Shown piece after piece: positions 1 through 50,670 of a stretch of DNA of 50,670 nt. The position numbers and the translations under genes are program-made. The stretch is from Halalkalibacter oceani (GTDB taxonomy: Bacteria > Bacillota > Bacilli > Bacillales > Bacillaceae_D), in NCBI RefSeq assembly GCF_023715605.1, contig NZ_JAMBOL010000021.1, positions 1 to 50,670 of the forward strand, written 5' to 3'. The notes beneath the pieces are model-generated. The model was not told where the DNA came from, did not search any database, and saw only the letters and a program-made list of their open reading frames with translations. The first letter of the stretch is position 1. The number at the start of each line of letters is the position of its first letter.

Positions 1-172
1 TGTGGACGGGATAAGTGCTGAAAGCATCTAAGCATGAAGCCCCCCTCAAGATGAGATTTCCCATGGAGTTAATCCAGTAAGACCCCTTAGAGATGATGAG
101 GTTGATAGGTCTGGTGTGGAAGCGTGGTGACACGTGGAGCTGACAGATACTAATCGGTCGAGGACTTATCCA
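1..172 (+). rRNA. rrl: 23S rRNA, 3' end (partial)
   Basis: The first about 172 bases match the conserved 3' end of Bacillus 23S rRNA: the helix region with AGCATGAAGCCCCCCTCAAG, the AAGCGTGGTGACACGTGGAG segment, and the terminal AATACTAAT-like and CGAGGACTT motifs. The 5' part lies outside the window. The exact mature 3' end is an estimate placed just after the AGGACTTATCC segment. In B. subtilis this position is the rrnA operon, followed by csfB, which agrees with the downstream order here. Confidence 0.96.
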
Positions 173-400
173 AGCCATTCTTGATACTTGCATAATCATG
201 ATCTAGTTTTGAAAGAATCAAGTCCATGTCCCTGCCTTTTCGGGACATGGACGCAGCAATGTGCGGAGTCGCTACAAGTTTTTCAAAGTCTAGAGAGGAG
301 TGGGGTTCTCCACTCTAGACGAGTAGCGTACGGAGCCATTGCGACTTCCCCGATATAGATTGATCAAAGAGAACCTGACAAGGTAATCTCTCGATCAAAA
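173..400 (+). other. 23S-5S spacer with three stem-loops
   Basis: The spacer is almost entirely foldable. A perfect 11-bp stem lies at 222-232/242-252. A stem with arms 288-295 and 313-320 is enclosed by short complements near 270-275/323-328 and GCAATG/CATTGC. A third hairpin (360-365 with 393-398, extended by AGAGA/TCTCT) ends two bases before 5S. None is followed by a T run, so they look like precursor-processing structures and not terminators. No tRNA gene is present in the spacer. Confidence 0.7.
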
Positions 401-517
401 GTCCGGTGGCGATAGCGAAGAGGTCACACCCGTTCCCATGCCGAACACGGTCGTTAAGCTCTTCAGCGCCAATGGTAGTTGGAGGCTTCCTCCTGCAAGA
501 GTAGGACGTTGCCGGGC
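401..517 (+). rRNA. rrf: 5S rRNA
   Basis: About 117 bases match Bacillus 5S rRNA: GGTGGCGATAGCGAAGAGGT at the 5' end, the CACACCCGTTCCCATGCCGA core, GTTAAGCTCTTCAGCGCC, and GAGAGTAGGACG-like 3' sequence. The ends pair (CCGG-TGGC with GTTGCCGGG). Ends are set by this terminal helix and may be off by one or two bases. RNase M5, which matures this RNA, is encoded in the same window (rnmV). Confidence 0.96.
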
Positions 518-523
518 GATAAA

Positions 524-555
524 GTACAATCCAAGCGGATTGTGCTTTTTTTGTA
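524..555 (+). terminator. rRNA operon terminator
   Basis: The stem ACAATCC/GGATTGT with a four-base loop, extended by GC and followed by a run of seven T, lies directly after 5S. It is a standard rho-independent terminator for the rRNA operon. The next 220 bases up to the chemoreceptor gene are AT-rich and hold no recognised gene. Confidence 0.9.
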
Positions 556-774
556 TGTTTGAAAGTAAAGGACACTGGTTTGAGAGAACAAGGGACTTTT
601 CATGAGAAAGCCAAGGGTACGGTGTAATGAAGCAACGAAGCAAAATGTCAAGTTCCCTCTTTGGCTGCTTCATAAATAGTTGAGGAATAATTATTAAAAA
701 TAGTATGAACATTCAAATTTTTATATTATGATATAGAATGTTAGCAATGACCTAGTAAGAAAGTGGGGGATAGG

Positions 775-2454
775 ATGAAAAGCATTAAGTCAAAAATAGT
801 ACTTGGTTTTTCAATCATTATTTGTATTCTATTATCATTTTCTGCTTACAGTATTTATAGCATTCAGCAAACGACAGAATCGATTGAACAGCTCCGATCA
901 GAAAAAGTTCCCGTTGTGATAATGAGAGAAAGATTAGCACTTAATATTGCAGAAAGGCTTGCTTTGTCCAATAATTATGTGTTAGCCGGGAGAGATGAGA
1001 CCTTGCAGCAATTCGAGGAATTAACGACAGAGAGCAAGGCGCTGGAAAATTGGCTAGCTGAAAATACGAATGATGATGAAATAAATGAATTAATCATTCA
1101 AAGTGATGTGTGGGCCACCTTGTTAGAAACAGAAATTTTTGTACGCTCCGATACGGAAGATAACGATCAGGCGATCCGGATGCTTTCCTCCCAGGTGACC
1201 CCTTTGGCGAACCGGCTTATGGAAGGTCATAAAGAGGGAGCCGAGAGGGAGGAGCAAGAGCTTTCTCTCCAGCTGGATGAGATGGCGAGAGGAAGCATTC
1301 AGCTTCTAAATGTAACCGCTATCATAGCAGGGAGCGTGTTCGTTCTCAGTATCATGATTGCCTTATTTATGGCGAATCTTATTGTAAAGCCGTTAAAGAT
1401 GCTGTTGCAAAGAGTGAAAATTGTGGCGACCGGCGATTTATCAATGGATCAAATTTCGATACGGACAAAGGACGAGGTAGGCCAACTGTCGGAGGCTTTT
1501 AATGACATGACAGGAAGTTTAAGAAGTCTGTTGAAAAAGACATGGGGCATGTCGGATCAAGTAGCGGCGACAGCAGAGCAGCTGTCAGCGAGTTCACAAG
1601 AAACGGCTGCAGCAACGAATCAGATAGCCGGGGCGATTCAAACGGTTTCTACAGCTTCCGAACAAGGGGTACGTCAAGCGAAAGAAAGCAGTATCTCGGC
1701 CGGGCATGTAAATGACGGGATTCACAAAATTACCGAGGCGGCAAATGGAGTGGAGCAGCTGGCAGACGAGGCTTCGCGTCAGGCTCTGGAAGGAGAAGAG
1801 GCAATAGAACAGGCTGCCGAACAAATAAATACAATTCAACAAACGGTTACGCAGGCGGCGGAGCTTATTCACCAATTAGGCGAGCAGTCTAAAGAAATTG
1901 ATCAAGTCGTGACCCTTATTACAACAATTGCTGAGCAGACGAATTTGTTAGCGTTAAATGCGGCGATCGAAGCAGCGCGGGCAGGTGAGCATGGTAAAGG
2001 CTTTGCCGTTGTCGCTGATGAAGTGCGGAAGCTGGCAGAAGAATCCCGCCAGTCAGCTCAGAAAATAGCTGGGATGCTCGAGCTGATTCAAAAGGGCACA
2101 GTGCAGGCGGTCGATGAAATGAGCAAAGGTACAGCGGAAGTGGAAGCGGGTACAAAAGCCGTTCACAAAGTTGGTGAGTCGTTTACAAGTATCGCCGCGG
2201 CAATTGAGCGCGTGACAGGAGAAATGAGTCATGTCTCGGCAGCGACAAAGCAAATCTTGCAGCATACAGGCCAGCTCAATGAGGCTCTCACTTCGATGGA
2301 ATATGTCTCTGTTCAAAATGCAGAATCTGCTCAAGCCGTTGCCGCCAGTGCCGAGGAGCAGCTGGCATCGATGGAGGAAATCGCCAGTTCGGCAGAAGCA
2401 TTAAGTCAACTGTCGGTAGAGCTGCAAGGTGCTGTCGGCAAGTTTACGCTATAG
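775..2454 (+). CDS. Methyl-accepting chemotaxis protein (4HB sensor, HAMP)
   Basis: Membrane chemoreceptor of about 559 residues. TM1 lies at about residues 7-27, followed by a roughly 150-residue helical extracellular sensor resembling the 4HB_MCP type, then TM2 at about 178-203, a HAMP domain at about 204-256, and a long coiled-coil signalling domain. The hyperconserved hairpin tip [18 protein letters not shown] (about 387-404) contacts CheA/CheW. There is no C-terminal pentapeptide tether. An in-frame GTG lies at 763, but GGGGGA sits six bases before the ATG at 775, so 775 is preferred. The ligand is unknown. The gene is absent from this position in B. subtilis, where csfB follows the rRNA operon, so it is likely an accessory insertion together with the convergent oxidoreductase gene. 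Confidence 0.93.
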
Positions 2455-2502
2455 GCGAGGATTAAAGATAGTTTCAAAAGACTGAGAAGTTGGCAGCGAA
2501 AA

Positions 2503-2537
2503 GTGAGCAGAGAAAGACAGATGCTTTCCCTGCTCAC
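2503..2537. terminator. Shared terminator candidate between convergent genes
   Basis: The inverted repeat GTGAGCAG (2503-2510) and CTGCTCAC (2530-2537) is extended inward by GAAAG/CTTTC with one mismatch, and lies between the two convergent stop codons. Neither side has a long T run, so termination efficiency is uncertain. Its position fits a bidirectional terminator for the chemoreceptor and the oxidoreductase. Confidence 0.5.
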
Positions 2538-2544
2538 GAAACCT

Positions 2545-4593
2545 TTAGTCTAAACTGATCTTTTCGACATTGACGCGGCCAGAGAAAAAGGTAGCTCCGC
2601 CGCCCATATCTGCCAATCGATCTGGGGTGAGGGCATTGACCGTTTGCTTTTTTCCCGGCATATCAGCCCAGAGTCCCTGGCTGACGACAACGCCGGGAAG
2701 GACGTTATCTCCGACAGCGGCCGTCAGCTCGCATTCACCGCGCGCATTCCAGAGGCGGACAAGCTCGCCATCCTCGATATTTAAAGTTTCCGCATCTTTT
2801 TTGTTCATATGAATCTTCGCTGTCTTTTCCAGTTTAATATGCTTTTCGTTGTTGGAAAAGGTTGAGTTCAGGAAATTATGATTTGGACCCGGTACGAATA
2901 AAAATGGAAACTCCTCTTCTTCGACAAGCGGCGTATATGTCGGGAGAGGAGGATGACCATCCTTGGCCATCAGCTCGGAATACAACTCAATTTTTCCGCT
3001 CGGCGTATCGAGCTTCTTCAATGAAAATGAACTCCGATCAGCTTTGACGTAGTGGTTTTTGACCAAATCCTCGTAGCGGATATGCTTGATAAAAGGGTTG
3101 TTCGACTGCGCAAGCGTCTCTTGAATCAGTTCTTCATCGGAAGCCTGGAGAGCCTCGTCGTCATAGCCCATTGCCGCTGCCAACAGACGGAATACCTCCA
3201 TATTCGATTTGCTTTCGCCATATGGCTCGACAACAGGCTGCTGCAGTTGCATATAGTGATGCCAGTAAGAGGCATAAAAGTCGGTTTGTTCAAAGGCCGA
3301 GGTCGCCGGTAGGACGATATCGGCGTACTTGGCCGTTTCTGTTAAAAAGAGATCGTGCACGACGGTGAACAAGTCGTCGCGGCTTAATCCTTTTCGGACT
3401 TTATTGCTCTCCGGTGTGACAACAGCCGGATTGGCATTGTAAACAAATAATGAATAAACCGGAGGATCGGCTTCAAGCAGCACCTTGCCGAGCTGATTCA
3501 TATTAAACGTTCTCGTCTGCTTGTTCTCAAGTAAGTCCGGACGCTGGAGCGCTGCGCTATTATGGCGCAAAAAGCTTTTATTTGACTTAATTGCCCCCCC
3601 TCCTTTTACTTGCCAGGCCCCGGTGAGAGCCGGGAGACAGGCGATGGTGCGGACAATCATTCCGCCATTATCATGGTGCTGGAGTCCGTTGCCGATCCGG
3701 ATAAACGATGGTGACGTTGTTCCGTACATCCGTGTCAGCGCGTAAATATCATCGACAGGCACGCCGGTAATCTCGGAAACCGTTTGTGGATCGTACTGTT
3801 GGACATGCTCCTCCAGCTCCGCATAGCCGACGGTGAATTCCTTCATAAAGTCGCGATCGACCATCTTTTCAGCAAAGAGGATATGCATCATTCCGAGCGC
3901 CAGTGCGCTATCGGTGCCGGGACGGATCGGAATGAACCAGTCGGCCATCCGTCCTGTCTGGTTTTTATGGACATCGATTACGACAATTTTAGCGCCGTTT
4001 TTCCGGGCTTTCTGGGCAATCGTCATTTGATGCATATTCGTGCTGACGGCATTGATGCCCCACATGATGAACAGCTTCGTTTCCGTCGTTTCCTCAGGGT
4101 CTGTTCCGACGCTGCCGCCCATCGTATACTTATAGCCGGTTGAGCCGGCGACAGAGCAGATTGCCCGCTCGAGCTGACTCGCTCCGAGCCGGTAAAAAAA
4201 GCGGCGATCCATTCCTTCGGCGTTACTATTTCCCATATTGCCGTAAAAGCTGTAAGGAAGAATGGACTCTGGTCCATGTTCCTTTATGAAACGCTTCCAG
4301 TTTGAGACAATCGTTTCAATCGCCTCGTCCCATGTAATCGGCGTAAAGCTACCGTCTCCTTTTTTCCCCGTTCGTTTTAAGGGAGTGGTCAGTCTTTTCG
4401 GATCGTAGAGTCGATCCGTCATATGGCGGACTTTGTTGCAAATGTTTCCTTTCGTGACCGGATGATCGGGATCTCCTTCGATTTTAACGATTTTCCCGTT
4501 TTCTTTATGCACGAGAAGGCCGCACTGATCTGGACAATCAAGTGAACATACAGATGGAAAAATTCCGTCTTTTTTCAATAGGTTTGCATGCAT
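2545..4593 (-). CDS. Molybdopterin-dependent oxidoreductase (YoaE-like)
   Basis: A 682-residue protein of the bis-molybdopterin guanine dinucleotide enzyme superfamily (formate dehydrogenase/DMSO reductase type). The N-terminus has a [4Fe-4S] motif with Cys16, Cys20, Cys24 and Cys52, followed by the family signature around TKGNICNKV. The middle has typical cofactor-binding segments (GPESILPYSFYGN, MWGINAVSTNMHQ, LPALTGAWQVKGGG). The C-terminus has the beta-barrel dinucleotide-binding domain (MNKKDAETLNIEDGELVRLWN). No twin-arginine signal is visible, so a cytoplasmic enzyme is likely. GAGGGG precedes the ATG. No partner subunit or cofactor genes are adjacent. The substrate cannot be inferred; B. 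subtilis YoaE is the closest family I recall. It is not part of this locus in B. subtilis. Confidence 0.9.
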   Translation of the reverse strand: MHANLLKKDGIFPSVCSLDCPDQCGLLVHKENGKIVKIEGDPDHPVTKGNICNKVRHMTDRLYDPKRLTTPLKRTGKKGDGSFTPITWDEAIETIVSNWKRFIKEHGPESILPYSFYGNMGNSNAEGMDRRFFYRLGASQLERAICSVAGSTGYKYTMGGSVGTDPEETTETKLFIMWGINAVSTNMHQMTIAQKARKNGAKIVVIDVHKNQTGRMADWFIPIRPGTDSALALGMMHILFAEKMVDRDFMKEFTVGYAELEEHVQQYDPQTVSEITGVPVDDIYALTRMYGTTSPSFIRIGNGLQHHDNGGMIVRTIACLPALTGAWQVKGGGAIKSNKSFLRHNSAALQRPDLLENKQTRTFNMNQLGKVLLEADPPVYSLFVYNANPAVVTPESNKVRKGLSRDDLFTVVHDLFLTETAKYADIVLPATSAFEQTDFYASYWHHYMQLQQPVVEPYGESKSNMEVFRLLAAAMGYDDEALQASDEELIQETLAQSNNPFIKHIRYEDLVKNHYVKADRSSFSLKKLDTPSGKIELYSELMAKDGHPPLPTYTPLVEEEEFPFLFVPGPNHNFLNSTFSNNEKHIKLEKTAKIHMNKKDAETLNIEDGELVRLWNARGECELTAAVGDNVLPGVVVSQGLWADMPGKKQTVNALTPDRLADMGGGATFFSGRVNVEKISLD

Positions 4594-4757
4594 ATCATCT
4601 AATCCCCTCGAAAAATAAAGTTACTAGATTATATCATTTAATGGAATCGTAGAAAAGGGAGGGGGGTACACGCACGTTGATCTGCTGTAATGAATATGAT
4701 AGTGAAAACGTATGAAACGGCGTCGCAGCGCCGATAATGATGGCAGAGGTGATTGAA

Positions 4758-4961
4758 ATGCCAGTAAAAAAGTCGATGATCATTCGTCTTGGCGACACTT
4801 GTGTCTTATGTAAGCAGCAGATGGAAGACGGAATTCATCTGTGCGAGGTTCATGTATGTGAAGAATGTGAACGGAAGCTTGTTGATGTGAATGTCGATGA
4901 TCAAACGTATCCTCTTTACGTGGAGAAGCTGCGGCAGCTTTCACTTGAGCGTTTTTTATAA
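4758..4961 (+). CDS. csfB: Anti-sigma-G factor Gin (CsfB)
   Basis: Small zinc-binding protein of 67 residues. CsfB/Gin binds and holds sigma-G inactive in the forespore until engulfment, and also acts on sigma-E in the mother cell. The two cysteine pairs (DTCVLCKQ and HVCEECER) with HLC between them, and the tail ending in YVEKLRQLSL, match the B. subtilis protein in layout and length. The ATG at 4758 is preferred over upstream in-frame ATGs at 4737 and 4740 because GAGGTGATT precedes it. In B. subtilis the gene is made by sigma-F; no convincing sigma-F promoter could be read here. xpaC and yaaN, which normally follow, are missing. Confidence 0.85.
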   Translation: MPVKKSMIIRLGDTCVLCKQQMEDGIHLCEVHVCEECERKLVDVNVDDQTYPLYVEKLRQLSLERFL

Positions 4962-4968
4962 AGAATTT

Positions 4969-4996
4969 TTGCAAGCGGGCGCCCTTCCTATATAAT
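4969..4996 (+). promoter_or_regulatory. Sigma-A promoter for yaaO-tmk operon
   Basis: TTGCAA at 4969-4974 and TATAAT at 4991-4996 with a 16-bp spacer lie about 40 bp before the yaaO start and after the csfB stop. The -10 is perfect and the spacer one base short of optimal. It separates the sporulation gene csfB from the housekeeping operon. Confidence 0.7.
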
Positions 4997-5037
4997 AGAA
5001 GAAATTAAGTAGCGTTTTCGTAAGGGGGTTCTCCTTC

Positions 5038-6483
5038 GTGGGGAAAGCACGTATTCCATTAATTCAAGCTTTGCAGGATCATCGCCGAAAGCAGCCTTAT
5101 TCCTATCATGTTCCGGGTCATAAAAATGGCCGCTTTTTTCATTCGAGCCTGAAAGCTGATTTTCAAGGAGCGCTCGGCTATGACGTCACAGAGCTGATCG
5201 GTCTCGATGACCTGCATGCGCCGGAGGGACCGATCAAGGAGGCGCAGGATGCCGCGGCCAGGCTGTACGGCGCCCGCGAAAGCTTCTTTCTTGTCGGGGG
5301 GACGACAGTTGGAAACTTAGCGACATTATATGCTTTGTTTTCACGCGGCGATACGGTATTTATTCAGCGCAACAGCCACAAGTCGGTCTTCCATGCAGCC
5401 GAGATCGCCGGCGTGCAGCCGGTTCTGATCGGGCCGGAATATGATGAGGGCACCGGGCATGCAGTCGGCCTTACCGCGGCTGCACTTGAGGCTGCACTCG
5501 CACGCTATCCCGAAGGAAAAGGACTTGTGCTGACCTATCCGAATTATTTTGGCGTCAGTCTGGCGATCGAGCCGGTACTGGAGGTGGCGAAGAAGGCGGG
5601 TCTGCTTGTCGTCGTCGACGAGGCTCATGGGGCTCATTTTTGCTTAGGGGAGCCGTTTCCGCCGTCGGCCTTAACAGCAGGAGCGGATGCCGTCGTTCAA
5701 TCAGCGCATAAAATGCTGCCGGCCTTGACGATGAGCTCGTATCTTCATTTGAACGGCACGCTGACTCAAGCACAGTGCGGCAACGTGAAGGAGGCGCTGG
5801 CGATGTTCCAGTCGAGCAGCCCGTCTTATTTGCTGCTTGCGTCGCTTGACGGGGCGAGGGCGTATCTTGAAGAGCTGGACGCGAATGACATTCGTTCGAT
5901 CCTGGATGAGGTGGATCAGCTGAAGCAACGGCTCGCTAAAATTGAGCAAATAAAAATCATAAATTGGCCGGAAGAAAGGTATCATTTCGATCCGTTAAAA
6001 GTTACAATTAAATCAAATACAAATCTAACAGGCTATCAGCTTCAGGAGCTTTTTTATCAGATAGGGCTTTATCCGGAAATGGCCGATGAATGTCATGTGC
6101 TGTTAACGCTCGGCCTTGGCAGGGGAGCGGTACCGCAGCGGGCGATCGATCAATTACAAGAGCTGTTAAGTCCGCATGAATTGGTGCCTGAGGTTAAGCA
6201 GCTTCCAATTGACATCAGCCGGGTGACAAGGCTTCATGCCTTTGCTGGAGAGCTGGCTCATATGCCGAAGCAACGTGTCCGCTTACAGGAAGCGAGCGGC
6301 AGGATTGCCGCTGAAACGATCATTCCGTACCCTCCGGGGATTCCGCTTGTGCTTAAAGGGGAAATGATCACGGAGCGTGCAGTGGAAAGCATTCGCCGGC
6401 TGCAGCGGGCCGGGGCGACATTTCAGGGAAGTCAGCCGGAGCTTGAATCGGTTTTAGTGACAGAGTTGGAGGAAAGACAATGA
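5038..6483 (+). CDS. yaaO: PLP-dependent Orn/Lys/Arg decarboxylase family protein (YaaO)
   Basis: A 481-residue fold-type I PLP enzyme of the Orn/Lys/Arg decarboxylase family. The start [11 protein letters not shown] and the segment [18 protein letters not shown] are characteristic. The probable Schiff-base lysine is about Lys225 in SAHKMLP, preceded by the PLP-binding [10 protein letters not shown]. The smaller C-terminal decarboxylase domain is present. Length equals B. subtilis YaaO (about 480). The exact substrate amino acid is not established. The start is GTG at 5038 behind AAGGGGG. It overlaps tmk by four bases (ATGA), so the two are translationally coupled. Confidence 0.9.
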
Positions 6484-7124
6484 AGGAAGGGCTTTTTATT
6501 ACCGTAGAAGGCGGAGAAGGAGCTGGCAAAACGAGCGTGTTGCACTACATTGAAGCTCGTTTGCGGCAGGAAGGGCATAAGGTGATGCGCACAAGAGAGC
6601 CTGGTGGCATTGATATATCCGAGCAAATCAGAGCGGTGATACTCGATGTCGCCCATACAAAAATGGATGCCCGCACCGAAGCGCTGTTATACGCTGCCGC
6701 CCGCCGTCAGCACCTCGTCGAAAAGGTCATTCCGGCATTACAGGCAGGCACGATTGTGTTGTGTGACCGCTTTATTGACAGCAGCCTTGTGTATCAAGGT
6801 TATGCAAGAGGGATTGGTTTTAAAGAAGTAAAAGCGATAAATGAGTTTGCGATTGAAGGGTACATGCCGGACATCACGCTCTATTTTGACGTGGAGCCCG
6901 AGGTGGGACTCGCCAGAATTGAAGCTGACCGCAACCGTGAGCTGAACCGGCTTGATCAGGAGAACCTCCGCTTTCATCAGGAGGTGCGCGCGGGTTACCA
7001 GCTCGTGCTTGACCAATTTCCCGAGCGAATCAGGCGCATTGACGCCAATCGGGCGATCGAGCATGTACAGGAAGAGGCGCTTCGTCAGGTGAAAGCATTT
7101 TTAGATGCTCAAATGATAAAGTAG
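6480..7124 (+). CDS. tmk: Thymidylate kinase
   Basis: A 214-residue cytoplasmic kinase that converts dTMP to dTDP for DNA synthesis. The P-loop GGEGAGKTS is at residues 11-19, followed by the dTMP-binding [13 protein letters not shown] segment, the [12 protein letters not shown] motif and a lid region with arginines. Length is normal for bacterial Tmk. The ATG overlaps the yaaO stop codon. It opens a run of replication-related genes (holB, ricT, yabA). Confidence 0.97.
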
Positions 7125-7146
7125 CACGATTATGAAAAGGAGCTGA

Positions 7147-7482
<336 letters not shown>

Positions 7483-7495
7483 GGTGGAAAGAGCC

Positions 7496-8485
7496 ATGCA
7501 ATCATGGGAGCAATTAAGCGTCATGCAGCCGAGAGTGGTGCTCATGCTGACGAAAGTAATTGAAAGGAACCGCCTGGCGCATGCCTATTTGTTCGAAGGC
7601 AGCAGCGGGACAGGAAAACAGCAGGTGGCTCTTCAGTTAGCGAAGAGCTTCTTTTGCCGGAACCGGACGGGGGCCGAGCCGTGCCAAACGTGCCGTGATT
7701 GCCGCCGGATTGAACACGGCAATCATCCGGATGTTCATTTTATCGAGCCGGACGGGCAGTCGATCAAGAAGCATCAGGTTGAATACTTGCAAAAGGAATT
7801 TACATATAGAGGCGTCGAGTCGGGAAAGAAAGTTTATCTCATCAATGATGCTGATCTCATGACGGCCAGTGCGGCAAACAGCATGCTGAAATTTTTAGAA
7901 GAGCCGACAGCGGACACGTTGGCGGTGCTGATGACGGAGCGGCGTCAGAAAATCCTGCCGACGATTCAGTCGCGCAGTCAGCAGCTCAGCTTCGCTCCCT
8001 TGCCGCGGCAGTTGTTTGTAGACAAGCTTGAAGCAGAAGGAATTTCCAGCGGAAATGCGGTTTTATTGGCTGGATTAACAACAAATTACAGTGAGGCAAT
8101 CACTCTATTAGAGGGAGATTGGATTGCGAAAGCACGAAGCGTAGTGATACAATTGATGGAAGAGCTTTATCAACGGCCCAATCAAGTTTTATTTACGTTG
8201 CAGGAAAAGTGGCTTCCTTTATGTAAGGAGCGCTGGCAGCAGGAAAAAGGCCTTGATATGATGCTCTTATGGCTGAGAGATGTGATGTATACGAAAGTCG
8301 GAAAGCAGGACGGTCTGACCTACATTGATCAGCAGAAACAAATCGAACAACAGGCGTTCTCAAGCTCGCATGATCGCGTCAGCGAAAAGATGTCATTTGT
8401 CGAGGAGGCAAAAAGGCAGCTTCAGGCCAATGCGAATCTGCAGCTCCTGATGGAGAAGCTGTTGCTTACAATACAGGAGGGATAG
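7496..8485 (+). CDS. holB: DNA polymerase III subunit delta'
   Basis: A 329-residue clamp-loader subunit. The AAA+ ATPase core starts with a P-loop-like GSSGTGK, followed by a zinc module of four cysteines in CRNRTGAEPCQTCRDC and the SRSQQ sensor region. The C-terminal helical collar domain is present. A TTG at 7448 would also open the frame, but the ATG at 7496 lies eight bases after GAGGTGG and gives the length of the B. subtilis protein. It lies in the tmk-darA-holB-ricT-yabA run. Confidence 0.95.
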   Translation: MQSWEQLSVMQPRVVLMLTKVIERNRLAHAYLFEGSSGTGKQQVALQLAKSFFCRNRTGAEPCQTCRDCRRIEHGNHPDVHFIEPDGQSIKKHQVEYLQKEFTYRGVESGKKVYLINDADLMTASAANSMLKFLEEPTADTLAVLMTERRQKILPTIQSRSQQLSFAPLPRQLFVDKLEAEGISSGNAVLLAGLTTNYSEAITLLEGDWIAKARSVVIQLMEELYQRPNQVLFTLQEKWLPLCKERWQQEKGLDMMLLWLRDVMYTKVGKQDGLTYIDQQKQIEQQAFSSSHDRVSEKMSFVEEAKRQLQANANLQLLMEKLLLTIQEG

Positions 8486-8489
8486 AAGA

Positions 8490-9317
8490 TTGCATCAAGT
8501 TGTGGGCGTCCGTTTTAAAAAAGCGGGCAAAATCTATTATTTCTCCCCTGGTACGTTTCAGTTGGAGGAAGGAGAATCCGTCATTGTTGAAACGTCAAGA
8601 GGCATTGAATACGGACGGGTTGTCATCGGAACGAAAACAGTCGGTGAAAATGATGTCGTCCTGCCGTTAAAGCAGGTAATCCGAATTGCCACACAGAAAG
8701 ACAAATTAACGGTGCAGGAAAATCTCGAAGCGGCAAAGAAAGCCTTCGATGTATGTGCAGAGAAAATAACGGCCCATGAGCTCGATATGAAGCTTGTTGA
8801 TGTGGAATATACATTTGATCGAAATAAGGTGCTGTTTTATTTTACGGCAGATGGGCGAATTGATTTTCGTGAGCTGGTGAAGGATCTGGCGGCGATTTTC
8901 CGGACGAGAATTGAATTGCGGCAAATCGGCGTACGGGACGAGGCGAAAATGCTCGGCGGTATCGGTCCTTGCGGAAGAGTGCTCTGCTGTTCCTCGTTTC
9001 TCGGTGATTTCGAGCCGGTTTCGATCAAAATGGCGAAGGATCAGAATCTTTCGCTGAACCCGGCCAAAATATCAGGGCTGTGCGGACGGCTGATGTGCTG
9101 TCTCAAATATGAGAATGACATGTATGAATCAGCGAAACAGCAGCTTCCTGATGTCGGAAAGCGCATTAAAACACCTCATGGGAAGGGGAAGGTGATTGGG
9201 CTTAATCTCCTTGAACGTTTAATTCAGGTGGAGCTGGCTGATGGAGAGCGGATTCTCGAATTCACGATGGATGAGTTATTCAACAAAGAATTTGTGCCAA
9301 CAGAAGCCACAGAATAA
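8490..9317 (+). CDS. ricT: RicT (YaaT), PSP1-domain regulator of RNA cleavage
   Basis: A 275-residue PSP1 domain protein. In B. subtilis RicT forms a complex with RicA and RicF that carries [4Fe-4S] clusters and directs RNase Y maturation of operon mRNAs. It is needed for competence, biofilm formation and sporulation. Visible cysteine motifs are GPCGRVLCCSSF and GLCGRLMCCLKY. The start is TTG at 8490, behind AGGAGGGAT, four bases after the holB stop. The C-terminus forms an acidic beta-rich tail. Confident by sequence and position. Confidence 0.95.
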   Translation: MHQVVGVRFKKAGKIYYFSPGTFQLEEGESVIVETSRGIEYGRVVIGTKTVGENDVVLPLKQVIRIATQKDKLTVQENLEAAKKAFDVCAEKITAHELDMKLVDVEYTFDRNKVLFYFTADGRIDFRELVKDLAAIFRTRIELRQIGVRDEAKMLGGIGPCGRVLCCSSFLGDFEPVSIKMAKDQNLSLNPAKISGLCGRLMCCLKYENDMYESAKQQLPDVGKRIKTPHGKGKVIGLNLLERLIQVELADGERILEFTMDELFNKEFVPTEATE

Positions 9318-9332
9318 TGAGGTGGGAGCAGA

Positions 9333-9686
9333 GTGGACAAAAAGGCAATATTTAAGCAAATGAGTCAGCTTGAAGAAAGAGTCGGTTCCTTTCATCAAGA
9401 TGTGCGCGGCCTAAAAGAACAGCTCGCTTTTTTAATAGAAGAAAACCATTCACTCCGCATTGAAAATGAAAAGCTGCGCGAACGTCTGGAAGGGCAGCAG
9501 GAAAGCGAAGCGAAGGCTGATCCGAAGAAACAACCAAATCAAAAGAAGCCTCTTGTCGGCGAAGGTTATGATAATTTAGCAAGATTATATCAAGAGGGCT
9601 TTCATATTTGTAATACACACTATGGAAGCATTCGTTCAGATGGAGATGATTGCTTATTCTGCCTGTCCTTTTTGCATCAGAAATAA
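9333..9686 (+). CDS. yabA: Replication initiation control protein YabA
   Basis: A 117-residue protein. YabA binds DnaA and the DnaN clamp and limits re-initiation. The N-terminal about 60 residues form a leucine-rich coiled coil ([20 protein letters not shown] onward). The C-terminal zinc-binding region has HICNTHYG and CLFC. The start is GTG at 9333 with GAGGTGGGAG upstream. A strong hairpin with a T run follows at once, so this gene probably ends the tmk operon. Confidence 0.95.
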
Positions 9687-9696
9687 GCAATATACG

Positions 9697-9746
9697 AGGT
9701 TGTCCCGTGCAGGCCGAAATGTCGGCTTGGGGGCAACCTTTTCTTT
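9697..9746 (+). terminator. Terminator after yabA
   Basis: Nested stem: AGGTTG-CCC pairs with GGG-CAACCT (one bulge), and inside it GCCGA pairs with TCGGC across AATG. TTTTCTTT follows. It is a strong rho-independent terminator between yabA and trmN6, so trmN6-rsmI is likely transcribed from its own promoter or by read-through. Confidence 0.85.
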
Positions 9747-9830
9747 AGAGAAAGTGGAGGTTCGAGGAAGGCACTGGCTGAGAACAAAGATCATTGCAGT
9801 GCTTCTAAGAAAAGGAGATGACGACAAGCA

Positions 9831-10619
9831 GTGGATTTATTACAAGGTGAACGCTGGGATTACATTGCCGGGACTGAGCTGCGTGTGATCCAAAGCCCGG
9901 ATGTGTTTTCGTTTTCCATCGACGCGATTCTGCTCGGCAGATTTGTGAACGTGCCGATTCAGAAAGGCCGCATTCTTGACTTATGCACGGGCAATGGAGT
10001 CATTCCTTTAGTGATGGCGACTCGCTCAAAGGCGGAAATCATTGGCGTCGAGCTGCAAGCGCGGCTTGCCGATATGGCAAGGCGGACGGTGGAGGCGAAT
10101 CAATTCAGCAGCCGGGTCGACATTGTGGAAGCGGATATTAAGCAGCTGCCGCAGGACGTCAGGCGTGGCTCGTTCGATGTCGTGACATGCAATCCTCCCT
10201 ATTTTCAAACAGCGACAATCGCCGAGCGGAATCTTAATCCGCATCTCGCTATTGCCCGGCATGAGATCCACTGCACGCTTGAGGATGTGATCCGTGCCTG
10301 CAGTGAATGCGTGAGGCAAAAAGGCAAGGTCGCCCTTGTCCACCGGCCCGAGCGGCTGGGTGATCTGATCACGCTGATGCGCGCCTATCGAATTGAGCCG
10401 AAGCGGATGCAATTGATTTATCCGAAAGTGGGTAAAGAAGCGAATATGGTATTACTAGAAGGAATTAAGGATGGGCGGGCTGGGATGAACTGCTTGCCGC
10501 CGTTAACCGTTTATAATGAAAAAGGGGAATACAGCGCGGCGTTTCGGGCCGTTTATGAAAACAGCGCCGACCAACAGCAATCAGTGAGAAAGGATAATTA
10601 CGATGCAGCAGCAAAATAG
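9831..10619 (+). CDS. trmN6: tRNA (adenine37-N6)-methyltransferase-like (TrmN6/YabB)
   Basis: A 262-residue class I SAM-dependent methyltransferase. The SAM motif is ILDLCTGNGVIPLVMA and the catalytic NPPYF motif marks N6-adenine or related methylation. B. subtilis YabB is the tRNA1(Val) A37 N6-methyltransferase homologue. The start is GTG at 9831 behind AAAGGAGATGA; an upstream alternative frame (9622-9888) lacks family features. The 3' end overlaps rsmI by 17 bases. yazA (GIY-YIG), which normally sits between them, is absent. Confidence 0.9.
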   Translation: MDLLQGERWDYIAGTELRVIQSPDVFSFSIDAILLGRFVNVPIQKGRILDLCTGNGVIPLVMATRSKAEIIGVELQARLADMARRTVEANQFSSRVDIVEADIKQLPQDVRRGSFDVVTCNPPYFQTATIAERNLNPHLAIARHEIHCTLEDVIRACSECVRQKGKVALVHRPERLGDLITLMRAYRIEPKRMQLIYPKVGKEANMVLLEGIKDGRAGMNCLPPLTVYNEKGEYSAAFRAVYENSADQQQSVRKDNYDAAAK

Positions 10620-11469
10620 CTTTGCCGAAAGGAACGAAGGTGGACTTTATCTCGTGCCGACGCCGATCGGAAATTTAGAGGATATGACCTATCGGGCCGT
10701 CCGCACTCTTCGGGAGGCAGATTTGATCGCTGCCGAGGATACGAGACAGACGATAAAGCTTCTACGTCATTATGAGATTGAAAATACGCTCGTCAGCTAT
10801 CATGAGCATAATAAGCATAAGGCCGGGGAGAGTCTGATTCGACAAATGCAGGAAGGAAAATGGATCGCGCTTGTCAGCGACGCCGGAATGCCGGCTATTT
10901 CCGATCCTGGCGAAGAGCTTGTCCAGCAGGCGATTGCGGCAGAGCTCCCTGTCGTGGCGCTGCCCGGGGCGAATGCGGCGTTGACGAGTCTTGTCGCATC
11001 AGGCCTTCCCGCTACCCGCTTTCAATTTATCGGCTTTTTGCCAAGGCAGAACAAACAGCGGCAGGCTGTGCTGGAACAGGTGAAGCAGCATGAATCGACA
11101 CTGCTTTTTTATGAAGCGCCTCACCGGATTAAGGAGACGCTGAACGCATTGCTGGCGGTGCTCGGAAATCGGCGGATCGTCATTTGCCGGGAACTGACGA
11201 AGAAGTTTGAAGAATATCAGCGAGGTACGATTGAAGAAGCAGTACTCTGGTGTGAGGTAGGAACAATTAAAGGTGAATTTTGTCTCGTTGTTGAAGGGAC
11301 GGATGGTCAGGTAGAAGCTGATGCCTGGTGGGAAGAGCTGAGCATTGTACAACACGTTCAGCATTATATCGGATTAGACATGAACCAGAAGGAAGCGATT
11401 AAGCAAACAGCGAAGGATCGCGCTCTTCCGAAAAGGGAGGTTTATGCGGCTTTCCACCAGCTTGACTGA
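10603..11469 (+). CDS. rsmI: 16S rRNA (cytidine1402-2'-O)-methyltransferase
   Basis: A 288-residue tetrapyrrole-methylase-fold enzyme that 2'-O-methylates C1402 in the 16S decoding centre. Signatures are LVPTPIGNLEDMTYRAVRTL, AAEDTRQT, VSDAGMPAISDPG and FYEAPHRI. Its start lies inside the trmN6 reading frame, so the two are probably coupled. It is convergent with abrB, and a hairpin at 11488-11528 separates them. Confidence 0.96.
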   Translation: MQQQNSFAERNEGGLYLVPTPIGNLEDMTYRAVRTLREADLIAAEDTRQTIKLLRHYEIENTLVSYHEHNKHKAGESLIRQMQEGKWIALVSDAGMPAISDPGEELVQQAIAAELPVVALPGANAALTSLVASGLPATRFQFIGFLPRQNKQRQAVLEQVKQHESTLLFYEAPHRIKETLNALLAVLGNRRIVICRELTKKFEEYQRGTIEEAVLWCEVGTIKGEFCLVVEGTDGQVEADAWWEELSIVQHVQHYIGLDMNQKEAIKQTAKDRALPKREVYAAFHQLD

Positions 11470-11487
11470 CGAGCCGCGATATTTCGC

Positions 11488-11528
11488 AAAAAAAAATGTC
11501 TGCAAAGGCTTTTACACCTTTGAGACAT
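11488..11528 (-). terminator. Terminator of abrB (possibly bidirectional)
   Basis: On the minus strand ATGTCT-CAAAGG pairs with CCTTTG-CAGACAT and a run of nine T follows. This is a good rho-independent terminator for abrB. On the plus strand the hairpin lies 20 bases after the rsmI stop but has no good T run. Confidence 0.88.
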
Positions 11529-11546
11529 CTGTGGAGTTTTCACCTA

Positions 11547-11837
11547 TTAAGCTTTTGATGTGCGCGCAAGGTATTCCTGAAGGTCTTTCAACACTTCTTC
11601 GGCACCTTGTGGGCTCAAAATGATTTTTCCATTGGCAATGGAAAGGTTGTCATCAGACACTTCACCAGTAAGTTGACAAGTCATGTTAGGCTTGTACTTC
11701 TTCAAAATAATGCGGTCATTGTCAACATAGATTTCGAGTGCATCCTTTTCAGCGATGTCAAGTGTACGACGAAGTTCAATTGGAATAACAACTCGTCCTA
11801 ATTCATCAACTTTACGAACAATCCCAGTAGATTTCAT
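11547..11837 (-). CDS. abrB: Transition-state regulator AbrB
   Basis: A 96-residue DNA-binding tetramer that represses post-exponential genes during growth. The N-terminal swapped-hairpin SpoVT-AbrB domain (MKSTGIVRKVDELGRVVIP, about residues 1-50) and the C-terminal multimerisation domain are both intact. Length matches B. subtilis AbrB (about 94-96). It has its own sigma-A promoter and a Spo0A box just downstream of the start site, so Spo0A~P repression is likely. A paralogous domain occurs in spoVT of this window. Confidence 0.97.
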   Translation of the reverse strand: MKSTGIVRKVDELGRVVIPIELRRTLDIAEKDALEIYVDNDRIILKKYKPNMTCQLTGEVSDDNLSIANGKIILSPQGAEEVLKDLQEYLARTSKA

Positions 11838-11886
11838 TATCCATTTCCCCTCTCAACAATATATATTTTATAATGATGTGTCATTA

Positions 11887-11893
11887 TTCGACA
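11887..11893 (-). promoter_or_regulatory. Spo0A box in the abrB leader
   Basis: On the minus strand an exact TGTCGAA is followed by TAATGAC. It lies about 20-25 bp downstream of the abrB -10, hence just inside the transcript. B. subtilis has nearly the same sequence at the same place, where Spo0A~P binding shuts abrB off. Here the second half-site is less well conserved. Confidence 0.75.
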
Positions 11894-11910
11894 TATTTCT
11901 ATCTGAACTA

Positions 11911-11939
11911 AGAATACCAGTGTTTCCAAAACGAGTCAA
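11911..11939 (-). promoter_or_regulatory. Sigma-A promoter of abrB
   Basis: On the minus strand TTGACT (11939-11934) and TATTCT (11916-11911) are separated by 17 bp. The expected start site near 11904 puts the Spo0A box at about +11 to +17. Confidence 0.75.
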
Positions 11940-12037
11940 TTCTTTTTTTGACTAACTATGTAAAAATTCGTGAAATTTCAAAAAAATGATAAGAAAACGG
12001 GAGTATGTAAGGATTTTTCAGAATGGAGGGAAGAGAA

Positions 12038-12991
12038 TTGTTGGAAATATCCTCTTTATTAGTAGAAAAGATCAAGGGAATTAATGGAAAAATAAAATCG
12101 ACATATCAGCACAATCAAGAGGATAAAAAGATCATTCGACAAAATCTCCTTAAATCAGGGGCGGAATTTCGACAAATGTGTCGATATTCGACAGAAACCA
12201 TTTCAAAGTGGCTGGATGGACGAGAGGTGGCGGGAGTTGACGGCTCTGTCAATCAGACAAAGGGAGAGGCGCCACATGTGCTTTATGTTTTCCAGGCGCT
12301 CGCCAAAACGACAACTGGTCATCAATGCTTAACCTCGGATGTGTACGCGCCTATATTGGAAAAAAGCGATGAAGAAGATCAAGGGAAAAATTGGCGGGCC
12401 CATATTTTAGCCAAGCTTGAGCTGGAGGCCGCTTTTCAGTTGCTTGAAGAAAGGGATGTCGGGCTGCTGTTGATGGACGGGGCGCTTTATCATTATCGGA
12501 TTGACGCCCAGGAAGAATGGGAAAAACTGCGGCAGAAGGCGCTTGAAAAAGAAGTCGTCTTAATCGGCGTGTCGGAAGAAATTACGACGGAAAACTTAAT
12601 GAAGCTTGAAGCGTTTCATATGTACCGCAATCGGCCGCAGGCGTTTGACCGCGACTTGTTGTTCGGCGTATTGGAGCGTGATGAGCTTGTTTATGTTGAA
12701 ACAATCCAGCATAAGGCCGGCTTGCAGTCCGTCTGGATGCGTCCGAGTGCCGATCCGGCGATTACCGGATTCGATATGCTGGAGGAACAGGCCCACCTGA
12801 AAGAAGAGGTTGGCAATTTGCTCGCGACGTTAACGCCGAAGGATGGACGCGGCATTCCACTCTGGCTTGATTACATCGACAGGGAGGTGCGCGTCACTGA
12901 TAAATTGGTCGAAGCGCTTGTCGAGCAATATATTGATCCGGAGCTGCAACATCGTTTTTTTGCCAAGAAGAGAAACTACCGTCCGTATTAG
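12038..12991 (+). CDS. NurA-domain 5'-3' nuclease
   Basis: About 317 residues with a NurA nuclease domain. The first metal-binding Asp is in VAGVDGSV, a second in LLLMDGAL after the glutamate-rich helix AKLELEAAFQLLEE, and the C-terminus carries the conserved His/Tyr region (LQHRFF...NYRPY). NurA works with the HerA translocase to resect DNA ends in archaea. GGAGGG ends seven bases before TTG at 12038, so that start is preferred over ATG 12023, which has no good ribosome site. herA follows after 24 bases. The pair is not at this site in B. subtilis. Whether it serves repair or phage defence in bacteria of this group cannot be told from sequence. Three CGA codons cluster at 12137-12186 (see the separate operator entry). 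Confidence 0.85.
   Translation: MLEISSLLVEKIKGINGKIKSTYQHNQEDKKIIRQNLLKSGAEFRQMCRYSTETISKWLDGREVAGVDGSVNQTKGEAPHVLYVFQALAKTTTGHQCLTSDVYAPILEKSDEEDQGKNWRAHILAKLELEAAFQLLEERDVGLLLMDGALYHYRIDAQEEWEKLRQKALEKEVVLIGVSEEITTENLMKLEAFHMYRNRPQAFDRDLLFGVLERDELVYVETIQHKAGLQSVWMRPSADPAITGFDMLEEQAHLKEEVGNLLATLTPKDGRGIPLWLDYIDREVRVTDKLVEALVEQYIDPELQHRFFAKKRNYRPY
12135..12193. promoter_or_regulatory. Cluster of Spo0A-box-like heptamers inside nurA
   Basis: Three exact minus-strand TGTCGAA heptamers (12141-12135, 12174-12168, 12193-12187) and one plus-strand TGTCGAT (12179-12185) fall within 59 bases. Two are extended as TTTGTCGAA or TTTTGTCGAA. They lie in the first 60 codons of nurA, about 200-260 bp upstream of the abrB promoter on the divergent side. 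Function is inference; they could act on abrB, on nurA-herA, or be chance codon use. Confidence 0.35.
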
Positions 12992-13015
12992 GAGAAAAAG
13001 GAAGGAAGATGGCTG

Positions 13016-14848
13016 ATGCAAGTTGTAGGGGTAACGACGCAGCATGAAGTGTATGTCGCGTCAAAGGTTCACAAATTTCGCATGAATGAAATGGTCGTCA
13101 TTGAGGATGGAGACCTGTACCAGCCGAAAGGAGAGGTGGTTGAAACCTTTTCCTATAACCGCTATATTCCGATGGGCTTTGATAAAGGGCTGGCCGATGA
13201 TCAAGTGCTAAAAACACTTGAGCATATCGGCTATGACATCGGAGCGGATGATATTCATTTAGCGAAGGTAAGGCTGTTTGAGGAGGCGGTCCAGCCGATC
13301 CAGACCGGGGCCGAGGTTCGCCATCCGCATTTTGACGAAATTTCGTCCTTGCTGGTTAAGGCTGCTCCGGAGGAAGGGCTCGTTCTTGGAGAAGTAAAGT
13401 CGACTGACTTTATTAGCGAGACGATTCCGGCTTCTCTGAAAGGGCTGCTTTCGATTCAGGATCATGAGGGCGTTCGTCCGCAAAACGGTGTTCCCTTCAT
13501 TTTCGATATTCGGGCGATGCAGCAATACCCGCATATTGGCGTTTTCGGCGGTTCGGGCTCAGGAAAGTCGTTTGGCTTGCGGGTAATGCTGGAGGAACTG
13601 ATGAAGCTGCGCATTCCGACGCTCGTCTTTGACCCTCATTTTGAGATGAATTTTTCTGCCAAGGCTGAAGGGGTGACCGATTCAATCGATTATCAGGAAC
13701 GCTATCTTGTCGTCCAAATCGGAAGAGATGTCGGCGTCGATTTTTCGGCTTTGTCCGTTCGTGATGTGGAACGGCTGCTGTCGGCTGCCGGCTCATTAAC
13801 CGAGTCGATGATCAACGTCATTCAGTCGACGCATAAGCGCAAGGACAGCTACCAGTCTTTCAGCGACCGGATTGCCAACCTTGCCGCCGCTCTGGAATTA
13901 GGGAAGCAGAAAGTGGAAGCGATGCTGCACGACGGCGGGATGACGCGGGATGAGCTGGAGCGATTTGATACATATCGCAAGCTGCTTGACCAATTCGGCA
14001 GTCTGCCGCTCGCTTCGGTGAAAGGGATTCAATGGCGGGTAAACCGGCTTAATCAGGCCGGGCTGTTCCAGCAAAATATCCGCTCGATTGAAGAAGGAAT
14101 CCATAGTGGCCAGCTTGTCGTCGTTCAGGGACCAGTATGGCTGCTGCAAGTGTTTTCAAGCTACGTCGTCGGCGCATTATACGGCAAGCGCCGCTCTTAT
14201 AAGGATGCAAAGCTGCAGCAGCTGCAAGGGGAGTTTTTCCCGCCTTTTGTCATCGTGACCGATGAGGCTCATAATTTTGCGCCGAAAGGCTTTGACGCAC
14301 CGGCGAAGTCAGTGCTCAAGGAAATTGCCCAGGAGGGTCGGAAGTACGGAGTCTTTCTCATTTTTGCGACGCAGCGTCCGACGTTGCTTGATGAAACGAT
14401 AACAGCCCAGCTCAATTCGAAGTTCGTTTTTCGTACCGTGCGCGGCACCGATATCCAAACGATTAAAGAAGAAACCGATTTGACGCATGAGGAAGGCAAG
14501 CGGCTGCCTTATCTTCGCTCCGGCGACGTCTTTGTTTCTTCAGCGATCATGGGCCGGACGATGGCTGTTCGAATCCGGATGGCGCATTCGTCCAGTCCGC
14601 ATACGTTAAACCCGTTCGACGAGCTGCGGGAGATGAAGCAGCAGGACAGCAGCCAGCTGCTTGAAGCGCTCAAGCCTCAGCTTCCGCTTGCGGAAACAAG
14701 CATTATGAGTCAGCTGACGGCATTAAATGAAGCGGCAAAAAGAAGCTGGGATGTGCAGCAGTGGAAGAAGGAGCTTGACCGGCTTAGCCGCGACGGTCTG
14801 CTGAAAAAAGAAAAGACACCGTTTGCGACGCTGTATACCGAGCCTTGA
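13016..14848 (+). CDS. HerA-like ATP-dependent DNA translocase
   Basis: A 610-residue FtsK/HerA-superfamily ATPase. The N-terminal about 120 residues form a HAS-barrel-like domain. Walker A is GGSGSGKS (about residues 178-185), Walker B is VIVTDEAHNFAP (about 415-426), and the motifs LIFATQRPTLLDE and LNSKFVFRTVRGTD follow. It is likely a hexameric pump that feeds DNA to the NurA nuclease encoded just upstream. AAGGAAGGAAG precedes the ATG. The gene's stop codon overlaps the -35 of the metS promoter, so the pair is packed against metS. No Sir2, DUF4297 or methylase gene is linked. Confidence 0.88.
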   Translation: MQVVGVTTQHEVYVASKVHKFRMNEMVVIEDGDLYQPKGEVVETFSYNRYIPMGFDKGLADDQVLKTLEHIGYDIGADDIHLAKVRLFEEAVQPIQTGAEVRHPHFDEISSLLVKAAPEEGLVLGEVKSTDFISETIPASLKGLLSIQDHEGVRPQNGVPFIFDIRAMQQYPHIGVFGGSGSGKSFGLRVMLEELMKLRIPTLVFDPHFEMNFSAKAEGVTDSIDYQERYLVVQIGRDVGVDFSALSVRDVERLLSAAGSLTESMINVIQSTHKRKDSYQSFSDRIANLAAALELGKQKVEAMLHDGGMTRDELERFDTYRKLLDQFGSLPLASVKGIQWRVNRLNQAGLFQQNIRSIEEGIHSGQLVVVQGPVWLLQVFSSYVVGALYGKRRSYKDAKLQQLQGEFFPPFVIVTDEAHNFAPKGFDAPAKSVLKEIAQEGRKYGVFLIFATQRPTLLDETITAQLNSKFVFRTVRGTDIQTIKEETDLTHEEGKRLPYLRSGDVFVSSAIMGRTMAVRIRMAHSSSPHTLNPFDELREMKQQDSSQLLEALKPQLPLAETSIMSQLTALNEAAKRSWDVQQWKKELDRLSRDGLLKKEKTPFATLYTEP

Positions 14849-14873
14849 CGGGATCGCCTGATTTCGGTATATT
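14845..14873 (+). promoter_or_regulatory. Sigma-A promoter of the metS T-box leader
   Basis: TTGACG at 14845-14850 and TATATT at 14868-14873 have a 17-bp spacer. The -35 overlaps the herA stop codon. A second TATAAT at 14879 lacks a properly spaced -35. The expected start is near 14881, just before the T-box structure. Confidence 0.6.
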
Positions 14874-14889
14874 TTGGGTATAATCCAGA

Positions 14890-17204
<2,315 letters not shown>

Positions 17205-17295
17205 AGGAAGAGATGTCATGATGCTAAAATAATTTTGTTTGACCAAGATCTGTGAAAAAGGTCCTTGCGGGGAGAAAGTCGCAGGTCTGGCTGAA

Positions 17296-17335
17296 AGGTC
17301 GTCTATCGAGGAGTTTTTTCTCTGTTGGACGACCT
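17296..17335 (+). other. Orphan hairpin between metS and tatD
   Basis: AGGTCGTC (17296-17303) pairs with GACGACCT (17328-17335), and GAG/CTC pair inside around a TTTTTT loop. No T run follows, so it is a poor terminator. The preceding about 60 bases also contain complementary CCTTGCG/CGCAGG. It could be a weak terminator of metS or a structured 5' leader of tatD. Confidence 0.5.
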
Positions 17336-17403
17336 CTTCCTAATCAATCGTGTCATATTTCTTCAACTAAAAACTTTCCTATCATAATAAAAAGGAGATC
17401 GTT

Positions 17404-18171
17404 ATGTTATTTGATACTCATGTGCATTTGAATGCCGATCAGTTCGAGGATGACCTGGACGACGTGCTGACGCGCGCCCGGGAAGCCGGCGTGACAAATA
17501 TGGTTGTCGTCGGCTTTGATGAAAAAACGATCAAACGAGCCCTTGAGCTCGTTGAACGTTATGAGGAGCTTTATGCGGCGGTCGGCTGGCATCCCGTTGA
17601 TGCTGTGGATATGACCGATGAGCATCTTGCCTGGCTGGAGGAGCTGTCTGCTCACCCGAAGGTGGTCGCTCTCGGGGAAATGGGTCTCGATTATCATTGG
17701 GACAAGTCGCCGAAGGATGTGCAAAAAGAAGTGTTCCGTAAGCAAATTCGCCTCGCAAAAAAAGTGAAGCTGCCGATCATCATTCACAACCGGGAGGCTG
17801 ATCAGGATATCGTTGACTTGTTGAAGGAGGAAGGAGCAAGCGAGGTTGGCGGGATTATGCATTGCTTTGGCGGCAGCGTGGAAATCGCCAAGCAGTGTCT
17901 TGATATGAATTTTTATATTTCTTTGGGAGGACCGGTAACGTTTAAAAATGCGAGGCGGCCTAAGGAAGTCGCTCAGGCTGTTCCGCTTGATCGTCTGCTG
18001 ATTGAAACCGACTGTCCGTATTTGGCGCCTCATCCAAATCGTGGAAAGCGCAACGAACCGGCTTATGTGAAGCTCGTTGCCGAGCAGATTGCCAGCCTGA
18101 GAGAGATGAGTTATGAACAGCTGAGTGCGGTAACAAGAGAAAATGCAAAAAAACTTTTTGGCATTTCTTGA
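17404..18171 (+). CDS. yabD: TatD-family metal-dependent DNase (YabD)
   Basis: A 255-residue TIM-barrel metallohydrolase of the TatD family. Metal ligands are visible in FDTHVHLN, GEMGLDY, IIIHNREA, MHCFGG and ETDCPYLAPHP. TatD enzymes act as 3'-5' exonucleases on DNA or RNA; the in vivo role is unsettled. AAAGGAG precedes the ATG. Order metS-tatD-yabE-rnmV-ksgA is the standard Bacillus order. Confidence 0.95.
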   Translation: MLFDTHVHLNADQFEDDLDDVLTRAREAGVTNMVVVGFDEKTIKRALELVERYEELYAAVGWHPVDAVDMTDEHLAWLEELSAHPKVVALGEMGLDYHWDKSPKDVQKEVFRKQIRLAKKVKLPIIIHNREADQDIVDLLKEEGASEVGGIMHCFGGSVEIAKQCLDMNFYISLGGPVTFKNARRPKEVAQAVPLDRLLIETDCPYLAPHPNRGKRNEPAYVKLVAEQIASLREMSYEQLSAVTRENAKKLFGIS

Positions 18172-18342
18172 TAGCCGGTTCTGACGCCTGTTGACGAAGC
18201 TTGTCTAACGACTCACTCGTTCGAAGAAGTTCTACACAAGAGATGACATGCATACAGTGGACGTGTCGATAAGTTTTTGTTTTCTTTACCGGCCGATTCA
18301 TAGATAATAAGGTCGATGCGGCGAAGAAACAAAATCAAAAAG

Positions 18343-18371
18343 TTGACAAAGGGAGGCTGAGTGTATATAAT
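18343..18371 (+). promoter_or_regulatory. Sigma-A promoter of yabE
   Basis: A perfect TTGACA (18343-18348) and TATAAT (18366-18371) with a 17-bp spacer lie 30 bp before the yabE start. The consensus match is the best in the window after the veg promoters. Confidence 0.88.
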
Positions 18372-18400
18372 TCGGACGTTGAGAAGGAGGAATGCATGAC

Positions 18401-19621
18401 ATGGAAGCCAATAAGCTCCGAATTCTTCCAGTCAACCACTTTTGGAGAAATGTGGTACTCTCCGTCATCAGTCTTATTTTATTCGTATGCGGAATGATTT
18501 ACGCAGTTTATGAGACGACGAAGGCTACGGTAACGATCTCGATTGATGGTGAGAATCTTACGGTGCAAACGCACGCATCTACAGTTGCCGAATTGATGAG
18601 AGAGCAGGATTGGAATGTCCAGGAGTATGACCATATTGAACCTGGATTAGATACAAAGATATCAGGCAATATGGCGCTCACATGGGATAGGGCCAAGGAG
18701 GTCTTTGTCACCATTGACGGACAAGAAGAGTCGGTATGGACTACAGCAGATAATGTCGAACAACTTATACATGAACTAAATATTGACTACAAAGAGCACG
18801 ATTTACTTAAGCCCTCGCTCGAAGCCGAAATTGCAGACGAAATGAGCCTAGTCTATGAATCTGCCTTTCAGGTAGTGCTTTCAAGTGACGGTGAACAAAA
18901 GGATTTTTGGACAACTTCGACGACTGTCGCTGACTTTTTAGAGAAAGAGAATGTTTCATTAGGTGAACTTGATCGCGTCGAACCAGCGTTGGAAGAACGG
19001 ATAGACGAGAAAACAGACATTAAAGTGATACGTGTAGAAAAAGTCACCGATGTGGTGGAAGAGGCCGTCGAATTCGGGACGGTAACCCGGAAGGATAGTA
19101 GTTTGGAGAGCGGCAAAGAAACAGTCGTTCAGGAAGGCGAAGAAGGACGGGTGAAAAAGCACTATGAAGTTGTGCTTGAAGATGGCAAAGAGGTTTCCCG
19201 CGAGCTTGTGAAGACAGAAACGGTGCAGGAAAGTACGGACAAAATTGTCGCAGTCGGAACGCGTCCGGCAGCGCCGACCGTTTCAAGAAGTCAAGCTCCA
19301 TCAACAGCTTCTGCCAGCCAGGGCGGGGAAGGCCGCACGCTGACGGTAACAGCTACCGCATATACGGCTCAATGCAGCGGCTGCAGTGGAGTAACCGCAA
19401 CAGGAATCAATTTAAAGAACAACCGCAGTGCGAAGGTGATTGCGGTCGACCCTAATGTGATCCCGTTAGGCTCCCGTGTTCATGTCGAAGGCTATGGTAC
19501 AGCCGTGGCTGCTGACACTGGAGGGGCGATTCAAGGGAATAAAATCGATGTTCATGTGCCGACACAGGCAGATGCACAACGGTGGGGAAGAAAGCAAGTG
19601 AAAATCACAATTCTGAACTAA
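18401..19621 (+). CDS. yabE: Cell-wall-binding G5/3D-domain protein YabE (Rpf-like)
   Basis: About 406 residues. One N-terminal membrane anchor (about 14-35) is followed by three DUF348 repeats (starting near TVTISIDGENL, VFVTIDGQEE and VVLSSDGEQK), a G5 domain, a Ser/Ala linker and a C-terminal 3D domain. The 3D domain (TATAYTAQCSGCSG...VDPNVIPLG...AADTGGAI...IDVHV) has the conserved aspartates of a lytic-transglycosylase-like fold. It is likely anchored outside the membrane and remodels peptidoglycan. ATG 18392 is also in frame, but GGAGG ends ten bases before 18401 and only one base before 18392. In B. subtilis yabE is under antisense control by a sigma-X/M transcript. Confidence 0.9.
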   Translation: MEANKLRILPVNHFWRNVVLSVISLILFVCGMIYAVYETTKATVTISIDGENLTVQTHASTVAELMREQDWNVQEYDHIEPGLDTKISGNMALTWDRAKEVFVTIDGQEESVWTTADNVEQLIHELNIDYKEHDLLKPSLEAEIADEMSLVYESAFQVVLSSDGEQKDFWTTSTTVADFLEKENVSLGELDRVEPALEERIDEKTDIKVIRVEKVTDVVEEAVEFGTVTRKDSSLESGKETVVQEGEEGRVKKHYEVVLEDGKEVSRELVKTETVQESTDKIVAVGTRPAAPTVSRSQAPSTASASQGGEGRTLTVTATAYTAQCSGCSGVTATGINLKNNRSAKVIAVDPNVIPLGSRVHVEGYGTAVAADTGGAIQGNKIDVHVPTQADAQRWGRKQVKITILN

Positions 19622-19658
19622 TACGTGTTTAGAGGCAGCAGTGGCTTTGTACTGCGTG

Positions 19659-19695
19659 ACGTCCATATCGAAGAACCCTGCTTTGGTATGGACGT
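19659..19695 (+). other. Stem-loop downstream of yabE
   Basis: ACGTCCATA (19659-19667) pairs perfectly with TATGGACGT (19687-19695), and CGAAG pairs inside with CTTTG (one G-U), leaving a seven-base loop. No T run follows. It lies 35 bases before the true terminator and may protect the 3' end. Confidence 0.6.
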
Positions 19696-19729
19696 ATACA
19701 ACGAGGCGCAGACTTCGGACACTGCTTCG

Positions 19730-19779
19730 AGCTTAAGACAAAAGGTAAAAAAGCCGACCTTTTGTCTTAAGCTCTTTTT
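19730..19779 (+). terminator. Terminator of yabE
   Basis: A perfect 17-bp stem, arms 19730-19746 and 19757-19773, with a ten-base loop is followed by CTTTTTG. It is one of the longest perfect stems in the window and a strong rho-independent terminator. Confidence 0.93.
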
Positions 19780-19806
19780 GCTGTTAGCGTTAAGACAGGC
19801 TACAAT
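19778..19806 (+). promoter_or_regulatory. Sigma-A promoter of rnmV-ksgA
   Basis: TTGCTG (19778-19783) and TACAAT (19801-19806) with a 17-bp spacer lie immediately after the yabE terminator and 28 bp before rnmV. Confidence 0.6.
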
Positions 19807-19833
19807 GGAATAAGCAATGCCGATAGGAGAATA

Positions 19834-21278
<1,445 letters not shown>

Positions 21279-21328
21279 CACACTCCCTCCTCTTCTGACA
21301 TAGCCTAAGGGGAGAGGAGGCCGTGCCG

Positions 21329-22189
21329 ATGAAACTGAAAAAAGGAGATATCGTTGCCCGCCTTTCATACGAATGCGATTTATTATTTCGGGTTGTTTCC
21401 ATCCGGGGCGATACAGTCGAATTAGCCGGGGAAGATATGCGCCTGCTCGCAGATGCTCCGGCAGATGACCTCGTTCTCATTTCGGAAGAAGAACGAACGG
21501 CCTACCAAAAAGAAGCCAAAGCCCTTGAAGAGAACTCCTATCGCCTGTTTAGGCAGGATGCGAAGCTGATGAAGCAGCGGAGCGAGTACGAGGTCACGTC
21601 GGAATATGCGACGAGTCCGAACTACTTTGAGCTGAGAGGACGGGTGCTTCATATCGACGGTGATAGTTTATATTTGCGGAAGTGCACCGATCTGTATGAA
21701 AAGCTCGGGGTGCCGGTCTATGGCGTTCACTTACATGAAAAGGAAATGCCTGAACAAATAGAGTCGCTTTTGCAAATGGTACAACCAGATATTGTCGTCA
21801 TTACCGGTCATGATGCCTATTTAAAAACAAAAGGCGACGAGCGGGATTTGCGGGCATATCGCCATACAAAATACTTTGCCGAATGTGTCCGGGTGGCGCG
21901 GAAGCAAACCTGGCACCGTGATGAACTGATCATCTTTGCCGGGGCGTGCCAATCTCACTTTGAGACATTAATTAAAGCGGGAGCGAATTTTGCCAGCTCG
22001 CCGGACCGCGTCAACATTCACGCCCTTGATCCAGTCTATATTGCCGCCCGTATCAGCCTTACATCGTTTATGGATTCGATCCGGTTAACGGATGTGCTAC
22101 GAAATACGATTACAGGGGAGAAGGGTCTCGGCGGGATTGAAACAAAAGGTGTCATGAGGCGGGGGATGCCGCTGAAAATCGATCATTGA
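21329..22189 (+). CDS. yabG: Sporulation-specific protease YabG
   Basis: About 286 residues, peptidase family U57. YabG processes spore-coat and other proteins and is made under sigma-K in the mother cell in B. subtilis. Conserved segments are GDIVARLSY, VITGHDAY (candidate His), FAGACQSHFE (candidate catalytic Cys) and GGIETKGVMRRGMP. AGGAGG ends eight bases before ATG 21329; the in-frame GTG 21323 is too close to it. The C-terminus matches B. subtilis YabG. Confidence 0.94.
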   Translation: MKLKKGDIVARLSYECDLLFRVVSIRGDTVELAGEDMRLLADAPADDLVLISEEERTAYQKEAKALEENSYRLFRQDAKLMKQRSEYEVTSEYATSPNYFELRGRVLHIDGDSLYLRKCTDLYEKLGVPVYGVHLHEKEMPEQIESLLQMVQPDIVVITGHDAYLKTKGDERDLRAYRHTKYFAECVRVARKQTWHRDELIIFAGACQSHFETLIKAGANFASSPDRVNIHALDPVYIAARISLTSFMDSIRLTDVLRNTITGEKGLGGIETKGVMRRGMPLKIDH

Positions 22190-22198
22190 ATGGCTGAA

Positions 22199-22236
22199 GG
22201 ATGTGCAGAACCGGCCCGGGGTGCATGTCCTTTTTT
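22199..22236 (+). terminator. Terminator of yabG
   Basis: GGATGTGCA pairs with TGCATGTCC (two wobble pairs), with further CCGG pairing in the loop, and six T follow. It lies ten bases after the yabG stop. Confidence 0.8.
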
Positions 22237-22342
22237 GGTGTCTTCGGATTTTTTTCCATACATATTGCATGGCGAATGAGACATACTAACGAACAATGAA
22301 CGACAGGAACGTAAAAAAAACCGTTGTTTGAAGAGAAATCTG

Positions 22343-22412
22343 TTGACAATATTCTTGTTTGCTTGTTATAATTTAAAATTTATTTGACGAATTATGCAAG
22401 CTGTGCTATACT
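22343..22412 (+). promoter_or_regulatory. Tandem sigma-A promoters of veg
   Basis: The first is TTGACA (22343-22348) and TATAAT (22367-22372) with 18 bp; the second is TTGACG (22384-22389) and TATACT (22407-22412) with 17 bp. B. subtilis veg is known for two strong tandem promoters, so the arrangement is conserved. Strong constitutive expression is expected. Confidence 0.9.
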
Positions 22413-22438
22413 GAATAAAGAGTGAGGTGGGTGTAGTT

Positions 22439-22705
22439 ATGGCAAAAACGTTAATAGACATTAAGCGTGCCTTGGATGCTAATGTTGGTAAGAGGATTAC
22501 AATTAAAGCAAATGGTGGTCGTCGTAAAACGTCAGAGCGTACTGGTCTACTCGAAGAAACATACCCGTCTGTTTTCATTGTGAAATTAGATGAACAAGAA
22601 AATGCTTTCGAGCGAGTTTCATACAGCTATGCTGATATCCTTACAGAAACGGTCGAACTCATGCTTTGTGAAGATAACGTTGATTCAACAGTTTCCAAAG
22701 CGTAA
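22439..22705 (+). CDS. veg: Veg protein, biofilm-related
   Basis: An 88-residue small cytoplasmic protein of the Veg family (DUF1021). [27 protein letters not shown] and [10 protein letters not shown] match the B. subtilis protein. Veg stimulates biofilm matrix genes by inhibiting SinR-dependent repression in B. subtilis. GAGGTGG precedes ATG 22439; an in-frame GTG at 22427 is less likely. It is monocistronic between tandem promoters and a terminator. Confidence 0.95.
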
Positions 22706-22727
22706 GCGTCGATTGATACACAACCGG

Positions 22728-22765
22728 ATATGCCTCCCTGTTAATTTCAGGGAGGCATATTTGTG
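22728..22765 (+). terminator. Terminator of veg
   Basis: A perfect 13-bp stem ATATGCCTCCCTG (22728-22740) with CAGGGAGGCATAT (22748-22760) is followed by a short TTGTGTT tract. Confidence 0.85.
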
Positions 22766-22783
22766 TTGTAGTTGCTCACACTA
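22755..22783 (+). promoter_or_regulatory. Sigma-G-type promoter of sspF
   Basis: GCATA (22755-22759) and CACACTA (22777-22783) with 17 bp resemble the forespore consensus GnATR and CATnnTA, with one mismatch. The -35 overlaps the 3' arm of the veg terminator. sspF is a forespore gene in B. subtilis. Confidence 0.5.
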
Positions 22784-22828
22784 CTAATGTCACGCTATTG
22801 CTAACTTACAAAAAGGAGTGGTTAAGAC

Positions 22829-23011
22829 ATGAGCAGACGCAGGGGAGTCATGTCAGAACGCTTTAAGGAAGAGCTGGCCAAAGAGCTTGGCTTCTACGAT
22901 ACGGTCCAAAAAGAAGGCTGGGGCGGTATTAAAGCGAGAGATGCTGGGAATATGGTAAAACGAGCCATTGAAATAGCAGAAAACCAATTAGCAAATCGTG
23001 ACAATTCATAG
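22829..23011 (+). CDS. sspF: Small acid-soluble spore protein SspF (alpha/beta type)
   Basis: A 60-residue alpha/beta-type SASP-like protein that coats spore DNA. The core [38 protein letters not shown] matches the SspF branch of the family. AAAAAGGAGTGG precedes the ATG. It is flanked by terminators on both sides, so it is monocistronic. Position between veg and ispE is conserved. Confidence 0.94.
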
Positions 23012-23038
23012 GAGAAGAGACATTCTCTTATGTATACA

Positions 23039-23085
23039 GGATGTCTGGCAGGTCGAAACTGGCCTGTTAGGCATCCTTTGTTTTT
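23039..23085 (+). terminator. Terminator of sspF
   Basis: GGATG/CATCC encloses an imperfect inner stem (CAGG/CCTG) and is followed by TTTGTTTTT. It is a good rho-independent terminator. Confidence 0.82.
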
Positions 23086-23180
23086 CTGGAGAAAAGCAAA
23101 GGAATACTTCTTGAGTGGTATGTTCAGCAAACAAGTGATAAAATAGCGTAAGCAAATGGAATGAGTAGAAGGTGACAAAC

Positions 23181-24047
23181 GTGAGATATTCAGTAAAGGC
23201 CCCGGCAAAAATTAATTTAACATTGGATGTTCTTCATAAACGGGCGGACGGCTATCATGAAGTGGAAATGATTATGACGACGGTCGATTTAGCTGACCGG
23301 ATTGATTTAACGTTAACGGACAACGGAAAGATTATCATCGATGTTTCCGAGGGATTTGTCCCGAGCGACCAGCGGAACCTGGCCTATCAGGCAGCGGAAT
23401 TATTACAAAAGCGGATGAACGTGCAAAAGGGGGTTTCGATTTATATTACAAAGCGGATTCCGGTGGCGGCGGGACTGGCAGGCGGAAGCAGTGACGCCGC
23501 TGCGACATTGAAAGGGCTGAATAAACTGTGGAAGTTGGGCCTTTCATTGGACGAGCTGGCGGAGATCGGCAAGGAGATCGGTTCGGATGTCGCCTTTTGC
23601 GTTTATGGCGGAACCGCGTTGGCGACAGGCAGAGGGGAAGTGATCGAGGCGATTCCGGCTCCTCCCTCGTGCTGGGTGATTTTGGCGAAGCCGCCGATCG
23701 GGGTATCGACAGCTGATATCTATAAGCGGCTCACTCTGCAAAACATTGAGCATGCGCCGACAGACCGGATGATCGAAGCGATCAGACAGCAGGATTTCAC
23801 CGGGATTTGCGCCAACCTTCATAACGTCTTGGAATCGGTGACATTGGATATGTATCCGGAGGTGCGCCATATTAAAGAGCAGATGCTCCGCTTTGGAGCA
23901 AATGGTGTCCTGATGAGCGGCAGCGGGCCGACGGTATTCGGACTGGTCGAGCATGAATCGAGACTTCACCGGATTTACAACGGGTTGCGGGGTTTTTGTC
24001 AGGATGTGTACGCCGTTCGGCTCATTCGCTCAACAGATACTTGCTAG
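23181..24047 (+). CDS. ispE: 4-(cytidine 5'-diphospho)-2-C-methyl-D-erythritol kinase
   Basis: A 288-residue GHMP kinase of the MEP isoprenoid pathway, which phosphorylates CDP-methylerythritol. Motifs are [13 protein letters not shown], the GHMP loop [15 protein letters not shown] and the C-terminal [11 protein letters not shown] at 23181 is preferred because GAAGGTG lies seven bases upstream; the in-frame GTG at 23172 overlaps that site. Length matches B. subtilis IspE (289). It likely forms an operon with purR and ridA. Confidence 0.96.
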
Positions 24048-24101
24048 AAACCGGATAAAAGTGTTATGTTAAAGGAAAATATTCGGTTTTGTGGAGGTAG
24101 C

Positions 24102-24953
24102 ATGAAAAAGCTTAAACGAAGCGGTCGTCTTGTCGATATGACCTATTATTTGCTCCAGCATCCACATGAGGTCATTTCACTAACTCATTTCTCAGAACGG
24201 TATCAATCGGCAAAGTCTTCGATCAGCGAAGACTTGGTTATTATTAAAGAAATTTTCGAAGATGAAGGCTACGGCACTTTGCTGACCATTTCAGGAGCAA
24301 GCGGCGGGGTGAAGTTCATACCGCGGATTGATTATGCTCAGGCTGAAGTGTTTATGCGCGAGTTGATTGATCAGCTTGCTGTACCGGAACGGATTTTGCC
24401 GGGCGGTTATTTGTACATGATGGATCTGCTTGGCAGTCCACGATTTATTCAGCAGGTCGGGCAGGTGTTTGCTTCGGTGCTGGCGAATAAACGTATTGAT
24501 GCGGTCATGACAGTAGCGACAAAGGGGATTCCACTTGCGTATGCGGTGGCTCAGTACTTAGATGTCCCTGTCAGCATTGTCCGGCGCGATCATCTTGTTA
24601 CGGAAGGCTCCATGGTCAGTATCAACTATGTCTCCGGCTCGTCAAAGCGCATTCAGACGATGACCCTTGCCCGCCGCAGCCTTGCGCCCAATTCCCGCGT
24701 CTTTATCGTCGATGATTTTATGAAGGCCGGTGGAACGATTCGCGGGATGATGGATTTGCTTGATGAATTTCAGGCAGAGCTTGTTGGGATTGGTGTCCTT
24801 GTTGAGTCGGTCGGGGTCGAAGAACGGCTTGTCGATGAATACATGTCGATCACGAGGCTCTCGGAAGTTAATGTCAAGGAGCGAAAGATTACGGTCGAGC
24901 CTGGGAACGTTTTAGACTTATTAAAAACAATCACATTGGAGGAGGAAAAATAA
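24102..24953 (+). CDS. purR: Purine operon repressor PurR
   Basis: A 283-residue repressor of purine biosynthesis genes. The N-terminal winged helix ([16 protein letters not shown] to about residue 70) is followed by a type I phosphoribosyltransferase-like effector domain with the PRPP motif [17 protein letters not shown], made by Prs in this window, relieves repression. GGAGGT lies before ATG 24102; the open frame upstream to 24066 has no family similarity. ridA follows after one base. Confidence 0.96.
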
Positions 24954-24954
24954 A

Positions 24955-25332
24955 ATGAAAATCGTACATACAAACAGTGCGCCAGCTGCAATCGGACCAT
25001 ATTCTCAAGGGATTATTGTCAATAATATGTTTTACAGTTCCGGTCAAATCCCGCTTACGGCTGAAGGAGAGCTAGTCAACGGGACGGTGGAAGAACAGAC
25101 TCATCAGGTTTTCAAAAATGTAAAAGCGGTATTGGCTGAGGCTGGTGCGTCTCTCGACACCGTCGTCAAAGCGACCGTTTTTATTAAGGACATGAATGAC
25201 TTTCCAGCTATCAATGACATCTACGGCGAGTATTTTGGGGAGCACAAGCCTGCCCGCTCGTGCGTTGAGGTTGCCCGTCTGCCAAAGGATGTTTTGATTG
25301 AAATTGAAGTCATCGCTCTTGTCAAAGCGTAA
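24955..25332 (+). CDS. ridA: RidA, enamine/imine deaminase (YabJ)
   Basis: A 125-residue YjgF/YER057c/UK114 family protein. It hydrolyses reactive enamine/imine intermediates from PLP enzymes. Signatures are [20 protein letters not shown], and [19 protein letters not shown] with the catalytic Arg. GGAGGAGG precedes the ATG inside the purR 3' end. yabJ next to purR is the conserved arrangement, and yabJ affects purine regulation in B. subtilis. Confidence 0.96.
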
Positions 25333-25426
25333 AAGACCGGGTCAGTCCTATTAACAATAAGGGGAATAAACGGTTTCTGGAACTTATGTGAGACGAATGT
25401 ACTCTTACTCATAAAATGTTTTTTAA

Positions 25427-25801
<375 letters not shown>

Positions 25802-25808
25802 TCACAAT

Positions 25809-25845
25809 GAGGGTTCCACTACTAAGCGTGGAGCTCTTTTCTTTG
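25809..25845 (+). terminator. Terminator of spoVG
   Basis: TCCAC pairs with GTGGA and, after an interior mismatch, GAG pairs with CTC; TTTTCTTT follows. It lies within ten bases of the spoVG stop. Confidence 0.72.
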
Positions 25846-26055
25846 GGCGGACAGTCTTTACAAGGCTCAAACGATTCCCGTTCATTTGAACCCAAAAAGG
25901 AAAGCGATTACTTTCTTTTCGTCTCGTGCTGATGGACGCTTTTCAACTTGGCTTTGTCACAAAAGATTAAAAATACCCTTTTGCGACATCTCCTTGAAAT
26001 ACCCCTGGTTTTAGGATATATTCGTAAGGGAAAAAGGAACACCTGGGGGGAAACC

Positions 26056-27417
26056 ATGAGCAGTCGTTTTGCGGTCATATTAGCAGCTGGACAGGGAACG
26101 AGGATGAAGTCCAGTCTTTATAAAGTGCTTCATCCAGTATGTGAAAAACCGATGGTTCAACATGTCGTTGATCAAGTCACAGCGTTAGGATTTGAAAAAA
26201 AGGTGGCGGTTGTTGGGTTCGGCGCTGAAGTTGTCAAGCAGCAGCTGGGAGATCAGGTCTCCTATGCCGTGCAAAAGGAACAGCTTGGCACAGGCCATGC
26301 CGTCATGCAGGCGGAAAGCCTGTTAAAGGGAGAGCAAGGTACGACGGTGGTGCTGTGCGGAGACACGCCTTTGCTGACAGCTGAGACGATTGAAAAATTG
26401 CTTGACTGTCATGAAAAAGAAGGAGCAAAGGCAACCGTCCTAACCGCGATTGCGGAAGATCCTACTGGATACGGGCGGATTATCCGCGATGAAAAAGGGC
26501 TTGTTGAACGAATTGTTGAGCATAAGGATGCCTCCGAACAAGAACGGAACGTATGTGAAATTAATACTGGGACATATTGCTTTGATAACGCGAGCCTGTT
26601 TGCGATGCTGAAGCAGGTCGGCAATGACAATGTCCAAGGAGAGTACTACCTTCCGGATGTGATTGAATTATTAAAAAATGCCGGAGAGAAGGTTGCTGCT
26701 TATCAAACACCGCATTTCGAGGAAACGATAGGGGTCAATGACCGGATAGCGCTTTCAGAGGCAGAGAATAGTATGAAAAGAAGGATCAATCATTATTGGA
26801 TGCGTCAGGGAGTGACGATGATTGACCCGGCGCAAACGTATATTTCAAGTGAAGCGACAATCGGTCAGGATACCGTACTCCGTCCCGGGACAATCATCCA
26901 CGGGAAAACGGTAATCGGAGAGAACTGCGACATTGGCCCGCACACCGAAATCAAAGATAGTGTCGTCGATAATGGAACGGTGATCTCACAGTCGGTAATT
27001 CATGATAGCGAGATCGGCAAGGCCGTACGAATTGGCCCGTTTGCCCATATTCGTCCGCAATCGAATATCGGCGATGACGTGCGGATCGGAAACTTTGTCG
27101 AAATCAAAAAATCGACAATCGGAAATGGCAGCAAAGCCTCCCACTTAAGCTACATCGGTGACAGTGAAATAGGCGAGGGGGTAAATTTCAGCTGCGGGGC
27201 TGTGACCGTCAATTATGATGGCAAGAACAAGTTCAAAACAAAAATTGAAGATGGGGCTTTTATCGGCTGTAACGCGAATTTAATCGCTCCGGTTACAATT
27301 GGAAGGAACGCTTTAGTTGCTGCAGGCTCTACGATTACCGATGATGTGCCGAGTGAAGCATTGTCTATCGCGCGAGCAAGACAGACGAATAAAGAAGATT
27401 ATCAAAAAGGCAAATAA
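26056..27417 (+). CDS. glmU: Bifunctional UDP-GlcNAc pyrophosphorylase/GlcN-1-P acetyltransferase
   Basis: A 453-residue enzyme for the last two steps to UDP-N-acetylglucosamine. The N-terminal uridylyltransferase has [13 protein letters not shown], and the C-terminal left-handed beta-helix acetyltransferase shows hexapeptide repeats ([13 protein letters not shown]...[16 protein letters not shown]). GGGGGG lies before ATG 26056; the frame is open from 25948 but without family similarity. It is followed closely by prs, as in all Bacillus. It feeds peptidoglycan and teichoic acid synthesis. Confidence 0.97.
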
Positions 27418-27460
27418 CAACCACTAAGGTGAAGTGAATTTTTGGAGGGAAAACATAAAA

Positions 27461-28411
27461 ATGGCTAAATACGGTGATCCAAGTTTAAAGGTTTTTACAT
27501 TAAATTCAAATAAAGGTCTTGCTCATGAAATTACAGAGCATATTGGCGTCACGATGGGTCAAAGCTCGGTTACGCGCTTTAGCGATGGAGAAGTGCAGAT
27601 CAACATTGAAGAAAGCATTCGTGGTTGCGATGTGTATTTGATTCAATCGACTTCCGCTCCTGCAAACGAACATATTATGGAGCTGTTAATCATGATTGAT
27701 GCGATGAAGCGTGCATCGGCCAGAACGATTAATGTCGTCATCCCTTATTACGGCTATGCGCGTCAAGACCGGAAAGCACGGGCCCGTGAACCGATTACGG
27801 CGAAGCTCGTAGCGAATCTGATTGAAACAGCAGGGGCGACACGCGTATTGTCGATTGATCTTCATGCAACACAAATCCAAGGATTCTTCGACATTCCGGT
27901 TGACCAGCTGATGGGTGTGCCGATTTTAGCCGATTATTTCTCAGGAAAACAATTAGAAGATATTGTCATCGTTTCCCCGGACCATGGCGGAGTGGTCCGC
28001 GCCAGAAAAATGGCTGACCGCTTAAAAGCTCCGATTGCGATTATTGATAAACGCCGTCCGCGCCCGAACGTGGCCGAGGTGATGAATATCGTCGGGAATA
28101 TTGAAGGAAAAACGGCGATTATTATTGATGATATTATTGATACAGCCGGAACGATTACGTTGGCAGCGAATGCTTTAGTGGAGCATGGGGCGAAGGAAGT
28201 GTACGCATGCTGTACGCATCCGGTGCTGTCAGGACCGGCGATGGAGCGGATTGACAATTCAAAAATTAAAGAGCTTGTTGTCACGAATACGATTGAGCTT
28301 GATGAGAATAAGAAAAGTGAGAAGATCACTGAGCTTTCTGTAGCGCCACTGATGGCCGAAGCGATTATACGCGTCCATGAGCACGCGTCTGTCAGCACGT
28401 TGTTTGATTAA
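27461..28411 (+). CDS. prs: Ribose-phosphate pyrophosphokinase
   Basis: A 316-residue enzyme that makes PRPP from ribose-5-phosphate and ATP. Signatures are [38 protein letters not shown] and the PRPP loop [18 protein letters not shown] precedes ATG 27461; the GTG at 27434 overlaps this site. It is probably cotranscribed with glmU (43-base gap, no terminator). PRPP links it to purR and hpt in this window. Confidence 0.98.
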
Positions 28412-28483
28412 TAGGCCACTGGCGTAATTGGTGAACGAACCTCAAGATGTAATAATGGGCTACTGCGAAAACGTAAGTAAGTG

Positions 28484-28508
28484 GTTTAAATTGACTCATT
28501 TAGGGAAT
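28484..28508 (+). promoter_or_regulatory. Sigma-B promoter of ctc
   Basis: GTTTAA (28484-28489) and GGGAAT (28503-28508) are separated by 13 bp, fitting the sigma-B consensus GTTTaa-N12/14-GGGwAw. B. subtilis ctc is a classical sigma-B gene with the same -35. Confidence 0.87.
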
Positions 28509-28550
28509 ACAAGTGATAGAGACTTGAAAACAAATTTGAGGTGAGGCGAG

Positions 28551-29186
28551 ATGGCTACGATTTTAAAAGCAAGCCCCAGAGAAGATTTGAAAGGTTCAGC
28601 AACGAGACAATTGCGTAAAGACGGTTATGTGCCGGCTGTATTATACGGGAACAAAATTGAAAGCCAGCCAGTATCCGTTGAAGGAGTAGATTTTCTGAAA
28701 ACGGTTAGAGAGGTTGGGAAAAACGGGTTATTCTCTTTGGAGGTGTCCGGGAAGAATAAACATCAGGTTATGATCCATGATCTGCAAATCGATCCGCTGA
28801 AAAACGAATACCTCCACATTGATTTCTTTGAAGTCGATATGACTTCGGAAATTGATGCGGCGGTACCGGTCCGGTTAACAGGAGAAGCACCGGGTGAGAA
28901 GGAAGGCGGCATCGTTTCTCACTTGATGTACGAAATCAGCGTAAAATGTTTGCCGTCAGATATTCCGGAGGAGATCAGCGTTGATATTTCCGGGCTGGCA
29001 ATTGGTGACTCGATTCAAGTAGCTGATATTCGGTCAACTGTTCAGGTCGAGATCACGAGCGATGATGAAGAAACCATTGTGACAGTCCAGCCGCCGGCAG
29101 CAGAAGTCGAGCCTGAAGGAACAGAGGCTGAGGCGAAAGAGCCGGAAGTGATTGGAGAGACTGGGCAGGAAGAAACAGAAGAATAA
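28551..29186 (+). CDS. ctc: General stress protein Ctc/ribosomal protein L25
   Basis: A 211-residue two-domain L25/TL5/CTC family protein that binds 5S rRNA. The N-terminal L25 domain (about 1-92; REDLKGSATRQLRKDGYVPAVLYG) and the C-terminal CTC domain (about 100-180; PVRLTGEAPGEKEGGIV) are followed by a Glu-rich acidic tail. GAGGTGAGGCG precedes the ATG. A sigma-B promoter upstream suggests stress induction. Confidence 0.96.
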   Translation: MATILKASPREDLKGSATRQLRKDGYVPAVLYGNKIESQPVSVEGVDFLKTVREVGKNGLFSLEVSGKNKHQVMIHDLQIDPLKNEYLHIDFFEVDMTSEIDAAVPVRLTGEAPGEKEGGIVSHLMYEISVKCLPSDIPEEISVDISGLAIGDSIQVADIRSTVQVEITSDDEETIVTVQPPAAEVEPEGTEAEAKEPEVIGETGQEETEE

Positions 29187-29222
29187 TATCCACATAACAG
29201 AAAGTCTGGCTCATGTGAGGCA

Positions 29223-29305
29223 AGGCTGCGCTGCACCCGCCTAGAGAGGAGAATCCCACTCCTTTCTAGGCTTTTAAAAGATGCAGCGCCTCTTTTATAG
29301 TAAGA
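29223..29305 (+). terminator. Nested double-stem terminator after ctc
   Basis: An inner stem GCCTAGA/TCTAGGC with GGAG/CTCC and a TTTT tract lies at 29239-29274. An outer pair GCGCTGCA/TGCAGCGC encloses it and is followed by CTCTTTTATAG. Either could terminate; together they form a long cruciform between ctc and pth. Confidence 0.8.
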
Positions 29306-29357
29306 GGTTCTCTTTTTTGATGGAGCGAGATGAAGTAAAGTTGGGAGCGGGTGAAGG

Positions 29358-29915
29358 TTGAAATTAATTATCGGACTGGGCAACCCAGGAAGCAAGTATG
29401 ATGGTACGCGTCATAATATTGGCTTTGATTGCGTTGATCGTTGTGCAAAAGAGTGGGGAATTGAACTTAACCAGAGTAAATTTAAAGGGGTATTTGGTAA
29501 GGGCGTCGTCAACGGGGAAACCGTTTTTCTGTTGAAGCCGTTGACCTATATGAACTTGTCAGGAGAATCCGTTCGTCCGTTGATGGATTATTATCAAATC
29601 CCGATTGAGGATATCGTTGTCATCTATGATGACCTGGATTTACCGACAGGAAAAATCCGGCTGCGGCAAAAAGGAAGCGCTGGCGGCCATAACGGTATTA
29701 AATCGCTAATTGCCCACTTAGGTACACAGGAGTTCAACCGGATTCGCGTCGGAATTGACCGGCCGCGCAACGGGGAAACGATTGTTAACTATGTATTGGG
29801 GAACTATTATCCTGAGGAAAGAGATGCGGTTGGAGAGTCGGTTGAGCTGGTGGCCAAGGCCGTTGAAGCGTGGACAACGAAGCCGTTTCTTGAAGTGATG
29901 AATCAATTTAATTGA
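29358..29915 (+). CDS. pth: Peptidyl-tRNA hydrolase (SpoVC)
   Basis: A 185-residue Pth that releases peptides from peptidyl-tRNA. Signatures are [22 protein letters not shown] (catalytic His), [37 protein letters not shown] and [11 protein letters not shown]. The start is TTG 29358 behind GGGTGAAGG, as no ATG is near the conserved N-terminus. Known in B. subtilis as spoVC. Confidence 0.96.
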
Positions 29916-29923
29916 CCGCCGTC

Positions 29924-29953
29924 GTATAGAGTTTTCCCGCCTTGTTCATACTA
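29924..29953 (+). promoter_or_regulatory. Sigma-F/sigma-G promoter of fin
   Basis: GTATA (29924-29928) and, after 15 bp, GTTCATACTA (29944-29953) agree with the forespore consensus (GnATR and CATnnTA). It lies 34 bp upstream of the fin start, just past the pth stop. fin is a sigma-F gene in B. subtilis. Confidence 0.82.
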
Positions 29954-29986
29954 AAGTTACGAGTAGCGGGAAAGGAGCTAGATACG

Positions 29987-30214
29987 GTGGCGATTCATTA
30001 CAAATGCCGTCATTGCCAGGTCGAGCTTGGAGCGATTGATGAGGAGCTGCGGGCTGAAGCGCTTGGCTTTGATAGTCTGACCAGTACGGAACGAACCGAT
30101 ATGTTGACATATGAGCCGAATGGTGATATACATGTGAATGTTATATGTGAGGACTGTCACGAGGCTCTTATGCGAAATCCCGGCTTACACGAGCTGGACA
30201 GAATGATACAATAG
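29987..30214 (+). CDS. fin: Anti-sigma-F factor Fin (YabK)
   Basis: A 75-residue zinc-binding protein that antagonises sigma-F to help the switch from sigma-F to sigma-G in the forespore. Cysteine pairs are in YKCRHC and ICEDCHEA; the middle LGFDSLTSTERTDMLTYEPNGDIHV is characteristic. GTG 29987 is preferred (AAAGGAG upstream, B. subtilis length 76). The open frame back to 29942 includes the promoter -10 and is not coding. Confidence 0.94.
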   Translation: MAIHYKCRHCQVELGAIDEELRAEALGFDSLTSTERTDMLTYEPNGDIHVNVICEDCHEALMRNPGLHELDRMIQ

Positions 30215-30230
30215 AATGAGCAGCAAAAAA

Positions 30231-30268
30231 GGGGTTGTCCCAAAAGCCACGCTTTGGGACAACCTCTT
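30231..30268 (+). terminator. Terminator of fin
   Basis: GGTTGTCCCAAA pairs with TTTGGGACAACC across AGCCACGC, flanked by A residues and followed by TCTTT. It is a strong terminator. The roughly 180 bases from here to mfd are AT-rich and show no clear gene or promoter. Confidence 0.88.
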
Positions 30269-30451
30269 TAAGCAATGAAATCAAGCAGAAAAGAGCCTTT
30301 ACACCATGAGCGAAGCTGTCTCTAATTAGAATAAAGCAGGATTCTAGGGTTCTAGCAAGAATAAACAGTAAATAGTGCTTTTATGAGATTAACAGAATAA
30401 ATATAAATTGAACACTAACCATGGCGTTACTGGAATAACAGGGGGAACAGC

Positions 30452-33400
30452 ATGTTAGGATTGCAGCAATATTATCAAAATAATGATGAGATAAAAGCGG
30501 TTTCAACAAGTCTTGAAGCGAATATGAAAGAGCAGCTTATATCGGGTTTAACCGGATCGGCACGCACGTTGTTTATTTCGACTGTCTTCCGTGAGGCACA
30601 ACGGCCGACATTGCTTGTTACGCATAATTTGTATCAGGCCCAGAAGCTGTATGATGATTTGGTTGATTTATTAGGGGAAGACCAGATTCTTTTGTATCCA
30701 GTCAATGAGCTTATTTCAGCAGAAATTGCAATAGCGAGTCCGGAGATGAAGGCGCAACGTATTGACGTGTTAAATAAGCTGATTTATGGATTCAAAGGGG
30801 TGGTCATCGCACCGCTTGCCGGAATCAGACGCCAGTTGCCCCCGGTAAGCGTTTGGAAGCATCACCAGATTGATGTCGAGATTGGAACGGATATCGGCGA
30901 TATTGACCAATTGATGAATAAGCTGGTGGCAATGGGCTTCCAGCGTGTCGATATGATCGCCTCACCCGGTGAATTCAGTGTCCGTGGCGGAATCATTGAC
31001 TTGTACCCGTTGACGGAACCGGATCCGATTCGAATCGAGCTGTTTGACACGGAGGTTGATTCGATTCGGACTTTCTCCGTGGAAAATCAACGCTCAAAAG
31101 AAGAGAAGAAGGCCGTCCGGATTGGTCCGGCCCAGGAAGTGCTGCTTGAGAAGACACATTATGAACAAGCGGCGGCTGCTTTGGCGGAAGGTTTGGCGAA
31201 GACGTTAAAGGAAGTTCGGGCGAAAGAGACGAAGGAGAAGCTTTCGCAAAATATTTCCTATGAAATCGGGCAATTGAAGCAAGGTTCGACCTTCCAGGGA
31301 ATGTATAAGTATATGTCGCTTTATTATGAAGGCGAGCATTCGCTGCTGTCATTTCTTCCCGCGAATTCGATACTGGTTATTGATGAATTGGCAAGGGTAA
31401 AGGAAATGGCGGAAAGCCTCGATAAGGAAGAGGCCGAGTGGAGCATCGCCTTGCTTGAGCAGGGAGAAATCATTCATGATGTTTCGATGTCGGTAGCCGT
31501 TTTTGAGCAATTAAAGCATTCTCATTATCCGATTATTTATTTATCGCTATTTTTGAAGCATGTTGCCCAGACTAACCCGGAAAATGTGATCAGCATCACA
31601 TGCAAATCGATGCAGCAATTTCACGGTCAAATGCAGCTGCTTCAGTCGGAGGTTGCACGCTGGAAAAAGGCGGGGCAGGCTGTCGTATTCATTGCCGCCT
31701 CAAAGGAACGGGCTCAACGACTTTCCTTAAACCTTGAGACGGAGCAAATCGAAGCGGCAATTGTGGAACGCTCCACAGAGTTACGCGAAGGTCACACATA
31801 TATTATGGTTGGAAACCTGCAAAGCGGCTTTGAACTGCCCTCGAGCAGGTTAGTTGTGATTACGGAAGAGGAAGTGTTCGCCAAGAAAAGGGCGAAGCGG
31901 CCACAGCGCAAGCAAACATTATCGAATGCCGAACGGATTAAAAGCTACTCTGAGCTAAAAGTTGGCGATCTCGTCGTTCATACGAATCACGGTATCGGAA
32001 AATACCTTGGCGTAGAAACGCTGGAAATCAATGGTCTCCATAAGGATTATCTCCACTTACGCTATAAAGGAAATGATAAGCTATATGTGCCGGTCGAGCA
32101 GATCGATCAGGTGCAAAAGTATGTCGGATCGGAAGAAAAAGATCCGAAAATTTATGCGTTGGGTGGAAGTGATTGGAAGAAGGTGAAAAAGAAGGTACAA
32201 TCATCGGTCGAGGATATTGCCGATGATTTAATCAAGCTCTATGCTGAGCGTGAAGCGAGCAAAGGGTTTGCCTTCTCCGCTGATGGGCCTGAACAGGCGG
32301 AATTTGAAGCTTCCTTCCCCTATCAGGATACAGAGGATCAAAAAAGAGCGATCCTGGAAATTAAAAAGGATATGGAACGGCCGCGGCCAATGGACCGCTT
32401 ATTATGCGGCGATGTCGGCTACGGGAAAACAGAAGTGGCCATTCGCGCCGCCTTTAAAGCGATCATGGATGGCAAGCAGGTCGCGATCCTTGTGCCGACG
32501 ACGATCCTTGCCCAGCAGCATTATGAGACGATCAAAGAGCGCTTTTCCGAGCACCCGATCAAAATCGGTGTCCTGAGCCGTTTTCGCTCAAAAAAGGAAC
32601 AAACAGAAACGCTTAAAGGCTTGAAGGCAGGTACGGTTGATTTGATTGTCGGTACGCACCGTCTTTTATCGAAGGATGTTGTTTTTCACGATCTCGGTCT
32701 GCTCATCGTCGATGAAGAGCAGCGATTTGGCGTGACGCATAAAGAAAAAATTAAACAGTTAAAAGCAAATATTGATGTTTTAACGCTTACAGCGACCCCG
32801 ATACCGCGGACGCTGCATATGTCGATGCTCGGTGTTCGTGATCTGTCCGTTATTGAAACTCCGCCGGAAAACCGTTTTCCTGTCCAGACCTACGTTGTGG
32901 AATACAATGCCGCTCTTGTACGGGAGGCGATTGAACGGGAGCTGACCCGCGGAGGTCAGGTGTATTTTCTCTATAACCGCGTCGAAGATATCGAGCGGAT
33001 GACGGAGCAACTGTCGATGCTCGTTCCGGATGCCCGCATCAGCTATGCCCACGGGCAAATGAATGAGCGGGAATTAGAGACGATCATGCTCGACTTCCTG
33101 GAAGGCAACAGCGATGTATTGGTAACGACGACGATTATCGAAACAGGGGTCGACATTCCAAATGTGAATACGCTTATTATTTATGACGCCGATAAAATGG
33201 GGCTCTCCCAGCTTTACCAAATCCGTGGACGTGTCGGACGTTCAAATCGGGTCGCCTACGCTTATTTCACATATCAGCGCGATAAAGTGTTATCGGAAGT
33301 GGCGGAGAAGCGTTTGCAGGCGATAAAGGAATTTACAGAGCTTGGATCAGGATTTAAGATTGCAATGCGCGATTTGACGATCCGCGGTGCCGGAAACCTG

Positions 33401-33976
33401 CTTGGCTCCCAGCAGCACGGCTTTATTGAATCGGTCGGGTTTGACCTCTATTCACAAATGCTGAAAGAAGCAATTGAGGAACGAAAAGGCGACAAACCGA
33501 AAAAAGAACGTTTCCAATCAGAGATTGACGTTAAGGTCGATGCTTACATTCCGGAAGCATATATCAATGATGCAAAGCAAAAGATTGAAATGTACAAACG
33601 GTTTAAAGGTGCCGAGACGGTTGAGGATATAAAGGATTTGCAGGATGAGATGTTCGACCGCTTTGGCGAATATCCGAAGCAGGTGGACTTTCTGTTGCGC
33701 TTAACAGCGATAAAGCTGAAAGCCAATCGGGAAAAAATCGAGCAGATTGTCGAAGGCAAGGATCATGTGGCGATTATTGCATCGGCTGAGGCTACGCAGA
33801 GCCTTGATGGGGCAAAGCTGTTTGAAGTCGCTCATCAGCTTGGGCGCGAGGTCGCCCTCGGGACGGCCGGAGACAAAATCAAATTTTCGATTAAAACGAA
33901 GACATTAAGCGATGAACAGCTCCTGACGATGATCGAGACAATTATCGGCGGAATTGAAGACGCGAAAAAGAATTAA
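30452..33976 (+). CDS. mfd: Transcription-repair coupling factor Mfd
   Basis: A 1174-residue DNA translocase that removes stalled RNA polymerase and recruits UvrAB. The N-terminal UvrB-like module (about 1-340) is followed by the RNA polymerase-interaction (CarD-like) domain near [21 protein letters not shown] (about 505-525). The RecG-like motor has Walker [12 protein letters not shown] and DEEQ box VDEEQRFG. The TRCF C-terminal domain closes the protein. Length matches B. subtilis Mfd (1177). AGGGGGAA precedes the ATG. It is followed by a strong terminator. Confidence 0.98.
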
Positions 33977-34047
33977 ATAAAAGACTAAGGACGTATACAA
34001 CTCACAGAGGTGAATTCGGGGAAAACGTCAACCTCTAGTCACGACTC

Positions 34048-34087
34048 CGCGCAGCCGCTTTAAAAAAAGCCGCTGCGCGTTTTTTTA
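34048..34087 (+). terminator. Terminator of mfd
   Basis: GCGCAGC-c-GCTTT pairs with AAAGC-c-GCTGCGC across A residues and a run of seven T follows. The stem has one C-C mismatch. It ends about 110 bases after the mfd stop. Confidence 0.85.
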
Positions 34088-34162
34088 AAATTTTTCCGGG
34101 TAATTCGAGGAGGGGCGTCAGCTTCGCGCGTTGCTTCAAAGAAAAGCCGCTGCACGTTTTTC
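34065..34162 (+). repeat. Duplicated terminator 3' arm between mfd and spoVT
   Basis: AAAAGCCGCTGCGCGTTTTT (34066-34085) recurs with one change as AAAAGCCGCTGCACGTTTTT (34142-34161). The second copy is preceded by a degenerate 5' arm (GCGCGTTGCTT). It looks like a partial duplication of the mfd terminator and could act as a second, weaker terminator. This explains most of the 315-base gap before spoVT. Confidence 0.65.
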
Positions 34163-34207
34163 TTATGGATTGATGTTGTAAGCAGCCAAAGAAATTCATG
34201 TATTGGT

Positions 34208-34236
34208 GAATAGTTCTTTTTCTAAGAAAGATACTA
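34208..34236 (+). promoter_or_regulatory. Sigma-G-type promoter of spoVT
   Basis: GAATA (34208-34212) and GATACTA (34230-34236) with 17 bp resemble the forespore consensus GnATR/CATnnTA with one mismatch. It lies 56 bp before spoVT, a sigma-G gene in B. subtilis. Confidence 0.6.
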
Positions 34237-34291
34237 TAGATAATTCCACTTCACCAAGTACACACACCATTAGAAAGGGAGGCTAGTCAAT

Positions 34292-34831
34292 ATGAAAGCA
34301 ACAGGAATCGTACGTCGCATTGATGATTTAGGACGTGTGGTCATACCGAAAGAAATCAGAAGAACATTACGAATTCGAGAAGGAGATCCGTTAGAAATCT
34401 TTGTCGATCGCGATGGAGAAGTCATCCTCAAGAAGTATTCCCCTATTTCAGAGCTTGGCGACTTCGCTAAGGAATATGCAGAGGCCTTATATGATAGCTT
34501 AAATCATTACGTCTTAATTGCTGATCGCGACACATTTATTGCTGTAGCAGGAGCACCAAAAAAGGAATATACAAACAAAAGTGTTGGTGAGATCGTTGAG
34601 AAGGTGATGAATGAGCGGCAAACGAGGGTTGAGGTTAAGAGTGGAGAGTATAATCTTGTCGGTGACCATCTTGATGATCTGAAAGGCTTTGTCATCGCTC
34701 CGATCATTGCAAATGGCGACCCGATTGGCGCCGTCGTTTTATTCAGCAAGGAGCAGGACCTATCCGGAACGATTGAACAGAAGCTCGCTGAAACAGCGGC
34801 AAGCTTCCTCGCCCGGCAAATGGAGCAGTAA
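34292..34831 (+). CDS. spoVT: Forespore transcription regulator SpoVT
   Basis: A 179-residue regulator that fine-tunes sigma-G-dependent genes. The N-terminal SpoVT-AbrB DNA-binding domain (MKATGIVRRIDDLGRVVIPKEIRRTLRIREGD, about 1-50) is fused to a GAF-like C-terminal domain (about 58-178). Length matches B. subtilis (178). AAAGGGAGG precedes the ATG. Two terminators follow. Confidence 0.97.
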   Translation: MKATGIVRRIDDLGRVVIPKEIRRTLRIREGDPLEIFVDRDGEVILKKYSPISELGDFAKEYAEALYDSLNHYVLIADRDTFIAVAGAPKKEYTNKSVGEIVEKVMNERQTRVEVKSGEYNLVGDHLDDLKGFVIAPIIANGDPIGAVVLFSKEQDLSGTIEQKLAETAASFLARQMEQ

Positions 34832-34834
34832 AGT

Positions 34835-34878
34835 GGCTGTGACAAGGAGGGGTAATCCTTTTTGTCACGGCTTTTCTG
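34835..34878 (+). terminator. Terminator of spoVT
   Basis: GGCTGTGACA-AGG pairs with CCT-TGTCACGGC, with TTTTCTGTTT after the stem. It starts four bases after the spoVT stop codon. Confidence 0.82.
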
Positions 34879-34945
34879 TTTGAAGAGGTGGAAATGAGAG
34901 AAGACGAAAGCAGGATGTGGAAGGGAGAGTTTAAAAGCAGCTTAG

Positions 34946-34987
34946 CCTGTCGGCATGTCCCGGAACCGGGATGCTGGCAGGTTTTTT
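34946..34987 (+). terminator. Second terminator between spoVT and yabM
   Basis: CCTG-GCATGTCCCGG pairs with CCGGGATGC-CAGG and is followed by TTTTTT. It is a strong terminator 70 bases beyond the first. No promoter was recognised between the two, so it may be a back-up for spoVT. The rest of the 323-base gap holds only the putative yabM promoter. Confidence 0.85.
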
Positions 34988-35087
34988 ATAATGACAGGAC
35001 AATAACGGGATCGTTTGGTGGCCTTTGATTCGACTGAATGAAAAGTAAAAACAACCTTTCGCTCAGCCCCTCTTGTAACGGATCTGC

Positions 35088-35117
35088 TTGGCGATACTCC
35101 TCTTATTCTAGTATGAT
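35088..35117 (+). promoter_or_regulatory. Putative sigma-A promoter of yabM-yabN-rqcP
   Basis: TTGGCG (35088-35093) and TATGAT (35112-35117) with 18 bp lie 38 bp before yabM. Both boxes deviate by one or two bases from consensus. Confidence 0.42.
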
Positions 35118-35154
35118 AGAGGAGCATTGGATAATAAAGTGAGGCGACAGGTGA

Positions 35155-36750
35155 TTGGACGTTCAAATGAAGAACAGGCCTTCTTTTTGGTATGGCTTTT
35201 TATTAGTATCAGGAGCAGCGGTTTTGGCAAAGCTGCTAAGTGCGATCTACAGAATTCCTTTTCAAAATATGGTCGGAGATGTGGGCTTTTATGTGTATCA
35301 GCAAACATATCCGTTGTACGGCATTATGGCGGTTTTGGCGATGTACGGCTTTCCGGTCGTGCTGTCAAAGCAGCTCGCCGGACTCAAGCAAGCTGATCGG
35401 CAACAGGCGAGAGAGGTTGTCAGCATCTTTTTTTACAGTCAGCTGTTTGGCGCCTTGCTTGGCTGGATTGCGCTCTTTAGCCTGGCGGAACCGCTTGCTG
35501 CGCTGATGGGCGACCGCGGGCTGACGGGGCCGATTCGGGCAATCAGCTTTCTGATTTTGCTATTGCCGGCTTTATGTACGAGCCGGGGCTATGATCAAGG
35601 GAGGGGCGAGCTTGGCTCAACAGCGGCTTCTCATATGATTGAGCAGCTCGTGCGCGTCGGCAGTATTTTAGCGATAACGATATGGCTCCTCCATTCAGGG
35701 GCAGACGTGTACGAGATCGGGACCGGGGCGGCGCTTGGCTCGATTCTCGGGGTGTTGACGGGCTTCCTCGTGCTCCAGCTGTTGAACAAGGGGGCGTGGC
35801 TGCGGCAGCTTATTTTGCCGCAGCAGCTTCCGTGGCGGCGCCTGCGAAAGCAACTGACGGCTTTATGGAGCCAGGCGCTGTTGATCAGCATGAGCGCGCT
35901 TGTCTTTATCCTCTTTCAGCTTGTCGATGCGTTAACCGTGATTCGACTGCTGGCGGGAAACGGGCTTCAGGAGCAGGCGGCCTATGCCGCCAAAGGGGTT
36001 TATGACCGCGGCCAGCCGTTGCTTCAGCTTGGCGTGGTGCTGGCAACCGTGCTGAGTCTGGCAATTGTCCCTTTAGTTGCAAACATGGTTGCCAAAAAGC
36101 GCGGGAAGCGGGCCGCAATGTATCAATATCTCTGTTATCGTCTGGCGCTTTTAGTAGGAGGAGCGGCGACCGTTGGCTTACTCGTAATCATCGAACCGAC
36201 GAACCATATGCTGTTTACAGACCGTACCGGCTCCGAAGTGTTACGAGTGGTCGCTTTGGCGATTGTCGCCGGCTCCTTATTTTCAACGCTGGCCGGGATT
36301 TTGCAAGGGTATCATCTCGAGCATTATGCCGCACTGGCCGTTGGAATCGGACTTGCTATAAAAACAATCGGCAACATCGTCCTCATTCCGGCCTTTGGTA
36401 CCTTTGGCGCTGCCTGGTCGACCGTTGCCGCGCTGACCGTCATGGTCATTTATGCGGTGGGCGTGCTGCTGCGGCACCAGCTTTTCTTTTTCGGAAGAGG
36501 CAAAGTCTATTTTTGGATAGGGGGCGTATTGCTGGCCATGGGGATGCTCACTCTCGCGTGGAGAGAGGCGGCGGGTTTGCTCATTCCTGACAGCAGGCTC
36601 GGTGATGCAGTCGTCGCCCTCAGTACGGCCGGATTTGGCGCGCTTGTCGTTGCGGCAGGTGTTATCTACTTCCCGATTTTTTCAGAGCAGGAATGGCGGA
36701 CGATTCCTAAGGTAAAGCGGATCAGAAGATTAGTCAAAAGGAGCGGATAA
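35155..36750 (+). CDS. yabM: Polysaccharide/lipid flippase family membrane protein YabM
   Basis: A 531-residue polytopic membrane protein of the MOP (multidrug/oligosaccharidyl-lipid/polysaccharide) exporter superfamily, related to SpoVB, YtgP and MurJ. About 14 hydrophobic segments are visible, with the typical N-terminus AVLAKLLSAIYRIPFQNMVGDVGFYVYQQTYP and FPVVLSKQLA. The substrate is unknown; a lipid-linked wall precursor is likely by family. The start may be TTG 35155 or ATG 35167; GAGGCG and AGGTGAT respectively could serve. It is two bases from yabN, so they share a transcript. Confidence 0.88.
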   Translation: MDVQMKNRPSFWYGFLLVSGAAVLAKLLSAIYRIPFQNMVGDVGFYVYQQTYPLYGIMAVLAMYGFPVVLSKQLAGLKQADRQQAREVVSIFFYSQLFGALLGWIALFSLAEPLAALMGDRGLTGPIRAISFLILLLPALCTSRGYDQGRGELGSTAASHMIEQLVRVGSILAITIWLLHSGADVYEIGTGAALGSILGVLTGFLVLQLLNKGAWLRQLILPQQLPWRRLRKQLTALWSQALLISMSALVFILFQLVDALTVIRLLAGNGLQEQAAYAAKGVYDRGQPLLQLGVVLATVLSLAIVPLVANMVAKKRGKRAAMYQYLCYRLALLVGGAATVGLLVIIEPTNHMLFTDRTGSEVLRVVALAIVAGSLFSTLAGILQGYHLEHYAALAVGIGLAIKTIGNIVLIPAFGTFGAAWSTVAALTVMVIYAVGVLLRHQLFFFGRGKVYFWIGGVLLAMGMLTLAWREAAGLLIPDSRLGDAVVALSTAGFGALVVAAGVIYFPIFSEQEWRTIPKVKRIRRLVKRSG

Positions 36751-36751
36751 G

Positions 36752-38236
36752 ATGAAAGAAATAACGATTATTGGCTTAGGGGCCGGAGAGATTGAGCAAA
36801 TGCCGTTCGGAATATACCGTTATTTACTGAAGCAGGAGGTCGTTTATGTGCGGACGGCTGAGCATCCGGCTGTTCAGGCATTAAAGGAGGAAGGGGTTGC
36901 TTGTAAGGCGTTTGATGACTTGTACGAGCAGCATGAGGAATTTGAAGCGGTCTATCAGGCGATTGTCGATGAGCTAGTGGAGAGCGCGGAAGAACAGGTC
37001 GTTTACGCCGTCCCCGGACATCCTTTTGTAGCGGAGCGCACCGTTCAGCTGCTTGTCGCAGAAGAAGCGAAGGGGACGATCAAGCTGAACATTTTGGGCG
37101 GGCAAAGCTTTTTGGATGCGATGTATACCGCTTTGCGGATCGATCCGATTGAAGGCTGTCAAATTGTTGATGGAACGGCGTTGCAGCGCGATCAGCTCGT
37201 GTTGACGGAGCATATGATTATTGTCCAGGTTTATGATGCGATGATTGCTTCTGAGGTCAAGCTGACATTAATGGAGCGTTTGCCGGATGATTATGAGGTG
37301 ACGATCGTCACTGCTGCCGGCTCAAGTGAAGAAGAGCTGATCCGGGTACCGCTTTACGATCTCGACCGGCGGACGACGTTGAATAATGTAACCGCGGTCT
37401 ACGTGCCCCCGGTACATAAAGAGGAGCTTCTTTACCGTGAATTCACAAAGCTAAGAAAGGTGATCGCCGCTTTGCGTGGTCCGGGCGGCTGCCCGTGGGA
37501 TCAGAAGCAGACTCATCAATCACTGAAAAAGTATTTACTGGAAGAGACATATGAAGTGCTTGAGGCGATTGATGAGCAGGACGATGAGCATCTTGTCGAA
37601 GAGCTGGGCGATGTTCTGCTTCAAGTTTTGCTACATGCGCAAATCGGCGAGGACGAAGGCTATTTTTCGATTGAGGATGTTATCTATGCGATAACGGAAA
37701 AAATGATCCGGCGTCACCCCCATGTTTTTGGTGAAACGACTGTGGCTGACGCAGAGGAAGTTCTTGTGAATTGGGATGCTATTAAAAAACAGGAAAAGGG
37801 GAAAGAAGAAAACAGCTCCTTGTTGGCCAATATACCGAAAAGTCTGCCGGCGTTAATGGAGGCGGAACAGCTGCAAAAGCAAGCCGCAAAGGGCGGCTTT
37901 GACTGGGACGAGGCGGCGCCGATCTGGATGAAGCTGCAGGAGGAAATCAGTGAGTTTATGGTCGAATTGAAAGCGGGAGCCGAGGAGGAGATGACAAAGG
38001 AATTTGGAGATATTCTGTTCGTGCTTGCCAATTTAGCAAGATATTATAAAATTGATCCAGAAGAGGCTTTGCTGCAAACAAATCGCAAGTTTAAGCGACG
38101 CTTCCGTTACATTGAAGAGTCGGTCGGTGCGGAAGGCAAGGCGCTGACCGAGCTGTCTTTGGACGAGCTTGACGAACGATGGGAGCAAGCGAAGCAACTG
38201 GAACGAGAGGAGAATGAACACGATGCGTTTAGATAA
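36752..38236 (+). CDS. yabN: TP-methylase/MazG nucleotide pyrophosphohydrolase fusion YabN
   Basis: A 494-residue fusion. The N-terminal about 220 residues have the tetrapyrrole (corrin/porphyrin) methylase fold (ITIIGLGAGEIEQMP, VVYAVPGHPFVAERTV). The C-terminus has two MazG modules, with metal-binding E-E-E-D sets in LLEETYEVLEAID...EELGDVLLQ and LQEEISEFMVEL...KEFGDILF. MazG modules hydrolyse NTPs, probably house-cleaning of aberrant nucleotides; the methylase-like domain has no known substrate. The 3' end overlaps rqcP by 14 bases. Confidence 0.94.
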   Translation: MKEITIIGLGAGEIEQMPFGIYRYLLKQEVVYVRTAEHPAVQALKEEGVACKAFDDLYEQHEEFEAVYQAIVDELVESAEEQVVYAVPGHPFVAERTVQLLVAEEAKGTIKLNILGGQSFLDAMYTALRIDPIEGCQIVDGTALQRDQLVLTEHMIIVQVYDAMIASEVKLTLMERLPDDYEVTIVTAAGSSEEELIRVPLYDLDRRTTLNNVTAVYVPPVHKEELLYREFTKLRKVIAALRGPGGCPWDQKQTHQSLKKYLLEETYEVLEAIDEQDDEHLVEELGDVLLQVLLHAQIGEDEGYFSIEDVIYAITEKMIRRHPHVFGETTVADAEEVLVNWDAIKKQEKGKEENSSLLANIPKSLPALMEAEQLQKQAAKGGFDWDEAAPIWMKLQEEISEFMVELKAGAEEEMTKEFGDILFVLANLARYYKIDPEEALLQTNRKFKRRFRYIEESVGAEGKALTELSLDELDERWEQAKQLEREENEHDAFR

Positions 38237-38486
38237 ATTTTTGAAGGTTTCACGTTTGATTAAACGAAGAACGTTGGCGAAGGAAGTATGTGACAAAGGC
38301 AGAATTCAAATTAATGGCCAGGTGGCGAAAGCGGGCTCGACGGTGAAAGCGGGTGATGAGCTTGTCATTAAATTCGGCCAGAAGACGGTTACCGTCAAGG
38401 TCGAAGCGATCCGTGATATCGTGCGCAAGGAAGAAGCCGGCACGATGTATACGATTGTCAGTGAAACGTCGAACGCCGCTGACTAG
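38223..38486 (+). CDS. rqcP: RqcP (YabO), ribosome quality-control S4-domain protein
   Basis: An 87-residue S4 RNA-binding domain protein (Hsp15 family). MRLDKFLKVSRLIKRRTLAKEVCDKGRIQINGQ is close to B. subtilis YabO. RqcP works with RqcH on stalled 50S subunits to add poly-alanine tails. ATG 38223 is preferred because GAGAGGAGA lies ten bases upstream and the length matches; ATG 38214 is in frame but too close to that site. It is encoded in the overlap with yabN. Confidence 0.93.
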   Translation: MRLDKFLKVSRLIKRRTLAKEVCDKGRIQINGQVAKAGSTVKAGDELVIKFGQKTVTVKVEAIRDIVRKEEAGTMYTIVSETSNAAD

Positions 38487-38491
38487 GGCTT

Positions 38492-38521
38492 GTTCTATTT
38501 TCCCTCCTCCTTTCATATAAT
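38492..38521 (+). promoter_or_regulatory. Sigma-E-type promoter of yabP-yabQ
   Basis: The -10-like CATATAAT (38514-38521) matches sigma-E CATACAnT with one change, and TTCTATT (38492-38498) 15 bp upstream resembles the -35. yabP/yabQ are sigma-E genes in B. subtilis. The two-promoter layout would separate them from rqcP. Confidence 0.58.
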
Positions 38522-38554
38522 GCGGTGAGAGTATAAAAAGAGGAGGGTCATGGG

Positions 38555-38866
38555 ATGGATCATTCGTATGAATTCGGTACACCGATGGGGCGAGAGCGGC
38601 AAAATAATGACCACGATATTACATTAAAAGGGCGGAGACAGCTTGATATAACAGGAGTGAAGCAGGTGGAAAGCTTCGATAATGAAGAGTTCCTGCTCGA
38701 AACGGTGATGGGCTTCTTGTCGGTACGCGGTCAAAACCTGCATATGAAAAACCTGAACGTGGAGCTTGGGAATGTCTCCATTGAAGGGAAGATCTTTGAC
38801 CTCGTTTATCTTGATCAAGGCCATCAGGATAAATCGAAAGGCTTCTTCGGGAAGTTATTCAAGTGA
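38555..38866 (+). CDS. yabP: Sporulation protein YabP
   Basis: A 103-residue YabP/YqfC family protein required for sporulation in the mother cell. The family core is LKGRRQLDITGVKQVESFDNEEFLLETVMGFLSVRGQNLHM...LSVEG-like IEGKIFDLVY. No membrane segment is visible. AGAGGAGGG precedes the ATG. Its stop overlaps the GTG start of yabQ by four bases. Confidence 0.93.
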   Translation: MDHSYEFGTPMGRERQNNDHDITLKGRRQLDITGVKQVESFDNEEFLLETVMGFLSVRGQNLHMKNLNVELGNVSIEGKIFDLVYLDQGHQDKSKGFFGKLFK

Positions 38867-39444
38867 GCCTGAGCGTCCAACTTTATACGATGCTGTCCAT
38901 GATTGCGATGGGCAGCTACATTGGCGCGGCAATTGATACGTATCACCGGTTTTCAAAACGCAGGAGCTCCTTTCATTGGTTTGTCGCTTGTAATGATGTG
39001 ATGTTTTGGCTGATGCAGGCGCTTGTCGTGTTTTATGTTCTGCTGCAAACGAATCATGGAGAAATCCGTTTTTACGTCTTTTTAGCCCTTATTTGCGGTT
39101 ATGCGGCCTACCAGGCGATGCTCCGTCCATTTTACCGAGGTTTACTGGAGCGGTGCATTATGCTGACGGTTTCGATTTATAAAGGGATTGTCACGCTTTT
39201 TCGCTATCTTGTCATGAAACCGGTCACCTTCATATTGAAACTGCTCTATTCCTTATGTATGATGATAGTGACAGGCTGTACCGCGGTTATCTTGTTTTTG
39301 CTTCGTCTTGTTCTCGTGCCGCTTAGAGGGCTGGCCCTCTTGCTGTTAAAATGGACAGGTCTGTTAACGTATGTAAAGAAATCCGAGCCGATATTTGCTA
39401 AAATAAAGGAATTTATCAAGTCGATGAGGAAGAAGAAAGAGTAA
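38863..39444 (+). CDS. yabQ: Sporulation membrane protein YabQ
   Basis: A 193-residue membrane protein required for spore cortex formation. Hydrophobic segments lie at about 4-22, 42-60, 68-88 and 130-160, with a basic C-terminus ending KSMRKKKE. The N-terminus SMIAMGSYIGAAIDTYHRF is typical of YabQ. The start is GTG 38863, coupled to yabP. Confidence 0.92.
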   Translation: MSLSVQLYTMLSMIAMGSYIGAAIDTYHRFSKRRSSFHWFVACNDVMFWLMQALVVFYVLLQTNHGEIRFYVFLALICGYAAYQAMLRPFYRGLLERCIMLTVSIYKGIVTLFRYLVMKPVTFILKLLYSLCMMIVTGCTAVILFLLRLVLVPLRGLALLLLKWTGLLTYVKKSEPIFAKIKEFIKSMRKKKE

Positions 39445-39455
39445 GGGGTGATAAT

Positions 39456-39836
39456 ATGTCCGCAAATCGAGCAACAAGGGTCCGAACATTGGATAAAGCA
39501 TATACCGAGCAGCGTGAACAGGAGATCCAATTCCAGTCGAAAAAGCGCAGAGGCTTAATCAGACGATTAAGTGCACTGGCCATTCTTGCCGTTATCCTTG
39601 GATGCGTTGGTGTGGCGACGATTTATGCCCAAACAGGTTCGCTTGAGGAGAAAAGACAAGAAAAAGTGGCGCTGGAAGAGCAGCTTCGGCAGCTTCAGGC
39701 CGAGGAGCAGCGACTCGAACAGGAAATTGAGAATTACAACAACATGGATTATATTGCTGAGGTTGCGCGACGTGATTATTACCTGTCCAAGCCGGGCGAA
39801 ACATTATTTAAATTACCGGAACACTCGTCAGATTGA
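39456..39836 (+). CDS. divIC: Cell division protein DivIC (FtsB-like)
   Basis: A 126-residue bitopic septal protein that complexes with FtsL and DivIB. The cytoplasmic basic N-terminus (about 1-38) is followed by one membrane segment (LSALAILAVILGCVGVATIYA, about 40-60 region) and an extracellular coiled coil (EEKRQEKVALEEQLRQLQAE onward), then a conserved C-terminal patch YIAEVARRDYYLSKPGE. AAGGGGTGA precedes the ATG. It follows yabQ in the conserved order. Confidence 0.95.
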   Translation: MSANRATRVRTLDKAYTEQREQEIQFQSKKRRGLIRRLSALAILAVILGCVGVATIYAQTGSLEEKRQEKVALEEQLRQLQAEEQRLEQEIENYNNMDYIAEVARRDYYLSKPGETLFKLPEHSSD

Positions 39837-39862
39837 CACTCTTTTTTGCATTCGGGTATAAT
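39833..39862 (+). promoter_or_regulatory. Sigma-A promoter of yabR
   Basis: A perfect TTGACA (39833-39838) and TATAAT (39857-39862) with 18 bp lie about 48 bp before yabR. The -35 overlaps the divIC stop codon. Confidence 0.85.
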
Positions 39863-39909
39863 ATATTAGTGAACATTTTTAAGATTTCTTAAGGAGGATC
39901 TATTTTTAC

Positions 39910-40386
39910 ATGTCAATCGAAGTAGGCAGCAAGTTACAGGGGAAGGTTACGGGAATCACTCATTTTGGTGCATTTGTAGAGCTGCCGAGTGGGGTTACTG
40001 GCCTTGTACACATCAGTGAAGTAGCTGACAATTATGTCAAGGATATTAATGAATTCTTGAAAGTTGGAGACGAGGTTTTGGTAAAAGTCGTTAACGTGGA
40101 AGCGGATGGGAAAATCGGCCTTTCGATTCGCAAAGCCCAAGACCGTCCTGAACGACCTGCTCGTCCTCCGAGACCAGAAGGTGCTGAGCGTCCAGCCAGA
40201 CCGAGTCGCCCTTACAACTCTCGTCCTCAAGGTGGGGGACGAAGCCCGAGACCAAATCAAGCTCGTGCCAGTATTTCCTTTGAAGACAAGATGAGCCGGT
40301 TTTTAAAGGACAGCGAAGAACGTATTTCAACATTGAAGCGTCAAACAGAAGCGAAGCGTGGAGGTCGAGGAGCCCGTCGAGGATAA
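39910..40386 (+). CDS. yabR: S1-domain RNA-binding protein YabR
   Basis: A 158-residue protein with one N-terminal S1 domain (about 1-72; GSKLQGKVTGITHFGAFVELPSGVTGLVHISEV), homologous to S1 repeats of polynucleotide phosphorylase and ribosomal protein S1. A low-complexity Arg/Pro-rich linker follows (ERPARPPRPEG and RPARPSRPYN), then a basic tail with KMSRFLKDSEERISTLKRQTE. The role is unknown; RNA binding is likely. TAAGGAGGAT precedes the ATG. Confidence 0.93.
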   Translation: MSIEVGSKLQGKVTGITHFGAFVELPSGVTGLVHISEVADNYVKDINEFLKVGDEVLVKVVNVEADGKIGLSIRKAQDRPERPARPPRPEGAERPARPSRPYNSRPQGGGRSPRPNQARASISFEDKMSRFLKDSEERISTLKRQTEAKRGGRGARRG

Positions 40387-40413
40387 TTTGCTGCTATCTT
40401 TGGAATAGAATGG

Positions 40414-40445
40414 AGCTGTCTCACGAGAGTGAGGCGGCTTTTTTA
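40414..40445 (+). terminator. Terminator of yabR
   Basis: An 11-pair stem (AGCTGTCTCAC with GTGAGGCGGCT, two wobble pairs) closes a GAGA loop and is followed by TTTTTT. Confidence 0.9.
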
Positions 40446-40473
40446 ATCGGATAAGAAAATGTAAAAGTAGTGC

Positions 40474-40502
40474 TTGACTTATAAAGGCAAAACAAGTATA
40501 TT
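40474..40502 (+). promoter_or_regulatory. Sigma-A promoter of tRNA-Met
   Basis: TTGACT (40474-40479) and TATATT (40497-40502) with 17 bp lie 25 bp upstream of the tRNA 5' end. A dedicated promoter is expected because a terminator precedes it. Confidence 0.72.
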
Positions 40503-40527
40503 AATACTTGTCGCAAATAAGTGAAAT

Positions 40528-40604
40528 GGCGGTGTAGCTCAGCTGGCTAGAGCGTACGGTTCATACCCGTGAGGTCGGGGGTTCGATTCCCTCCGCCGCT
40601 ACCA
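40528..40604 (+). tRNA. trnSL-Met: tRNA-Met (CAT), elongator
   Basis: A 77-nt cloverleaf with encoded CCA. Acceptor arm GGCGGTG pairs with CGCCGCT (terminal wobble). The D-arm is GCTCAGCTGGCTAGAGC. The anticodon stem ACGG/CCGT encloses TTCATAC with anticodon CAT. The T-arm has GTTCGATTC. It is essentially identical to the B. subtilis elongator tRNA-Met found at the same position between yabR and spoIIE. The tRNA-Glu that follows it in B. subtilis is not present. Confidence 0.96.
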
Positions 40605-40620
40605 TACATATTCATGATAA

Positions 40621-40651
40621 ACAGGTGATCGCTATGATCAGCTGTTTTTTT
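40621..40651 (+). terminator. Terminator of tRNA-Met
   Basis: ACAG-g-TGATC pairs with GATCA-g-CTGT (one G-G mismatch) and seven T follow, 17 bases after the CCA end. Confidence 0.88.
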
Positions 40652-40831
40652 GCGTTCTAGGAAAGAAAGAGGCGCAGCTTTAAAAGTAATTCGCAAGGGG
40701 GAAAGTGCGGGTTCTAAGAAAATCAATCCTTTTTTGTTCCTCAGCATTCCCTACAGACTCCAATTATCTCCCATAAAGAGTGAGGAGGCGCCGGCTTTTT
40801 TTGAATACTATAGCTATCGCTACCTATTTAG

Positions 40832-40847
40832 GACGAAACAAGTCGAA
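40832..40847 (+). promoter_or_regulatory. Tandem Spo0A boxes upstream of spoIIE
   Basis: GACGAA (40832-40837) and GTCGAA (40842-40847) are direct repeats exactly ten bases apart, one helical turn, and resemble the 0A box TGTCGAA. They lie about 30 bp upstream of the -35. B. subtilis spoIIE is activated by Spo0A~P from such sites. Confidence 0.6.
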
Positions 40848-40873
40848 CGTTTTTTTAGTTTACGTTGGCTGTT

Positions 40874-40907
40874 TTGACAAAAAATGAAAGCATCCTCTGT
40901 TTATAAT
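40874..40907 (+). promoter_or_regulatory. Long-spacer sigma-A promoter of spoIIE
   Basis: TTGACA (40874-40879) and TATAAT (40902-40907) are perfect boxes, but the spacer is 22 bp instead of 17. B. subtilis spoIIE has the same peculiarity (about 21 bp), which makes the promoter dependent on Spo0A~P. Confidence 0.8.
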
Positions 40908-40940
40908 GAGGACAACAATTTGATTAGGGTGGTGGATGAA

Positions 40941-43424
40941 ATGATGTGGAAGGTAGCAAAAGCAAAATGGACGGACTGGTCGATGATCGGAAACGTTGGG
41001 AAAAAAGCTTCAGCGATGGCAAATACCATTTTTTATCAATATGGACTGTTGGTAGCGATCATTGGTTTTTTGTTAGGACGAGCGATGATTTTATCCGAGT
41101 TAACACCGTTTGTTCTTCCTTATTTAGCTGCCGTCTACCTGCTCAAGCGTGAACGGGCCGGAATTGCAGCGCTCTCTCTTGTGGCTGGCGCGCTCTTGAG
41201 CTATCATGGACAAATTGTTTTTGTCCTTGCCGCGATTATCACCTTTGTTCTCGTTCAAAAGGTCGTGACGAAATTTATCACGAAGCGGACGAGCTTTCTC
41301 CCCTATACCGTCTTTATCGCCAGCATGATGACGAGGCTGGGGCTCGTCTATGCCATGGAAGGGCTGGTGACGAATTACGCGCTGATGATGGCGACAGTCG
41401 AAGCCGGACTAAGCTTTATTTTAACGATGATTTTTATGCAGAGTGTGCCGCTGATTACAGCGAAGAAAATTCAGCAGCCGTTAAAAAATGAAGAAATTGT
41501 CTGCTTAATTATTTTGCTTGCTTCCGTTATGACCGGAACAATTGGCTGGATGATGTATGATATGACGATTGAACATATTCTGGCGCGCTATCTCGTTCTT
41601 CTATTTGCATTCGTTGGCGGAGCGGCGATCGGTTCAACGGTCGGAGTCGTGACCGGGCTGATCCTCAGTCTGGCGAGTGTCGCCAGTTTATATCAAATGA
41701 GTCTGCTCGCCTTTGCCGGGCTGCTAGGCGGTTTATTAAAAGAAGGAAAGCGAACCGGGGTTGCTCTCGGCCTTCTAGTCGGGACGCTGTTGATCGGACT
41801 CTATAGTGAAGGTTCTGCTGAAGTATCCGTCACATTAATGGAATCAATGGCGGCGATCCTGATCTTCTTCTTAACGCCTAAAGATTTGATTACGCGGCTG
41901 GCCCGCTTTATTCCCGGAACCGTGGAGCACTCGAAGGAGCAGCAGCAATATGTAAGAAAAATACGTGATCTGACAGCGGGTCGAGTTGAACAGTTCTCTA
42001 CTTTATTTCAGACGCTATCCAGCAGCTTTCAAGCGTTTCCTCAAACAGCGAATGAAGAAGAGGACGAAAGAGAGACCGATTATTTCCTGAGCAATGTTAC
42101 AGAAAAAACATGCCAGACCTGCTTTAAAAAAGAACGTTGCTGGGTGCAGAACTTTTCTAAAACATATGATTCGATGCAAAAGATTATGACAGAAACAAAG
42201 GAGCATGGAGAAATCAAAAATCAAATGCTGCTTTCAGAATGGAAAAAGCTGTGCATTAAACCGGAAAAGGTCATTCAGACGATTGCGAGTGAACATGAGT
42301 ATTATCAGGTGAATCAGAAGCTGAAGCGGCAGGTGCTGGAAAGCCGCAAGCTTGTTGCCGACCAACTATTAGGGGTTTCACGCGTAATGGGTGACTTCGC
42401 GAAGGAAATACAGAAGGAAAAACAGGCCCATCATTATCAGGAAGAACAGATGCTGGACGCCTTGCGCAGTGTAGGGCTGGAAATCGGCCATATTGATATC
42501 TATAGTCTCGAGAAAGGGAATATTGAAATTGAAATGAGTATTTCCGCTGATAACGGTCATGGTCAAAGTGAAAAAGTGATCGCCCCGCTGCTGTCCGACA
42601 TTGTAAATGAAACCGTTGTCGTCAAACAGGAGGAACCGGATTTTTATCCAAATGGATACAGCCACGTTTCGTTCAACTCGATAAAACAGTTTGTCGTCGA
42701 GACGGGAGTCGCTCATGTCGCCAAGGGAGGAGCATGGGTATCCGGTGATTGCTATTCGACAATTGAGCTCGGGTCGGGGAAGTACGCGATCGCGATCAGC
42801 GATGGAATGGGGAATGGCGAGCGAGCCCATCTTGAAAGCAATGAAACGCTACAGCTGCTGCAAAAGATTTTGCAGTCAGGTATTGAAGAAACGATTGCAA
42901 TCAAGTCGGTCAATTCTGTGCTGTCATTGCGCTCGACGGACGAAATCTTTTCAACTCTCGATTTGGCGATGATTGACTTACAGGATGCCACAACAAAATT
43001 TTTGAAAATTGGATCAATTCCAAGCTTTATTAAAAGAGGGAGCAACGTCACGAAAGTGGAAGCGAATAATTTGCCGATCGGGATGCTTCAGGAGTTTGAT
43101 GTCGATGTCGTCAGTGAGCAGCTAAAGGCGGGCGATCTGCTGATCATGATGAGCGATGGAATTTATGATGCGCCGAAGCATGTTGAGAATAAGGAAATGT
43201 GGATGAAGCGGGTGATTAACGAGCTGAAAACGGATGATCCGCAGGAGGTGGCCGACCTGCTGCTGGAGAAGATCATCCGCTCCGAGCAAGGGTCGATCAA
43301 TGATGACATGACGGTGATCGTCGCCAAGGTGAAGCGGAATACGCCGAAGTGGGCGGCCATCCCGTTGTACAAAGCGCCTTCCTTCACGCGGAAAAAAGCG
43401 CAGAGGGCTGCTTCTTTCTCTTAA
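40941..43424 (+). CDS. spoIIE: Stage II sporulation protein E, PP2C phosphatase
   Basis: An 827-residue membrane phosphatase that dephosphorylates SpoIIAA and so releases sigma-F in the forespore; it also acts at the polar septum with FtsZ. About ten membrane segments occupy about residues 25-320. A regulatory region with Cys-rich TCQTCFKKERCWVQNF follows, then the C-terminal PP2C domain (about 590-827) with SGDCYSTIELG, AISDGMGNGERAH, MMSDGIYDAP and NDDMTVIVAK metal ligands. ATG 40941 is chosen for the AGGGTGG site and for the length equal to B. subtilis. The open frame upstream to 40884 lies inside the promoter. Confidence 0.97.
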   Translation: MMWKVAKAKWTDWSMIGNVGKKASAMANTIFYQYGLLVAIIGFLLGRAMILSELTPFVLPYLAAVYLLKRERAGIAALSLVAGALLSYHGQIVFVLAAIITFVLVQKVVTKFITKRTSFLPYTVFIASMMTRLGLVYAMEGLVTNYALMMATVEAGLSFILTMIFMQSVPLITAKKIQQPLKNEEIVCLIILLASVMTGTIGWMMYDMTIEHILARYLVLLFAFVGGAAIGSTVGVVTGLILSLASVASLYQMSLLAFAGLLGGLLKEGKRTGVALGLLVGTLLIGLYSEGSAEVSVTLMESMAAILIFFLTPKDLITRLARFIPGTVEHSKEQQQYVRKIRDLTAGRVEQFSTLFQTLSSSFQAFPQTANEEEDERETDYFLSNVTEKTCQTCFKKERCWVQNFSKTYDSMQKIMTETKEHGEIKNQMLLSEWKKLCIKPEKVIQTIASEHEYYQVNQKLKRQVLESRKLVADQLLGVSRVMGDFAKEIQKEKQAHHYQEEQMLDALRSVGLEIGHIDIYSLEKGNIEIEMSISADNGHGQSEKVIAPLLSDIVNETVVVKQEEPDFYPNGYSHVSFNSIKQFVVETGVAHVAKGGAWVSGDCYSTIELGSGKYAIAISDGMGNGERAHLESNETLQLLQKILQSGIEETIAIKSVNSVLSLRSTDEIFSTLDLAMIDLQDATTKFLKIGSIPSFIKRGSNVTKVEANNLPIGMLQEFDVDVVSEQLKAGDLLIMMSDGIYDAPKHVENKEMWMKRVINELKTDDPQEVADLLLEKIIRSEQGSINDDMTVIVAKVKRNTPKWAAIPLYKAPSFTRKKAQRAASFS

Positions 43425-43512
43425 ACAAGAAGCAACTCCTTACTCGATAGATGTATAAAACCTCGCAAGCTAGTGAATGATGATAACATTCAAATGACTT
43501 GGGGGGAAAATC

Positions 43513-44253
43513 ATGAGTAAAGGAACGCTGAAGCAAATTTTGTTACTTACTGACGGTCATTCAAATCAAGGGGAAGATCCAGTGGCAATTGCTGCCTTGG
43601 CAAAAGAGCAGGGCATTACGGTAAATGTCATTGGCATCGTCGATGAAAATCACTTAAATGAGCAGGGAATTGAGGAAATCGAAGCAATCGCGCTCTCGGG
43701 CGGAGGGGTGAGCCAAATTGTCTACGCGAAACAGCTGGCGAAAACGGTGCAAATGGTAACGCGAAAGGCGATGACACAGACGATTCACGGTGTCGTCAAC
43801 AAAGAGCTGCAACAGATTCTCGGGGCCGATCAGGAAATGGAGGACCTTCCTCCGGAAAAACGCGGCCAAGTGATGGAAGTTGTGGATGAGCTCGGTGAAA
43901 CGATGAGTCTTGAAGTGTTAATCCTCGTAGATACGAGTGCCAGTATGAACAATAAACTGCCGATGGTGCAGGAGTCATTGGTTGATTTATCAATCAGCCT
44001 CACATCGCGGATGGGATCAAACCGCTTCTCTCTCTATTCCTTTCCCGGGAAACGAAAGGATGTCGACAAGCTGCTTGATTGGACACCTCAATTGACGGCA
44101 CTGACCGGAATTTTCCAAAAATTGTCTTCTGGTGGTGTGACACCGACTGGGCCGGCTTTGCGAGAAGCACTCTCGAAGTTTTCAACGTCAGGCTCAAGAA
44201 GGAGTTTGATTGCTGGTGATGAAGAACAGCTACTCAACGAGTCAGGAATGTAA
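43513..44253 (+). CDS. yabS: von Willebrand factor A domain protein YabS
   Basis: A 246-residue cytoplasmic protein. The N-terminus (QILLLTDGHSNQGEDPVAIAALAKEQGITVNVIGI) is a vWA-like half domain. The second half has a vWA domain with the MIDAS motif DTSAS (Asp near residue 140) and the later TPTGPALREAL. The function is unknown; pairing with the kinase yabT is conserved in Bacillus. TTGGGGGGA precedes the ATG. It overlaps the yabT open frame by up to 44 bases. Confidence 0.9.
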   Translation: MSKGTLKQILLLTDGHSNQGEDPVAIAALAKEQGITVNVIGIVDENHLNEQGIEEIEAIALSGGGVSQIVYAKQLAKTVQMVTRKAMTQTIHGVVNKELQQILGADQEMEDLPPEKRGQVMEVVDELGETMSLEVLILVDTSASMNNKLPMVQESLVDLSISLTSRMGSNRFSLYSFPGKRKDVDKLLDWTPQLTALTGIFQKLSSGGVTPTGPALREALSKFSTSGSRRSLIAGDEEQLLNESGM

Positions 44254-45193
44254 GCTAGTAGCCGGTACAAAAATCGTCGGGAAATGGCACCGGAATCCCT
44301 ATCATATCGTCAGGACGCTTGGGGCGGGGGCGAACGGAACGGTTTACTTAGCGGAATCAGCCAGCGGACTTGTTGCCCTGAAAGTTGGCATTAATAATAT
44401 GTCAATCACGTCCGAAGTGAATGTGCTAAAACATTTTTCAAAGGTCCAAGGGCAAGTCCTTGGACCTTCTTTGCTTGATGTTGATGACCTCGTGACGACC
44501 AATGGCACATATCCGTTCTATGTCATGGAATACTTAAAAGGACCGGGTCTGATTCATTATATGCAAAACCGCGGTGCCGAATGGCTTGGGCTGTTGATGG
44601 TCCAGCTGCTTGGTGATTTGGAACGGCTGCATGCCGCCGGCTGGGTATTTGGCGATTTAAAGCCTGACAATATTCTCGTCGTCGGTCCACCACCGAGAAT
44701 TCGCTGGCTTGATGTCGGAGGGACGACATTGCTCGGTCGCTCAATCAAGGAATATACTGAGTTTTTTGATCGTGGTTACTGGGGTCTTGGCTCGCGGAAA
44801 GCGGAACCGGGCTACGACCTTTTTGCGGTGGCGATGATTATGATTAACTGCGCGTATCCGAACCGTTTTGAAAAACGGGGTGAAAAATCGCTTGCGTTGT
44901 TAAAGGAGCGGATCGAAAGTCATCCGTCGTTAAAACGGTACCGTGATGTACTGATGCGCGCCCTGCAAGGGAAGTACGAGGATGCCTCGGCGATGAGAGC
45001 GGGTCTGCTTGAAGCTCTTTCTAAAAATGCCGCGCAGACCCAGCGGGGCGCGAAGGTGAAGAAAAATAAGCCTGCGAAGCGGAAGGCGGCAAAAAGGAAG
45101 GACAGAAAACCTTCCTACTTTGTTGAAATCTTCTTGTTAACCTCTTTTCTTCTACTGGCATATATCCTATACTTATTTGGACAAATGATGTAG
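44210..45193 (+). CDS. yabT: DNA-activated Ser/Thr protein kinase YabT
   Basis: A 327-residue Hanks-type kinase with a C-terminal membrane anchor. The glycine loop LGAGANGTVYLAE, the ATP-binding Lys in ALKVG, and the catalytic GDLKPDNILV are intact; the DFG position reads LDVGG. A Lys-rich DNA-binding stretch (KKNKPAKRKAAKRKDRK) precedes the single membrane segment (about 305-325). B. subtilis YabT is active early in sporulation and is stimulated by DNA. Start codons TTG 44210, GTG 44216 and ATG 44219 are possible; AAGGAG at 44199 favours the first. It is translationally coupled to yabS. Confidence 0.9.
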   Translation: MLVMKNSYSTSQECKLVAGTKIVGKWHRNPYHIVRTLGAGANGTVYLAESASGLVALKVGINNMSITSEVNVLKHFSKVQGQVLGPSLLDVDDLVTTNGTYPFYVMEYLKGPGLIHYMQNRGAEWLGLLMVQLLGDLERLHAAGWVFGDLKPDNILVVGPPPRIRWLDVGGTTLLGRSIKEYTEFFDRGYWGLGSRKAEPGYDLFAVAMIMINCAYPNRFEKRGEKSLALLKERIESHPSLKRYRDVLMRALQGKYEDASAMRAGLLEALSKNAAQTQRGAKVKKNKPAKRKAAKRKDRKPSYFVEIFLLTSFLLLAYILYLFGQMM

Positions 45194-45224
45194 GGATCGG
45201 GCGAGAAGGAGTGGAGGCGTTAGC

Positions 45225-45977
45225 ATGAATGCAGATCGAATGATGGATATTTGCATGTTAGCGGGCGAAATCATGCTTACCTACGGAGCGGAAACCTATC
45301 GCGTCGAAGAAACCCTTGAACGGATGGCGAAGTCGGCTCACTTTGACAATGTGCACAGCTTCGTAACTACGACGGGAATTTTTCTTTCGTTTGAAGAAAA
45401 AGGACGCGGGGACTTTATGCAGATGATCCGCGTCGATGATCGCAACCAGGACTTGAATAAAGTTACGCTTGTTAACCAGGTTTCAAGGGAGCTTGTCAAC
45501 GGACAGATCGACGCTGATGAGGCGCTGCGCCAGTTGAATGAAATTGCGCGTGCACCGAGCCATTATCCCGGCCTGCTCTTGCATCTATCTTCCGGTGTGG
45601 CAGGCGGGGCTTTTTCCTATTTATTTGGCGGAGATGTCTCCGATACGCTTCCGGCTTTTATTGCAGGCTTTGCCGCAAGCTGGAGTATTGTCACGTTGCA
45701 GGAATATACAAAGGTAAAGTTTTTCGCGGAATTTATGTCAGCTTTTTTAAGTGGAATGCTGGCGATTGGACTTGTCTGGTTCGGGCTGGGCGAAAATCTT
45801 GACCAGGTTATTATCGGAACACTGATGCCTCTTGTTCCGGGTATTCCGTTAACAAATGCGGTTCGTGATTTGATGTCGGGGGATCTTATTGCCGGAGTGA
45901 GCAGGGGAGCGGAGGCGGTTATTACGGCGCTCTCGATTGCGACAGGAATTGCTTTGGCGATCGCGTTGTTTTTGTAA
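45225..45977 (+). CDS. Threonine/serine exporter family protein, large subunit (YjjP-like)
   Basis: A 250-residue membrane protein of the ThrE family (DUF1212, YjjP-like). The N-terminal soluble part (DICMLAGEIMLTYGAETYRVEETLERMA, about 1-110) precedes five hydrophobic segments from about residue 117, including LMPLVPGIPLTNAVRDLMSGD. With the next gene it corresponds to the two halves of the fused exporter. The solute exported here is unknown (serine/threonine or a dicarboxylate such as succinate in relatives). It is not at this site in B. subtilis. Confidence 0.88.
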   Translation: MNADRMMDICMLAGEIMLTYGAETYRVEETLERMAKSAHFDNVHSFVTTTGIFLSFEEKGRGDFMQMIRVDDRNQDLNKVTLVNQVSRELVNGQIDADEALRQLNEIARAPSHYPGLLLHLSSGVAGGAFSYLFGGDVSDTLPAFIAGFAASWSIVTLQEYTKVKFFAEFMSAFLSGMLAIGLVWFGLGENLDQVIIGTLMPLVPGIPLTNAVRDLMSGDLIAGVSRGAEAVITALSIATGIALAIALFL

Positions 45978-45998
45978 GCCTAGTAAGGGGAGATGCGA

Positions 45999-46448
45999 AT
46001 GTGGGTTGAATTGCTTTTTTGTTTTATTGCGACCGTCGCTTTTGGCGTGATTTTCAATGTTCCGAAGCGGGTACTGTGGGTTGGCGGGGTGATCGGCGCA
46101 ATAGCGTGGTTGTTGTACTCGACTTTACCGGCCTTCGGCATTACCGTCATATTCGCCACCGCCGTGGCATCGCTGGCAAGTGCGACGTGCTCGCATTTGA
46201 TGGCGAAGCTGTACCGCGTGCCGGTCACGACGTTCAGTATTCCCGGAATCATTCCGCTCGTACCTGGAAGTAAGGCGTACTTTACGATGCTGGCCTTCGT
46301 TGACGGAGATTATTTAAACGGGCTGCAAATAGGAATTGAAACGATGCTTCAGGCAGGAGCGATCGCCGCTGGGCTCGTGTTTGCTCTTTCCGTTTTCTCA
46401 CTTGGAAAAGGAGGGATCGGCCAACGTTATGAAGCACGACGTTCATAA
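45999..46448 (+). CDS. Threonine/serine exporter family protein, small subunit (YjjB-like)
   Basis: A 149-residue integral membrane protein, the YjjB/DUF3815 (ThrE_2) half of the exporter. Four hydrophobic segments and the conserved TTFSIPGIIPLVPGSKAY motif are visible. ATG 45999 is eight bases from AAGGGG; ATG 45993 is in frame but too close. Its 3' end overlaps the tilS start by 20 bases, so exporter and tilS are coupled on one transcript. Confidence 0.87.
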   Translation: MWVELLFCFIATVAFGVIFNVPKRVLWVGGVIGAIAWLLYSTLPAFGITVIFATAVASLASATCSHLMAKLYRVPVTTFSIPGIIPLVPGSKAYFTMLAFVDGDYLNGLQIGIETMLQAGAIAAGLVFALSVFSLGKGGIGQRYEARRS

Positions 46449-47850
46449 GTTCATTCGAAAGCATCGGTTGATTGAAGCGGGAGACACAATTATTGTCGCG
46501 GTATCCGGAGGGCCGGATTCCATCGCTCTGCTCGACTTTTTATGGAAGGAGCGGACGCGCTATTCGATCGACGTCCGAGCATGTCACGTTCATCACCAGC
46601 TGCGCGACGTAGAGGCTGATGAGGATGAGGCGTATATTCGACAGTTCTGTCAGAAACGCCGGATTCCGCTGTACAGCAAGCGGGTTGACGTCAAGAAGTA
46701 TGCAATGGCCAGCGGAGACGGAACGCAGGTGGCGGCCCGCAAGCTGCGCTACGAATGGTTTAGCGAGCTGCTTTCTGAAATGCCAAACAGTAAGCTGGCG
46801 ACAGGCCACCACGGAGATGACCAGACGGAAACGATGCTGATGCAAATGATCAGAGGCGGTCTGCCTATACGCGCTTATGGCATTCCGGCTGTGCGAAAGC
46901 TTGGAGACGGAGTGGTGATTCGTCCTTTTTTAGGAATAACAAAGGAAATGATTGAGCATTATTGTAAACAGCACGGTTTAAACGCGCGCTATGATTCGAG
47001 CAATCGTGCCCGGACCTACACGCGGAACCGGATCAGGCAGGACGTGCTGCCTGTTTTGAAACGGGAAAATCAGCAGGTTCATACGCATATGCAGAGATGG
47101 CAGGAATGGATGAAGGATGATCAACAGTGGCTGCAACAGCAAGCGGAGGAAAGTTTATCGTCTATTATTATTGAAAAAAGTGAACGAAACGTTACAATTT
47201 CCTGTGCGGCCCTTCTGAGCGTAGCACTCCCTTTACAAAGAAGGTTGATTCATCTAATATTAAATTATCTTTACGGGAAAAATTCTCCATCGATTACCTC
47301 GATACATATTGAGCAGGTCCTCGAGTTGATGAATCAGGATAACCCATCCTGGGACTATCATTTATCCCGCTCATTTATCGTTCGCCGTGAGTACGATTTT
47401 TGTCATTTTTCAGGTGCTCAGGAGAATACGTTGGAAGAGCAGGAGCATATTCTCTCTGTTCCGGGCCGCATTGAATTTGCAGACTGGGTGCTTGAGGCAT
47501 ACATAACAGAGGATGCCGCTTTCACTGAAGCAGAAAATGAGATTGTCCTGGATAAGAAAGCTCTTGCTGAGCCGCTTTTGATCAGAAAGCGACAGCCGAG
47601 CGACCGGATTGCCTGCAGAGGTATGGAAGGTACAAAAAAAGTGGGGCGCTTATTTATTGACCGTAAGATTCCCAAGCAAGAACGTGAGAACTGGCCAATC
47701 CTTGTGGATGGAAACGGGGAAGTCCTTTGGGTTCCTTATCTGCATCGTACAAGAGTGGCACAGGCAGAGGATGACAGCTCCTGCAGACTCGTAGTTGCTT
47801 GCTGCCGTCAAGGAAAAAAGAAAGCGGACTTCACCAGTAGTTCCGATTGA
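46429..47850 (+). CDS. tilS: tRNA(Ile)-lysidine synthase
   Basis: A 473-residue PP-loop ATPase that converts the wobble C of tRNA-Ile(CAT) to lysidine, an essential reaction. The PP-loop is AVSGGPDSIALLDFL near residue 25, followed by ATGHHGDDQTETMLM and YTRNRIRQDVLP. The C-terminal TilS domain (LLIRKRQPSDRI...KKVGRLFIDRKIP) is present. ATG 46429 gives the B. subtilis length (472); AGGAGGG lies 13-15 bases upstream, rather far. Frame upstream to 46336 belongs to the exporter gene. Confidence 0.95.
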   Translation: MKHDVHKFIRKHRLIEAGDTIIVAVSGGPDSIALLDFLWKERTRYSIDVRACHVHHQLRDVEADEDEAYIRQFCQKRRIPLYSKRVDVKKYAMASGDGTQVAARKLRYEWFSELLSEMPNSKLATGHHGDDQTETMLMQMIRGGLPIRAYGIPAVRKLGDGVVIRPFLGITKEMIEHYCKQHGLNARYDSSNRARTYTRNRIRQDVLPVLKRENQQVHTHMQRWQEWMKDDQQWLQQQAEESLSSIIIEKSERNVTISCAALLSVALPLQRRLIHLILNYLYGKNSPSITSIHIEQVLELMNQDNPSWDYHLSRSFIVRREYDFCHFSGAQENTLEEQEHILSVPGRIEFADWVLEAYITEDAAFTEAENEIVLDKKALAEPLLIRKRQPSDRIACRGMEGTKKVGRLFIDRKIPKQERENWPILVDGNGEVLWVPYLHRTRVAQAEDDSSCRLVVACCRQGKKKADFTSSSD

Positions 47851-47872
47851 ATAACAGGAGGTTTGTTGGCCA

Positions 47873-48415
47873 TTGATTAGGGACGAAATTCAAGAAATAT
47901 TAATTACAGAAGAACAAATTCAGGAAAAATGCCGCGAGCTGGGAAGGCAAATTACAGAAGAATACAGCGGGCGTTTTCCCCTTGTTGTCGGCGTTCTTAA
48001 AGGCGCGATGCCTTTTATGAGCGACTTGACGAAACGAATTGACACTCATCTTGAAATGGATTTTATGGATGTGTCAAGCTACGGAAAAAGTATGGTTTCA
48101 TCAGGAGAGGTCAAAATAATAAAGGACCTCGATACTTCCGTGGAAGGACGCGACGTGCTGATTTTAGAGGACATTATCGACAGTGGCTTGACGTTAAGCT
48201 ATCTTGTTCAACTGTTTCATTATCGCAAAGCGAAAACAGTAAAGGTTGTGACCCTCTTAGACAAGCCGGAAGGACGTAAGGTCGATTTAGTGCCAGATAT
48301 GGCTGGGTTTATCGTACCTGATGAATTTGTTGTGGGATACGGGCTTGATTATGCCGAGCGTTATCGTAATCTTCCCTACATCGGTATCCTGAAGCCTGAG
48401 ATCTATGAGAGTTAA
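47873..48415 (+). CDS. hpt: Hypoxanthine-guanine phosphoribosyltransferase
   Basis: A 180-residue purine salvage enzyme that joins hypoxanthine or guanine to PRPP. Motifs are [15 protein letters not shown], the PRPP loop [15 protein letters not shown], and [20 protein letters not shown]. The start is TTG 47873, ten bases after AGGAGG. Order tilS-hpt-ftsH is universal in Bacillus; HprT and TilS together activate ftsH transcription in B. subtilis. Confidence 0.96.
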
Positions 48416-48418
48416 CGT

Positions 48419-48448
48419 TTGTGGACAAAAGATCATTTGTGATACGAT
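48419..48448 (+). promoter_or_regulatory. Putative sigma-A promoter of ftsH
   Basis: TTGTGG (48419-48424) and TACGAT (48443-48448) with 18 bp lie 36 bp before ftsH. Both boxes are imperfect. Confidence 0.45.
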
Positions 48449-48484
48449 AAACAAAGCTATATTGCTTGTGGGAGGAGGTCAAGG

Positions 48485-50494
48485 ATGAATCGTATATTTC
48501 GTAACACCATTTTTTATTTACTTATCTTTCTCGTTATCGTCGGGATCGTAAATGTATTTAGTTCTGATCAGACAGATACAGAAAAGGTTACGTTTACAAC
48601 ATTCACAGAGAGACTCGAACAGGGTGAGGTGCGTGACCTTGAAGTGAAGCCTGTTCGTCAGGTATACCTTGTACGTGGTCAATTTACGGATCATGGTGAA
48701 GGAGAGTTCTTTGAGACGTATGCCTTGCAAAGCGAGCAAACGGCCGAGCTGCTGATGAATGCCCAGTCAGCTACGGGCGGTACGTTTGAATTAGATTTCC
48801 AGCCGGCGGATGAAACGAGCGGTTGGGTGACCTTTTTTACAGGGATCATTCCGTTTATCATTATTTTCATTCTCTTTTTCTTCTTACTAAGCCAGGCTCA
48901 AGGTGGCGGCAGCCGCGTCATGAACTTCGGTAAGAGTAAGGCGAAAATCGTTAGTGATGATAAGAAAAAAGCGAAGTTCAAGGATGTGGCCGGTGCCGAT
49001 GAAGAGAAACAGGAGCTTATCGAAGTTGTTGAATTTCTAAAAGATCCGCGCAAATTCTCGGCCATCGGCGCACGGATTCCAAAAGGTGTCCTGCTCGTGG
49101 GGCCTCCAGGAACGGGGAAAACGTTGCTGGCGCGTGCTGTTGCAGGCGAAGCGGGTGTACCGTTCTTCTCGATCAGTGGTTCTGACTTTGTTGAGATGTT
49201 TGTCGGGGTCGGGGCATCCCGTGTCCGTGATTTGTTCGAGAATGCGAAAAAGAATGCGCCATGTATTATCTTTATCGATGAGATCGACGCTGTTGGACGT
49301 CAGCGTGGTGCTGGTCTCGGCGGGGGACACGATGAGCGTGAGCAGACGTTGAACCAGCTGCTTGTTGAAATGGACGGTTTCAGCGCCAATGAAGGAATCA
49401 TCATTATTGCCGCGACGAACCGTGCTGATATCCTTGATCCTGCCTTGTTGCGTCCAGGCCGTTTTGACCGTCAAATTATGGTCAACCGTCCTGATGTTGT
49501 CGGCCGTGAAGCGGTGCTTAAAGTTCACGCCCGCAATAAGCCGTTGAATGATGATGTTAATTTGAATGCGATTGCTGCTCGGACACCGGGCTTTTCTGGT
49601 GCCGATCTTGAAAACCTTCTGAATGAAGCGGCTTTAATTGCTGCCCGAAACGATCAGACGAAAATCAGCATGATCCATGTCGAAGAAGCGATTGACCGGG
49701 TCATTGCCGGGCCGGCGAAAAAGAGCCGTGTCATCTCGAAAAAGGAAAAGAATATCGTCGCGTGGCATGAAGCGGGTCATACCGTTGTCGGTGTGAAGCT
49801 TGAAAATGCCGATATGGTTCATAAGGTAACGATCGTTCCGCGGGGAATGGCGGGAGGCTATGCTGTTATGCTGCCGAAGGAAGACCGCTATTTCATGACA
49901 AAGCCGGAGCTGCTTGATAAGATTGTCGGGTTGCTTGGAGGCCGGGTGGCCGAGGAAGTTCAGTTTGGCGAGGTTAGTACCGGCGCGCATAACGACTTCC
50001 AGCGTGCGACCGCGATTGCCCGGAAAATGGTAACTGAGTACGGGATGAGTGAGAAGATTGGTCCAATGCAATTCGGTTCCAATTCTGGCGGACAGGTATT
50101 TTTAGGCCGGGATATCCAGAATGAACAGAATTACAGTGATGCGATTGCTCATGAAATTGACATGGAAACACAGCGTATTATTAAAGAGTGTTATGAACGC
50201 TGCCGGGAAATCCTTGTCGAGAACAAAGCGAGCCTCGATCTTGTTGCTGAAACATTGCTTGAGCTTGAGACGCTTGATGCCGAGCAAATTAAATCACTCA
50301 TCAACGAAGGCAAGCTGCCTGAGAATCATCACACGAACAAAAAGCCTTCTGAAGATAGTGATGTGAAGGTGAATATCCATTCAAAAAAGGATGACGAGAT
50401 GCGCAAGAGCGAGGATGAGTCTGAGCCAACCGCTGAAGATGCAGTCGAAACGTCTCCTGATGAAGAAGTGCCACCAAAAAAAGAAGATAATTAA
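48485..50494 (+). CDS. ftsH: ATP-dependent zinc metalloprotease FtsH
   Basis: A 669-residue membrane AAA protease. TM1 is at about 6-26 and TM2 at about 117-138, enclosing an extracellular domain. The AAA module has Walker A GPPGTGKT (206-213), Walker [12 protein letters not shown] and the SRH near [11 protein letters not shown]. The protease domain has the zinc site HEAGH (428-432). The C-terminus is acidic and low-complexity. GGAGGAGGT precedes the ATG. It degrades membrane and regulatory proteins and is required for sporulation initiation in B. subtilis. Confidence 0.98.
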
Positions 50495-50508
50495 AAAGCA
50501 ACCGTTAT

Positions 50509-50549
50509 GCGGGTGGGAAGCGACGACTTGGTTCGCTTCCCGCTTTTTT
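50509..50549 (+). terminator. Terminator of ftsH
   Basis: GGGAAGCG (50515-50522) pairs with CGCTTCCC (50534-50541), extended by outer GC pairs, and six T follow (50544-50549). It ends one base before the group II intron. Confidence 0.92.
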
Positions 50550-50550
50550 G

Positions 50551-50670
50551 GTGTGCCCGGCATGTGCATGGGCTATAGGGTTCAAGTCCCGAGCAGTGAA
50601 GGTCACTGTAACTGTTAGCCAACGACAAGGGTGTCTAGGGTGACCTAGAATCTGAAGGAAGTCCGAGGCA
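50551..50670 (+). mobile_element. Group IIC intron, 5' end (truncated by window edge)
   Basis: The sequence starts with the 5' splice-site consensus GTGTGCCCGGCATG and continues with CTATAGGG, AGTCCCGA, GTGAAGG, GTTAGCC, CAAGGGTGTC and AGAATCTGAAGGAAG, in the order and spacing of domain I of bacterial class C group II introns such as the Oceanobacillus iheyensis intron. It begins immediately 3' of a terminator hairpin plus T tract, which is the preferred insertion site of class C introns. The reverse transcriptase ORF and domains II-VI lie beyond the window. Orientation is the same as ftsH. Confidence 0.88.

Follow-up and report, generated by a model that had tools for sequence, protein, structure and literature searches.

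The window (the whole stretch of 50,670 nucleotides analysed, which is the entire contig C38 of an assembly of 4,474,054 bases in 124 contigs) ends in a mobile class C group II intron that almost certainly entered the DNA immediately behind the ftsH terminator by retrotransposition. An intron of this class, directly behind the rho-independent terminator of ftsH, had been claimed by a sequence-only reading of the window, and the hairpin, the T tract, the GTGTG start and the Rfam matches uphold it. The direct support consists of group IIC identity at both ends of the element, targets made of a hairpin plus a T tract, one exact insertion, occurrence in nine places of the genome and continuation of the ftsH copy to coaX on another contig.

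The ftsH terminator and the intron 5′ end

The hairpin downstream of ftsH has a z-score of −4.2, and none of 200 shuffled sequences was equally stable. It is followed by GC, a run of six T (50544–50549) and a G at position 50550. The base upstream of the intron, previously taken as the end of the T tract, is this G, part of a TTG common to all nine copies in the genome. A simple terminator scan of the window did not list the ftsH hairpin and found three other sites, with 3.1 expected; the 9-base loop, which exceeds the scan maximum of 8, is probably the cause.

The intron shows the GUGYG hallmark of group IIC 5′ ends and a domain I core, and the four domain I sequence blocks quoted in the sequence-only reading are all present. 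A covariance-model match had been proposed as the check on the start at 50551. Such a match exists, but it is partial: the Rfam model group-II-D1D4-3 (RF02001) aligned to 50634–50670 with its positions 1–37 of 170, where the window end stops it, and scored 31.9 bits, 0.1 bit short of the gathering score of 32 (E 0.00045). Because of this 0.1 bit the match was absent from the gathering-level scan of the whole window. When the 120 nt were folded alone their stability was not unusual (z −0.7), as expected since the domain is incomplete. The first 23 nt of the intron, used as an exact pattern, gave no matches in genome_contigs, and a 22-nt pattern gave none in viral_contigs.

On its left side the window (1–517) opens within the 3′-terminal part of a 23S rRNA gene, after which comes 5S rRNA, so the contig stops in a known repeat there too.

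Features at the right end of the window
Feature	Position	Strand	Evidence or remark
ftsH (ATP-dependent zinc metalloprotease), whose terminator is the intron target	48485..50494	+	TIGR01241, 878 bits (cut-off 600)
Rho-independent terminator stem-loop of ftsH, read as the hairpin part of the intron DNA target	50515..50541	+	−17.3 kcal/mol
T tract and final G	50544..50550	+	TTG at 50548–50550, closing 9/9 5′ exons of the genome
Group IIC intron 5′ end (first 120 nt, domain I), running on past the contig end	50551..50670	+	GTGTG start, reading GTGTGCCCGG; RF02001 match

Copies in the genome and continuation of the intron

The intron 5′ end was found in nine places in the genome, with 119–120 of its 120 nt on each contig, always a few bases from a contig end and each time behind a different hairpin and T tract, so its position behind ftsH is not due to chance. 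A comparison of copies for a common terminator target had been proposed as a check: all nine lie directly behind rho-independent terminators, and their 5′ exons all end in TTG. Eight of the nine hairpins were matched in stability by at most 2 of 500 shuffles; the weak one, at the right end of C22, was matched by 24 of 500.

The nine contigs with a 5′ end and the eight with a 3′ end each have a longest match to a sister copy of exactly 127 bases, and two of these 17 contigs extend one base further. Sharing of 127 bases is a sign of de Bruijn assembly with k = 127, broken in a repeat. The window stops inside the intron because the assembly broke in the repeated copies; this break is an artefact, while the insertion itself is not. 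The same repeat explains sixteen other contig ends of the assembly.

Domains V and VI, the first of which had been named as a check on the intron, were found where the partner contig C70 begins (L050, 56–126; RF00029, 47.0 bits against a gathering score of 40). Over the whole genome, with 150 of 302 candidates scored, RF00029 yielded at least 11 matches located at contig ends, eight belonging to this intron type and three to a second type. A DNA search for 3′ ends recovered these eight and brought the number for the second type to four. On C70 the intron 3′ end is followed by coaX (type III pantothenate kinase) and then by an ORF that we take to be hslO-like. Ahead of domain V stand 16 codons that close with a stop (QGLKSVLERYETLRQT) and are similar to the ends of the maturases encoded by two related introns, L056 and L057; the Cytobacillus maturase, whose intron is compared below, has a C-terminus of this kind. 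The ftsH copy carries on at C70 with the tail of a maturase gene, domains V and VI, and coaX. The first base of the 3′ exon is T in 8/8 copies, assuming that the intron ends in CGAT. In the single-contig genome G012, coaX (C1:87626-88386) was matched in two overlapping pieces, reflecting either a frameshift or a sequencing error.

The second type, also a group IIC intron, has 5′ ends on contigs C35, C43, C57 and C67 and 3′ ends on C28, C54, C66 and C74; its exons end in TTA, and it is likewise broken by the assembly. When RF02001 was searched across the genome and 150 of 183 candidates were scored, the matches listed included only this second type, on C35.

Empty sites and exon–loop pairing

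In the close relative G007, ftsH and coaX adjoin and the same ftsH hairpin is present without interruption. A search of G007 with flank anchors placed eight other 5′ flanks and seven other 3′ flanks. Seven further pairs of 5′ and 3′ contigs lie together there with their order kept, which with ftsH makes eight paired sites. C42 is the only 5′ end without a 3′ partner: G007 reads on without an intron at its 5′ side, and the G007 stretch downstream of the site was searched for in this genome and not found.

Six G007 sites align across the junction without an intron (ftsH, C74/C73, C54/C37, C48/C49, C80/C22 and C50/C33). At C74/C73 the empty site agrees with the joined flanks in every one of the 145 columns shown, with the intron end at CGAT and the exon start at T, so insertion there was exact, with neither duplication nor loss. 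The flanks differ from G007 at the other five, and at ftsH these differences leave an ambiguity of one base. At C30/C91 and C22/C43, G007 matches both sides but not across the junction, with about 150 and about 600 other bases in between. The insertion point could be read in G007 at seven sites. It is TTG in four (C74, C54, C48 and C42) and another triplet in three: TTT at ftsH, where TTG follows one or two bases further on, TAT at C80 and CTG at C50. The intron 5′ end had one match in G007, at 78% identity, which points to a probable spread of this intron type after the split of the two lineages.

Recognition of the exon was assessed in related introns by checking whether the exon end can pair with a variable domain I loop, with at least three pairs required and G-U allowed. 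Out of 89 intron starts, 12 had no usable upstream sequence and one was a duplicate, leaving 76 junctions; one of these (L011) represents the genome's own second type, and sister copies are numerous, 21 having the same loop. The last three exon bases pair with the loop in 75 of the 76 (64 by Watson-Crick pairs alone). A shift of the loop left 5 of the 76 paired at one base, 1 at two bases and 22 at three. Since many junctions are sister copies, the 22 loop types are the better count: with one junction per loop type all 22 pair, where shuffles gave 2.9 on average and 9 at most. The second intron type of this genome obeys the rule as well: its exons end in TTA in 4/4 copies, and the only copy extending as far as the loop has TAAACA. 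From the junctions emerges a clean three-base rule of exon recognition for this IIC branch, by which the loop can be predicted from the targets.

From the exon TTG and this rule, the loop of the ftsH intron, which lies in the part missing from the assembly, is predicted to be CAA. In line with IIC anatomy we take the variable loop to be EBS1 and the exon end to be IBS1, and TTG at 50548–50550 is then likely IBS1. By analogy with the family, the intron RNA and its reverse transcriptase/maturase would recognise the terminator hairpin plus a three-base match, here between TTG in the exon and the predicted CAA loop. The RNA would reverse-splice into the strand behind the hairpin and be copied to DNA, and once inserted it would be transcribed rarely, through read-through of the terminator. 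The copies would stem from the recent spread of one element. A low cost of the insertion, harmless to ftsH, would fit the intact hairpin and T tract.

Interior of the intron and comparison with known introns

The interior of the intron, from the rest of domain I to domain IV, was not found in the assembly, which does retain contigs as short as 240 bases. A search for it in 59 stretches from 53 of the 124 contigs (C102, C113 and C124 in part, C115 over 300 of its 331 bases) gave no blastn or tblastn match. No RVT_1 match was obtained in the genome at E ≤ 0.001, and the Cytobacillus maturase gave one match at chance level (E 0.12). The dropping of repeat contigs from the assembly as a class was considered; the large contig C102 does carry 16S rRNA, which does not settle this. 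In relatives of the intron the D1-D4 interior is present. The two nearest by their 5′ end, L056 and L057, carry maturase genes, that of L057 being apparently short at its start.

The lack of a reverse transcriptase match in the assembly would also agree with copies that are ORF-less IIC derivatives about 0.6 kb long, whose movement and splicing would depend in trans on the maturase of another intron, for instance the second type on C35. Short forms of this kind exist among the relatives: L060/L023 (genome G045) and L024 (genome G055) are IIC introns of 642–644 nt that match both D1-D4 and D5-D6, and within its short-intron span L060 contains no ORF longer than 77 aa. A short maturase-like tail is retained in L060 as well; a tail by itself is thus no proof of a whole gene. 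However, the interiors of both intron types are missing from the assembly, which makes the absence of a maturase uninformative for either, and the relatives nearest by 5′ end carry the gene. The 3′ end here also encodes a longer maturase tail, with a stop codon, than L060, and this tail before domain V lowers the odds of an ORF-less element. Small ORF-less derivatives are thus improbable. Slightly more doubtful still is the wider version, in which all nine copies lack the ORF, depend on the maturase of another intron or have none surviving, and represent a burst of a non-autonomous IIC intron over terminators. Of the two kinds of element, the ORF-less one is less likely than the maturase-bearing one.

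L023 and L024, which come from different bacterial families, differ in their 5′ parts but are identical over 156 consecutive bases at the 3′ end. G045 contains at least 14 intron matches (14 of 55 first-look candidates scored).

The window itself holds only the first 120 nt, as would a truncated fragment that was dead on arrival. This is very improbable, as the 127 bases that each of the 17 contigs shares with a sister show the truncation to be the assembler's, domain V-VI 3′ ends stand on eight contig ends, and eight pairs are backed by synteny. An unrelated repeat, such as an insertion sequence or interspersed repeat that sits behind terminators by accident, would likewise be repeated and lie at contig ends, but is hardly conceivable given the Rfam group II matches at both ends, the GTGTG start and the absence of a target duplication at the one exact empty site (C74/C73), and is already contradicted by domain V and the homology to an annotated intron bearing ltrA. 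A mobile IIC intron is the reading retained.

That annotated intron was the best of 94 plasmid records matching the 162-base query at E ≤ 1e-5. It is a IIC intron on the Cytobacillus spongiae plasmid NZ_CP089998.1 (ltrA WP_233811949.1). Its 5′ end is 86% identical over 111 of the 120 nt, its 3′ end 89% over 106 nt. It too lies behind a hairpin with a T tract, and it ends in CTACTCGAT followed by T. It differs in its 5′ exon, which ends in TTT instead of TTG, and in that its maturase gene is visible. An intron of the same family on contig C77 of genome G014 is 84% identical over the 5′ end and 95% over 84 nt at the 3′ end, and its 5′ exon ends in TAG. It contains a reverse transcriptase ORF of 339 aa (TIGR04416, 326 bits) that matches the profile only from position 73, so that the gene looks short at its start.

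A search of genome_contigs with the Cytobacillus maturase returned 426 stretches that encode relatives, 80 of which were kept; 23 of these 80 come from the genome of Bacillus massiliglaciei. In this species (L170, L182) a single locus holds two intron starts separated by about 1.9 kb, the second preceded by a run of N; they are either tandem introns or a scaffolding artefact.

Passages in the literature describe class C group II introns as inserting directly after rho-independent terminators, using EBS1 and EBS3 only, and being numerous in Firmicutes (PMC8919778, PMC4424553, PMC3522654). The terminator insertion, the abundance in Firmicutes and a small expected effect on the host are, as far as these passages go, already in print (same sources and PMC7161350). 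Set against bacterial class C introns as so described, the ftsH intron showed no departing feature. Its importance beyond annotation is small, as one more copy of a retroelement common in Firmicutes: the intron behind ftsH is an ordinary further copy of a known kind.
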